The notes under the pieces were generated by a model. The model was given only the letters and a program-made list of their open reading frames with translations. It ran no database searches and was not told where the DNA came from. The translations under genes and the position numbers were made by a program. A stretch of DNA of 44,445 bases from an uncultured Rhodospirillales bacterium (GTDB lineage Bacteria; Pseudomonadota; Alphaproteobacteria; Acetobacterales; Acetobacteraceae), in the NCBI GenBank assembly GCA_903865895.1, contig CAIPLM010000214.1, positions 1 through 44,445 of the forward strand. Direction: 5' to 3'. Positions 1-44,445 of this stretch are shown in pieces. Numbering within the stretch: the first letter of the stretch is position 1; each line of letters opens with the position of its first letter.

Positions 1-573
1 CTCCATCGCCACGCCCGCGCCTGGCCGCGCCCCGCCGGCTTCGCCCGGCAATCCTGGGACATGACAACGATGCTCGGCGAACGCCCGATCTGGGGTCACT
101 GGCACGCCGCCCCCGGCGCCGCGGGCGAAACTCGCGCGGTGCTGTCCCGTGCCGTCGCCACGATCGGGCGCCGGCTGGCAGCCTTCGGCGACGGGCCGGA
201 GCGGCGGGGCCTCATCCACGCCGATCTGCGCGCCGCCAACCTCCTGGTCGGCGGGCCGGAAGTCGCGGTGATCGACTTCGATGACTGCGGGTTCGGCTGG
301 TTCCTCTACGACTATGCCACCACCGTGACCTTCATGGAGGAGCATCCCGAGGTGCCGGACTGGACCGCCGCCTGGGTTGAGGGCTACCGCAGCGTGATGC
401 CGCTTTCGGCCATCGAGGAGGCGGAATTGCCGAGCTTCCTGCTGCTAAGGCGCATGATGGCGGTGTGCTGGATCGGCTCGCACATGGAGACCGAATTGGC
501 GCAAAGCCTCGGCGCCCCATTCGTGTATGCGAGCGGTGATCTGGCGGAGGCTTACCTCGCCCGCTTCGGTTGA
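1..573 (+). CDS. APH/choline-kinase family phosphotransferase, C-terminal part
   Basis: The frame is open from the left edge, so the N-terminal nucleotide-binding lobe lies outside the window. The remaining C-terminal lobe carries the catalytic loop HADLRAANLL (217-246, the HxDxxxxN pattern of aminoglycoside and choline kinases) and the metal-binding IDFDD (271-285). The family transfers the gamma-phosphate of ATP to a small hydroxylated substrate in the cytoplasm. Relatives include homoserine kinase type II, stress kinase SrkA and aminoglycoside kinases; the substrate cannot be chosen from this fragment. The ATG at 61 is only an internal methionine. The next gene follows about 40 bases after the stop on the same strand, so the two may be cotranscribed. 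Confidence 0.85.
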   Translation, partial: LHRHARAWPRPAGFARQSWDMTTMLGERPIWGHWHAAPGAAGETRAVLSRAVATIGRRLAAFGDGPERRGLIHADLRAANLLVGGPEVAVIDFDDCGFGWFLYDYATTVTFMEEHPEVPDWTAAWVEGYRSVMPLSAIEEAELPSFLLLRRMMAVCWIGSHMETELAQSLGAPFVYASGDLAEAYLARFG

Positions 574-613
574 CCGGCTTGTGCGGTGGCGCCGCCTGTG
601 CTCGATTGCTGCC

Positions 614-1816
614 GTGGCCCGTATCGAAGACATCCCGGAACCGACCCGCAGCGCCGTTCTCGCCCTCGCCATCGCTGGTTTCGAGGCGCACCCGTTTGTC
701 GCCGGCCCACCGCTCGCGTCGCGTCGCGTAGCGGTGGTGACCTCCGCGGCCCTGCATCGCCGCGGAGATGCGCCGTTTCAGCCGGGTAGCGCCGAAGTGC
801 GGTTTCTGCCTGCCGCCACGCCGGCAAGCGATCTGGTAATGAGCCATGTCTCAATCAACTATGATCGCAGCGGCTGGCAGCGCGACATCAACACCATCTA
901 TCCGCTCGATCGCCTGCGCGCGCTCGCCGCCGCCGGGGTGATCGGCGCGGTGGCCGACACACATTATTCCGTGATGGGGTCCACTGACCCTGCCACCATG
1001 GCCGAGACCGCCGATCAAATCGTGGGACAGCTGAGGCAGGAGCGCAGCGATGCGGTCCTCCTCAGCCCTGTCTGACCCTTCTGCACGCGCGCCGTGAGCG
1101 CGCTCGCCCACATGATCGAAAGCCGCGGGGTGCCGACCGTCACGCTCGGCCTGGTCCGCGCCCATCTGGAAGCGACCGCTCCGCCTCGGGCGTTGTTCGT
1201 GCCCTTCGTGCTCGGCCGGCCGCTGGGTGAGCCGGAGGATGCGGCGTTCCAATCCCGCGTCCTGCGCCACGCGCTTGGGCTGCTGGAGCGTGTTGACGGC
1301 CCGGTGATCCTTGAGGATTTCGCCGTCGATGCGCCGAGCCATCGCAAACGGCCGGGCTGGGCGCCGGGGATCGTGCTGCCGGGCGGCATTGCCGATGCGC
1401 CGGGCGTGGCCCGCGAGATCGCCGCCCTGATGCCGCACTGGCTTCGCGCCGTCGCGCGCTTCGGGCGCAGCACCGTCGGCATCACGCCCGTCGCGCCGGC
1501 GGACATGGCGGGCGCCCTCGCGCCCTATCTCGCGGGCGGCAAGGTGGAGAGCCCGGTCGCTGGGCTGGCGCCCGCGCTCGCGCTGCGCTTCATCGCCGAT
1601 GACCTGAAAGCCTTCTACAGCGAGGCGGCACAGGAGGCGGGGGAGCAGCCCGGCGTTGGGCAGGTCGACCGCTGGTTCTGGTCGGAAACCCTCGCCGGCC
1701 AGTTCTTGGTGGCGTTGCGCCGTGCCGGCATGGCGAACCCCGACAACGCGATCCGCGCCTTCGCCACGCGCTTCCTGGTTCCCGTTCCCTATTTGCCCGA
1801 GGGCGAGCCACGTTGA
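614..1816 (+). CDS. Selenoprotein of the PrdB/GrdB (proline/glycine/betaine reductase) family, UGA read as selenocysteine
   Basis: One frame runs from GTG 614 to TGA 1814-1816 and is broken only by TGA at 1073-1075. Read through, this codon is residue 154 of about 400 and gives the context LLSPV-U-PFCTRAV, a Sec-x-x-Cys redox motif (Cys codon 1082-1084). The proteins on both sides are collinear with selenoprotein B of D-proline/glycine reductases, where a selenocysteine sits near residue 150. A perfect 6-bp hairpin lies just downstream (1087-1103). There is no ribosome binding site before the GTG at 1094 that would start a separate second protein. Clostridial relatives cleave C-N bonds reductively together with pyruvoyl subunits. 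No such partner is encoded here, so the substrate is unknown. The start is uncertain: GTG 614 fits the family N-terminus (ARIEDIPEPTR), while ATG 527 would overlap the kinase gene. Other readings are a nonsense mutation or a sequence error. Confidence 0.82.
1076..1103 (+). promoter_or_regulatory. Putative bacterial SECIS hairpin
   Basis: Directly after the in-frame TGA, GCGCGC (1087-1092) pairs perfectly with GCGCGC (1098-1103) around the five-base loop CGTGA. The loop begins 18 bases after the TGA and has a G in its first two positions. This matches the spacing and loop rule known for bacterial SECIS elements, which recruit SelB and Sec-tRNA. It lies inside the coding sequence, as bacterial SECIS elements do. 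GC-rich DNA makes short hairpins common, so the support comes mainly from its position. Confidence 0.6.
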
Positions 1817-1866
1817 TCCGCTGACGGTTCCCGGGCAAACAACGGCGGGATCAACGGAGACGTACT

Positions 1867-2715
1867 ATGGCACTGCCCCATGACCGCGGCCGCATCGACT
1901 TCGCCGCCTGGCAACCCACCCATTTCCTGTGGTCACTGCACGGCAAGGTAGCGACCATCACGCTGAACCGCCCGGAGCGGAAGAACCCGCTGACCTTTGA
2001 AAGCTACGCCGAATTGCGGGACCTGTTTCGCGCCCTCGTCTATGCCGATGCGGTGAAGGCGGTGGTGATCACCGGCGCCGGCGGCAATTTCTGCAGCGGT
2101 GGCGATGTGCATGAGATCATCGGCCCGCTGGTGCGCATGCAGGAAGCCGGCGACACCCAGGGGCTGCTCGATTTCACCCGCATGACTGGCGACCTGGTGA
2201 AGGCGATGCGCGCCTGCCCGCAGGTGATCGTCTCGGCGGTGGATGGCGTCTGCGCCGGCGCCGGCGCCATTCTCGCCATGGCCTCCGATCTGCGGTTGGG
2301 CACCGCCGGCAGCAAGACGGCGTTTCTGTTCGCGCGCGTGGGCTTGGCGGGCGCCGACATGGGGGCCTGCAACATCCTGCCGCGCATCATCGGCGTCGGC
2401 CGGGCCGCCGAACTGTTCTACACCGGGCGCTCGATGGATGGCGTGGAGGGCGAGCGCTGGGGCTTCTTCAACCGGCTCTGCGCGCCCGATGCCGTGCTGG
2501 CCGAGGCGCAGGCGCTCGCCACCAGCATCGCGGACGGGCCGACCTTCGCCCACGCGATGACCAAGCGCTGCCTGCACCAGGAATGGGACATGGATATCGA
2601 CAGCGCCATCGAGGCGGAGGCCCAGGCACAGGCGATTTGCATGCAAACCAAGGACTTCGGCCGCGCCTTTTACGCTTTCTCCGAACGCCGCAAGCCGGTT
2701 TTCGCGGGGAACTGA
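1867..2715 (+). CDS. Enoyl-CoA hydratase/isomerase (crotonase) family protein
   Basis: A 282-residue crotonase-fold protein, usual for the family, acting on a CoA thioester in the cytoplasm. The oxyanion-hole segments are visible: FCSGGD at residues 75-80 and [15 protein letters not shown] at 127-141. By manual alignment, the two glutamates used by true enoyl-CoA hydratases are replaced (Ile135 and Arg157). Asp164 in GLAGADMG falls where dienoyl-CoA isomerases carry their catalytic Asp. An isomerase, or another reaction such as C-C bond cleavage, is therefore more likely than simple hydration; this is inference. ATG 1867 is preceded by GGAGAC. The gene follows the selenoprotein by 50 bases on the same strand and ends 3 bases from a convergent glycosyltransferase gene. 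Confidence 0.88.
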
Positions 2716-2718
2716 GGC

Positions 2719-4002
2719 TCAGCCGCCCCGCAGCTTTGCGTAGAGGCGGAGATGCTCGGCCAGGGTTTCGTCATGCCCGGCCGGGCCGCGCATGGTCTTG
2801 GCGAGGGCGGGGAGGCGGGAGCGGTCGGCGGCGAGTTCGGCCATCAAATCGGCCAGCGCCACGGCATCGCCGACCGGGAAATGCAGCCCGTCCACCCCGT
2901 CCCGCACTTTCTCGGCCATGCCCCCGATATCGGAGCAGATCACCGGGCGGCGGTTGCGCAGGCATTCCTGGATGACAACCGGGGCGTTTTCCCACCAGAT
3001 CGATGGCACCACCACGGCTTCCACCCCGCGCATCAGCCGGTCCACCTGCTCATTCCCGTACGGGCCGTGGAAACGGACATTGCGGCCGGTCTCGGCGAGG
3101 CGGGCGGTGAAGCGCGCCTGGAACTCGGCGGGCTGGTTGGTGTGGTCGCCATGCACCTCGATCTGCACCGCGGTATTGCCGTCGGCCTCCAGTAGAGCGG
3201 CGGCATCGAGCAGCACGTCGATGCCCTTGAGCGAGGAAATCTGGCCGAAATAGCCGATGCGCAGCCGTGCGCCCGGCCGTGCCGGAGTGGCCGTCTCGGT
3301 GGGGGCGGCGATGATGTTCTCGATCACGCTCACGCGCGCCGGATCCAGCCCCCAGGCGATGTAGCGATCGGCGAGGAAGCGGCTTGGCGAGACGAAATGG
3401 TCAACCAGCGCGAAAAAGCGCTGGGCATAGGTTTGCCGGAGGAAGAAATCGGCCCGGCTGTATTCGGGGAAACAGCGGTTGCACTCGCGCAAGCTCGCAC
3501 CGTGGCACAGTTCCTGCCGCTCGCGCTTCACCATTTGCCCGTAATGGTTGCAGATCGCCTGGTATTCATGGAGCGTCAGCACGATCCGGCACTCCGGCAG
3601 GGTTTCGCGGATATGCAGGAAGGACTCCACCCCGAACACCGCGTAGTGGTGGAAATGCACCACATCCGGCCGCAGATCGCGCAGCATCGCGCGAAATTCG
3701 CGGGGAAAATTGGGGTCGGGGTTGGCGAATTTGAACCAGTCGAAACTGGTGGAGGTGTAGAGGAACTGGTCTGGCCCGAAGGGCTGGGTGATGGCGCTGC
3801 CGGCCCGCGTGGCGGCCTCGCGCGCGGCGCCCATGAACCAGGATTGCCAACCCGCCTCCCGCATCGCCCCATGGTGGCGCCAGGCGGCGATCTCTGCCCC
3901 ACCACGGGAGACGGCGGGGTGGCTGTGTGCGGCGATCAGGATGCGGGCGGGTTCCGGCGCCGGGGTAGGGGCGGCGGTCACGCGCGCCGGTTTGCGGCTC
4001 AT
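2719..4002 (-). CDS. Glycosyltransferase, GT4/GT-B type
   Basis: A 427-residue GT-B fold glycosyltransferase. The N-terminal half starts with an ILIAAHSHPAVSRGGAE segment, typical of GT4 acceptor domains. The C-terminal half has RIGYFGQISSLKGIDVLL and the nucleotide-sugar site VVPSIWWENAPVVIQE, in which the E-x7-E pattern is altered. Such enzymes add a sugar from a nucleotide donor to a growing surface glycan at the cytoplasmic face of the membrane. Its ATG overlaps the stop of the upstream glycosyltransferase gene by 4 bases (ATGA), so the two are translationally coupled. Third in the minus-strand order galE, GT2, GT4. Donor and acceptor sugars cannot be told. Confidence 0.9.
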   Translation of the reverse strand: MSRKPARVTAAPTPAPEPARILIAAHSHPAVSRGGAEIAAWRHHGAMREAGWQSWFMGAAREAATRAGSAITQPFGPDQFLYTSTSFDWFKFANPDPNFPREFRAMLRDLRPDVVHFHHYAVFGVESFLHIRETLPECRIVLTLHEYQAICNHYGQMVKRERQELCHGASLRECNRCFPEYSRADFFLRQTYAQRFFALVDHFVSPSRFLADRYIAWGLDPARVSVIENIIAAPTETATPARPGARLRIGYFGQISSLKGIDVLLDAAALLEADGNTAVQIEVHGDHTNQPAEFQARFTARLAETGRNVRFHGPYGNEQVDRLMRGVEAVVVPSIWWENAPVVIQECLRNRRPVICSDIGGMAEKVRDGVDGLHFPVGDAVALADLMAELAADRSRLPALAKTMRGPAGHDETLAEHLRLYAKLRGG

Positions 4003-6290
4003 GCCTGCACCTGTGCGGCCAGCGTCTCGCCCCAGCGGGCCTCGTGCACCCAGGCGTTGTAGAGCGTCATGTTCATCCGCCAGCGCTGCTCCGATCCGGC
4101 CTGGGACTGGCGTTCGAGGTGATGCATCCGCACGCCGTGATGCACCGCGACCGCGAGGCCGTGGGCGGCGAGGCGCAGGCAGAGATCGGCATCCTCGAAA
4201 TCCCCCACCAGGAACGCCTCGTCGAACCCGCCGAGCTCGCGCAGCACGTCGCGCCGCAGCAGCATGCAGGCGGCGGTGATGGCGGGGGCGCTGTGCAGGC
4301 CGGTATCGTTGGGCGGGGCGAGGCCTTTGCGGGGGTGTAGCGGGAAATGCCAGCCGGCGAATTCCGGCAGCACGGTGAATGCCATGCCCTGATGCTGCAC
4401 CGTGCCGTCCTCAAACAGCAGCAGCGGGCCAATGGCGCCAAGCCCGGGATCGGCCTCAAGCGCCGCGGCCAGCACGTCGAAACCGTCGGGCGCGGCGGGG
4501 AAGACGTCGGAGTTGATCAACCCGACAATTGGTGCGCGGGCCAGGCCCAGCCCGACATTATTAGCCCCTGCATAGCCGAGATTGCGGCCGAGCAACGCGA
4601 GGCGGAAGGGGATGCCGAAGCGGGCGAAGGCGGAGGCGGCGAGCAACTCGGTATCGCGCCGTCGCGCCGGCTCGTCGAGCAGATAGATGATGTCATGCCC
4701 ACGCGCATGGTCGCTCCGGGTGGCGAGCGCTAGTTGGATTTCCATGAAGTTGATCCGGCCGTAGATCGGCACCAGCAGCGAAATCCTGGGGGAGGCGGGT
4801 GGATCGCCGAACTGGATGACCTCGCAGGGCTTGGGCTGCGCCGTCACCGCGCGGCCGAGGTGACCGACGGCGGGGCCCACTACATCGTCCAGCGCGGCTT
4901 GCAGGGCGCCGTAGCGCAGGTCGAACCGGTCAAGGATGGCGCGCACGGCAGGCATGCCGTGCAGCACGGGCGCGGGGATTGTGCGGGTCGCCGTTGTCCC
5001 GTCCGCCAGATCGGCCTCCAGGAACATCTGCTCGCCCGGACGGATTTCGCCGGTGACCAGCGCCATGAAGCCGCACATCTGGTCCTCGAACCCGGCGTCG
5101 GCGAGGCCGGCCAGCGCGTCGGGCCGGGCTGAGGGCACGAAACGGGCGGGATCGACCGCGATCGCCGTGGTGCCGCACACTAGCCGCAGGCCACGCACCA
5201 GGCCGGGCGATGCGAGCAGCCAGCCGATCAGCAGCAGCCCATCGGGCGGGCAGAATATCGTGGAATCAACTTGGAAGCCGAGGACCCCTGACACCACCGG
5301 GGTGGCGGTGGGCACGGCCTCCACCGGCTCGACGGCATCCTCCGCCAGGGTTTCGGCCGGTGCGGCGTTTAGCAGGAAGTATTCGAAGGCATCCCGGACC
5401 TCTCCCGCCTCCACCGCGGCGCGGGCCGGCGTGCCGAGGGCATCGAGATCGATCCCCGGCGCGGGGGCGGCGAGCGCGAAGACGCCCTCCTTGAGGAAGG
5501 CGTCGTAGAGGCCGGTGAAGCGCCCCGCAGTGACGTCGGTCACCGCTTTGGGCTGGGTCGCGCGGTAATGCGCTGCCACGAAGCCGGGTAGCGGGTCACC
5601 TGCGTCGGGGGCGGCGAGGAAATGGTGCAGGGCGCCGGCATAGCGCCCGGCGGCAATCGCGGCGCGGGCCTGCGGGTTGCGCTGGAGATACCAGGCGGCA
5701 TCGAAATAGGGTGAGCAGGCGGCGTCCGCGCGGGACGACCAAATGCGGTTGAGAAAGTGCTGGAACGGGCTGTGCGCCGCATCCAGCACTGCCGCCAAAC
5801 CCCCCTCCACCCTCGCGGCATACGCCGTCGCTCGGAACATCAGATGTGCGCTGCGGCCCTCGCGGGCGCCGGCCTTGAGGTAGTGGTCATAGCGATTGGC
5901 ACAGCCGAACTCCACCAGCACACGGTCGCTGAGATCAGGCGCGGCGCGGGTGTAGACGTCATCGTCGTACAGCCAGTGGGCGGAGCGGGTGAGGTAGCCG
6001 AGGGTGCAGTAATGCTCATAGCCTGAGCCAACCCGCCCGCCGGCGACCAGCGCCGAGACGTCGGGGTTGCGCAGCAGGTACCACGCCTCGTCGAAATACA
6101 TGTTGGGCGACAGGCCGAGCGCCGGGCCTTGGCCGGCGTAGTGGGTGAGCAGCGCCGCATCGTCCTGCCCGGCGAGTTCGGGCAAGCGGGCCGCGTAGGC
6201 TTGGCGATACCAGGCGGCATCGAAGCCACACCAGGCGATGGCACTGGCCATCAGCGGCGGCAGCAGTTCGGCGGGAACGCTGCCCGTCAT
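3999..6290 (-). CDS. GT2 glycosyltransferase with N-terminal FDxxWYLxxNP repeat region
   Basis: A 763-residue protein in two parts. The C-terminal part (about residue 500 onward) is a GT-A family 2 glycosyltransferase: RISLLVPIYGR, then LLGRNLGYAGANNVGL and GLINSDVF, with the late GGFDEAFLVGDFEDADLCLR segment typical of rhamnosyl-type GT2 enzymes. The first 310 residues hold about six degenerate units of roughly 35-45 residues, seen best at 23-55, 66-98 and 196-228. Each starts near FDxxWY, often continues LxxNPxxxAxxxxGR, and ends with an aromatic/His pair such as HY or HF. A linker domain (about 330-440) follows. The repeats probably mediate binding or assembly rather than catalysis. No signal peptide is evident. 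Placed between galE and a GT4 gene in a glycan operon. Confidence 0.88.
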   Translation of the reverse strand: MTGSVPAELLPPLMASAIAWCGFDAAWYRQAYAARLPELAGQDDAALLTHYAGQGPALGLSPNMYFDEAWYLLRNPDVSALVAGGRVGSGYEHYCTLGYLTRSAHWLYDDDVYTRAAPDLSDRVLVEFGCANRYDHYLKAGAREGRSAHLMFRATAYAARVEGGLAAVLDAAHSPFQHFLNRIWSSRADAACSPYFDAAWYLQRNPQARAAIAAGRYAGALHHFLAAPDAGDPLPGFVAAHYRATQPKAVTDVTAGRFTGLYDAFLKEGVFALAAPAPGIDLDALGTPARAAVEAGEVRDAFEYFLLNAAPAETLAEDAVEPVEAVPTATPVVSGVLGFQVDSTIFCPPDGLLLIGWLLASPGLVRGLRLVCGTTAIAVDPARFVPSARPDALAGLADAGFEDQMCGFMALVTGEIRPGEQMFLEADLADGTTATRTIPAPVLHGMPAVRAILDRFDLRYGALQAALDDVVGPAVGHLGRAVTAQPKPCEVIQFGDPPASPRISLLVPIYGRINFMEIQLALATRSDHARGHDIIYLLDEPARRRDTELLAASAFARFGIPFRLALLGRNLGYAGANNVGLGLARAPIVGLINSDVFPAAPDGFDVLAAALEADPGLGAIGPLLLFEDGTVQHQGMAFTVLPEFAGWHFPLHPRKGLAPPNDTGLHSAPAITAACMLLRRDVLRELGGFDEAFLVGDFEDADLCLRLAAHGLAVAVHHGVRMHHLERQSQAGSEQRWRMNMTLYNAWVHEARWGETLAAQVQA

Positions 6291-6308
6291 CGGGGAAACC
6301 TGCTCATG

Positions 6309-7298
6309 TCAGTCAGCATACCCCTGCGGGTGCGCCACGCGCCATGCCCAGGCGGTGCGCACGATCTCGTCGAGCGCGGCGAAACGCGGCTGCCAACCGG
6401 CCTCCTCCATGATGCGAGCCGAGGCGGCGACCAGGGAGGCCGGGTCGCCGGGCCGGCGCGGCGCAAAGCCATGTGGCACCGGACGCCCGCCGACGCGCGC
6501 GACGGAGGCGATCACCTCGCGCACCGAATGCCCGGCGGAATTGCCGAGATTATAGGTCACCGAGCCATGGTCGAGCCGCGCGAGCGCCAGCAGATGCGCC
6601 TGGGCGAGGTCGCTGACATGGATATAGTCGCGGATGCAGGTGCCGTCTGGCGTGTCGTAGTCGGTGCCGAACACTTGCACCGGGGGACGGCGGCCGAGGG
6701 CGGCGTCAATCACCAGGGGGATGAGATGGGTCTCGGGCCGGTGGTCCTCGCCGAGCCGCCCCTCGGGGTCCGCGCCGGCGGCGTTGAAATAGCGCAGCAC
6801 AGCGGATTTCAGGCCGTGGATGCGGTCCGCCCATAACAGTGCGCGCTCCAGCACCGCCTTGCTTTCCCCATAGGGCGAACCCGGCTCGATCGGCGCCGTC
6901 TCGCCGATGGCGCCCGGGGGGGCGTTGCCGAACAGCGCCGCGGTGGAGGAGAGCACGAAGCGGCCGATGCCGTGATGGATGCAGCGGTCGATCAGATGCA
7001 GCCCGTTGCCGACATTGGTGCGCAGATACAGCATCGGCTCGCGCATGCTTTCGCCCACCAAAGAGAGGGAGGCGAAATGCAGCACGGCGTCCCACGCGCC
7101 ATCGGCGAGCACGGCATCCACCGCCGCGTGATCGGCGAGATCGCCGACCACCAGCCGAGCACCAGGCAGCACCGCACTGCGATGGCCGGTGGAGAGATTG
7201 TCGAACACGCACACGTCATCGCCGCGCGCCAACAAGGCGGCGACCGCATGGCTGCCGACGAAGCCGGCCCCGCCGGTCACCAAAACGCGCAATGTCAC
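6309..7298 (-). CDS. galE: UDP-glucose 4-epimerase
   Basis: A 329-residue extended SDR enzyme that interconverts UDP-glucose and UDP-galactose (or their N-acetyl forms) with bound NAD. The Rossmann motif TGGAGFVGSH is at residues 8-17, and the catalytic YGESK (Tyr143, Lys147) follows SST (Thr120 at the usual Ser position). I chose GTG 7298 because AGGAGAG lies 9 bases before it and the dinucleotide motif then falls at the usual distance from the N-terminus. The longer frame to 7373 adds 25 low-complexity residues. It is first in a minus-strand operon with two glycosyltransferases, which it probably supplies with a UDP-galactose-type donor. Confidence 0.93.
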   Translation of the reverse strand: MTLRVLVTGGAGFVGSHAVAALLARGDDVCVFDNLSTGHRSAVLPGARLVVGDLADHAAVDAVLADGAWDAVLHFASLSLVGESMREPMLYLRTNVGNGLHLIDRCIHHGIGRFVLSSTAALFGNAPPGAIGETAPIEPGSPYGESKAVLERALLWADRIHGLKSAVLRYFNAAGADPEGRLGEDHRPETHLIPLVIDAALGRRPPVQVFGTDYDTPDGTCIRDYIHVSDLAQAHLLALARLDHGSVTYNLGNSAGHSVREVIASVARVGGRPVPHGFAPRRPGDPASLVAASARIMEEAGWQPRFAALDEIVRTAWAWRVAHPQGYAD

Positions 7299-7413
7299 GG
7301 TCGTTGCTCTCCTGCCTGGGGCCGCCCGCCCGCCGGCCGACTCGCCGTGAGCGGGGTGGAATGTGCCACGCATGGCGCCGCGTCGCGAGGCACATACGCG
7401 TGTGTGACGGGCC

Positions 7414-9306
7414 TCACCCCATACGATCGGCTTGTCCTACCGCCGCTGCGCGGCGCCGATGCGGCAGCAGCGGTACTACCACGGCGGAACGGATCGGCAG
7501 CATCGCCGCCTGCACCCGGTTTCGCCCGTCCCGTTTGGCGGAATACAGCGCCGCGTCTGCCGCTTCCAGCAACCCCTGCTGCGCGATATCCGCCGTCGGC
7601 ATCGCCGCGGCCACCCCGATGGAGACGGTGACCACCCCATCGGCATTGGCCTCGTGGGGAATGTCGAGCGCCTCGATCGCGGCGCGGACGCGCTCGCCGA
7701 CATCGAGTGCGCCATCGAGCGAAGTGGCGGGCAGGATGACGGCGAATTCCTCGCCGCCATAGCGGGCCGCGAGATCATGCGGACGGCGGATTTGTGCGGC
7801 GATGCCGCTGGCGATCGCCTTGAGGCAGGTATCCCCGGCCTGGTGGCCGTAGCGGTCGTTGAAGGCCTTGAAGTGATCGGCATCGATCAGCAGCAGCGCC
7901 ATCGTCTCGCCGCCGCGCATGGCGCGCCGCCATTCCTGGTCCAGCACCTCATCGAAGCGGCCGCGATTGGCCACCCCGGTCAGCCCGTCCGTCGATGCCT
8001 TTGCCGCGAGTTCCGCCATCGCGTGTTCCAGCGCCTGCTCAGCCTCCTTCTGGCGCGTGACGTCGCGCAGATTGGCGACGAACTCCTTGGCGGTGCCGTC
8101 GGACTGGCGGACGAGATGCAGCCGGGCCTCCAGCCAGCACCAGCTGCCATCCTTGCGGGCGTAGCGGTAGGTGTTGGCCAGATAGTCGTTGCCGGAGGCC
8201 ATCTGCTCTCGCACGGCGCGGAACTGGGCGAGGTCCTCGGGGTGCACATGGTCATGCCAGTTCGGCTGCATCATCTCCGCGGGTGTCCAGCCGAGCACCG
8301 CGGTGCAGCCGGGTGAGACATAGAGGCGGCGGCCATCGAGCCGCACCCTGGTGATGATGTCCGAAGCGTGGTCGGTCAGCAGGCGATAGAGGCTTTCATT
8401 GCGGCTCAGCCGTGCGTGCTGGTCGGCCAGCGCCTGATTCATCCGCCTCCGCTCGGACACCGCAGCGCCGAGGGCGTAGACCATGGTGGATAGCAAGGCG
8501 AGCATCGCCAGCAGATAGAGCACGCTGCCGCCCGGGCCGGTCGCGATGAAGGCGATGAGCGGGCCGCGGCCAAGCACCAGGCCCACCACGCCGGCGAGGA
8601 AGGTCAACAGGATGCCGAGCCCGGCCCCACCAGGACCCAGCCGGCCGACCAGCAGGAGCAGGGCGGGGCACAGCACGAGATACATCGGCGCCACCTCCTG
8701 CAACGACACCGCGAGGGCGAGCGCGGTATATAGGCCGGCCAGCACCAGCGTCGGCGCCAGCAGCGGCGGCACCAGCAGGAGCAATACGTCGCGGCGCAGC
8801 AGGTTGAGGGTGAGGGGGGTCATCACCGCGAGGCCGAGCGCCTCGATCAACATCCCGCGCCAGTTGAGCGTCGTCCAGTTCGCGCTGGAGCCGAGCAGGG
8901 CCGGAAGCTCGGAGATCGGGGCAACCGCCACCGCCACCGCGGCAGCAAGGGCCAGGCCGTGCGGGCGCGTGAGGTGATCCGGCTGCCAGCCCAGCCGACG
9001 CAGGGTGAAGGCCGCACCGCCGGAAATCAGCAGGTTCACGGCGCCGACCGCCAAGGCCTCTTCCACCGCGTGCCCCAGCAGCACCCAGGCTGGCACCAAG
9101 CCGAGAGCGGCCCCCGTCATCAGCCAGGGGCCGGTGGCCGGCTTGGCGCGCACCAGCAATCCGAGCAACACGCCATCCAGCACCCAGCCAGGTGCCAGCG
9201 CGGGATCGCTGCCACCCAGCACGTGCCCGATGGTCAGGGCGAGCGCGGCACATGCGGCCGTGGCCAGGCATGCCAGAACCCGCCGCCTCCACCGCACATC
9301 CGCCAT
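7414..9306 (-). CDS. Membrane diguanylate cyclase (MASE1-like, PAS, GGDEF)
   Basis: A 630-residue three-part signalling protein. The first 280 residues or so form about eight hydrophobic helices resembling a MASE1 sensor. A PAS domain follows, with the typical PAC end at WLEARLHLV and FVANLRDVTRQKEAEQ. The C-terminal GGDEF domain has LLIDADHFKAFNDRYGH, the active GGEEF and an RPHD inhibitory (RxxD) site five residues before it. This predicts a functional, product-inhibited enzyme that makes cyclic di-GMP from two GTP at the inner membrane. No EAL domain is present. The ligand of the sensor is unknown. Flanked by a short gap that carries a terminator-like hairpin of the upstream gene. Confidence 0.92.
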   Translation of the reverse strand: MADVRWRRRVLACLATAACAALALTIGHVLGGSDPALAPGWVLDGVLLGLLVRAKPATGPWLMTGAALGLVPAWVLLGHAVEEALAVGAVNLLISGGAAFTLRRLGWQPDHLTRPHGLALAAAVAVAVAPISELPALLGSSANWTTLNWRGMLIEALGLAVMTPLTLNLLRRDVLLLLVPPLLAPTLVLAGLYTALALAVSLQEVAPMYLVLCPALLLLVGRLGPGGAGLGILLTFLAGVVGLVLGRGPLIAFIATGPGGSVLYLLAMLALLSTMVYALGAAVSERRRMNQALADQHARLSRNESLYRLLTDHASDIITRVRLDGRRLYVSPGCTAVLGWTPAEMMQPNWHDHVHPEDLAQFRAVREQMASGNDYLANTYRYARKDGSWCWLEARLHLVRQSDGTAKEFVANLRDVTRQKEAEQALEHAMAELAAKASTDGLTGVANRGRFDEVLDQEWRRAMRGGETMALLLIDADHFKAFNDRYGHQAGDTCLKAIASGIAAQIRRPHDLAARYGGEEFAVILPATSLDGALDVGERVRAAIEALDIPHEANADGVVTVSIGVAAAMPTADIAQQGLLEAADAALYSAKRDGRNRVQAAMLPIRSAVVVPLLPHRRRAAAVGQADRMG

Positions 9307-9363
9307 GCCCCACCCTCCACCGTTGGCGGGACCCTAGGAAGGGGGGATGAACAGGAGGTTAAA

Positions 9364-9384
9364 CGGGGCGCGCCGAACGCCCCG
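9364..9384 (-). terminator. Terminator-like hairpin after the PLP enzyme gene
   Basis: CGGGGCG (9364-9370) and CGCCCCG (9378-9384) form a perfect 7-bp stem with a 7-base loop. It lies about 20 bases past the stop of the minus-strand gene at 9403-10407, and the minus-strand transcript continues with UUU. The U-run is short, so termination efficiency is uncertain. Confidence 0.45.
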
Positions 9385-9402
9385 ATTCAACGCAATGGAC
9401 GG

Positions 9403-10407
9403 TCAGGCCGCCGAGGTCAGGAAGTCGCGATAGCCGAACAGGCCGACCTGCCCGCCGGTGTGCAGGAAGACGATGTTCTGATCCTGGGTGTAGTGGCCCT
9501 TGCGGATCAGGTCGATCAGCCCGGCCATGCCCTTCCCGGAGTAGACGGGATCGAGGAAAATCCCCTCCAGCCTTGCGCACAACATCAGCGCCTCGCCCAT
9601 CCCCGCGGTCGGGATGCCGTAGCCCTCGCCGACATAGTCGCAATTGGCGACCACCGCCTCGCGGCGAATACCGCCCTTGAGGCCGAGCTTCTCGGCGGTC
9701 GACTCGCAGAGCTTGTGGACGTTGGCCTCTTGGCGATCACGCGGGTTGCGCACGCCGATGCCGAGCACGGGAATCCCGGAATTCAGCGCCTCGAGCCCGA
9801 CGACCAAGCCGGCCTGAGTGCCGGCGCTGCCGGTGGCGTGCACCAGCTGGTCGATCCGCAGGCCAATCTCATTGGCCTGGGCCAGCAATTCGAGCGCCAC
9901 ATGTGCATAGCCCAGCGCGCCGGTGGGGTTGGAGCCGCCGCCGGGGATGACATAGACCTTCTCGCCGGCGGCCCGCATCGCGGCGCCCTTGGCCTCGGCC
10001 TCGGCGTTCATGTCGAGCCCGGGCTCGCGATACTCGATATTGAGGCCGAGCATGCGGTCGAGCAGCACGTTGCCGCTCTCCAGGTAGTCGGTGTCGTTGG
10101 TCTTGATGCGGTGCTCCAGCAGCGCGGTGCATTTGAGGCCGAGCTTGGCGGCGGCGGCGGCGGTCTGGCGGACGTGGTTGGACTGCACGGCGCCTTGGGT
10201 GACGATGTGGGTGGCGCCCTGCGCAAGCGCCTCGCCGAGGAGGAATTCGAGCTTGCGGTTCTTGTTGCCGCCAGTGGCAAGCCCGGTTGCGTCATCGCGC
10301 TTGATCCAGAGCTGCGGGCCGCCGAGATGGGCGGTCAGCCGCGGCATGAATTCGAGCGGCGTCGGCGCATGGCAGAGTTTGACGCGGGGGAAGCGGGCGA
10401 GATGCAT
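9403..10407 (-). CDS. D-cysteine desulfhydrase / L-cysteate sulfo-lyase family PLP enzyme
   Basis: A 334-residue fold-type II PLP enzyme of the ACC deaminase/D-cysteine desulfhydrase family. The cofactor lysine is Lys49 in [12 protein letters not shown], and the conserved serine is Ser76 in [11 protein letters not shown]. The PLP phosphate loop is probably [10 protein letters not shown]. Members release sulfide from D-cysteine, or sulfite from L-cysteate (CuyA), with pyruvate and ammonia as the other products. The N-terminus MHLARFPRV and the overall sequence resemble both groups, so the substrate is undecided. AGGAAA precedes the ATG by about 12 bases. It is divergent from msrP, which also handles oxidised sulfur compounds. 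Confidence 0.88.
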
Positions 10408-10576
10408 GGGACTGGCTTTCCTGCTGCGGCCTGTAACGGCGGGCGTTCTCGTCTGTTTGGTTCAAGGGCGACGGAATATCAACCCGGCCGTTGCCTTGGC
10501 GACCCTCGGCGGGGCACTATGTGTGCGCTGCGGGTTGCGCACCGAACGGGGCACCCATGGCAAGGAGCAGGGGAAC

Positions 10577-11557
10577 ATGATCATCCACAGGCGGCGCGGC
10601 TGGGAGATTCCGGAACGCGAGGCGACACCGGAGGCGGTGGTGCTAGGGCGGCGGGCGCTGCTTGGCGCCGGCGCCGGGCTGGGCGCCATGATCGCGGGGC
10701 CGGCCTCGGCGCAATGGAACATTTTCGGCCGCCGCCCCAACATGCCCGATCTCGCCGCGCGCAAGCCGCTGCCGGCGCCGATGAACGCGGCCTACGAGCC
10801 CGGCCGCGCGCTGACGCCCGAACTCGAGGCAACGACCTATAATAACTATTACGAATTCGGCGAATCGAAATCGATCTACGACGCCGCCAAGGGCTTCTCC
10901 GTCGAGCCATGGACCATCGAGATCACCGGCCAGGTCGCCAAGCCGCGTAAGATCGGCTTCGAGGATCTGTTGAAGCAGGTGACATTGCAGGAGCGGGTGA
11001 CGCGGCATCGCTGCGTCGAGCGCTGGGCGATGACGGTGCCGTGGGTTGGCTTCCCGCTCGCCGATTTGGTGAAGCTCGTCGAGCCGACCAGCAAGGCGAA
11101 ATACCTCATTTTCACCTCGGCCGCCGACAAGAAGACCATGCCGGGCCTCAACCGCTCCTATTATCCGTGGCCCTACGTGGAAGGCGTCACCATGCAGGAG
11201 GCGGCGAATGACCTCTCCTTCATCTCGGTCGGCATGTACGGCAAGGTGCTGCCGACCCAGAACGGCGCGCCGCTGCGGCTGACGTTGCCGTGGAAATACG
11301 GGTTCAAGCATGCCAAGGCGATTGTGAAGATCGAGTTCTCCGAAAAGCGGCCAGTCTCCTTCTGGGAGGCGCTGAACGGCGACGAGTACGGGTTTTGGGC
11401 CAACATCAACCCCGCCGTCGCCCATCCGCGCTGGAGCCAGTCGACCGAGACGCTGCTTGGCACTGACGAGACGGTGCCGACCAAGATCTGGAACGGCTAT
11501 GGCGAGTTCGTTGCCGGCATGTATGCCGACAAGAAGAACGAACGGCTGTTCGCTTGA
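10577..11557 (+). CDS. msrP: Protein-methionine-sulfoxide reductase, molybdopterin catalytic subunit
   Basis: A 326-residue periplasmic molybdoenzyme of the YedY/MsrP family, which reduces methionine sulfoxide in oxidised periplasmic proteins. A twin-arginine type leader is visible: Arg25-Arg26 in LGRRALLG, a hydrophobic stretch, then a likely cut after GPASA at 45. The molybdenum ligand is Cys146 in RHRCVERWAM, the same precursor position as in E. coli. The DLSFISVGMYGK and KYGFKHAK segments also fit the family. ATG 10577 has AGGAGCAGGGG in front; the open frame extends upstream, but without protein-like sequence. The usual next gene, the haem membrane partner msrQ, is absent and a short membrane protein follows instead. 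Confidence 0.94.
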   Translation: MIIHRRRGWEIPEREATPEAVVLGRRALLGAGAGLGAMIAGPASAQWNIFGRRPNMPDLAARKPLPAPMNAAYEPGRALTPELEATTYNNYYEFGESKSIYDAAKGFSVEPWTIEITGQVAKPRKIGFEDLLKQVTLQERVTRHRCVERWAMTVPWVGFPLADLVKLVEPTSKAKYLIFTSAADKKTMPGLNRSYYPWPYVEGVTMQEAANDLSFISVGMYGKVLPTQNGAPLRLTLPWKYGFKHAKAIVKIEFSEKRPVSFWEALNGDEYGFWANINPAVAHPRWSQSTETLLGTDETVPTKIWNGYGEFVAGMYADKKNERLFA

Positions 11558-11880
11558 GCAAGGCGGCCCCCATCCTCCCGCGCGGCCTGTCGATCCTGGC
11601 CGCCGTGTGCTTCGTGGGGGCCGCGTCGCTCGCCATCCTTTATCCGCCGTTCATGTCGCTGAACCGGCTGCTGTTCCGCATCAGCCATGAGATGCCGGCC
11701 AGCGTGCAGGAGATGGTGCGCGGCACGTTCGGCGAGGATGTGTGGCGCTGGATGGCGGTGCCGCTGCTGACCCGCCCGTGCTGGTTGCTGCCGCTGTCCG
11801 CTGCAATCGTGTTTGCAGGACTCGCCTTCACGTTCCGCTCGCGCTCCGGCGTTTCCGGCCAACCCCGCCTGCGCAACTGA
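11554..11880 (+). CDS. Small two-helix membrane protein following msrP
   Basis: A 108-residue protein of unknown family with two hydrophobic segments (about residues 12-32 and 75-93) and a conserved-looking loop between them, RGTFGEDVWRWMAVPLL. The start is TTG 11554, overlapping the TGA of msrP by three bases, so translation is probably coupled. It is too short to be MsrQ, which has about 200 residues and haem-ligating histidines; only one histidine (HEMPA) is seen here. It could be an alternative membrane anchor or electron-transfer helper for MsrP, but this rests on position alone. A strong hairpin follows 6 bases after the stop. Confidence 0.65.
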   Translation: MSKAAPILPRGLSILAAVCFVGAASLAILYPPFMSLNRLLFRISHEMPASVQEMVRGTFGEDVWRWMAVPLLTRPCWLLPLSAAIVFAGLAFTFRSRSGVSGQPRLRN

Positions 11881-11886
11881 GGTGGA

Positions 11887-11910
11887 CCGGAGCGGCCTTC
11901 ACCGCTCCGG
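11887..11910. terminator. Bidirectional terminator-like hairpin between convergent genes
   Basis: CCGGAGCGG (11887-11895) pairs perfectly with CCGCTCCGG (11902-11910) around the six-base loop CCTTCA, followed on the plus strand by CCTTTCAACTT. It sits exactly between the plus-strand msrP unit (stop 11880) and the minus-strand oxidoreductase gene (stop 11920), so it can serve both. Confidence 0.6.
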
Positions 11911-11919
11911 CCTTTCAAC

Positions 11920-13002
11920 TTACGGCACGAGGTGCGCGACGCGGGGTTTCACCTCTTCCTGGATGAGGCGCAGCGAGTTGTGCCAGACGTCGGGGTTGTC
12001 GGCGTAGTCGAAGCCGAACACCAGCAACTGCCCGAAGCCGCCGACGTCGTTGTAGACCGCTTCCAGCTTCTTCGCGACGGTCTCGGGCGAGCCGACCAGC
12101 CAGTTGTGGTGGGCGCAGTATTCCACCGTCACGTCCTCATCGGCCACGGACTGGTCGTGCTTGAGGAATTCCTTGAAGCCGAAATTCGACAGCAGGGGCA
12201 GGAAGTACTCGCCCATCATGCGGCCCATCATGCCCTTGACGGAGAGTTCCCACGCCAACTCGTCGGTTTCGGCGACGAAGATTTCGCGCACCAGGCGCCA
12301 TTCCCGCCGGTCGGGCGTGCGGCCGGACTTCCTGGCACCGGCCTCGACGCTCTCCCAATGGCTTTTCACGTAGGCCGGGTTGAGATTGAGGCTCATTGGG
12401 ATGTAGCCGAATTCGCCGGCCATCTTCAGCGTGTCGGAGTTCTTCGACAGCCCGGCGACGCCGATCGGCGGGTGAGGCTGCTGGAGCGGCTTGATGTGGG
12501 GCTTGAGGAAGCCGAACATCGTGTCGGGCTTGTTGACCGTCCAGTGCTTGCCCTTGTGCTCCCACGGGCCTTCCTGGCCCCACATCTTCAGGATGATGTC
12601 GAGCGACTCGCGGGTCATCTCGCGATTGGCGCCGGACATGCCGTCGACATTGAACATCACCCAGTCGCTCGGCAGGCCCGAGGCGGCGATGCCGAAATTG
12701 AGGCGACCCTCGGAGAGATGATCGAGCATGGCGACGCGATTGGCGAGCTCGGCGGGGTGGTGATACGGCAGCAGGAAGCCGCCGGGCCCGATGCGCAGCC
12801 GCTTGGTCTGCAGCAGCGCCTGGGCGATCAGCAGGTCGGGCGAGGGGTGGGGTTCCCAGGGGGCGGTGTGGTGCTCGCCGATCCACGCCTCGGTGAACCC
12901 GAGTTCATCGAGCCAGCGCATCGTCTGCAAATCCCAGTCATGGCCGGCCTTGAGGCCGCGTTCGGGGGGATGCGAGGGCATCGTGAAATAGCCGAATTCC
13001 AT
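11920..13002 (-). CDS. LLM-class (luciferase-like) flavin-dependent oxidoreductase
   Basis: A 360-residue member of the bacterial luciferase-like, F420/FMN-binding oxidoreductase superfamily. Typical features are the start MEFGYFTMPSHPP, WIGEHHTAPWEPHPSPDLL, the barrel segment GGFLLPYHHPAELANRVAMLDHLSEGRLNFGI, and the C-terminal GSPETVAKKLE. Relatives use reduced FMN and oxygen to oxidise small organic molecules such as monoterpenes, alkanesulfonates or aminated compounds; the substrate here is unknown. GAGGAAA precedes the ATG. It stands alone on the minus strand, convergent with the msrP unit. Confidence 0.9.
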   Translation of the reverse strand: MEFGYFTMPSHPPERGLKAGHDWDLQTMRWLDELGFTEAWIGEHHTAPWEPHPSPDLLIAQALLQTKRLRIGPGGFLLPYHHPAELANRVAMLDHLSEGRLNFGIAASGLPSDWVMFNVDGMSGANREMTRESLDIILKMWGQEGPWEHKGKHWTVNKPDTMFGFLKPHIKPLQQPHPPIGVAGLSKNSDTLKMAGEFGYIPMSLNLNPAYVKSHWESVEAGARKSGRTPDRREWRLVREIFVAETDELAWELSVKGMMGRMMGEYFLPLLSNFGFKEFLKHDQSVADEDVTVEYCAHHNWLVGSPETVAKKLEAVYNDVGGFGQLLVFGFDYADNPDVWHNSLRLIQEEVKPRVAHLVP

Positions 13003-13138
13003 GGTGTTTCCTCATTGATCTTCTCGGCACGGTCTGTGCCGGCACGGCGATGCTAGCCGCGCCGCTCGATCAGGTGAAGCACGTCCGCGGGAGCGCAGTT
13101 GGAATTGGCGCGGAATTCACGCAGCGCTGCGCGGCGCC

Positions 13139-13492
13139 TCAACCGGCTGGGCGGGCAGCCAGTATGGCAGGGGCCCAACTGCGAATATCCGGCCAGATCT
13201 GCGTCGCCCAATAGGCTGCGGCGCAGCCGGCTTCGGGCGGTACCTGTGGCAGCTTCGCCTGAATCAGAGCTGTGATCGCCCGGCCGCTTGGCATTTGCGC
13301 CTTGGCGGCGCCGATGGCGTTTTGCCCCTTGGCAGTGGCCGCGATGGCCGGCAGCTTAGCCAGTTCGACCTCCGCCAACTTGCGAACCCGCGTATTCACG
13401 GCGTCGCAGTTGTTCGGGGTAGCTTCGATTTGCGACGGTAGGAAATAGGCGGCGCCGACTATCGCGACGAGGAGCAAGAGGATCATTTTCAT
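13139..13492 (-). CDS. Small exported protein, unknown function
   Basis: A 117-residue protein if it starts at ATG 13492, with GGCGGAGC directly before it; a second ATG two codons later is equally possible. The N-terminus MKMILLLLVAIVGAAYFLPSQ is a signal peptide or single membrane anchor. The rest is soluble, with two cysteines (NNCDAVN and EAGCAAAYW) that could form a disulfide in the periplasm. I do not recognise the family. The frame extends upstream to 13540, but that stretch is arginine-rich and unlike an N-terminus. It lies 48 bases downstream of the end region of the NUDIX gene on the same strand. Confidence 0.7.
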   Translation of the reverse strand: MKMILLLLVAIVGAAYFLPSQIEATPNNCDAVNTRVRKLAEVELAKLPAIAATAKGQNAIGAAKAQMPSGRAITALIQAKLPQVPPEAGCAAAYWATQIWPDIRSWAPAILAARPAG

Positions 13493-13557
13493 GCTCCGCC
13501 GGTAACATATTGCTACGCGCCGCGCCAGTCGGGGAAACACTCATAGCGGCGCGTAGG

Positions 13558-14004
13558 TCAGACGCCGAGCAGGCCCCGCGCGATGTCGATCACCCGGTAG
13601 GCTTCGCTCCACAGCTTGAAGCCGGCGATCTCGGAGAGCTTCACGAAGCGCGCCTCGGCGGCGTCGCTGTCGCCGACCGGGTCGCCCGCTTCCCAGCGGC
13701 CGGCGAAATCGATGATGGTGTAGTGGTAGCGCACCCGGCCATCGGGATCGCGGGTGATGCTGTCGACATGGGCGGAGAGGTGCAGCTTGCCGACGGTGAT
13801 GCCGGTTTCCTCCAGCAATTCCCGCCGGGCGGCGGCCTCGGCGGGTTCGCCAACCTCCTGCGCGCCGCCTGGCAGGCTCCAGGTGCCGTAGTTCGGCGCC
13901 TTGCCGCGGCGGATCAGCAGCACTTCGCCGACCCCGTCCGCCGTCGGCCGCAATACAACGACGCCGATGCCGATGATTGGCCGGGTGGGGTATTCCCGGC
14001 TCAC
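13558..14004 (-). CDS. NUDIX hydrolase
   Basis: A 148-residue NUDIX protein. The full box GX5EX7REUXEEXGU is present at residues 47-69 (GAQEVGE, then RELLEETGI). The family cleaves nucleoside diphosphates linked to another group; members of this size and style (GIGVVVLRP, KAPNYGTWSLPGG) often act on ADP-ribose or NADH-like substrates. The start is GTG 14004, which overlaps the TGA of the DUF4340 gene by 4 bases, so it is the last member of the ABC-transporter operon. Whether it works with the transporter is not known. Confidence 0.93.
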   Translation of the reverse strand: MSREYPTRPIIGIGVVVLRPTADGVGEVLLIRRGKAPNYGTWSLPGGAQEVGEPAEAAARRELLEETGITVGKLHLSAHVDSITRDPDGRVRYHYTIIDFAGRWEAGDPVGDSDAAEARFVKLSEIAGFKLWSEAYRVIDIARGLLGV

Positions 14005-15035
14005 TCGGTGGCCGGCGCGTCGCCGGGCTTCTCGGGCTCGCTGGCCTTGAGGTCATCCATGGTCGGGAGGAAGGACTTCTCCTTCCATGAGCCGAGCTGG
14101 TAGCTCCAACCCTGTAGCCGCGCGGCCAGCACCGTGGCGGCCTCCTTGGCGGCGTCACTGCCGACCACGCCGAACTGGGCCCAGAGGTCCTTTTCGGTCT
14201 TGAACAGCGTGGCGGTCACCAGCATGCCGTCGGTGGTGGTGATGAGCGAGGTGCCGATCTTCTCGCCGGGCTGTTCGGCCGCCGGGCGCACGTCGGTCAG
14301 CGTCAGTGCGTCGAGCGCGCGGCTGACCTCTTCGATACGGTAATCGTCGAGCTTGGGATGCTCCGTGGGCGCCACCAGGGCGAAGGCCCCGTCGGTGCGG
14401 CCGAATTCCAGCGCGATCTCGCCGCGGGTGGCCACCACCTTGGCGATCTTGGCGGCGGGAATGCTGACGATGTCGCGCTCGAACCACAGCTGCGGGTCGG
14501 CATCGAGCGGCAGGCGCCCCTCGGCGAGCCAGGACTGCGCCTCGCCGGGGCGGCGGATGAACAGGGTCTCGGGCACGCTGCCCTGGGTGCGCACCCGGCG
14601 ATGGCCGACGATGAGTTCCAGCATCGGCTTGCCGTCGGCGCCGAGCAGGCGGAGCAAGTTAGCGGTGCCGGTGGGGGAGGGGTCTTCGACGCCGAGGCGG
14701 GTGTACTGCGTCGGGTCGGCGGTGCGCGCCTCGGTGATGCGCAGTTCGGTGAGGCCGGTCAGCAGTTCGCGCAGGCGGTCCTGCTGCACGGGGAAGCCGC
14801 CGCGATCGGCGAGGCCCCATTTGCCGGAGGCCTGGACGATGCCCATCGTGACCCCCTTGCTGGTGATCTCGATGCGGTTGACCTGGCCGAGCTTGGCGGC
14901 AAGCCCGGGGAATACCAGCGTGCCCGGCGCGATTTCCACCTGGGCGGGTGGCACGGTGCGGATGCCGAATTGCCAAGCGGCGCCGAGCACCGTCACGGCG
15001 GCGACGGCGAGGAGGATTGAGGTGCGCTGTTGCAT
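14001..15035 (-). CDS. DUF4340 domain protein, partner of GldG-type ABC system
   Basis: A 344-residue protein with one N-terminal membrane helix (ILLAVAAVTVLGAAWQFGI) and a large extracytoplasmic part with DUF4340-type repeats (INRIEITSKGVTMGIVQASGKWGLADRGGFPV and similar strands). DUF4340 proteins are regularly encoded next to GldG-like ABC transporter components and are thought to be part of the complex on the periplasmic side; their role is not established. GAGGAGC precedes the ATG. It starts 10 bases after the GldG-like gene and overlaps the NUDIX gene. Confidence 0.9.
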   Translation of the reverse strand: MQQRTSILLAVAAVTVLGAAWQFGIRTVPPAQVEIAPGTLVFPGLAAKLGQVNRIEITSKGVTMGIVQASGKWGLADRGGFPVQQDRLRELLTGLTELRITEARTADPTQYTRLGVEDPSPTGTANLLRLLGADGKPMLELIVGHRRVRTQGSVPETLFIRRPGEAQSWLAEGRLPLDADPQLWFERDIVSIPAAKIAKVVATRGEIALEFGRTDGAFALVAPTEHPKLDDYRIEEVSRALDALTLTDVRPAAEQPGEKIGTSLITTTDGMLVTATLFKTEKDLWAQFGVVGSDAAKEAATVLAARLQGWSYQLGSWKEKSFLPTMDDLKASEPEKPGDAPATE

Positions 15036-15045
15036 GGCGTGCTCC

Positions 15046-16962
15046 TCAGGCCCGCGCCGCGGTGCGCCGGCGGCGGCGCAGCACGCCGAGGGTGACGGCG
15101 AGCACCGTCAGCAGCGCCGGCACCAGGAAGATGTTGAAGATGCGCAGCCGCGATTCCAGGCTGATGATATCCCGCCGCAGTTCCAGCTGCACATTGCGCA
15201 GCTTCACCCGCGTGGCGGTGACATCCTTGCGCAGATCATCGATCGCGGTGCGCTGCTGCTCGGAGATCACGGCGTTGGCGCCCTGCTCGCCGCGGCCGGT
15301 GCGCAATGCGGTGAGCTTCTTCTGCGTCTCGTCGAGATGGGCCTGCAATTCGCGCTCGGTCTGGCGATACCGCGTCTCCGCGTCACGCTGCATGTTGTCG
15401 ACCAGCTCGAACGGGCGCAGCGAGGTGCCGCGGCTGCGCAGGCCGATCAGAGCGTCACCGCCGGCGAGGGTGCCGAGCAGGTTGGCGACGAAGGGGCCGT
15501 TGTCGCTGAAGGGGGTGGCCTGCTGCTGGCCGAAGAAATCCTGCACCTGCACCCAGAACCGGTCGGCCAGGATGTCGCTATCGGCCGCGATCACGAGGTT
15601 CGCGGGTTCGGCGGTCACCGCGATATGGGCGGGGAAGTTGTCGGGGCGTTTTACGTCGGCGCCGTTGGCGTCCTTGCCGGGCGGCGGGGCCTCGGTAAAG
15701 GCGGATTTCAGCACGCCGCGCACGCGGGCCGCGATCACGTAGGGGCCGCCCTCGCTCTTGAAATTGCCGAGGATTTCGACGGGGTTGGGATTGGCCTTCA
15801 CCTTCTCCAGCGCCAGCGGCCCGGCCTTGGGGCTCGCGGTCAGCAGCGGGGTAAAGGTGATGTCCGCGCCATCCTTCTTACGGATATAGCCGGGGGAGGC
15901 GACGGTGACCTGGGAGAGAGCGGCGGTCGCCGGGTCCTCGTTGTTCACCCCCGCCCGGATATTGTACCAGGCAACGTAATCGACGGATTGCACGCGGTCG
16001 CCAGGGTTGGCGCGCACCCGCCAGGCGCCGGTGATGTCGCCGACGACCTTGGTGGGGTCATACTCGATGCCCCAGGCGGCGAACAGCTTGGCGAGGTCGC
16101 TGCCGGTCTCGGTGGGGCGCTGGCCGGTCGGGTTCGGGGCCATGGCCTGGCCTTCGCTGTGCGGATCGACCATGGCCATCAGACGGCCGCCGCGCATGAC
16201 GAACTGGTCGATCGCGTAGAGCGCGGTCTCCGAGAGGTTCTGCGCGTGGGCCACCAGGAGCACCTGTATGTCCGGGTCGATCGCCTGCACGTCGGGCTGC
16301 ACGTTGCGCACGGTGAAGGTCTGGCGGAGTTGCAGCATGGAGACCCAGGGCGCGCCGGCGCCGGGGTTCTGCCGCATCATCATCATCATCCGCGGATCGC
16401 CGTCGAGCGGAAGGGAGGACAGCACGCCCATCACCGGGCGGGTGGGGTTGGAGAGCTCGTAGATCAGCTTGGTGAGATCGAATTCGAGGAAGCGCTCGCG
16501 CTCCGGCTGGAAGAAGGCGATGGTCCGCTCGTCATCCAGCAGGTTGGAGCCGGCGAGGCCGAAATAGACCTGCTCGCCGGACTGGTCGATCGGCACGCCC
16601 TGGATGCCGAAGGCGATCGCGCGGTCCTCGGTGTCGCTGAAGGGCTCGGGGTCGAGGAATTCCAGCTTGATTTTGCCCGACGAGACGGCGGCATATTCGC
16701 GCAGCATCTCGCGCACCCGGTCGGCATAGGCGCCATAGACCGGCACCCGGCCACCCAGCGCGCGGGAATAGTACATCCGCAGCGTGATCGGGTCCTTGAG
16801 CCCGCCGAGGATTTTCCGCGTGCCGTCGTTCAGCGTGTAGAGCTTCTGCTGGGTGACATCGAGCTGGGCGCGGCCGAGCCGGGTTTCGACCAGCACGTTG
16901 ATGCCGACCAGCAAGGCGAGAACGGCGATGACGCCGATGAGCGAGGAGGAGAAGCGACGCAT
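15046..16962 (-). CDS. GldG-family ABC transport auxiliary protein
   Basis: A 638-residue protein of the uncharacterised ABC-type transport (GldG) family. It has an N-terminal membrane helix (LIGVIAVLALLVGINVLVE), then the typical TLNDGTRKILGGLKDPITL start of the extracytoplasmic domain, a long periplasmic part and a coiled-coil-like stretch (about residues 530-590). A C-terminal helix (FLVPALLTVLAVTLGVL) is followed by an arginine-rich cytoplasmic tail. In Bacteroidetes, GldG works with GldA and GldF in gliding. In proteobacteria the same trio exists without gliding and its cargo is unknown. It lies 3 bases after the permease gene. Confidence 0.92.
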   Translation of the reverse strand: MRRFSSSLIGVIAVLALLVGINVLVETRLGRAQLDVTQQKLYTLNDGTRKILGGLKDPITLRMYYSRALGGRVPVYGAYADRVREMLREYAAVSSGKIKLEFLDPEPFSDTEDRAIAFGIQGVPIDQSGEQVYFGLAGSNLLDDERTIAFFQPERERFLEFDLTKLIYELSNPTRPVMGVLSSLPLDGDPRMMMMMRQNPGAGAPWVSMLQLRQTFTVRNVQPDVQAIDPDIQVLLVAHAQNLSETALYAIDQFVMRGGRLMAMVDPHSEGQAMAPNPTGQRPTETGSDLAKLFAAWGIEYDPTKVVGDITGAWRVRANPGDRVQSVDYVAWYNIRAGVNNEDPATAALSQVTVASPGYIRKKDGADITFTPLLTASPKAGPLALEKVKANPNPVEILGNFKSEGGPYVIAARVRGVLKSAFTEAPPPGKDANGADVKRPDNFPAHIAVTAEPANLVIAADSDILADRFWVQVQDFFGQQQATPFSDNGPFVANLLGTLAGGDALIGLRSRGTSLRPFELVDNMQRDAETRYRQTERELQAHLDETQKKLTALRTGRGEQGANAVISEQQRTAIDDLRKDVTATRVKLRNVQLELRRDIISLESRLRIFNIFLVPALLTVLAVTLGVLRRRRRTAARA

Positions 16963-16965
16963 GGT

Positions 16966-17697
16966 TCAATCCGCCTTGCGGTGGTCGACGATCACCGTGT
17001 TCAGGAAGAGCCAGAACCCGATGAAGGAGGCGAAAAACAACAGGTCTTTCAACGCGATCACCCCGCGGGTGAAGCCCTGGAAGCGCTCGGCGACCGAGAG
17101 GCGGCGCACGATCTCGGCGAGAGCGGGCGAGGTCTTGGCCAGGAAGTCGGTCACCAGCGGGTAGGAGGCCACGGCGAAGAGGAAGCAGACGGCGACGCCC
17201 AGCACGAAGGCGATCACCTGGTTCTTGGTCGCGGCCGAAAGCGCGGAGCCAATGGAGAGGAAGGCGCCGGCCACCAGCAGCCCGCCGGCATAGCCGCTGG
17301 CGATCACGCCGTTATCGGGCTTGCCGAGGTAGTTGATGGTGAGGATGAAGGGGAAGGTCAGCGCGAGCGCGATGGCGCAGAAGGCCCAGGCGGCGAGGAA
17401 TTTGCCGAGCACCGCCTGGCCCTGGGTGATCGGCAGGGTCAGCAGCAATTCGATGGTGCCGAGCCGGCGCTCCTCCGCCCAGAGGCGCATGGTGAGCGCG
17501 GGGATCAGCAGCAGGAACACCCAGGGCAGGAAGTTGAAGAAGGGTGCGAGGTCGGCCTGGCTGCGCTCGAAGAAGTTGCCGAGGTTGAAGGTCAGCACCC
17601 CCTGGAGCGCCAGGAAGATGACGATGAACACGACGGCGACGGGGGTGGCGAAATAGGCGGCCAGTTCGCGCTTGGCGACGATCAGCATATTGCGCAT
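16966..17697 (-). CDS. ABC-2 type permease (GldF-like)
   Basis: A 243-residue integral membrane protein with about six helices, usual for ABC-2 permeases of the GldF/NosY type. It starts MRNMLIVAKRELAAYFATPVA and shows PALTMRLWAEERRLGTIELLLTLP, a hallmark of this group. It should form the membrane channel energised by the ATPase encoded 3 bases upstream, with the GldG-like and DUF4340 proteins as extracytoplasmic partners. The substrate is unknown. Confidence 0.93.
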   Translation of the reverse strand: MRNMLIVAKRELAAYFATPVAVVFIVIFLALQGVLTFNLGNFFERSQADLAPFFNFLPWVFLLLIPALTMRLWAEERRLGTIELLLTLPITQGQAVLGKFLAAWAFCAIALALTFPFILTINYLGKPDNGVIASGYAGGLLVAGAFLSIGSALSAATKNQVIAFVLGVAVCFLFAVASYPLVTDFLAKTSPALAEIVRRLSVAERFQGFTRGVIALKDLLFFASFIGFWLFLNTVIVDHRKAD

Positions 17698-17700
17698 CGC

Positions 17701-18429
17701 TCAGGCCGCCTTCTGGGTGATGGCGCGGAATACGTCGTCGAGCTTGCCGGAGGGGTGGCGGGCCTCAAGCTCGGCCGGCGTGCCGTCGGCGACGATGCGG
17801 CCATGGGCGATGATGATGGCGCGCGTGCACAGCGCGCCGACCTCTTCGAGGATATGGGTGGAAATCACGATGGCCTTCTCGGGTGCCATGCGAGCGATCA
17901 GCGCGCGCACCTCGTGCTTCTGGTTGGGATCGAGCCCGTCGGTCGGCTCGTCGAGCACCAGCACCGGCGGGTCATGCAGCATGGATTGCGCGAGGCCGAC
18001 GCGGCGCTTGAAGCCCTTGGACAGCGTCTCGACCGGTTGCAGCCGCACGCTTTCGAGCTGGGTGAGGCCGATGGCGTGCTCCACCCGGTCCGCTGCCTCG
18101 CCGCCATTGTAGCCGCGAATGGCGGCGACGAAGCGGAGAAAGCCGGTCACCGTCATGTCCGGATAGGTCGGCGCGCCCTCGGGAAGGAAGCCGAGCGCCT
18201 TGCGGGCGGCGATGGACTGCTTCTGCACGTCATGACCGCAGATCCGCGCGGTGCCGGCGGTGGGCGTCATGAACCCCGCGAGCATGCGCATGGTGGTGGA
18301 TTTGCCGGCACCGTTGGGGCCGAGACACCCCAGCACCTCGCCGCGCTTGACGGTGAACGACACGTCATCCACCGCGGTGAATGCGCCGAAGCGCTTCGTC
18401 AGACCTTCGATTTCAATCAGGGCCGTCAC
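17701..18429 (-). CDS. ABC transporter ATP-binding protein (GldA-like)
   Basis: A 242-residue ATPase subunit. Walker A is GPNGAGKST at residues 37-45, the signature is LSKGFKRRVGLAQ, Walker B is VLVLDEPTDGLDP, and the switch histidine lies in ISTHILEEV. It resembles GldA and the ATPases of ABC-2 exporters. It is the first gene of the minus-strand operon ATPase, permease, GldG-like, DUF4340, NUDIX, all with gaps of 10 bases or less. The 94 bases between it and the end of recG probably contain its promoter, but I saw no convincing -35/-10 pair. Confidence 0.95.
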   Translation of the reverse strand: MTALIEIEGLTKRFGAFTAVDDVSFTVKRGEVLGCLGPNGAGKSTTMRMLAGFMTPTAGTARICGHDVQKQSIAARKALGFLPEGAPTYPDMTVTGFLRFVAAIRGYNGGEAADRVEHAIGLTQLESVRLQPVETLSKGFKRRVGLAQSMLHDPPVLVLDEPTDGLDPNQKHEVRALIARMAPEKAIVISTHILEEVGALCTRAIIIAHGRIVADGTPAELEARHPSGKLDDVFRAITQKAA

Positions 18430-18523
18430 CCAAGTTTCCCCTTATTCTGGTCCTGGCGATTGACGGAGATAGAGCAAACCCGCGCCATTGCAAGCCGTTG
18501 CCGTGTGAAGATGCGGAAACCTC

Positions 18524-20572
18524 TTACCCCGAGTGGATGGTGCGGAAGGCCGCCATGCGGCCGAACAGGCGCAGCAGGGGGCGGGCGGCGCAGCCGCGGT
18601 CGGTCTGGTCGAGCCGGGGGTCCTTTTGCAGGAGAAGGGCGGCGTCCTGCCCGGCCATGTGAAGCATGTCCTCGTCATCGATCGGGTGGGCGATGCGCCA
18701 GCCCGGGGTGCCCGATTGCTTGGTGCCCAGCAGGTCGCCGCCGCCGCGCAGGCGGAAATCCTCGTCGGCGATGCGGAAGCCGTCCTCGGTGTCGCGCAGC
18801 AGCAGCAGGCGTTTGCGGGCGAAGGGGGGGAGGGCGTCCTCGTGCAGCATCAGGCAGAAGCTGACGGCGGCGCCGCGCCCGACCCGGCCGCGCAGCTGGT
18901 GGAGCTGGGCGAGGCCGAAGCGCTCGGCGTGTTCCACCACCATCACGCTGGCCTCCGGCACATCGACGCCGACCTCGATCACCGTGGTGGCGACCAGGAG
19001 CCGCGTGCGGCCGGCGGCGAAATCGGCCAGTGCGGCCTCGCGCACCGCGCTGTCCTGGCGGCCATGGGCGAGGCCGACCGCCGCGCCGAAATGCTGGCGC
19101 AGATCGGCGTAGCGCTCCTCGGCGGCGGCGAGGTCCAACTCCTCGTTCTCCGCCACCAATGGGCAGACCCAGTAGACGCGTGCGCCCTCCTCGAGCTTGC
19201 GGGAGATCGCGGCCACCACGTCCGGCATGGTGGAGAGCTTGTGCAGCGTGGTGCGGACTGGCGTGCGGCCGGCCGGTTTGTCGCGGATGCGGCTCACCGT
19301 CATCTCGCCCCATTGGGTGAGCAGGAGGGTGCGTGGAATCGGCGTCGCGGTCATCACCAGCACGTCGGTCGCGTCACCCTTGGCGCCGAGCAGGAGGCGC
19401 TGGTCGACGCCAAAGCGGTGTTGCTCGTCGATGACGGCGAGGCCGAGATCGCGGAACTCCACGCCCTTTTGCACCAGCGCATGTGTGCCGACGACGATAG
19501 GCAGCGAGCCGTCGGCGAGGCCGGCGAGAATTTTCGCGCGTGGCTTGCCCTTCACCGCCCCGATCAGGAGGGCGGCGGGGACGGGGGAGATGCGCTCCAG
19601 CGTGCGCATGTGCTGGCGGGCGAGCAGTTCGGTGGGCGCCATGATCGCGGCCTGGGCGCCCGATTCGACGGCGCGGAGCATGGCGAGGATGGCCACCAGC
19701 GTCTTACCGGAGCCGACATCGCCTTGCAGCAGGCGGAGCATGCGGCGGGGGGCGGCCATGTCGCCGTCGATTTCGGCCAGCGCCTCGTTCTGCGCATGGG
19801 TGGGCTTGTGGCCGAAGGCGGCGAGGGCTTTGGCGCGCAGGGCGCCGGTGCCTTGCATGGCGCGGCCGGGGCGGGCGCGATTGCGGTTGCGCACGATCGC
19901 GAGCGCGATCTGCCCGGCCAGCAGCTCGTCATAGGCGAGCCGGCGGCGCAGTTCGGGTGGCGGCGGGCCGTCGGGCACCTGCAAGCCCTTGAGCGCCTCG
20001 GCGAAGGGTGGCCATTTCTCGCGCTTCAGCAGCGCCGGGTCATGCCACTCCGCCAGCGGCGGCACCCGGCTCACCGCCTCGGCGACGGGGCGGCGGAGGT
20101 GCCAGCCGAACAGGCCGGCGGTGAGTGGCCAGACCGGCTCGAACAGCGGCAGCATACCCGCCCGGTCGGCGGGGGTAACGTGGTCGGGGTGGACCATCTG
20201 GCGGCGGTCGTCGAATTTGCCGGAGACCAGATACTTGCCACCGGGGCTGAGCTTGCCGGTGGGAAAGCGCTGAAAATACAGCAATTCGCCGAATCCGGTG
20301 GCATCGCCGACCACCACCCGCGTGGGCTGGCGGGGCGTGCCTGGCGGCTCGATGCGGATGACCTCGACCTCCAGCGTCACCACCACGCCGGGCTTGGCGT
20401 CCCGCAGGGTGCCTCGGGTGCGGCGATCGATGTAGCTTTCAGGGAGGTGATACAGCAGGTCGATCACCTCGCTGCCGCCGATGGCGCGCGCCATCAGCTT
20501 GCCCACCGCGTCGCCAACGCCGCGCAGGCTGGTCAGGGGTGCGAAAAGGGGCGCGAGGGGATCGGTTTCCAC
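18524..20572 (-). CDS. recG: ATP-dependent DNA helicase RecG
   Basis: A 682-residue RecG, close to the usual 690. RecG remodels stalled replication forks and branch-migrates Holliday junctions. An N-terminal helical/OB wedge region (SLRGVGDAVGKLMARAIGG, then YHLPESYIDRRT) precedes the helicase: motif I GDVGSGKTLVAIL, motif II DEQHRFGVDQR, motif III TATPIPRTL, motif VI LHQLRGRVGRG and the terminal GGDLLGTKQSG. I chose GTG 20572 (VETDPLAPLFAPLTSL) because its protein matches family N-termini. ATG 20617 would overlap the start of sdhE on the other strand. No clear Shine-Dalgarno is visible for either choice. Confidence 0.93.
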   Translation of the reverse strand: METDPLAPLFAPLTSLRGVGDAVGKLMARAIGGSEVIDLLYHLPESYIDRRTRGTLRDAKPGVVVTLEVEVIRIEPPGTPRQPTRVVVGDATGFGELLYFQRFPTGKLSPGGKYLVSGKFDDRRQMVHPDHVTPADRAGMLPLFEPVWPLTAGLFGWHLRRPVAEAVSRVPPLAEWHDPALLKREKWPPFAEALKGLQVPDGPPPPELRRRLAYDELLAGQIALAIVRNRNRARPGRAMQGTGALRAKALAAFGHKPTHAQNEALAEIDGDMAAPRRMLRLLQGDVGSGKTLVAILAMLRAVESGAQAAIMAPTELLARQHMRTLERISPVPAALLIGAVKGKPRAKILAGLADGSLPIVVGTHALVQKGVEFRDLGLAVIDEQHRFGVDQRLLLGAKGDATDVLVMTATPIPRTLLLTQWGEMTVSRIRDKPAGRTPVRTTLHKLSTMPDVVAAISRKLEEGARVYWVCPLVAENEELDLAAAEERYADLRQHFGAAVGLAHGRQDSAVREAALADFAAGRTRLLVATTVIEVGVDVPEASVMVVEHAERFGLAQLHQLRGRVGRGAAVSFCLMLHEDALPPFARKRLLLLRDTEDGFRIADEDFRLRGGGDLLGTKQSGTPGWRIAHPIDDEDMLHMAGQDAALLLQKDPRLDQTDRGCAARPLLRLFGRMAAFRTIHSG

Positions 20573-20615
20573 GGGCTGACACTGCGCAATGCCGCGCGTA
20601 TATGACAAGCCATCC

Positions 20616-20884
20616 ATGACCGACCATCCCCACACAAGCGACGAGATCCGCCGCCGGCGCCTGCTTTTCCGGGCCACCCATCGCGGCACCCATGAAACCG
20701 ACCTGCTGATCGGCGGCTTCGTCGCCGCGCGGCTGGGCAGCCTCAGCGCGGCCGATATGGACGCGCTGGAGGAGATCATGGAACTGCCCGACACGTTCCT
20801 CGCGGATTGGCTGACCGGGCGGATGCCGATTCCGCCCGACGTCGACTCGCCGATGCTGCGCGCGATCAAGGACGCCGCCGGGGC

Positions 20885-20888
<4 letters not shown>
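20616..20888 (+). CDS. sdhE: FAD assembly factor SdhE (succinate dehydrogenase assembly factor 2)
   Basis: A 90-residue SdhE/Sdh5 protein that helps covalent attachment of FAD to the flavoprotein subunit of succinate dehydrogenase. The key RGTHETD matches the conserved RGxxE motif, followed by LLIGGFVAARLGSLSAADMDALEEIMELPDTFLADWLTG, the usual three-helix body. I start at ATG 20616; ATG 20589 would add nine residues. Its TGA overlaps the ATG of mfd by 4 bases. The sdhE-recG/mfd neighbourhood is common in alphaproteobacteria. Confidence 0.93.
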
Positions 20889-24316
<3,428 letters not shown>

Positions 24317-24321
24317 GAGGT

Positions 24322-24750
24322 TCAGCAATTCTCGAGTGGGCAACCGAGAGCAAGCGCTGACGTCGCCATCTTGCGGTCGAACGTCGCAAGGCGCGCGCCA
24401 TGGCGATGCGCGATCGCGATATGAATGGCGTCCTGGGTGCGCAGCCCAAGGCTGAACCGGCTTAGGTAGTCGGTTGCTCGGGCGATATCTTGGCCATCGG
24501 TGGAGCAGGTCCGGGTGCGACCAGTCCAGAGTCTATGCTGCACGAGGATCAGATCGGCCTCGGTGTCGCTCAGGCGTCGGGTGGCTTCCGTTTCGCGGGT
24601 GCGACGTCCGACCAGCGCGGTGAATTCAGCGGTTGCGAGGTCACTGATCAGCAAATCCGGCTTGGTGGTCGCTAGGAAGGTGAAGGCGCGCTCGCTGAAC
24701 AGATCGGGGCAGAACAACGGGAACAGCACGCTGGTGTCGAGATAGATCAC
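24322..24750 (-). CDS. PIN-domain ribonuclease toxin (VapC type)
   Basis: A 142-residue PIN protein. The four acidic metal ligands are visible: Asp5 (YLDTSVL), Glu42 (ATAEF), Asp107 (RTQDAIHIA) and Asp125 (ATFDRKM). VapC toxins cut specific RNAs, often initiator tRNA or the sarcin-ricin loop of 23S rRNA, until bound by the antitoxin. It follows its antitoxin gene by 9 bases on the minus strand, the usual order. It ends 5 bases from the stop of convergent mfd. Confidence 0.92.
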   Translation of the reverse strand: MIYLDTSVLFPLFCPDLFSERAFTFLATTKPDLLISDLATAEFTALVGRRTRETEATRRLSDTEADLILVQHRLWTGRTRTCSTDGQDIARATDYLSRFSLGLRTQDAIHIAIAHRHGARLATFDRKMATSALALGCPLENC

Positions 24751-24759
24751 CGCGCTGCG

Positions 24760-25017
24760 CTACCGCTGCTCCTCGTCACGCATCTGGCTGACATAGCTTC
24801 CCGAATCCTCGGCAAGCGGTAGGCGCTGCGGGAGGTTGGCGCGCAGCCATTCGACGTCTGCCGCCGTTACCGGCCCTGGGGACCGGGGCGGCCGGAGCGG
24901 TTCGAGCCGCGCCACTGGTTGGCCGTCGCGGGTAATCACCACCTGATCGCCCGCGAGGGCACGTTCGATCAGGTCGGGCAAATGGGCGCTGGCTTCGGTC
25001 ATGCTGTGCTGTGACAT
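24760..25017 (-). CDS. Phd/YefM-type antitoxin of the VapC toxin
   Basis: An 85-residue antitoxin. The N-terminal half (TEASAHLPDLIERALAGDQVVITRDGQPVARL, residues 7-38) is the Phd/YefM dimerisation and DNA-binding fold. The proline-rich, charged C-terminal half should wrap around the toxin. Such antitoxins also repress their own operon. ATG 25017 is only 9 bases after the TAA of the TauE/SafE gene, so either transcription comes from upstream genes or the promoter lies inside that coding region. A start at the sixth codon (MTEASAHL) is also possible. Confidence 0.88.
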   Translation of the reverse strand: MSQHSMTEASAHLPDLIERALAGDQVVITRDGQPVARLEPLRPPRSPGPVTAADVEWLRANLPQRLPLAEDSGSYVSQMRDEEQR

Positions 25018-25026
25018 GACGCCACT

Positions 25027-25815
25027 TTATGCGCGCCGGGACTGGAAATCCATTTTTTGTGCAGAGCTCGGCGGCGCCCATAGCTTCGGCGCGGCACTCG
25101 CCAGCAGCGCTACGCCGGAGGCGAGCAGCAGGAACAGGATCATGCGGCGGAAGCCGGCGTCGCTGAAGCGGCGGTAGAGGCGGGCGCCGAGCATCGCGGG
25201 GGCGATCATCAGCGCGGCGGCAAAGGCGAACATGGTGAGGACGTCGGAGGTGATCAGCCCGCCGGCCAGATAGGCGGCCAGCGTCAGCGTGTGCATGGTG
25301 AGGTGGAAGGGCTGGAACATCGCGCGCTGGCTGTCCTTGTCCCAGCCGCGCAGTGCGCACCACAGTGTCGGCACCGGGCCGGAGAAGCCGCCGAGGCCGC
25401 CCATCACGCCGCCCGCCCAGCCAGCGATCGCGTCGGCGATGCGGCCGCCGAAGGTGAGGCGCGGCAGGTTGCCGGCGAACAACATCAACGGGCACCATAC
25501 GACCATGAGCGCGCCGAGGGCGGCCTTGAACACCGCGGGTGGCACGTGGGGCAGCAGATACGCGCCAAGCGGCACGCCGATGGCGCCGCCGAGGATGAAG
25601 GGCAGGGCGCGCCTTGCCTCGAAGCTGTGCCAGGCGACCCGGATCGACATCGCCTGGCCGAGCAGCGAGCAGCCGACCACCAGCGGGCCGGCGATATCGG
25701 GCGGCAGGGCCCAGACCCAGAAGGTCATCGCCACCAGCCCGAAGGCGAAGCCGGAGAGGCCCTGGACGAACCCCGCCGCGACGGCGCCCGCCGCGACGAG
25801 GAGGTAAGTGTCCAG
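25027..25815 (-). CDS. TauE/SafE family membrane transporter
   Basis: A 262-residue sulfite-exporter (TauE/SafE) family protein if it starts at CTG 25815. The family has 7-8 helices and exports small anions such as sulfite, sulfoacetate or other organic acids. The first start of ATG/GTG/TTG type is GTG 25734, which would cut away the first helix. The in-frame sequence before it, AAGFVQGLSGFAFGLVAM, is the conserved first helix of the family. The frame is closed upstream by TAA 25819-25821, the stop of the NIPSNAP gene. CTG 25815 is the only near-cognate codon placed to include the full helix and would be coupled to that stop, 3 bases away. Codon choice is inference; the family call is firm. 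Confidence 0.85.
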   Translation of the reverse strand: MDTYLLVAAGAVAAGFVQGLSGFAFGLVAMTFWVWALPPDIAGPLVVGCSLLGQAMSIRVAWHSFEARRALPFILGGAIGVPLGAYLLPHVPPAVFKAALGALMVVWCPLMLFAGNLPRLTFGGRIADAIAGWAGGVMGGLGGFSGPVPTLWCALRGWDKDSQRAMFQPFHLTMHTLTLAAYLAGGLITSDVLTMFAFAAALMIAPAMLGARLYRRFSDAGFRRMILFLLLASGVALLASAAPKLWAPPSSAQKMDFQSRRA

Positions 25816-25818
25816 CGC

Positions 25819-26145
25819 TTACTTCACCGACGAGAAGGCGGTGGGCACCAGGAGCTGGTTGGAAACGTTGAAGTTGATGGCGCCGTTCTTCTCGGTTTCG
25901 GCGCGCACGGCGAGCCACTCCGGGTCGGTCGCGAACTTGCCCCACTTCTCATCGCGCTCGGCCAGGGATTCCCAGGCGAGGAGGTAGGTGAGGTCGTTGT
26001 TGGATTCGCCGACCAGCGTGGTCCAGAAACCGGCCTGGCGGATGCCGTGCTTTTCCCACAGCTTCAGCGTGTGGTTCTGGAAGCGGGCCAGCAGGTCCGG
26101 CAGCTTGCCGGAATAGGTGCGGTAGATGCGCAGCTCGTAGATCAT
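25819..26145 (-). CDS. NIPSNAP family protein
   Basis: A 108-residue NIPSNAP domain protein, a dimeric ferredoxin-like (alpha-beta barrel) fold. It begins MIYELRIYRTYSGKLPDLLARF and contains GFWTTLVGESNNDLTYLLAWES, both typical. Bacterial members have no settled function and often accompany catabolic or oxidoreductase genes. It is first in the minus-strand run NIPSNAP, TauE/SafE, antitoxin, toxin, and divergent from the DadA-like gene. Confidence 0.93.
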   Translation of the reverse strand: MIYELRIYRTYSGKLPDLLARFQNHTLKLWEKHGIRQAGFWTTLVGESNNDLTYLLAWESLAERDEKWGKFATDPEWLAVRAETEKNGAINFNVSNQLLVPTAFSSVK

Positions 26146-26224
26146 GCGGAAGTTCCTCGTTTATGGGCTTTCAACGGCCCGGGACGGGTCTATCGTGGCA
26201 AGAAGCGCCAGCGGAGGGAAGTGG

Positions 26225-27481
26225 ATGCACGTCGTCGTCATCGGGGCCGGGATCGCGGGGGCCGTATCGGCGGTGGAACTCCTGCGCGACGGGCATCAGG
26301 TCACCATTCTCGAACCGGGCGAGCCCGGCGGCGAGCAGGCGGCGAGCTACGGCAATGGCGGCTGGCTGTCGCCCTCCTCGGTGCTCCCTGTCAGTTCCCC
26401 CGGCCTGTGGAAGAAGGTGCCGGGCTATCTCGCCGATCCGCTGGGGCCGCTCACCATCCGCTGGTCCTACCTGGTGAAAGCGCTGCCGTGGCTGACCCGC
26501 ATGTTGACCTCGGGTTGGACCTGGGGGCGGGTGCGCAAGACCTCGCTCGGCCTCGGCCCGCTGGTGGCCGGGGCGCCCGAGCTGCACCTCAAGCTCGCGA
26601 CGGAGGCGGGGGTGCCGGAGCTGATCAAGCGCACCGGGCAGCTCTACGTCTTCCCCACCCGCAGGGACTACGAGGACAGCAAAACAAGCTGGGACATCCG
26701 CCGCGAGCGGGGGGTGAAGACCATCGAGGTGGATGAGAACGAGCTGCGCCAGCGCGAGCCGAACCTCGATCGGCGCTACACGTTCGCGCTCTACTGCGAC
26801 GATGGCGGGCACTGCAGCAACCCCGGCGCCTATGTCGCCGCCTTGGTGCGCCATGCGGAATCGCTGGGCGCAAAGCGCGTTGCCGGCACCGCCGAGCGGT
26901 TTGAGATCGCGGGTGGCCGCCTCAAGGGCGTGGTCTCTGCTGGCAAGTTGATCGCCTGTGATGCCGCGGTGATCGCCGCCGGCGCCCACTCGCGCGATCT
27001 TGCCCATCAGGCCGGCGATCGCGTGGTGCTGGAGACCGAGCGCGGCTATCACGCGGTGATCGAGAGCCCGGAGGTGCAGCCGCGTACGCCGATCATGCCG
27101 TCCGACGGTAAGATGGTGCACACGCCGATGGAGGCCGGGCTGCGCATTGCCGGGCAGGTGGAGATCGCCGGGCTCGAGGCGGCGCCGAACTGGAAGCGCG
27201 CCGAGGTGCTGCTCGACCACGCCCGCCGCACCTGGCCAGGCCTGCCGAAGGACTTGCCGCCCGAGCGCGTGAAGGTGTGGATGGGCCACCGGCCGTCGAC
27301 GCCGGACGGCTTGCCCTGCATCGGCCGCGCGTCGGCGTGCCGCGACGTGGTGCACGCCTATGGGCATGGCCATATCGGTCTGGCCTCCGGCGCGATGACC
27401 GGGCGGCTGGTTGCGGATATTATCAGCGGGAAGCAGCCGACGATTCCGCTCGAGCCGTTTGATCCGGCGCGGTTTAATTGA
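26225..27481 (+). CDS. D-amino acid dehydrogenase / FAD-dependent oxidoreductase (DadA-like)
   Basis: A 418-residue DAO-fold flavoprotein. The FAD-binding VVIGAGIAG begins at residue 4, followed by the Glu-ending strand VTILEPG and SYGNGGWLSPSS, which is characteristic of DadA. The end GRASACRDVVHAYGHGHIGLASGAMTGRLVADIISG is also typical. Such enzymes oxidise D-amino acids (or other amines) to keto acids and pass electrons to the respiratory chain. ATG 26225 follows GCGGAGGGAAG, a good ribosome binding site; the open frame reaching 26144 is rejected. The exact substrate is open. Confidence 0.92.
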   Translation: MHVVVIGAGIAGAVSAVELLRDGHQVTILEPGEPGGEQAASYGNGGWLSPSSVLPVSSPGLWKKVPGYLADPLGPLTIRWSYLVKALPWLTRMLTSGWTWGRVRKTSLGLGPLVAGAPELHLKLATEAGVPELIKRTGQLYVFPTRRDYEDSKTSWDIRRERGVKTIEVDENELRQREPNLDRRYTFALYCDDGGHCSNPGAYVAALVRHAESLGAKRVAGTAERFEIAGGRLKGVVSAGKLIACDAAVIAAGAHSRDLAHQAGDRVVLETERGYHAVIESPEVQPRTPIMPSDGKMVHTPMEAGLRIAGQVEIAGLEAAPNWKRAEVLLDHARRTWPGLPKDLPPERVKVWMGHRPSTPDGLPCIGRASACRDVVHAYGHGHIGLASGAMTGRLVADIISGKQPTIPLEPFDPARFN

Positions 27482-27493
27482 GGTAGCAGGGAA

Positions 27494-27607
27494 GGGCTTC
27501 TTTTTGAAAAAAGAAGCAAAAACTTTTTATCCGTTTGCTTCGTGCTCTCCCGCGTGGATGCCAATCGTATAAAAGTTTTTTGGTTCTTTTTTTCAAAAAA
27601 GAACCTC
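27494..27607. repeat. Inverted pair of AT-rich palindromes (possible mobile palindromic element / terminator)
   Basis: Two near-perfect palindromes flank a 30-base GC-rich centre: GCTTCTTTTT/AAAAAGAAGC (27496-27517) and GGTTCTTTTTT/AAAAAAGAACC (27582-27605). Each is followed, towards the centre, by a matching CAAAAACTTTTTAT / ATAAAAGTTTTTTG stretch. The whole 27494-27533 segment is thus an imperfect inverted copy of 27566-27607. AT content is far above the surroundings. Located between the DadA-like gene and the TPR gene, it can act as a terminator in both directions. I recall similar AT-rich palindromes in Acetobacteraceae, but could not check this. Confidence 0.75.
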
Positions 27608-27655
27608 TTACTTGCTAAGCTCAGAAACACCCCAAACCAACCAAAGGAAACGCCA

Positions 27656-29236
27656 ATGAAGCTCCGCCTCGCCGCCGCTGCGTTGTTGCTCTCCTCCGGC
27701 ATGGCCAACGCCCAGCACAACCACGCCGGACATGGCGGGGTCGGCGCGGTGAGCTTTGCGAATTCCTGCGCCCCCGCGGTGCAGGAGGACCTGATGCGCG
27801 GCGTCGCGATGCTGCATTCCTTCTGGTATGGCGAGGGCGAGGCGACGTTTCGCTCCGTGCTGGCGCGGGATCCCGGTTGCGCCATCGCGCAGTGGGGCAT
27901 TGCCTCGCTGCTGATGAACAATCCGCTGGGCGGCGTCGGCGCCGGCCAGGCCGACGCGGTGAAGGCGCAGACGGCCATCGACGCCGGGCGGGTCACCGGC
28001 GCCAAGACACAGCGCGAGCGCGACTACCTCGAAGCGGTCGGCCTCTACTACAAGGATTTCGCCACCACGCCGGAAGCCGTCCGTCAGGGTAACCGCGCGA
28101 AGGCCTATGAGGCGCTGGCGGCTCGCTATCCCGATGATGACGAAGCGCAGATCTTCAGCGCGCTCTATATCGCCGGCACCCAATCCCAGGCCGACCAGAG
28201 TTTTGCTGCCTATCGCAAATCGGCGGTGATCCTGAAGGCGGAGTTCGCCAAGTATCCCGAGCATCCCGGCATCGCGCACTACTTGATCCACGTCTACGAC
28301 GCACCGCCCCTCGCGGCGGAGGGGTTGGCCTCGGCACGGCTGTATGCCGGGCTCGCGCCCGATGCGCCGCACGCGCTGCACATGCCCTCGCACATCTTCA
28401 CCCGCGTCGGCGCCTGGGAGGAATCGGCGGCGACCAATGCGCGCTCCTTCAAGGCGGCGGTGGCGAGCAGGGAGTTCGGCGAGGCGTTCCACGCGTCCGA
28501 TTATATGGTCTACGCCGATCTGCAACTCGGGCGTGACAAGGCGGCGCTGGCGGCCATGGAGGCAGCATTCGCGGTTGGCGGCCGCTCCCCGGCGCCGACG
28601 GTGGGTTATGCCGCGGCTGCTATGCCGGCGCGCTATGCCGTCGAGCGGGGTGATTGGCGGGCCGCGATGCTGCTGAGCGAGGCCAAGGGCGGCACGGCAA
28701 ATACCGAAGCGATGACCTGGTTCGCCCGCGCGATCGGCGCCGCCCGCAGCGGTGATGTCGCCGCGGCCGAGCTGAGCGCCGCCGAGCTGGCGGCCCGCCA
28801 GCAGAAGCTGGCCGCTGCCGGCAACGCCTATTGGGCAAGGGAGGTCGATATCCAGCAGCGCGCTGCCGCCGCCTGGATCGCCTTCGCCCGCAAGGACACC
28901 AATGCCGCGCTGCTCGCCATGCGCGCGGCGGCGGACCTCGAGGACCGCAACGAGAAGCACATCATCACCCCCGGCCGCGTGCTGCCGGCGCGGGAATTGC
29001 TGGGCGACATGCTGCTGGAGGCCGGCCAGCCCGCGAAGGCGCTGGTGGAATACGAGGCTTCCCAGCTGCGCGAGCCCAACCGCTTCCGCGGCTATCTCGG
29101 CGCAGCGCGTGCTGCCGACGCGGCAGGCGAGAAGGACAAGGCGCGAGGGTACTACGCCAAGCTGATCGACCTCGCGAAGACCGCCGACACGGCCCGGCCG
29201 GAGCTAGTGGCGGCCAAGGCTTACGTCGCGCGGTAG
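27656..29236 (+). CDS. Exported tetratricopeptide-repeat protein
   Basis: A 526-residue protein with a clear signal peptide (MKLRLAAAALLLSSGMANA, cut after residue 19) and a histidine-rich mature N-terminus (QHNHAGHGG) that could bind a metal. The rest is helical with TPR-like units, for example AMLHSFWYGEGEATFRSVL near residues 50-68 and LVEYEASQLREPNRFRGYL near the end. HYLIHVYDAP and HALHMPSHIFTRVG are histidine-rich helix segments repeated in relatives. The function is not established; it probably scaffolds a periplasmic complex. I start at ATG 27656, with AAAGGAAACGCC before it; the frame extending to 27542 runs through the palindromic repeat and is not coding. Confidence 0.9.
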   Translation: MKLRLAAAALLLSSGMANAQHNHAGHGGVGAVSFANSCAPAVQEDLMRGVAMLHSFWYGEGEATFRSVLARDPGCAIAQWGIASLLMNNPLGGVGAGQADAVKAQTAIDAGRVTGAKTQRERDYLEAVGLYYKDFATTPEAVRQGNRAKAYEALAARYPDDDEAQIFSALYIAGTQSQADQSFAAYRKSAVILKAEFAKYPEHPGIAHYLIHVYDAPPLAAEGLASARLYAGLAPDAPHALHMPSHIFTRVGAWEESAATNARSFKAAVASREFGEAFHASDYMVYADLQLGRDKAALAAMEAAFAVGGRSPAPTVGYAAAAMPARYAVERGDWRAAMLLSEAKGGTANTEAMTWFARAIGAARSGDVAAAELSAAELAARQQKLAAAGNAYWAREVDIQQRAAAAWIAFARKDTNAALLAMRAAADLEDRNEKHIITPGRVLPARELLGDMLLEAGQPAKALVEYEASQLREPNRFRGYLGAARAADAAGEKDKARGYYAKLIDLAKTADTARPELVAAKAYVAR

Positions 29237-29322
29237 ATACTGCTGGTGGGTCAGGATCGGGCCGCTTGACGGCACGGGCCAACCCGGCGCCAGATTTGCC
29301 GAGAATCATCCGAGGAAACGCC

Positions 29323-30165
29323 ATGCAACCGCTCGTTCGCACTCGCGGCACCGTCGTCCGGCCGGACTGCACGCTCTATTACGAGGTGACCGGGGAGGGG
29401 GCGGGGCCGGCGCTGATCTTCGCCCATGGGCTCGGCGGCAACCACATGTCCTGGTACCAGCAGGTCGCGCATTTCGCGCCGCGCCACCGCTGCGTCGCCT
29501 TCGCCCATCGCGGCTTCCACCCCTCGACCCATCTCGATGGCGGGCCGGACCCGGACGACTACGCCGAGGATCTCGCGGCGCTGGTCGGCCATCTCGGCAT
29601 CGGCGACCACGTGCTGATCGCGCAATCCATGGGCGGCTGGACCAGCGTGGAATACGCGCTCGGCAAGCCGGCGGGCCTCAAGGGCGTGGTGCTGGCGGCA
29701 ACCACCGGGACGATCGATCCGCGCAAGATCGCGGCCGAATTCAAGCCGGCTCATGCGGAATGGGAAGCGAAGTCCGGCCCGGCGTTGGCGGGGTTCGTGG
29801 CCGCGGGCATCCACCCCGCCGGCGGTGCGCGCATGGCCGAGGAGCAGCCGGCGGTGCATCTGCTGTATCGGCACATCGACGATCAGAACGCGGCGCTGAA
29901 CAAGGAGGCGCTGCGCAGCAAGCTGATGCATGCCCGCCATCGCGCGCCGGAGGAATTGGCGGGGGCGGGCTGCCCGTTCCTGTTGATCGCCAATGACGAG
30001 GACATGGTGATCTCACCCCCGGCGATGGCGGCGGTGGCGGCGGCGAACGCCAACGCACGCCTCGCCCGCATCGCGAAGGCCGGGCATTCCGGCTATTTCG
30101 AGCGGCCGGCCGAGTTCAACGCGCTAGTTGAAGGGTTCCTCGCTGAGCTTCAGGCGCGGGGGTAG
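29323..30165 (+). CDS. Alpha/beta hydrolase
   Basis: A 280-residue alpha/beta hydrolase. The oxyanion segment is FAHGLGGNHMSW (33-44), the nucleophile elbow AQSMGG holds Ser102, the acid is probably the Asp in ANDEDMV, and the histidine lies in AGHSGYFERP near the end. Members hydrolyse esters, lactones, epoxides or C-C bonds; the substrate is unknown. ATG 29323 is preceded by GAGGAAACGCC, almost the same leader as the TPR gene before it. Its stop overlaps the end of the convergent membrane-protein gene by 16 bases. Confidence 0.9.
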   Translation: MQPLVRTRGTVVRPDCTLYYEVTGEGAGPALIFAHGLGGNHMSWYQQVAHFAPRHRCVAFAHRGFHPSTHLDGGPDPDDYAEDLAALVGHLGIGDHVLIAQSMGGWTSVEYALGKPAGLKGVVLAATTGTIDPRKIAAEFKPAHAEWEAKSGPALAGFVAAGIHPAGGARMAEEQPAVHLLYRHIDDQNAALNKEALRSKLMHARHRAPEELAGAGCPFLLIANDEDMVISPPAMAAVAAANANARLARIAKAGHSGYFERPAEFNALVEGFLAELQARG

Positions 30166-30602
30166 CGCCCCTCGGCGCGGACGTCCTCGGCGATCCGGCG
30201 CACGACCCTTGCGGACACGGCGCTGCGCGAGACATAGGCCGCGGCGATGTAGGCGAGCAGGGTGAGCGCCACCACCGCCGCGCGGGTGATGTGCACACTC
30301 GGGGCATCGAGGCCGATGCTTGCCCGGTCGGCCAGCAGCACGCCCGCCACCCAGGCGCCCCAGAACCCATAGCGCAGCAGCGTCTCCCAGCGCTCGCGCG
30401 ATCGCAGCGCGGTTTCGTCAGCCTGGTTCCAGCCTTCCGGCCGCTTGCGGGTATCGGGCACCCGGCGGCGCGGCAATTCGGCCACGACTGGCAGGGCGAG
30501 GGCGCCGGCGAGCAGCACGCGCCAGTCATCGCCGAGCCACGCGGTGGCCACTGCGACGGCGAGGACGAAGACCTGCACCGCGATGCGGTGCAGCGGGTGC
30601 AT
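30150..30602 (-). CDS. Small integral membrane protein, unknown function
   Basis: A 150-residue protein with about four hydrophobic segments (residues 8-24, 27-41, 80-95 and 108-128) and a charged middle loop (RRRVPDTRKRPEGWNQADETALRSRERWETLL). I do not recognise the family. ATG 30602 overlaps the region just past the stop of the racemase-like gene (gap of 4 bases), so it is probably cotranscribed with it. The frame further upstream is a shadow of that gene. Confidence 0.75.
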   Translation of the reverse strand: MHPLHRIAVQVFVLAVAVATAWLGDDWRVLLAGALALPVVAELPRRRVPDTRKRPEGWNQADETALRSRERWETLLRYGFWGAWVAGVLLADRASIGLDAPSVHITRAAVVALTLLAYIAAAYVSRSAVSARVVRRIAEDVRAEGRYPRA

Positions 30603-30606
30603 CGGT

Positions 30607-31371
30607 TCAACCAAGGATGGTCGCCCGATCGGCGGGGTAGCCGAATTCACGGGGGCGGATGCCGGCATGCAGCCAGGTGACCAGGGAGTAGATGTCATAG
30701 ACCGGCAGGCCGAACGCCTCGCGCAGCGCGAAGGCGTAGGGCGGCATGTTGGTGCATTCCAGCAGGATAGCGCCGATATCGGGCGCCATGGCGAGCAGCT
30801 CCCGACCGGCATCGAGGATATCCTGCGCGGCGAGACGGACATCCATGTCCTCCTTGCCCGCCTGGATCAGAACGCGGAAGAACTCCTTGCCCCCTTCGGC
30901 GCCGACGATCGGGGTATCGGCGGGGATGCCGGCGGCGGCGAGATGGGCCGGCGTCAGGCTCTGCTTGCTGACGGTGATGATGCCGACGCGCTTGCCGGCG
31001 GGCAGGGTCGCCTGGATCCAGGGGAATTGCAGCAGGGAGGAGGTGGCGACGGGCACACGTACGTGCTCGGCGATCTCCTTCTGGAAAATCGCCAGGAAGC
31101 CGCAATTGGTGGTGATCGCCTCGGCGCCCTGGGCGACCAGATCGGCGGCGGCCTCAAGGAAATCCGGCAGCAGGCCGCGGGCGCCCTGCATCACCACGCG
31201 ATCGGGGCTGGCGCCCTTCACCACGCGATACATCACCGGGAAGGGCCAGGTGGTGGCGTTGCCCATGTCGCCGGGGATGCGGGGGAAGCGAGCCTCGAGC
31301 ATGAGGATGCCGAGCGGCGCCCCGTAGACGGCTTTGCCGCCCCGCGCGATGGTTGGCTTGGTGTGTTGCAT
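30607..31371 (-). CDS. Aspartate/glutamate racemase family protein
   Basis: A 254-residue protein of the Asp/Glu/hydantoin racemase superfamily. The two catalytic cysteine contexts are visible: AITTNCGFL (Cys90) and LLECTNMPP (Cys206). Members use the cysteine pair for racemisation or isomerisation of amino acids, hydantoins or maleate. This subgroup (PLGILMLEARFPRIPGDMGNATTWPFPV) is usually annotated only at family level. The leader GGAGAGGGGAGAC precedes ATG 31371; the open frame to 31659 is a shadow of the divergent MATE gene. A link with the DadA-like D-amino acid enzyme 4 kb away is possible but unsupported. Confidence 0.9.
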   Translation of the reverse strand: MQHTKPTIARGGKAVYGAPLGILMLEARFPRIPGDMGNATTWPFPVMYRVVKGASPDRVVMQGARGLLPDFLEAAADLVAQGAEAITTNCGFLAIFQKEIAEHVRVPVATSSLLQFPWIQATLPAGKRVGIITVSKQSLTPAHLAAAGIPADTPIVGAEGGKEFFRVLIQAGKEDMDVRLAAQDILDAGRELLAMAPDIGAILLECTNMPPYAFALREAFGLPVYDIYSLVTWLHAGIRPREFGYPADRATILG

Positions 31372-31524
31372 GTCTCCCCTCTCCCAGCGCCATTGAAGCC
31401 GACGGCGCGAAGGGCGAAAATGCCGTAAATCAGACCTGGGGGAAACCATGCCGTATCCCCCCGTTTCCGGGAGCCCCCCCTGACCACCCCGTCTCAAAAT
31501 GAGCTTGTCGCCGAGATCCGCGCG

Positions 31525-32820
31525 ATGAGCCGCTTGGCTTTTCCCTTGGTGCTGACCCAACTCGCGGGTATCAGCGCAAATGTGCTCGAAATCATGCTCG
31601 CCGGGCATCTCAACGCCGCCGTGATGGGCGCCGTCGCGGTCGGCACCAATGTCTGGCACTTCGCCGCGATGGGGTTCATCGGGGTGATGATGTCGCTCGC
31701 CCCGGCGATCGCCCAGCTCGACGGGGCCGGACGGCGGGGCGAGGCGGCGGAGCAGTTCATCCAGGCGTTGTGGCTCGGGGGCGCGGTCGGGCTCGCCGGG
31801 TGCGCCATGCTGTTGATTTTCGGGCCGCTGCTGATCGGCGCACTCGGCGTCGATCCCGGGCTGGCGGCGGAGGCGACCACCTTTCTGCGCGCGGTGAGCC
31901 TCGGTGCCCCGGCCTTGCCGATGTATGTGGCGTGCCGTGGCTTGACCGAGGGGCTATCGATGCCGCGCCCCTCGCTGCTGTTCGGGCTGCTCGGGCTTGC
32001 GGTGCTGGCGCCGGTGGGCTGGCTACTGATGTTCCCGCTCGGCCTTGGCTCGTTCGGCACGGGGCTGGCACTGACCTTCACGCTCTGGGTGCAGTTCGCG
32101 GCCTTCCTGGTATTCGTGCTGAAAAGCCCGCGCTATCGCGACCTCGCCTGGCCCGCGCGGATCCCCGGGCCGGACCGCGCGATGATGTGGTCGCTGTTCC
32201 GTCTCGGCGGCCCGATGGCGGTGAGCCTGCTGATGGAGAGCGGGATGTTCAGCGCCACCGCTTTGCTGATCGGCCGTTTCGGCGCGGTCGCGGTCGCTGG
32301 CCATCAGGTGGCGCTTTCGGTTTCGGCGGTCACGTTCATGGTGCCGCTCGGCTTTGCCATCGCCACCACCGTGCGGGTCGGCAATGCCGCCGGAAGGGGC
32401 GATCTGGCGGCCGTCCGCCGCTCGGCGGCCACCGGGCTCGGGCTCGCACTGGTGAGCCAGGCCTGTTCGGCCACGCTGATGCTCACGCTGCCACGCGGGA
32501 TCGCCGGGCTCTACACCATCGATACCGAGGTGATGCAATTCGCCGCCGGGCTGCTGTTTCTTGCCGCGCTGTTCCAATTGTCCGACGGCGCGCAGGCCAC
32601 GGCGTCGGCCGCGCTGCGCGGCCTGAAGGACGCGAAATTGCCGATGTACATCACCACCATTGCCTATTGGGCGATCGGCATGCCGCTCGGCTGGTTCCTC
32701 ACCTTCCCGCGCGGCTGGGGCGCGCCTGGCATGTGGTGCGGCCTGATCGCCGCACTCTCAGCGGCCGCGGTGCTGCTCTGGGCGCGGTTCCTGTTGCTCA
32801 CCGCGCAGATGCGTCGATGA
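31525..32820 (+). CDS. MATE family efflux transporter
   Basis: A 431-residue, 12-helix multidrug and toxin extrusion protein, which exports cationic compounds using an Na+ or H+ gradient. Typical segments are FPLVLTQLAGISANVLEIMLAGHL, GAVAVG near the N-terminus and the mirrored MAVSLLMESGMFSATALLIGRFG in the second half. The given start is ATG 31525. In-frame sequence before it (ELVAEIRA) resembles the conserved ELRALLRLA lead-in of the family. CTG 31480 has GGGAG 6 bases ahead, so the protein may be 15 residues longer. Convergent with the UPF0114 gene, whose stop directly abuts. Confidence 0.92.
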   Translation: MSRLAFPLVLTQLAGISANVLEIMLAGHLNAAVMGAVAVGTNVWHFAAMGFIGVMMSLAPAIAQLDGAGRRGEAAEQFIQALWLGGAVGLAGCAMLLIFGPLLIGALGVDPGLAAEATTFLRAVSLGAPALPMYVACRGLTEGLSMPRPSLLFGLLGLAVLAPVGWLLMFPLGLGSFGTGLALTFTLWVQFAAFLVFVLKSPRYRDLAWPARIPGPDRAMMWSLFRLGGPMAVSLLMESGMFSATALLIGRFGAVAVAGHQVALSVSAVTFMVPLGFAIATTVRVGNAAGRGDLAAVRRSAATGLGLALVSQACSATLMLTLPRGIAGLYTIDTEVMQFAAGLLFLAALFQLSDGAQATASAALRGLKDAKLPMYITTIAYWAIGMPLGWFLTFPRGWGAPGMWCGLIAALSAAAVLLWARFLLLTAQMRR

Positions 32821-33309
32821 TCAATGGTCCTTGGCGTGCATCCGGTCGACCAGGGCGACGCCGAGGGTTGAGAGTACGAACACCAGGTGGATGCCGCCGA
32901 GGGCTGCCAGCCTCTCGCCCGAGGCCTCCATCATGTAGGCACGCAGGAGATGGATCGCCGAGATCATCACGATCGACAGCGAGACCTTGAGTTTGACGTT
33001 GCCGCTGTCGAGCTTACCAAGCCATTCCGGCGTGGCGTCGGGGTTATCCACCATGATGCGCGAGACGAAGCTTTCGTAGGAGGAGATCGCCACCATCACC
33101 ATGAGGTTGGCGACCAGCACGAGATCGAGCACGGAGAGCAGCAACAGCAACATCTCCGCCTCGCCGCCGCTCGGCAGTAGGGCGATGAGGTGCCAGAGTT
33201 CGCGGCCGACCATCGCGTAGATCACCACCACCGAGATCAGTAGAGCGACATAGAGGGGCAGCAGCAACCAGCGGGCACCCAGCAATGCCGCCTCGATCCA
33301 TTTTTCCAT
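32821..33309 (-). CDS. UPF0114 (YqhA-like) membrane protein
   Basis: A 162-residue protein of the UPF0114/YqhA family with about four membrane helices, starting MEKWIEAALLGARWLLLPLYVALL. The family signature is VLDLVLVANLMVMVAISSYESFVSRI. Its function is unknown. The start at ATG 33309 is well supported by AAGGAGG 6 bases upstream. Divergent from the amidohydrolase gene, leaving a 113-base shared upstream region. Confidence 0.92.
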   Translation of the reverse strand: MEKWIEAALLGARWLLLPLYVALLISVVVIYAMVGRELWHLIALLPSGGEAEMLLLLLSVLDLVLVANLMVMVAISSYESFVSRIMVDNPDATPEWLGKLDSGNVKLKVSLSIVMISAIHLLRAYMMEASGERLAALGGIHLVFVLSTLGVALVDRMHAKDH

Positions 33310-33364
33310 CGCCCGCCTCCTTGCTCGGCATGTCCTAGCACGGCATCGCTGGGCGAGCGACGGT

Positions 33365-33392
33365 TTGACCGGCAAAACAACCCCCTGATAAA
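33365..33392 (+). promoter_or_regulatory. Possible sigma-70 type promoter of the amidohydrolase gene
   Basis: TTGACC (33365-33370) and GATAAA (33387-33392) are separated by 16 bases, giving a start site near 33400 and a leader of about 25 bases before ATG 33423, with GGGGAGG in it. The match is moderate and by eye only. Confidence 0.3.
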
Positions 33393-33422
33393 AGCGAACT
33401 TTCGCCGCCGGGGAGGCCGAAC

Positions 33423-35045
33423 ATGAGCTATGCCGATATCCTGATCCACGGCGGCCGCGTGTTCCGCGGCCTGCGCGAGGGGTTCGCCGAAGCGGTGGCC
33501 ATCCATGGCAACCGCATCATCGCCGCCGGCAAATACGATGCCGTTGCCGCCCTGGCCGGCGCGAAAACGCGGCGGATCAATCTCGATGGGCGGGTCGCGG
33601 TGCCGGCGTTCAATGACAGCCATATGCACATGCTCTCGCTCGGTCTGTCGATGGCGCAGGTGAGCCTGCGGGCCGAGGAGGTGCGGACGCTCGACGAATT
33701 GCTCGGCCGCATCCGCACCGCCGCCAGCAAGGCCCCAAAGGGCGCCTGGGTGGTGGGCCGCGGCTATGACCACACCGCGCTCGATGCCAATCGCCACCCC
33801 ACCGCCGATGAATTGCAGGCCGCCGCCCCCGATAATCCCGTCTTCATCACCCGCGCCTGCGGCCATGTCGGCGTCGCCAACCGCTCCGCCTTCGCCGTCA
33901 CCGAAATCGGCCACAACACGCCGGACCCTGAGGGCGGCGCCTTCGATCGCGCGGGCGGCGTGCTCACCGGGCTGGTGAAGGAACGGGCAATGCGCCAGAT
34001 CCGTGCGCATATTCCGGGCCCCACCGACGCCGATCTGGTCGATGCGATCGAGCGGGCGGGCAATCACATGACGGCCCAGGGCTTCACCGCGATGATGGAC
34101 GCCAATGTCGGCATGAACGCCGGCTTCCGCGAAATCAGCGCCTATCGCGCCGCCCATGCCGATGGCCGCCTGCCGGTGCGGGCCTGGCTCTGCCTCGCGG
34201 GCAACCCCGAGGGCATCGCCGACGAAGCCTGGGACGCCGGCATCCGCCCGATGCAGGGTGACGACATGCTGCGCTTCGGCGCCATGAAGGTGTTCGCCGA
34301 TGGTTCGATGGGCGGGCGCACGGCGGCGGTGAGCGTGCCCTATGAGGGCGGCGGCGGGAAGGGAATGTTCATGTTCCCGCCCGAAACCCTGAAGGGGCTG
34401 CTCAAGAAATACCACCGCCAGGGCTGGCAGCTCGCCATCCACGCCATCGGCGATGCCGGCATTGAGGTGACGCTTCAGGGCATGGAGGAGGCTGACAGCG
34501 CCGACATGCCGGTAGCCGGACGGCGCCACCGCATCGAGCACTGCGAATTCATGGCCGACGGCCAGACCGCCCGCATGGCCGCTCGCGGGATCGAGGCAGT
34601 GCCGCAGGCGATCTTCCTTTACGAGTTCGGCGACAACTACATCGCCTCCATCGGCCGCGCCCGCGCCCACGGCTGCAACCCCATGCGCACCTGGTTCGCC
34701 GCCGGCATGAACCCCGCCGCTGGGTCCGACGCACCGGTCTCCTCCACCGACCCGTTCCGCAACATCGCCACCATGATCCTGCGCCGGACCGATCGCGGCA
34801 CGCTGATCGGCGCTTCCGAGGCGATCAGCGTGGCCGAGGCGGTCCATAGCTACACCTGGTGCGGCGCCTATACCCAATTCGCCGAGGATCGCCGTGGCCG
34901 CATCATGCCGGGCCAACTCGCCGACATCGCCATCCTCTCGCAGGACATCTTCGTCATCCCGCCCGAGCGTATCCCCGAAACCAGGGCCGACCTCACTTTG
35001 CGCGGCGGGCGGGCGGTGTTCGACCGGCACGGCGCGCTCGCGTAA
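33423..35045 (+). CDS. Amidohydrolase 3 family protein (YtcJ-like)
   Basis: A 540-residue metal-dependent amidohydrolase of the YtcJ/N-substituted formamide deformylase type. It has the N-terminal beta-sandwich strand ADILIHGGRVFRG, metal ligands in NDSHMHMLSLG (HxH near residues 63-65), HAIGDAG and RIEHCEF in the barrel, and AGSDAPVSSTDPF carrying the late Asp. The C-terminal GQLADIAILSQD returns to the sandwich domain. Such enzymes hydrolyse amide or imide bonds; the substrate is unknown. It ends 11 bases before the sigma-54-like site of the Anbu operon, so that operon's enhancer sites would lie inside this gene. Confidence 0.93.
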   Translation: MSYADILIHGGRVFRGLREGFAEAVAIHGNRIIAAGKYDAVAALAGAKTRRINLDGRVAVPAFNDSHMHMLSLGLSMAQVSLRAEEVRTLDELLGRIRTAASKAPKGAWVVGRGYDHTALDANRHPTADELQAAAPDNPVFITRACGHVGVANRSAFAVTEIGHNTPDPEGGAFDRAGGVLTGLVKERAMRQIRAHIPGPTDADLVDAIERAGNHMTAQGFTAMMDANVGMNAGFREISAYRAAHADGRLPVRAWLCLAGNPEGIADEAWDAGIRPMQGDDMLRFGAMKVFADGSMGGRTAAVSVPYEGGGGKGMFMFPPETLKGLLKKYHRQGWQLAIHAIGDAGIEVTLQGMEEADSADMPVAGRRHRIEHCEFMADGQTARMAARGIEAVPQAIFLYEFGDNYIASIGRARAHGCNPMRTWFAAGMNPAAGSDAPVSSTDPFRNIATMILRRTDRGTLIGASEAISVAEAVHSYTWCGAYTQFAEDRRGRIMPGQLADIAILSQDIFVIPPERIPETRADLTLRGGRAVFDRHGALA

Positions 35046-35055
35046 GGACTGGCTC

Positions 35056-35070
35056 TGGCCCGAGTCTTGC
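35056..35070 (+). promoter_or_regulatory. Putative sigma-54 (-24/-12) promoter of the Anbu operon
   Basis: TGGCCCGAGTCTTGC has GG (35057-35058) and GC (35069-35070) separated by exactly 10 bases and matches the consensus TGGCACG-N4-TTGC at every fixed position except one (C for A). It lies in the 68-base gap between the amidohydrolase stop and GTG 35114. A start site near 35082 would leave a leader of about 30 bases. This predicts RpoN-dependent expression with an enhancer-binding activator. No activator gene or binding site was recognised. Confidence 0.6.
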
Positions 35071-35113
35071 CTTAACGAATGCAGTGACTTGAACGTGGAG
35101 GCGGAGCGGCATC

Positions 35114-36529
35114 GTGGCATTCGATGAAATGCGCGGGATCGGCAAGGGCAAGCGGGTGCGCGAGCCCTATCGTGGCGTGTCCGAATGGCTGGAAGGCCAT
35201 ACCGGCGAGGAACTGCACCGCAAGTCCAGCCAGGCGGAATCGATGTTCCGCCGCACCGGCATCACCTTCGCCGTCTATGGCGCGCAGGAGGCGTCTGAGC
35301 GGCTGATCCCGTTCGACATCGTGCCGCGCATCATCAGCGCCGCCGAGTGGCGCAAACTCGCCGCCGGCATCGAGCAGCGGGTGCGCGCCCTCAACGCCTT
35401 CATGTATGACATCTACCACCGCCAGGAGATCCTGCGCGCCGGGCGCGTGCCGGTGGACCTGGTGATCCAGAACGCCGCTTTCGTGCCGGAGATGATGGGC
35501 GCCGAACCGCCGCGGGGCATCTACTCCCACATCATGGGCATCGACATCGTGCGCACCGGGGAGAACGAGTTCTCGGTGCTGGAGGACAACACGCGCACGC
35601 CCTCGGGGGTCTCCTACATGCTGGAGAACCGCGAGACGATGATGCACATGCTGCCCGATCTCTTCCGCGCCAATCGCGTCGCCCCCGTCGAACGCTACCC
35701 GGAGGACCTGCGCGCAACGCTGGAGAGCGTGGCCCCCTCCAATCTCGATCGCGAACCCACCATCGCCGTGCTCACCCCCGGCCTGCACAACTCTGCCTAT
35801 TTCGAGCACTCCTTCCTCGCCGACCGCATGGGCGTGGAACTGGTCGAAGGGCAGGACCTTGTGGTCACCGGCGGCCAGCTGATGATGAAAACCACCCAGG
35901 GGCTCAAGCAGGTCGACGTCGTCTACCGCCGCATCGACGACGATTTCCTCGATCCCCTCGTCTTCAACCGCGACAGCATGCTCGGCGTCCCCGGCATTTT
36001 CGATCTCTACCGCGCCGGCCGCGTCACCATCGTCAACGCCCCGGGCACCGGCATCGCCGACGACAAGTCGATCTACAGCTACGTGCCCGACATCATCGAG
36101 TTCTACACCGGCCGCCCGCCGATCCTGCAGAACGTGCACACCTACAACTGCCGCAAGCCCGACGAACTGACCTATGTGCTTGAGAACATGGCCGATCTCG
36201 TGGTGAAGGAGACGCACGGCTCCGGCGGCTACGGCATGCTGGTCGGCCCGGCCTCCACCAAGGCCAAGGTTGAGGAGTTCCGCGCCAAGGTGAAAGCCAA
36301 CCCGCACGGCTACATCGCCCAGCCCACCCTGGCGCTCTCCACCTGCCCGACGCTCACCACCGAGGGCCTCTCGCCCCGCCATGTCGATCTCCGGCCCTTC
36401 GTGCTGCTCGGCGACCGCATGCGCCTTACCCCCGGCGGCCTCACCCGCGTGGCCCTCACCAAGGGCTCCCTGGTGGTGAATTCCAGCCAGGGCGGCGGAA
36501 CCAAAGACACCTGGGTGCTGGAGGAGTAG
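35114..36529 (+). CDS. Circularly permuted ATP-grasp protein of the Anbu operon
   Basis: A 471-residue circularly permuted ATP-grasp type 2 protein, usual length. Segments typical of the family are IDIVRTGENEFSVLEDNTRTPSGVSYMLENRE, DVVYRRIDDDFLDPL and VVKETHGSGGYGM (nucleotide-binding loop), ending with FVLLGDRMRLTPGGLTRVAL. ATP-grasp enzymes form amide or peptide bonds through an acyl phosphate. Here the product is proposed, not proven, to be a peptide or peptide tag. Start GTG 35114 is preceded by GGAGGCGGAGCGGC. It is first of four tightly spaced genes, with alpha-E next after 5 bases. Confidence 0.94.
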   Translation: MAFDEMRGIGKGKRVREPYRGVSEWLEGHTGEELHRKSSQAESMFRRTGITFAVYGAQEASERLIPFDIVPRIISAAEWRKLAAGIEQRVRALNAFMYDIYHRQEILRAGRVPVDLVIQNAAFVPEMMGAEPPRGIYSHIMGIDIVRTGENEFSVLEDNTRTPSGVSYMLENRETMMHMLPDLFRANRVAPVERYPEDLRATLESVAPSNLDREPTIAVLTPGLHNSAYFEHSFLADRMGVELVEGQDLVVTGGQLMMKTTQGLKQVDVVYRRIDDDFLDPLVFNRDSMLGVPGIFDLYRAGRVTIVNAPGTGIADDKSIYSYVPDIIEFYTGRPPILQNVHTYNCRKPDELTYVLENMADLVVKETHGSGGYGMLVGPASTKAKVEEFRAKVKANPHGYIAQPTLALSTCPTLTTEGLSPRHVDLRPFVLLGDRMRLTPGGLTRVALTKGSLVVNSSQGGGTKDTWVLEE

Positions 36530-36534
36530 GGACC

Positions 36535-37476
36535 ATGCTCGGCCGCACTGCGAATGATCTGTACTGGATGGCCCGCTACATGGAGCGGGCCGAGAACATC
36601 GCCCGCCTCCTCGAGGTCGGCTACCGGCTAACCCTGCTGCCCCAGGAGGGCGGCAATTCCGAATGGCGTGCCACCTTGCGCAGCGCCGGCTGCGAGGCCG
36701 ATTTCCTCGCCCGCCACCAGCGGGTGGAAACGGCCGGCGTCGTCAACTACATGCTGCTCGACAAGGATAATCCATCGAGCGTGCTCGCCTGCCTCTCCAC
36801 CGCCCGGCGCAACGCCCGCGCCCAGCGCACCGCCATCACGCGGGACATGTGGGAGAGCCTCAACGCCGCCTATCTCGACTACCCCGCCTTCGCCGCCAGC
36901 TGCCTCGCGGCCGGCGAGTTGCCCCAGTTGCTCGACTGGATCCGCGATCGCTCGGCCCTGTTCCGCGGCGCCATGCTCAACACCATCCTGCGCAACGACA
37001 CCTTCTACTTCACCCAGCTCGGCACCTTCATCGAGCGGGCCGATAACACGGCCCGCATTCTCGACGTGAAATACTACGTCCTGCTGCCCGAGAACGAACT
37101 CGCCGGCGGCGGCGTCGACAGCACGCAGCTCTCCGCCATCCTGCGCTCGGTCTCCGCCCATCGCAGCTTCCGCTGGGTCTACCGCGACGCCTTCAAACCC
37201 TGGCACATCGCGGATTTCCTCATCCTCAACCACGAAATGCCGCGCTCGCTGCGCTCCTGCTACATGGAGCTGGCGGCCAGCCTCGCCGGACTCGCGGAGT
37301 CCTACGGCACCGTGGCGCCCTGTGCCGCCACCGCCGAATCCACCCTGCGGCAACTCCAGGGCGGCGACATGAAGCACATCCTGCAAGCCGGGCTGCATGA
37401 CTTCCTGGTCGCCTTCATCGCGAACAACAACCGCCTGGCGAGTGAAATCGCCAGCGCCTATCACTTCAACGGCTGA
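36535..37476 (+). CDS. Alpha-E domain protein
   Basis: A 313-residue all-helical alpha-E protein, beginning MLGRTANDLYWMARYMERAENIARLLEVG and repeating the theme at FFTQLGTFIERADNTARILDVKYYVLLP. Its biochemical role is unknown. Alpha-E proteins occur almost only beside circularly permuted ATP-grasp and transglutaminase genes, sometimes fused to them, so they are taken to act in one complex or pathway. GGAG precedes ATG 36535. The transglutaminase gene follows after 12 bases. Confidence 0.94.
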   Translation: MLGRTANDLYWMARYMERAENIARLLEVGYRLTLLPQEGGNSEWRATLRSAGCEADFLARHQRVETAGVVNYMLLDKDNPSSVLACLSTARRNARAQRTAITRDMWESLNAAYLDYPAFAASCLAAGELPQLLDWIRDRSALFRGAMLNTILRNDTFYFTQLGTFIERADNTARILDVKYYVLLPENELAGGGVDSTQLSAILRSVSAHRSFRWVYRDAFKPWHIADFLILNHEMPRSLRSCYMELAASLAGLAESYGTVAPCAATAESTLRQLQGGDMKHILQAGLHDFLVAFIANNNRLASEIASAYHFNG

Positions 37477-37488
37477 TCGGCGGCCTCG

Positions 37489-38298
37489 ATGCTCATCTCG
37501 ATCGAACACACCACCCGCTACCACTACACCTCGGAAGCCTCCTACAGCATCCAGAGCCTGCGGCTGACCCCCTGCAGCTTCGAGGGCCAACGCGCGATCG
37601 ACTGGCAGATCGTCTCCCACCCCACCGGCCGCCTCACCGAAACGCGGGACGGCTTCGGCAACGCGCTGCATCTCCTCACCGTCGAGGGGCCGCACCGCAT
37701 GGTGGAGATCACCGCCCGCGGCCATGTCGAGGTGGAGGACCGCGCCGGCCTGGTGCGCGGCCTCGCCGAAACCGTGCCGCTGCGGGTCTATCTCCGCCGC
37801 ACCGCGCTCACCGCCCCCGATGCCGCGATCGAGGCGCTGGTGACCCCCATTCCCCCGGGCGGCACGGTGCCCTGGCTGCATGACCTCATGGCCCGCATCC
37901 GCGGCAAGGTGGAATACCGCACCGACGTCACCGGCGCCGAAACCACGGCCTCCGAGGCGCTGGCGTCGGGGCAGGGGGTCTGCCAGGACCATGCCCATAT
38001 TTTCATCGCCGCTGCCCGCGTTGCCGGCATTCCCGCCCGTTATGTGACGGGCTACCTCCTGATGGAGGCCGGCCCGGTCGAACCCGCCCACCACGCCTGG
38101 GCCGAAGCCTGGGTCGATGGGCTCGGCTGGATCGGCTTCGATGTCGCCAATCTCATCTGCCCCACCGACCGCTACGTGCGGTTGGCGGCGGCGCTGGATG
38201 CGACCTATGCTGCCCCGATTCGAGGCTCCCGCCGCGGTGGCGGAGATGAGTCGCTCGAGGTTCACGTCCAGGTGCAGCAGCAAAGCCCACAACAATGA
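37489..38298 (+). CDS. Transglutaminase-like cysteine peptidase of the Anbu operon
   Basis: A 269-residue transglutaminase-fold protein: an N-terminal beta domain (IEHTTRYHYTSEASYSIQSLRLTP), then the catalytic domain with Cys165 in GQGVCQDHAH, His202 in HHAWAEAW and Asp218 in GFDVAN, a complete triad. Bacterial members mostly hydrolyse peptide or isopeptide bonds, though ligation is possible. It has no signal peptide, so it is cytoplasmic like its operon partners. Its TGA overlaps the ATG of the Anbu gene by 4 bases. Confidence 0.95.
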   Translation: MLISIEHTTRYHYTSEASYSIQSLRLTPCSFEGQRAIDWQIVSHPTGRLTETRDGFGNALHLLTVEGPHRMVEITARGHVEVEDRAGLVRGLAETVPLRVYLRRTALTAPDAAIEALVTPIPPGGTVPWLHDLMARIRGKVEYRTDVTGAETTASEALASGQGVCQDHAHIFIAAARVAGIPARYVTGYLLMEAGPVEPAHHAWAEAWVDGLGWIGFDVANLICPTDRYVRLAAALDATYAAPIRGSRRGGGDESLEVHVQVQQQSPQQ

Positions 38299-39026
38299 CC
38301 TACGCCGTCGCCCTTCGCCTCGATCAGGGCATCGTCTTCGCCGCCGATACCCGCACCAACGCCGGCGTCGACAACATCTCGCGCTTCCGCAAGCTGCACT
38401 ACTGGAACAAGCCCGGTGACCGCTCACTGGTGCTGCTCACCGCCGGCAACCTCGCCGTCACCCAGTCCGTCGTCAGCGTCCTCAACGAGCAGCTGGAGGC
38501 CGAGCCCGACCCCAAGCGCCCCACGCTCTTTACCGTCAGCTCGATGTACCGCGCCGCCCGCCTGATCGGCTCCGCCGTGCGCGATATCCGCGATGTCGAC
38601 GGCCCGGCGCTCGAAGCCAGCGCCGGTTTCGCCGCCTCCTTCATCCTCGGCGGCCAGATCGGCAACGAGCCGCCGCGGCTGTTCCAGATCTACGCCGAGG
38701 GCAATTTCATCGAGGCGACCGACGACACGCCCTATCTGCAAATCGGCGAGCACAAATACGGCAAACCGATCCTCGACCGTGTCACCCAATCCTCCATGCG
38801 GCTCGGCGAGGCCGCCAAGCTGATCCTGCTCTCCTTCGATTCCACCATGCGCTCCAACCTCTCGGTGGGCATGCCGATCGACCTCCTGGTCTACGAAACC
38901 GGCTCCCTCGACATCCGCCAGGTCCGCCGCATCGACAACGACGACGAATACTTCCGCCGCCTCTCCAAAGCCTGGTCCGACGCCCTGCGCGGCTCGGTAG
39001 AACGCATGGAAGAATTCCAAGTCTAG
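38295..39026 (+). CDS. Anbu, proteasome-like Ntn-hydrolase
   Basis: A 243-residue Anbu (ancestral beta subunit) protein of the HslV/proteasome superfamily. After removal of the first methionine, Thr is the N-terminal nucleophile (MTYAVALRL). DQGIVFAADTRTNAG has the Asp and basic residue pattern of proteasome beta subunits. Later SFILGGQIGNEPPRLFQIYAEGNFIEA and YGKPILDRV are typical of Anbu. Published Anbu structures form open ring or lock-washer assemblies. No dedicated unfoldase is encoded here, so the substrates are probably peptides or small modified proteins. It is translationally coupled to the transglutaminase gene. Confidence 0.95.
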   Translation: MTYAVALRLDQGIVFAADTRTNAGVDNISRFRKLHYWNKPGDRSLVLLTAGNLAVTQSVVSVLNEQLEAEPDPKRPTLFTVSSMYRAARLIGSAVRDIRDVDGPALEASAGFAASFILGGQIGNEPPRLFQIYAEGNFIEATDDTPYLQIGEHKYGKPILDRVTQSSMRLGEAAKLILLSFDSTMRSNLSVGMPIDLLVYETGSLDIRQVRRIDNDDEYFRRLSKAWSDALRGSVERMEEFQV

Positions 39027-39054
39027 CTAAGTTCGCTCGCCGCCCCTTACTTCT

Positions 39055-39080
39055 CCCTCTCCCGCGTTTGCGGGAGAGGG
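39055..39080. repeat. GC-rich hairpin repeat, copy 1
   Basis: CCCTCTCCCGC (39055-39065) and GCGGGAGAGGG (39070-39080) form a perfect 11-bp stem with loop GTTT, followed by TAGGGGTGAGGGT. A second copy with the same CCCGCGTTTGCGGG core lies at 41926. It begins 28 bases after the Anbu stop and may terminate that operon, though it has no U-run. This type of short palindrome is dispersed in many proteobacterial genomes. Confidence 0.7.
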
Positions 39081-39171
39081 TAGGGGTGAGGGTAGTGCGG
39101 CCAAGCCGCGCCCTCGCCAATATTCCCCTGTCAAAGACCAACAACCACGCCAAAACCCCCGCGCACCGCCC

Positions 39172-39546
39172 TCAGGCCATGCCGGTTCCCCACGCTCCAA
39201 ACCTGAATCCCGCCCAAGGCGGCCCCCGCCCCACCACCCAGGCCGGCACAAAACGCCAGGGCAGCGGCAAACTCAGCGCCCGCCGATGCCGCGCAGGCAG
39301 CAACCGCCCATTGCGCCACGGCGCCGGCACCGCCACCCACTCCACATACGGCTCCACCTCAAACGAAATGGCGGCTTCCGCCTCCAACACCGCGGCCAGC
39401 GTTCCCTCTAGCGCCGCCGCCCGAGTACCCGCGCCGTTCCGCCGCATCCAACCGAACACCGCGTACAGCAGCGCGCCCAGCATCTCGCCGATCAGAGCGG
39501 CGATGCCGGGTGTGGGCGCGGTCAGCAGGGCAGGCGGCAGGCTCAT
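39172..39546 (-). CDS. Possible small membrane protein, unknown function
   Basis: A 124-residue frame in the 690-base gap between the Anbu gene and the next gene. It begins MSLPPALLTAPTPGIAALIGEML, then a hydrophobic stretch (GALLYAVFGWM), an alanine/glutamate-rich helix and a tryptophan/arginine-rich tail. No family is recognised. The start at ATG 39546 has only a weak ribosome binding site (GGAG 13 bases upstream). Opposite-strand frames of similar length exist but look less protein-like. It may be a real orphan gene or chance coding in GC-rich DNA. Apart from this frame and the hairpin at 39055, I saw nothing else in the gap. Confidence 0.45.
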   Translation of the reverse strand: MSLPPALLTAPTPGIAALIGEMLGALLYAVFGWMRRNGAGTRAAALEGTLAAVLEAEAAISFEVEPYVEWVAVPAPWRNGRLLPARHRRALSLPLPWRFVPAWVVGRGPPWAGFRFGAWGTGMA

Positions 39547-39716
39547 AGGTCTTCGGTCACTCCAAAAGTTGGAAAGGAACATACGAGCAACTTATGCACG
39601 CAGTCAAGCGAAATTTCCTCCCATGGAAAAATATCCACTCCGCCAAACCGCCCCGCCTTGCCCTCACCGCCGCCCTGGTCAATCCTGCCCATCCCCCGCC
39701 CCACGAGGACCAGCCC

Positions 39717-40694
39717 ATGGCCAATCTCAAAATCACCCTCGCCTGCGCCGACTATGCCCGCGTCATGCCCCTCGCCACCGGCGCGGTGAAGCCGGAAGGG
39801 ATCGACCTAACCATGGCCCTCGGTGACAGCGGCTCCTGGCCCAAGCGCGCCAATGCCCTCAGCCTCGCCGCCCGCTCGCCCGATGTGGACGGCGGCGAAT
39901 GGTCCTGCGCCCAGCATCTCTACGCGGTCGATCGCGGTGACCGCATGAACGTCGGCCTGCCCATCTTCCCGCTGCGCAACTTCACCGCGCGCGACATCTA
40001 CGTCCGCAAGGGCGGTCCGATCCGCTCCGCCGCCGATCTCAAGGGCGCCCGCGTCGGCTCCTATAGCTACACCGCCTCCGGCAGCATCTGGTACCGCCAC
40101 CTCCTGCGCCATCTCGGCGCGCCGCCCGAGAGCTTCACCTGGTGGATCGGCAATATCGACGCCCCCTGGTCCGCCCCCTTCGACCAGAAACTCCCCGATG
40201 GCGTCTTCAACGCCCCCGCCGACCATTCGCTCTCGACCATGCTGATCGAGGGCGAACTCGATGCCATCCTCTCGCCCCCGCGCCCCGAGCGCTACCACCC
40301 CACGAATGGCCCGATCGCCCGGCTCTTCCCCGAGTTCCGCCCGGTCGAGGAGGGGTATTTCGCCGCAACGCGCTGCTTCCCGCCGCAGCACCTCATCGTC
40401 GTCCGCCGCGCGCTGTTCGAGGCCAACCCCTGGATCGCCAAATCCCTCACCGACGCCTTCGCCGCCGCCGAGGCGATGTTCGTCGCCTCCATCCGCGGCT
40501 TCCCCTACGCCACCCCCTGGCTCGAGGAGGAGTTGGAGAAAACCATCGCCGCCATGGGGACGGACTTCCACCCCGTCGGCTACGACGCCTGCGCCCATGA
40601 GATCGACGCCTTCGCCGCCGAAGCCCACCGCATGGGGTTCACCGCGAAAAGATTGACGTCAGCCGATTATTTCGCGGACTATCTCGCCGCATAG
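39717..40694 (+). CDS. 4,5-dihydroxyphthalate decarboxylase / periplasmic-binding-like protein
   Basis: A 325-residue protein annotated in its family as 4,5-dihydroxyphthalate decarboxylase, but built on the type II periplasmic binding fold (PhnD/NMT1-like). Typical are the start LKITLACADYARVMPLATGAVKPEGIDL, the GDRMNVGLPIFPLRNFTARDIYV segment and DLKGARVGSYSYTASGSIWYRHLL. No signal peptide is seen, which argues for a cytoplasmic enzyme rather than a transport receptor. The start ATG 39717 is chosen because it begins the conserved protein; the frame continues to 39594 without protein-like sequence. The MFS gene follows 23 bases later and may import its substrate. Confidence 0.88.
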   Translation: MANLKITLACADYARVMPLATGAVKPEGIDLTMALGDSGSWPKRANALSLAARSPDVDGGEWSCAQHLYAVDRGDRMNVGLPIFPLRNFTARDIYVRKGGPIRSAADLKGARVGSYSYTASGSIWYRHLLRHLGAPPESFTWWIGNIDAPWSAPFDQKLPDGVFNAPADHSLSTMLIEGELDAILSPPRPERYHPTNGPIARLFPEFRPVEEGYFAATRCFPPQHLIVVRRALFEANPWIAKSLTDAFAAAEAMFVASIRGFPYATPWLEEELEKTIAAMGTDFHPVGYDACAHEIDAFAAEAHRMGFTAKRLTSADYFADYLAA

Positions 40695-40717
40695 GCCGAA
40701 AAGGCGAGGGGGGCACG

Positions 40718-41914
40718 ATGACGGAGCGCTACCGCTGGATCATCGTCGCCCTAGGCGCCCTGCTCGGCTGCATGTCAGCCGGCACGATGTTCTCCCTCGC
40801 CGTCTTCCTCGACCCCATGGCCGCCGCCACCGGCTGGTCCCGCGCGGGGATTTCCAGCGCGATGACCATCAACTTCCTCGCCATGGCGCCCGCCTCCTTC
40901 CTCTGGGGCGCCTTGTCGGACCGTATCGGCCCCCGCCCGGTGCTGCTGATCGGCAGCGTGATGCTCGGCCTCGGCACCGCGCTGGCGAGCCGCGCCACCT
41001 CGCTGCTGGAATTCCAGATCGTCTACGGCCTCCTCGTCGGCATCGGCACGGCGGCGATTTTCTCGCCGCTGATGGCAACCGTCGTGCTGTGGTTTGACCG
41101 CCAGCGCAGCCTCGCCGTCTCCCTGGTTTCGGCCGGCATGGCGGTGGCGCCGATGACCGTCTCGCCCTTCGCGCGCTGGCTGGTCTCCGAATGGGATTGG
41201 CAAACCGCGCTGCTCGGCGTCGGCGTCCTGGCCTGGGCGACGATGATCCCGGCGGCGCTCCTGGTGCGTCGCGCGCCCGCCACTGCCCGGGGCGGGCCAG
41301 CCGCCGCGGGTGCCGGGATGACCACGCTCCAGGTGCTCCGCACGCCGATCTTCGCGGTGATCGCCCTCACCTGGTTCTGCTGCTGCGCCACCCATGCCGG
41401 CCCGATTTTCCACACCGTCAGCTACGCCATCACCTGCGGCATCGCGCCCTTGGCGGCAGTGACGATTTATAGCGTCGAGGGCCTCGCCGGCCTGCTCGGG
41501 CGCCTGGTGTTCGGCCTCGCCGGCGATCGCTACGGCGCCAAGCGGGCGCTGGTGGTCGGGCTGATGGTGCAGGCCACCGCCGCCGGCACCTATTTCTTCA
41601 CCAGCCACATCGCCGAGTTCTATGCCGTCGCCATCGTGTTCGGCATGGCCTATGGCGGGGTGATGCCGCTCTACGCGGTGCTGATCCGCGAGAATTTCCC
41701 GCCCCAACTCATGGGCGGCATCATGGGCGCCGGCAGCCTGGTGGCCAATCTCGGCATGTCCATCGGCCCGCTGGCGGGCGGCCTGATCTACGATCAGTTC
41801 GCGAGCTATGGCTGGCTCTATATCGGCTCCTTCGGCATCGGCTGGGGCGCGGTGCTCATCGCGCTCACCCTGCGCCCGCCACGCGGCGCCGCCCCGCTGG
41901 CCCAGCCGGCCTAG
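40718..41914 (+). CDS. MFS transporter
   Basis: A 398-residue, 12-helix major facilitator protein. The loop 2-3 motif appears as LWGALSDRIGPRPVLL (about residues 64-79), and its repeat in the second half as LVFGLAGDRYGAKRALVVG. Proteins of this monocarboxylate/oxalate-transporter-like style carry small organic acids by proton symport or antiport. GAGGGGGGCACG precedes the ATG. Located 23 bases after the dihydroxyphthalate-decarboxylase-like gene, it probably forms a two-gene catabolic unit with it. Confidence 0.93.
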   Translation: MTERYRWIIVALGALLGCMSAGTMFSLAVFLDPMAAATGWSRAGISSAMTINFLAMAPASFLWGALSDRIGPRPVLLIGSVMLGLGTALASRATSLLEFQIVYGLLVGIGTAAIFSPLMATVVLWFDRQRSLAVSLVSAGMAVAPMTVSPFARWLVSEWDWQTALLGVGVLAWATMIPAALLVRRAPATARGGPAAAGAGMTTLQVLRTPIFAVIALTWFCCCATHAGPIFHTVSYAITCGIAPLAAVTIYSVEGLAGLLGRLVFGLAGDRYGAKRALVVGLMVQATAAGTYFFTSHIAEFYAVAIVFGMAYGGVMPLYAVLIRENFPPQLMGGIMGAGSLVANLGMSIGPLAGGLIYDQFASYGWLYIGSFGIGWGAVLIALTLRPPRGAAPLAQPA

Positions 41915-41925
41915 GCAGAACCTCC

Positions 41926-41949
41926 CCCCTCCCGCGTTTGCGGGAGGGG
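41926..41949. repeat. GC-rich hairpin repeat, copy 2
   Basis: CCCCTCCCGC (41926-41935) and GCGGGAGGGG (41940-41949) form a perfect 10-bp stem with loop GTTT, followed by TCGGGGGAGGGTG. It shares the core and loop with the copy at 39055 and again lies directly after a stop codon (11 bases after the MFS gene), so it may also serve as a transcript end or mRNA stabiliser. Confidence 0.7.
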
Positions 41950-42110
41950 TCGGGGGAGGGTGGCGCCACCCGCATAGTGTTTCCCCGCAGGGCAATGATC
42001 GCCCCTTGACGCCGGCGGCCCCTCGGCCCGCTTAATACCACGCCGCACACGCGCCCTATCGATGCCGCCCGCAACGCCGGGCCCCGCCCTCCCCACCGGA
42101 GACCGATGAC

Positions 42111-43607
42111 ATGCGCCGTCTGCTTCCCGCCGCCTTCGCCCTTGCCTTTACCGCCACCGCCGATGCCCAAACGCTGCGCATCGGCATGAACAACGACCCC
42201 GACATCCTCGACCCCACGCTGTCGCGCACCTTCGTCGGCACCAACGTGATGACCGGCATCTGCGACAAGCTGGTCGATCTCGATGCCCAGCTGAACATGG
42301 TGCCCCGCCTCGCCACCTCCTGGGAATATCCCGACAGCAAGACCATCATCCTGCATCTCCGCCCCGGCGTGCTCTTCCACGACGGCGAGAAAATGGATGC
42401 GGCCGCGGTGAAATACACGCTGGATCGGCACCTCACCTTCCCCGGCAGCTTCCGCCGCAACGAGCTCGCCGCCGCCGACCGCATCGAGGTGGTCGATCCG
42501 CTGACGGTGCGCGTCGTCCTGAAACAGCCCAACGCCGCCTGGCTCGCCCAACTCACTGACCGCTCCGGCATGATGATCTCGCCCAAAGCGGCCGAGGCCG
42601 CCGGCAAGGATTTCGGCCTCCGCCCGGTCTGCGCCGGCCCCTTCAAATTCACCGAGCGCGTCGCGCAGGACCACATCACGCTCGACCGCTTCGCCGACTA
42701 TTGGGACAAGGGGAACATCCATTTCGACCGGGTGATCTATCGCCCGATGATCGACAGCTCCGTGCGTCTGGCCAATCTCCAGGCCGGCGCCGTCGAAATC
42801 GCCGATATCGTGCCAACCGACGCCGAGACGGTGGCGAAGAACCCCAAGCTCAAGCTCTCCACCGCCAGCAGCCTCGGCTACACCGGCCTCACCATCAACA
42901 TTGGCAACAACCAAGCCGCCGATACCCCGCTCGGCCGCGACGCTCGGGTGCGCCAGGCGCTGTCCCTCTCGATCGATCGTGAGGCGGTGATCCAGGTGGT
43001 CTTCGCCGGCCAATACACCCCCAACGCCCAGCCAGTCTCCCCCGCCCATCCCCTCCACGTCGCCACCCACAAGCCGCCGGCGCGTGATGTCGCCAAGGCC
43101 CGCGCGCTGCTGGCCGAAGCCGGGGTGAAGACGCCCTACGTTGTGAAGCTGATGATCCCCAATTCGCCGCAGGGCGTGCAGGTCGGCGAGGTCGTGCAGT
43201 CCATGGCCGCCGAGGCCGGCATCGCCATCCAACCGGTGGTGATGGATTTCGGCACCACGCTGGCCGCCTCTCAGAAGGGCGACTATCAGGCCTTCTTCAT
43301 CGGCTGGTCCGGCCTGCTCGACCCCGATAGCAACGTCTGGTCCTTCCTGCACAGCGGCGCCGCGCTCAACACCGCGCAATACGCCAACCCCAAGGTCGAC
43401 GCCCTGCTCGACCAGGCCCGCGAAACCACCGACCTCGCGGCCCGCCGCGCGCTCTACGCCCAGGTCTGGGCGCAAGAGAGCCAGGACCTGCCGATCATCT
43501 ACCTCTGGAGCCCCCGCTACATCATCGGCCACGTCGCCGGGCTGAAAGGCTTCCAGACCATGCCGGACGGCATCATGCGACTGCAGGGAGTGAGCCTCAC
43601 ACCCTAA
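42111..43607 (+). CDS. ABC transporter substrate-binding protein, family 5 (DppA/OppA-like)
   Basis: A 498-residue periplasmic binding protein for peptides, nickel or similar solutes. A signal peptide is visible (MRRLLPAAFALAFTATADA, cut after residue 19). The family 5 body has LRIGMNNDPDILDPTLSRTF, YTLDRHLTFPGSF, RQALSLSIDREAVIQVVFAGQ and WSGLLDPDSNVWSFLHSG. No lipobox cysteine is present, so it is free in the periplasm. ATG 42111 follows CCGGAGACCGATGAC. No permease or ATPase genes lie next to it in the window: the next gene is on the other strand. It is either an orphan receptor or works with a distant transporter. Confidence 0.94.
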   Translation: MRRLLPAAFALAFTATADAQTLRIGMNNDPDILDPTLSRTFVGTNVMTGICDKLVDLDAQLNMVPRLATSWEYPDSKTIILHLRPGVLFHDGEKMDAAAVKYTLDRHLTFPGSFRRNELAAADRIEVVDPLTVRVVLKQPNAAWLAQLTDRSGMMISPKAAEAAGKDFGLRPVCAGPFKFTERVAQDHITLDRFADYWDKGNIHFDRVIYRPMIDSSVRLANLQAGAVEIADIVPTDAETVAKNPKLKLSTASSLGYTGLTINIGNNQAADTPLGRDARVRQALSLSIDREAVIQVVFAGQYTPNAQPVSPAHPLHVATHKPPARDVAKARALLAEAGVKTPYVVKLMIPNSPQGVQVGEVVQSMAAEAGIAIQPVVMDFGTTLAASQKGDYQAFFIGWSGLLDPDSNVWSFLHSGAALNTAQYANPKVDALLDQARETTDLAARRALYAQVWAQESQDLPIIYLWSPRYIIGHVAGLKGFQTMPDGIMRLQGVSLTP

Positions 43608-43611
43608 CCAG

Positions 43612-44376
43612 TTAGAGAAGACTGACGGGGTCTCCCGGCCGCACCATGCCCTCCACCAGCACCGCGGCGTAGACCCCGGCATTTCCCCCGTGGTCGCGCG
43701 CGACATGCCGCAGTATCGCCGGGTCCGCCTCGGCGGTATCGGGGTCGAGCGTGATCATTTTGCAGCGCGGGTCGGCCTCCAGCAGTATCGCCTCGGCTTT
43801 GCCACCGAGGCGGATGCGCTGGCCGATCAGCGCCTCCTCGGCGAACCCGCCGCCGTCGAGGTCAAGATAGAGGTTCTGCCGGAACCGCCGGAGATCGAGC
43901 ACCCGCCCGGTCTCGGCGGAAAGTTGCGCGATGGTGGCGAGCGAAATCAGCGACAAGGGCCGGCAATCCGTCAGCCCCCGCTCGGAGCGCGGCAGCAGCA
44001 CGGCGCCGAGCCGGGCGGCGAGGGCAGGGGAGTCGATGGCGAGCGTCTCGCCCTCCGGCATCTCCACATCCAGCGCATAGGCCGCTTCCGGCGCGTAAAG
44101 CGGCGTAATGCCTGGCCCGAGGCGGGCGGCGGCGGCGAGATCGGGCGGCGCCGCCATGGCCGCCGGATCGCAAAACCGCGGCCGCATCAGCAGCATCGCC
44201 GCCTGCTCGCGCGCAGTCATGAACGGAAACCCGGCATGGCCGCCCTGCTTGCGGAACGCATAGGCCCGGTCGCCATACACCCCGGCAAAACCGAGAAACC
44301 CGGCATCCACCACCTCGCCGGCCATGGATTTCACCGGATAGCGCCAGACCTCGGCCACACGCCCGATCTCCTGCAT
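43612..44376 (-). CDS. MOSC domain protein
   Basis: A 254-residue protein with the N-terminal MOSC beta-barrel domain (VAEVWRYPVKSMAGEVVDAGFLGFAGVYGDRAYAF) and a C-terminal MOSC domain. MOSC proteins bind sulfurated molybdenum cofactor or transfer its sulfur. The usual ligand cysteine is likely in DPRCKMITLDPDT. Relatives include YcbX and the mitochondrial amidoxime-reducing component, so a role in reducing N-hydroxylated compounds is possible. It is convergent with the solute-binding protein gene, only 4 bases apart. Confidence 0.92.
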   Translation of the reverse strand: MQEIGRVAEVWRYPVKSMAGEVVDAGFLGFAGVYGDRAYAFRKQGGHAGFPFMTAREQAAMLLMRPRFCDPAAMAAPPDLAAAARLGPGITPLYAPEAAYALDVEMPEGETLAIDSPALAARLGAVLLPRSERGLTDCRPLSLISLATIAQLSAETGRVLDLRRFRQNLYLDLDGGGFAEEALIGQRIRLGGKAEAILLEADPRCKMITLDPDTAEADPAILRHVARDHGGNAGVYAAVLVEGMVRPGDPVSLL

Positions 44377-44432
44377 CTCAGCCCCCCTGCTGTTGTGCGA
44401 AACCGCCGCCCGCGCGAAGCTTTCACCGCCGC

Positions 44433-44440
44433 GAGGAGGT
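44433..44440 (+). promoter_or_regulatory. Strong Shine-Dalgarno at window edge
   Basis: GAGGAGGT five bases before the right edge is a near-perfect ribosome binding site, suggesting a plus-strand gene starting just outside the window, divergent from the MOSC gene. The 69 bases between 44377 and the edge hold no other recognisable feature. Confidence 0.4.
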
Positions 44441-44445
44441 ACGCC

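Follow-up and report, generated by a model that had tools for sequence, protein, structure and literature searches.

A two-domain PrdB/GrdB-like protein of Alphaproteobacteria, almost certainly a selenoprotein, found without a pyruvoyl partner

Results

The window, by which we mean the whole stretch of DNA analysed (44,445 nucleotides from an uncultured bacterium of the Acetobacteraceae), carries on its forward strand at 614-1816 a reading frame that begins with GTG at 614, ends with a TGA stop at 1814-1816 and, when read through, specifies a PrdB-like protein of 400 amino acids. A sequence-only reading had described a single frame with TGA 1073-1075 as its sole interruption, and translation agrees exactly: two TGA codons occur, one at residue 154 and one at the terminus. 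The internal TGA lies in the context P-V-U-P-F-C-T-R-A-V and would encode selenocysteine 154 (Sec154), the first residue of a U-P-F-C motif; a SECIS-type hairpin follows at 1087-1103, with a 6-bp stem (1087-1092/1098-1103) and the loop CGTGA (1093-1097). As that reading had foreseen, gene calling splits the gene, the list of open reading frames giving 527-1075 (182 aa) and 1094-1816 (240 aa). Two domains are predicted by AlphaFold2, an alpha/beta (Rossmann-like) domain spanning residues 32-243 (707-1342) and an all-helical C-terminal domain spanning residues 262-386 (1397-1771), which lies beyond the PrdB-matching part. No clear ribosome-binding site was seen by eye upstream of GTG 614, and antisense frames of 195 and 163 aa overlap the gene. 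Elsewhere in the window, a forward-strand frame at 10091-11557 encodes what we take to be a molybdopterin methionine-sulfoxide reductase of the MsrP/YedY type. An open frame is by itself weak proof of a gene, since long frames arise commonly by chance in GC-rich DNA, and it is comparison that decides.

Relatives were gathered from partly overlapping whole-genome draws at the levels of order (395), class (385) and phylum (398), together with 13 loci on named contigs; 65 loci of the long form of about 400 aa, the window's copy included, were compared. Neither a plain stop nor a random residue, the patterns that had been named as speaking against selenocysteine, was found at residue 154: the codon is TGA in 61 loci, TGC in two and TGT in two, and TAA and TAG occur in none of the 65. 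The motif U-P-x-C is present in all 61 TGA loci, and TGA is retained together with the downstream domain down to about 37% identity (61 of 65), in counts that are not independent, as several loci come from related genomes and three genomes contribute two each. At their ends these genes use all three stop codons (TGA 36, TAG 21, TAA 8, the TAG of L165 being an early one), so the uniform TGA at residue 154 does not reflect a stop-codon preference. A start codon stands at the homologous place in 62 loci and is offset by -1 in two; 63 of the 65 products measure 388 to 428 aa. The two outliers, L165 (280 aa; genome G427), with an extra in-frame TAG, and L168 (353 aa; genome G766), which lacks a homologous start, may represent decay or sequencing error; both were left out of the codon-entropy analysis and the 50-member protein alignment. 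An earlier 40-row alignment across the site, which held the window's copy and some rows from the same genomes, comprised 39 TGA and one TGC, one row (L066) beginning only at residue 136. Alignments A1 and A4 cover 50 of the 65 loci, and A2 and A3 omit rows with identical 45-nt stretches; no residue-154 position was obtained for L140, and one genome with a TGA long form (G672) enters the genome counts and is absent from the 65 loci.

The hairpin begins 11 nt past the TGA and comprises six pairs, nucleotides 15-20 with 26-31 counted from the U. RNAalifold, run without a supplied structure on 86 distinct sequences (48 long and 38 short forms), returned exactly these six pairs, five of which have changed on both sides. 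Across this joint alignment 95.7% of the paired cells can pair, against 70.8 ± 1.4% in shuffled alignments, none of 500 shuffles equalling the observed value, and registers slid along the alignment gave 4.8 to 58.9%. An initial register chosen by eye (14-18/26-30) was dropped, as single-sequence folds and RNAalifold both give 15-20/26-31. The signal is modest when only the long form is considered (93.8% of cells can pair, versus 92.0% in shuffles): two pairs show changes on both sides, and 15 of 48 sequences cannot form pair 17-29. Most of the covariation sets long forms apart from short ones and amounts to few events. Codon choice at the site is also constrained: when the 79 conserved columns of fourfold or sixfold degeneracy are ranked over 59 TGA rows from the lowest synonymous entropy upward, codons 158 to 161 take places 5, 2, 1, and 3, with ACG at 158 in 48 of 59, CGC at 159 in 54 of 56, GCC at 160 in 59 of 59 and GTG at 161 in 55 of 59, the gene-wide shares among synonymous codons being 41% for GCC, 49% for CGC and 45% for GTG. 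The loop's CCGTG is not preserved in the four long-form copies with cysteine. Short paralogues have a hairpin that keeps this register and almost the same loop but differs in its stem sequence, one of them (L208) being an exception that folds otherwise. Taken as a comparative result, the interpretation of 1087-1103 as a SECIS element directing selenocysteine insertion is strongly supported.

The sequence-only reading made its proposal dependent on a selenocysteine machinery elsewhere in the genome, and SelA, SelB, tRNA-Sec, and SelD were all found in the 5.69-Mb, 392-contig assembly (G000) to which the window belongs. The end of contig C208 carries SelA (551.8 bits) together with an N-terminal piece of SelB (342.4 bits); the C-terminal piece (56.7 bits) is at the end of C197, with tRNA-Sec (84.2 bits) just downstream, and SelD (274.3 bits) is on C12. 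SelB is thus visible only as two contig-end pieces. Another tRNA-Sec family match (L005, C40:17476-17561), at 50.9 bits barely above the gathering score, is presumably a tRNA-Ser. In the order draw (E <= 1e-12), tRNA-Sec was detected in 87 of 395 genomes and in 25 of the 26 with a TGA long form; among 35 genomes searched individually (E <= 1e-9) it was detected in 28, namely 27 of the 29 TGA genomes at class level plus G327, where the gene is a fragment at a contig end and was excluded from the counts. Overall, tRNA-Sec accompanies the TGA form in 52 of 55 genomes and the cysteine form in none of four (G118, G530, G536, and G739), a difference for which Fisher's test gives p = 8e-5, a value that is indicative only since the genomes are related. 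The three TGA genomes in which tRNA-Sec was not found (G304, G655, and G756) are all in many contigs. No TGA long form was listed for 62 of the 87 order-level genomes with tRNA-Sec, where other selenoproteins therefore presumably maintain the trait. Of the 52 genomes with both a TGA long form and tRNA-Sec, nine matched the selenocysteine-containing alpha subunit of formate dehydrogenase (TIGR01553) and 43 did not at E <= 1e-100, a cut-off that would miss weaker or fragmented copies; no such match was obtained in G000.

The proposed relation to PrdB and GrdB was borne out by matches of the joined translation to four models. TIGR04483 (PrdB) scored 98.5 bits over residues 33-227, below its equivalog cut-off of 300, and TIGR01918 (50.8 bits; subfamily cut-off, 65.45) and TIGR01917 (39 bits; equivalog cut-off, 602.2) also fell short of theirs, while PF07355 (GRDB), at 29.3 bits, exceeded its gathering cut-off of 22 over residues 82-151 only; the NCBIfam matches span the TGA and the Pfam match stops just before it. 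In a tree of 122 cores, from which near-copies and duplicates had been removed, 58 long forms constitute one clade (100/99), 61 short forms fall into an unresolved grouping (68/0), and three clostridial-type PrdB sequences are separate (100/100), the program warning that the long branches of PrdB and of the long form meet. On these comparisons we regard the long form as a separate branch of the PrdB/GrdB superfamily. Residues invariant in the 50-member alignment include S80, D84, R85, H117, P152, C154 (Sec or Cys), P155, C157, E169, Q213, E268, and D330.

The AlphaFold2 model has a pLDDT of 94.8 and a pTM of 0.93 for the whole protein, and a pLDDT of 96.1 for residues 242-400 modelled alone. 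It places Sec154 after strand 147-151, at the N-terminal end of helix 155-169, with Cys157 one turn on, an arrangement that we take to resemble thioredoxin-type sites. No Pfam family matches the C-terminal domain of the window's copy, the best E value among the 50 aligned members being 0.062. Sequence searches of PDB chains returned nothing at E <= 1, and Foldseek returned nothing at E <= 1e-3 for either the whole model or the C-terminal domain. The top VIA Z scores, 8.0 for the whole model (3.6 Å over 130 residues; 4p98) and 3.8 for the C-terminal domain (3.2 Å over 75 residues; 5jo8), are such as common structural arrangements give, and the structure searches point neither to a new fold nor to a function.

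That the protein stands alone, as had been suggested, agrees with searches for PF09338, which covers the pyruvoyl or component-B partner subunits: no match was obtained in any of 35 genomes with the long form (31 TGA and 4 Cys, G000 included), whereas both controls (W01 and W02) were positive. These 35, mostly multicontig assemblies, are drawn from the 59 genomes with a long form at residue 154. TIGR04480 gave no match in G000, and its control record gave none either.

The inference of a reaction from the flanking crotonase-fold and APH-type kinase genes was not supported: among 37 loci the arrangement was seen in the window and at one other locus (L067, genome G349; 89% identity), and the pathway argument falls because the combination is confined to these two. 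At L078 a crotonase homologue is encoded on the opposite strand, at a distance of several genes. Clustering of neighbors at 37 loci and then at an overlapping set of 40 revealed no single consistent pathway in either set. Besides the sel genes, clusters C4 to C12 recur in three to seven loci each, those that were typed being GST/SspA-like (C9), NADPH:quinone reductase (C10), and TauD-like (C11). By their coordinates, the gene and tRNA-Sec lie less than 5 kb apart in 13 of the 29 class-level genomes with TGA, the distance being 54 nt in G446 and 76 nt in G697. The stretch retrieved around the gene contains selA or selB in nine of these 13 and a gene of cluster C1 in nine, the two typed members of that cluster being oxidoreductase-SelD fusions (TIGR00476; 260.5 and 288.1 bits). 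In the order draw, linkage to sel genes was seen only in G392. Among the three class-level long forms with cysteine, a TauD-type dioxygenase gene lies directly downstream in two (L144 and L145) and about 5 kb upstream in the third (L143); one copy was typed by NF007104 at 162.6 bits, below the cut-off of 313. At L162, L164, L166, and L168, all from one family (f102), a GST/SspA-like gene (230 to 240 aa) is located upstream on the same strand, directly adjacent in three of the four.

Besides the window's own family, the class draw yielded the long form in 17 families as the program numbers them, 14 with TGA and 3 with Cys. In the phylum draw, taken as a whole (398 genomes), no long form other than the window's was detected; 17 genomes had any family match, and apart from the window's these were short relatives. 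One partial TGA long form (L066; 51% identity) lies on a contig labelled Burkholderiales and could possibly represent either spread beyond the Alphaproteobacteria or a binning error. Desertibaculum subflavum SYSU D60015 (L061), a cultured carrier, has a TGA copy; G486 (L150), taken to be the same genome, has tRNA-Sec and two matches to the selenocysteine-containing formate dehydrogenase. The short alphaproteobacterial paralogues (271 to 317 aa) belong to the same family and share nearly the same SECIS loop, but they have a shorter C terminus, fall outside the long clade and differ in stem sequence. They bear UPVC in 38 of 43 TGA copies and CPVC in 16 of 19 Cys copies; in the remaining five TGA copies (L191, L199, L211, L213, and L214) the motif is UPLD, in which Asp replaces the second Cys, so that, judged by their translations, they would keep selenocysteine without a resolving thiol. 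G000 itself carries two short paralogues, L022 (contig C100, about 12749-13588, minus strand) and L003 (contig C320), one of which reads UPVC, with TGA, and has a SECIS-type hairpin of its own, and the other CPVC, with Cys.

Discussion

The exclusive occurrence of TGA or cysteine codons at residue 154, the hairpin and the presence of the sel genes uphold the assignment of this residue as the selenocysteine of a UPFC motif, and from this comparative evidence we are close to certain that TGA 1073-1075 encodes selenocysteine; the split stretch is almost certainly one selenoprotein gene. That the TGA is an ordinary stop, a sequencing error or the mark of a pseudogene, leaving two unrelated or broken frames, might be argued from the way in which standard calling divides the gene and from its GTG start codon, but we find this scarcely credible in the face of a TGA and downstream domain retained together over so wide a range of identity, with TAA and TAG absent, and of the hairpin covariation and the co-occurrence with tRNA-Sec.

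Selenocysteine in a proteobacterial PrdB-like protein is not new in itself, and the suggestion that the known relatives are confined to clostridia proved mistaken. Passages of the metagenomic surveys list PrdB selenoproteins with UxxC, 42 from Sargasso Sea data as long ago as 2005 (PMC1088965) and 235 from the Global Ocean Sampling (GOS) project (PMC2398784), and a 2006 survey reports proline-reductase selenoproteins in Anaeromyxobacter and Geobacter (PMC1794560). According to the relevant section of the same survey, formate dehydrogenase was the only selenoprotein of the selenocysteine-decoding Alphaproteobacteria then known (PMC1794560); a 2025 paper mentions three known selenoprotein genes in Afipia carboxidovorans (PMC12013277). 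The marine and other aquatic PrdB proteins share with the long form the relation to pfam07355 and the UxxC motif, and set side by side by description only, they possibly belong to the same wider group; they were named by homology, and the passages concerned make no mention of length class, second domain, missing partner or sel linkage (PMC1088965, PMC2398784). In excerpts of the open-licence literature, no account was seen of the long two-domain form, of its missing pyruvoyl partner or of its being linked to sel genes, which is weak evidence of novelty. The long form has probably been missed in routine annotation, because the gene is split at the TGA and the NCBIfam models cover only the first 230 or so residues.

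Two further known systems invite comparison. PrdB of the Clostridium sticklandii type (TIGR04483) shares, by sequence, the alpha/beta core (residues 33-227) and has UxxC at the homologous place, the Sec position being encoded by TGA in one PrdB examined here (L221); in contrast to the 400-residue long form, with its additional helical domain, its score far below the equivalog cut-off and no such partner found, the PrdB proteins compared are of about 241 aa, and prdA lies two genes upstream in L217 and L218. FarB of the Synergistota fluoroacetate reductase is likewise a GrdB-type selenoprotein, for which C-F cleavage is proposed, and its partner FarE is described as being without the cysteines for pyruvoyl formation (PMC10838667). 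FarB differs from the long form in having this GrdE-like partner and a radical-SAM gene, and its host is a rumen anaerobe (PMC10838667). FarB/FarE, a proposed fluoroacetate reductase, offers a precedent for GrdB-like action without pyruvoyl activation (PMC10838667), though FarE is a relative of GrdE.

With no pyruvoyl partner found, a different and undescribed reaction becomes plausible, as the sequence-only reading had supposed. Membership in a true D-proline or glycine/betaine-type reductase, with a pyruvoyl protein that escapes recognition, would be in keeping with the homology to PrdB and GrdB and with an SH...D...D-x-N stretch that, by eye, is common to PrdB along with UxxC; we hold it to be very improbable, given scores below the cut-offs of TIGR04483, TIGR01917, and TIGR01918, the absence of PF09338 from all 35 genomes when the controls responded, and the separate clade of the three clostridial-type PrdB proteins, subject to the program's warning that long branches meet there. 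The remaining contender is a general thiol or peroxide redox protein, thioredoxin- or peroxiredoxin-like in its use of UxxC, and not a reductase of C-X bonds. The UxxC or CxxC motif with selenocysteine at the modelled N-terminal end of a helix is consistent with such a role, as are a gene that wanders among neighbors without settling in a pathway and the GST/SspA-like gene found directly upstream in three loci and near in a fourth, within one family. We nevertheless rate this as unlikely: family scans score the protein as PrdB/GrdB-like and not as thioredoxin-like, apart from one weak TIGR02187 match (E=0.018), and the conserved His78, Asp84, Arg85, His117, and Glu268 suggest a specific substrate site.

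We favor a pyruvoyl-independent selenol reductase, because the attack on pyruvoyl-bound proline by D-proline reductase is itself called putative in the section of a review that treats it (PMC10298544) and because FarB/FarE provides a precedent. The explanation that we consider probable as a whole is that of a 400-residue selenoprotein in which SelB and Sec-tRNA-Sec would read UGA 1073-1075 as selenocysteine under the direction of the hairpin at 1087-1103, read-through in vivo being what we infer from the comparison. The selenolate of Sec154 would attack the substrate and the resulting adduct would be resolved by Cys157, giving a selenenylsulfide; the enzyme would be regenerated by cellular thiols of the thioredoxin or glutathione type. 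All this would take place in the absence of the pyruvoyl subunit that proline and glycine reductases use, and the added helical domain would probably assist in binding a substrate or partner, replacing the missing subunit. Of the parts of this explanation, independence from a pyruvoyl group is very likely and action as a selenol reductase through the UxxC pair is likely. That the enzyme cleaves a C-X bond reductively (X = N, halogen, S, or O), and does not simply reduce disulfides or peroxides, is suggested by analogy and in our estimate falls a little short of an even chance.

The broader proposal, that the long form constitutes a separate class of pyruvoyl-independent, C-X-cleaving selenoenzymes of free-living Alphaproteobacteria and, with its short paralogues, a main reason why the lineages that have it keep the selenocysteine machinery, is speculative and in our opinion doubtful. 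It draws on the 43 of 52 genomes without a strong TIGR01553 match and on the 13 of 29 class-level TGA genomes in which less than 5 kb separates the gene from selC; the 62 order-level genomes with tRNA-Sec and no TGA long form listed show that it cannot be the general reason for maintaining that machinery. Selenocysteine in Alphaproteobacteria has so far been tied mostly to formate dehydrogenase, and if the explanation offered here is true, a single protein of this fold acting without a pyruvoyl partner would make substrate activation by the fold directly testable.
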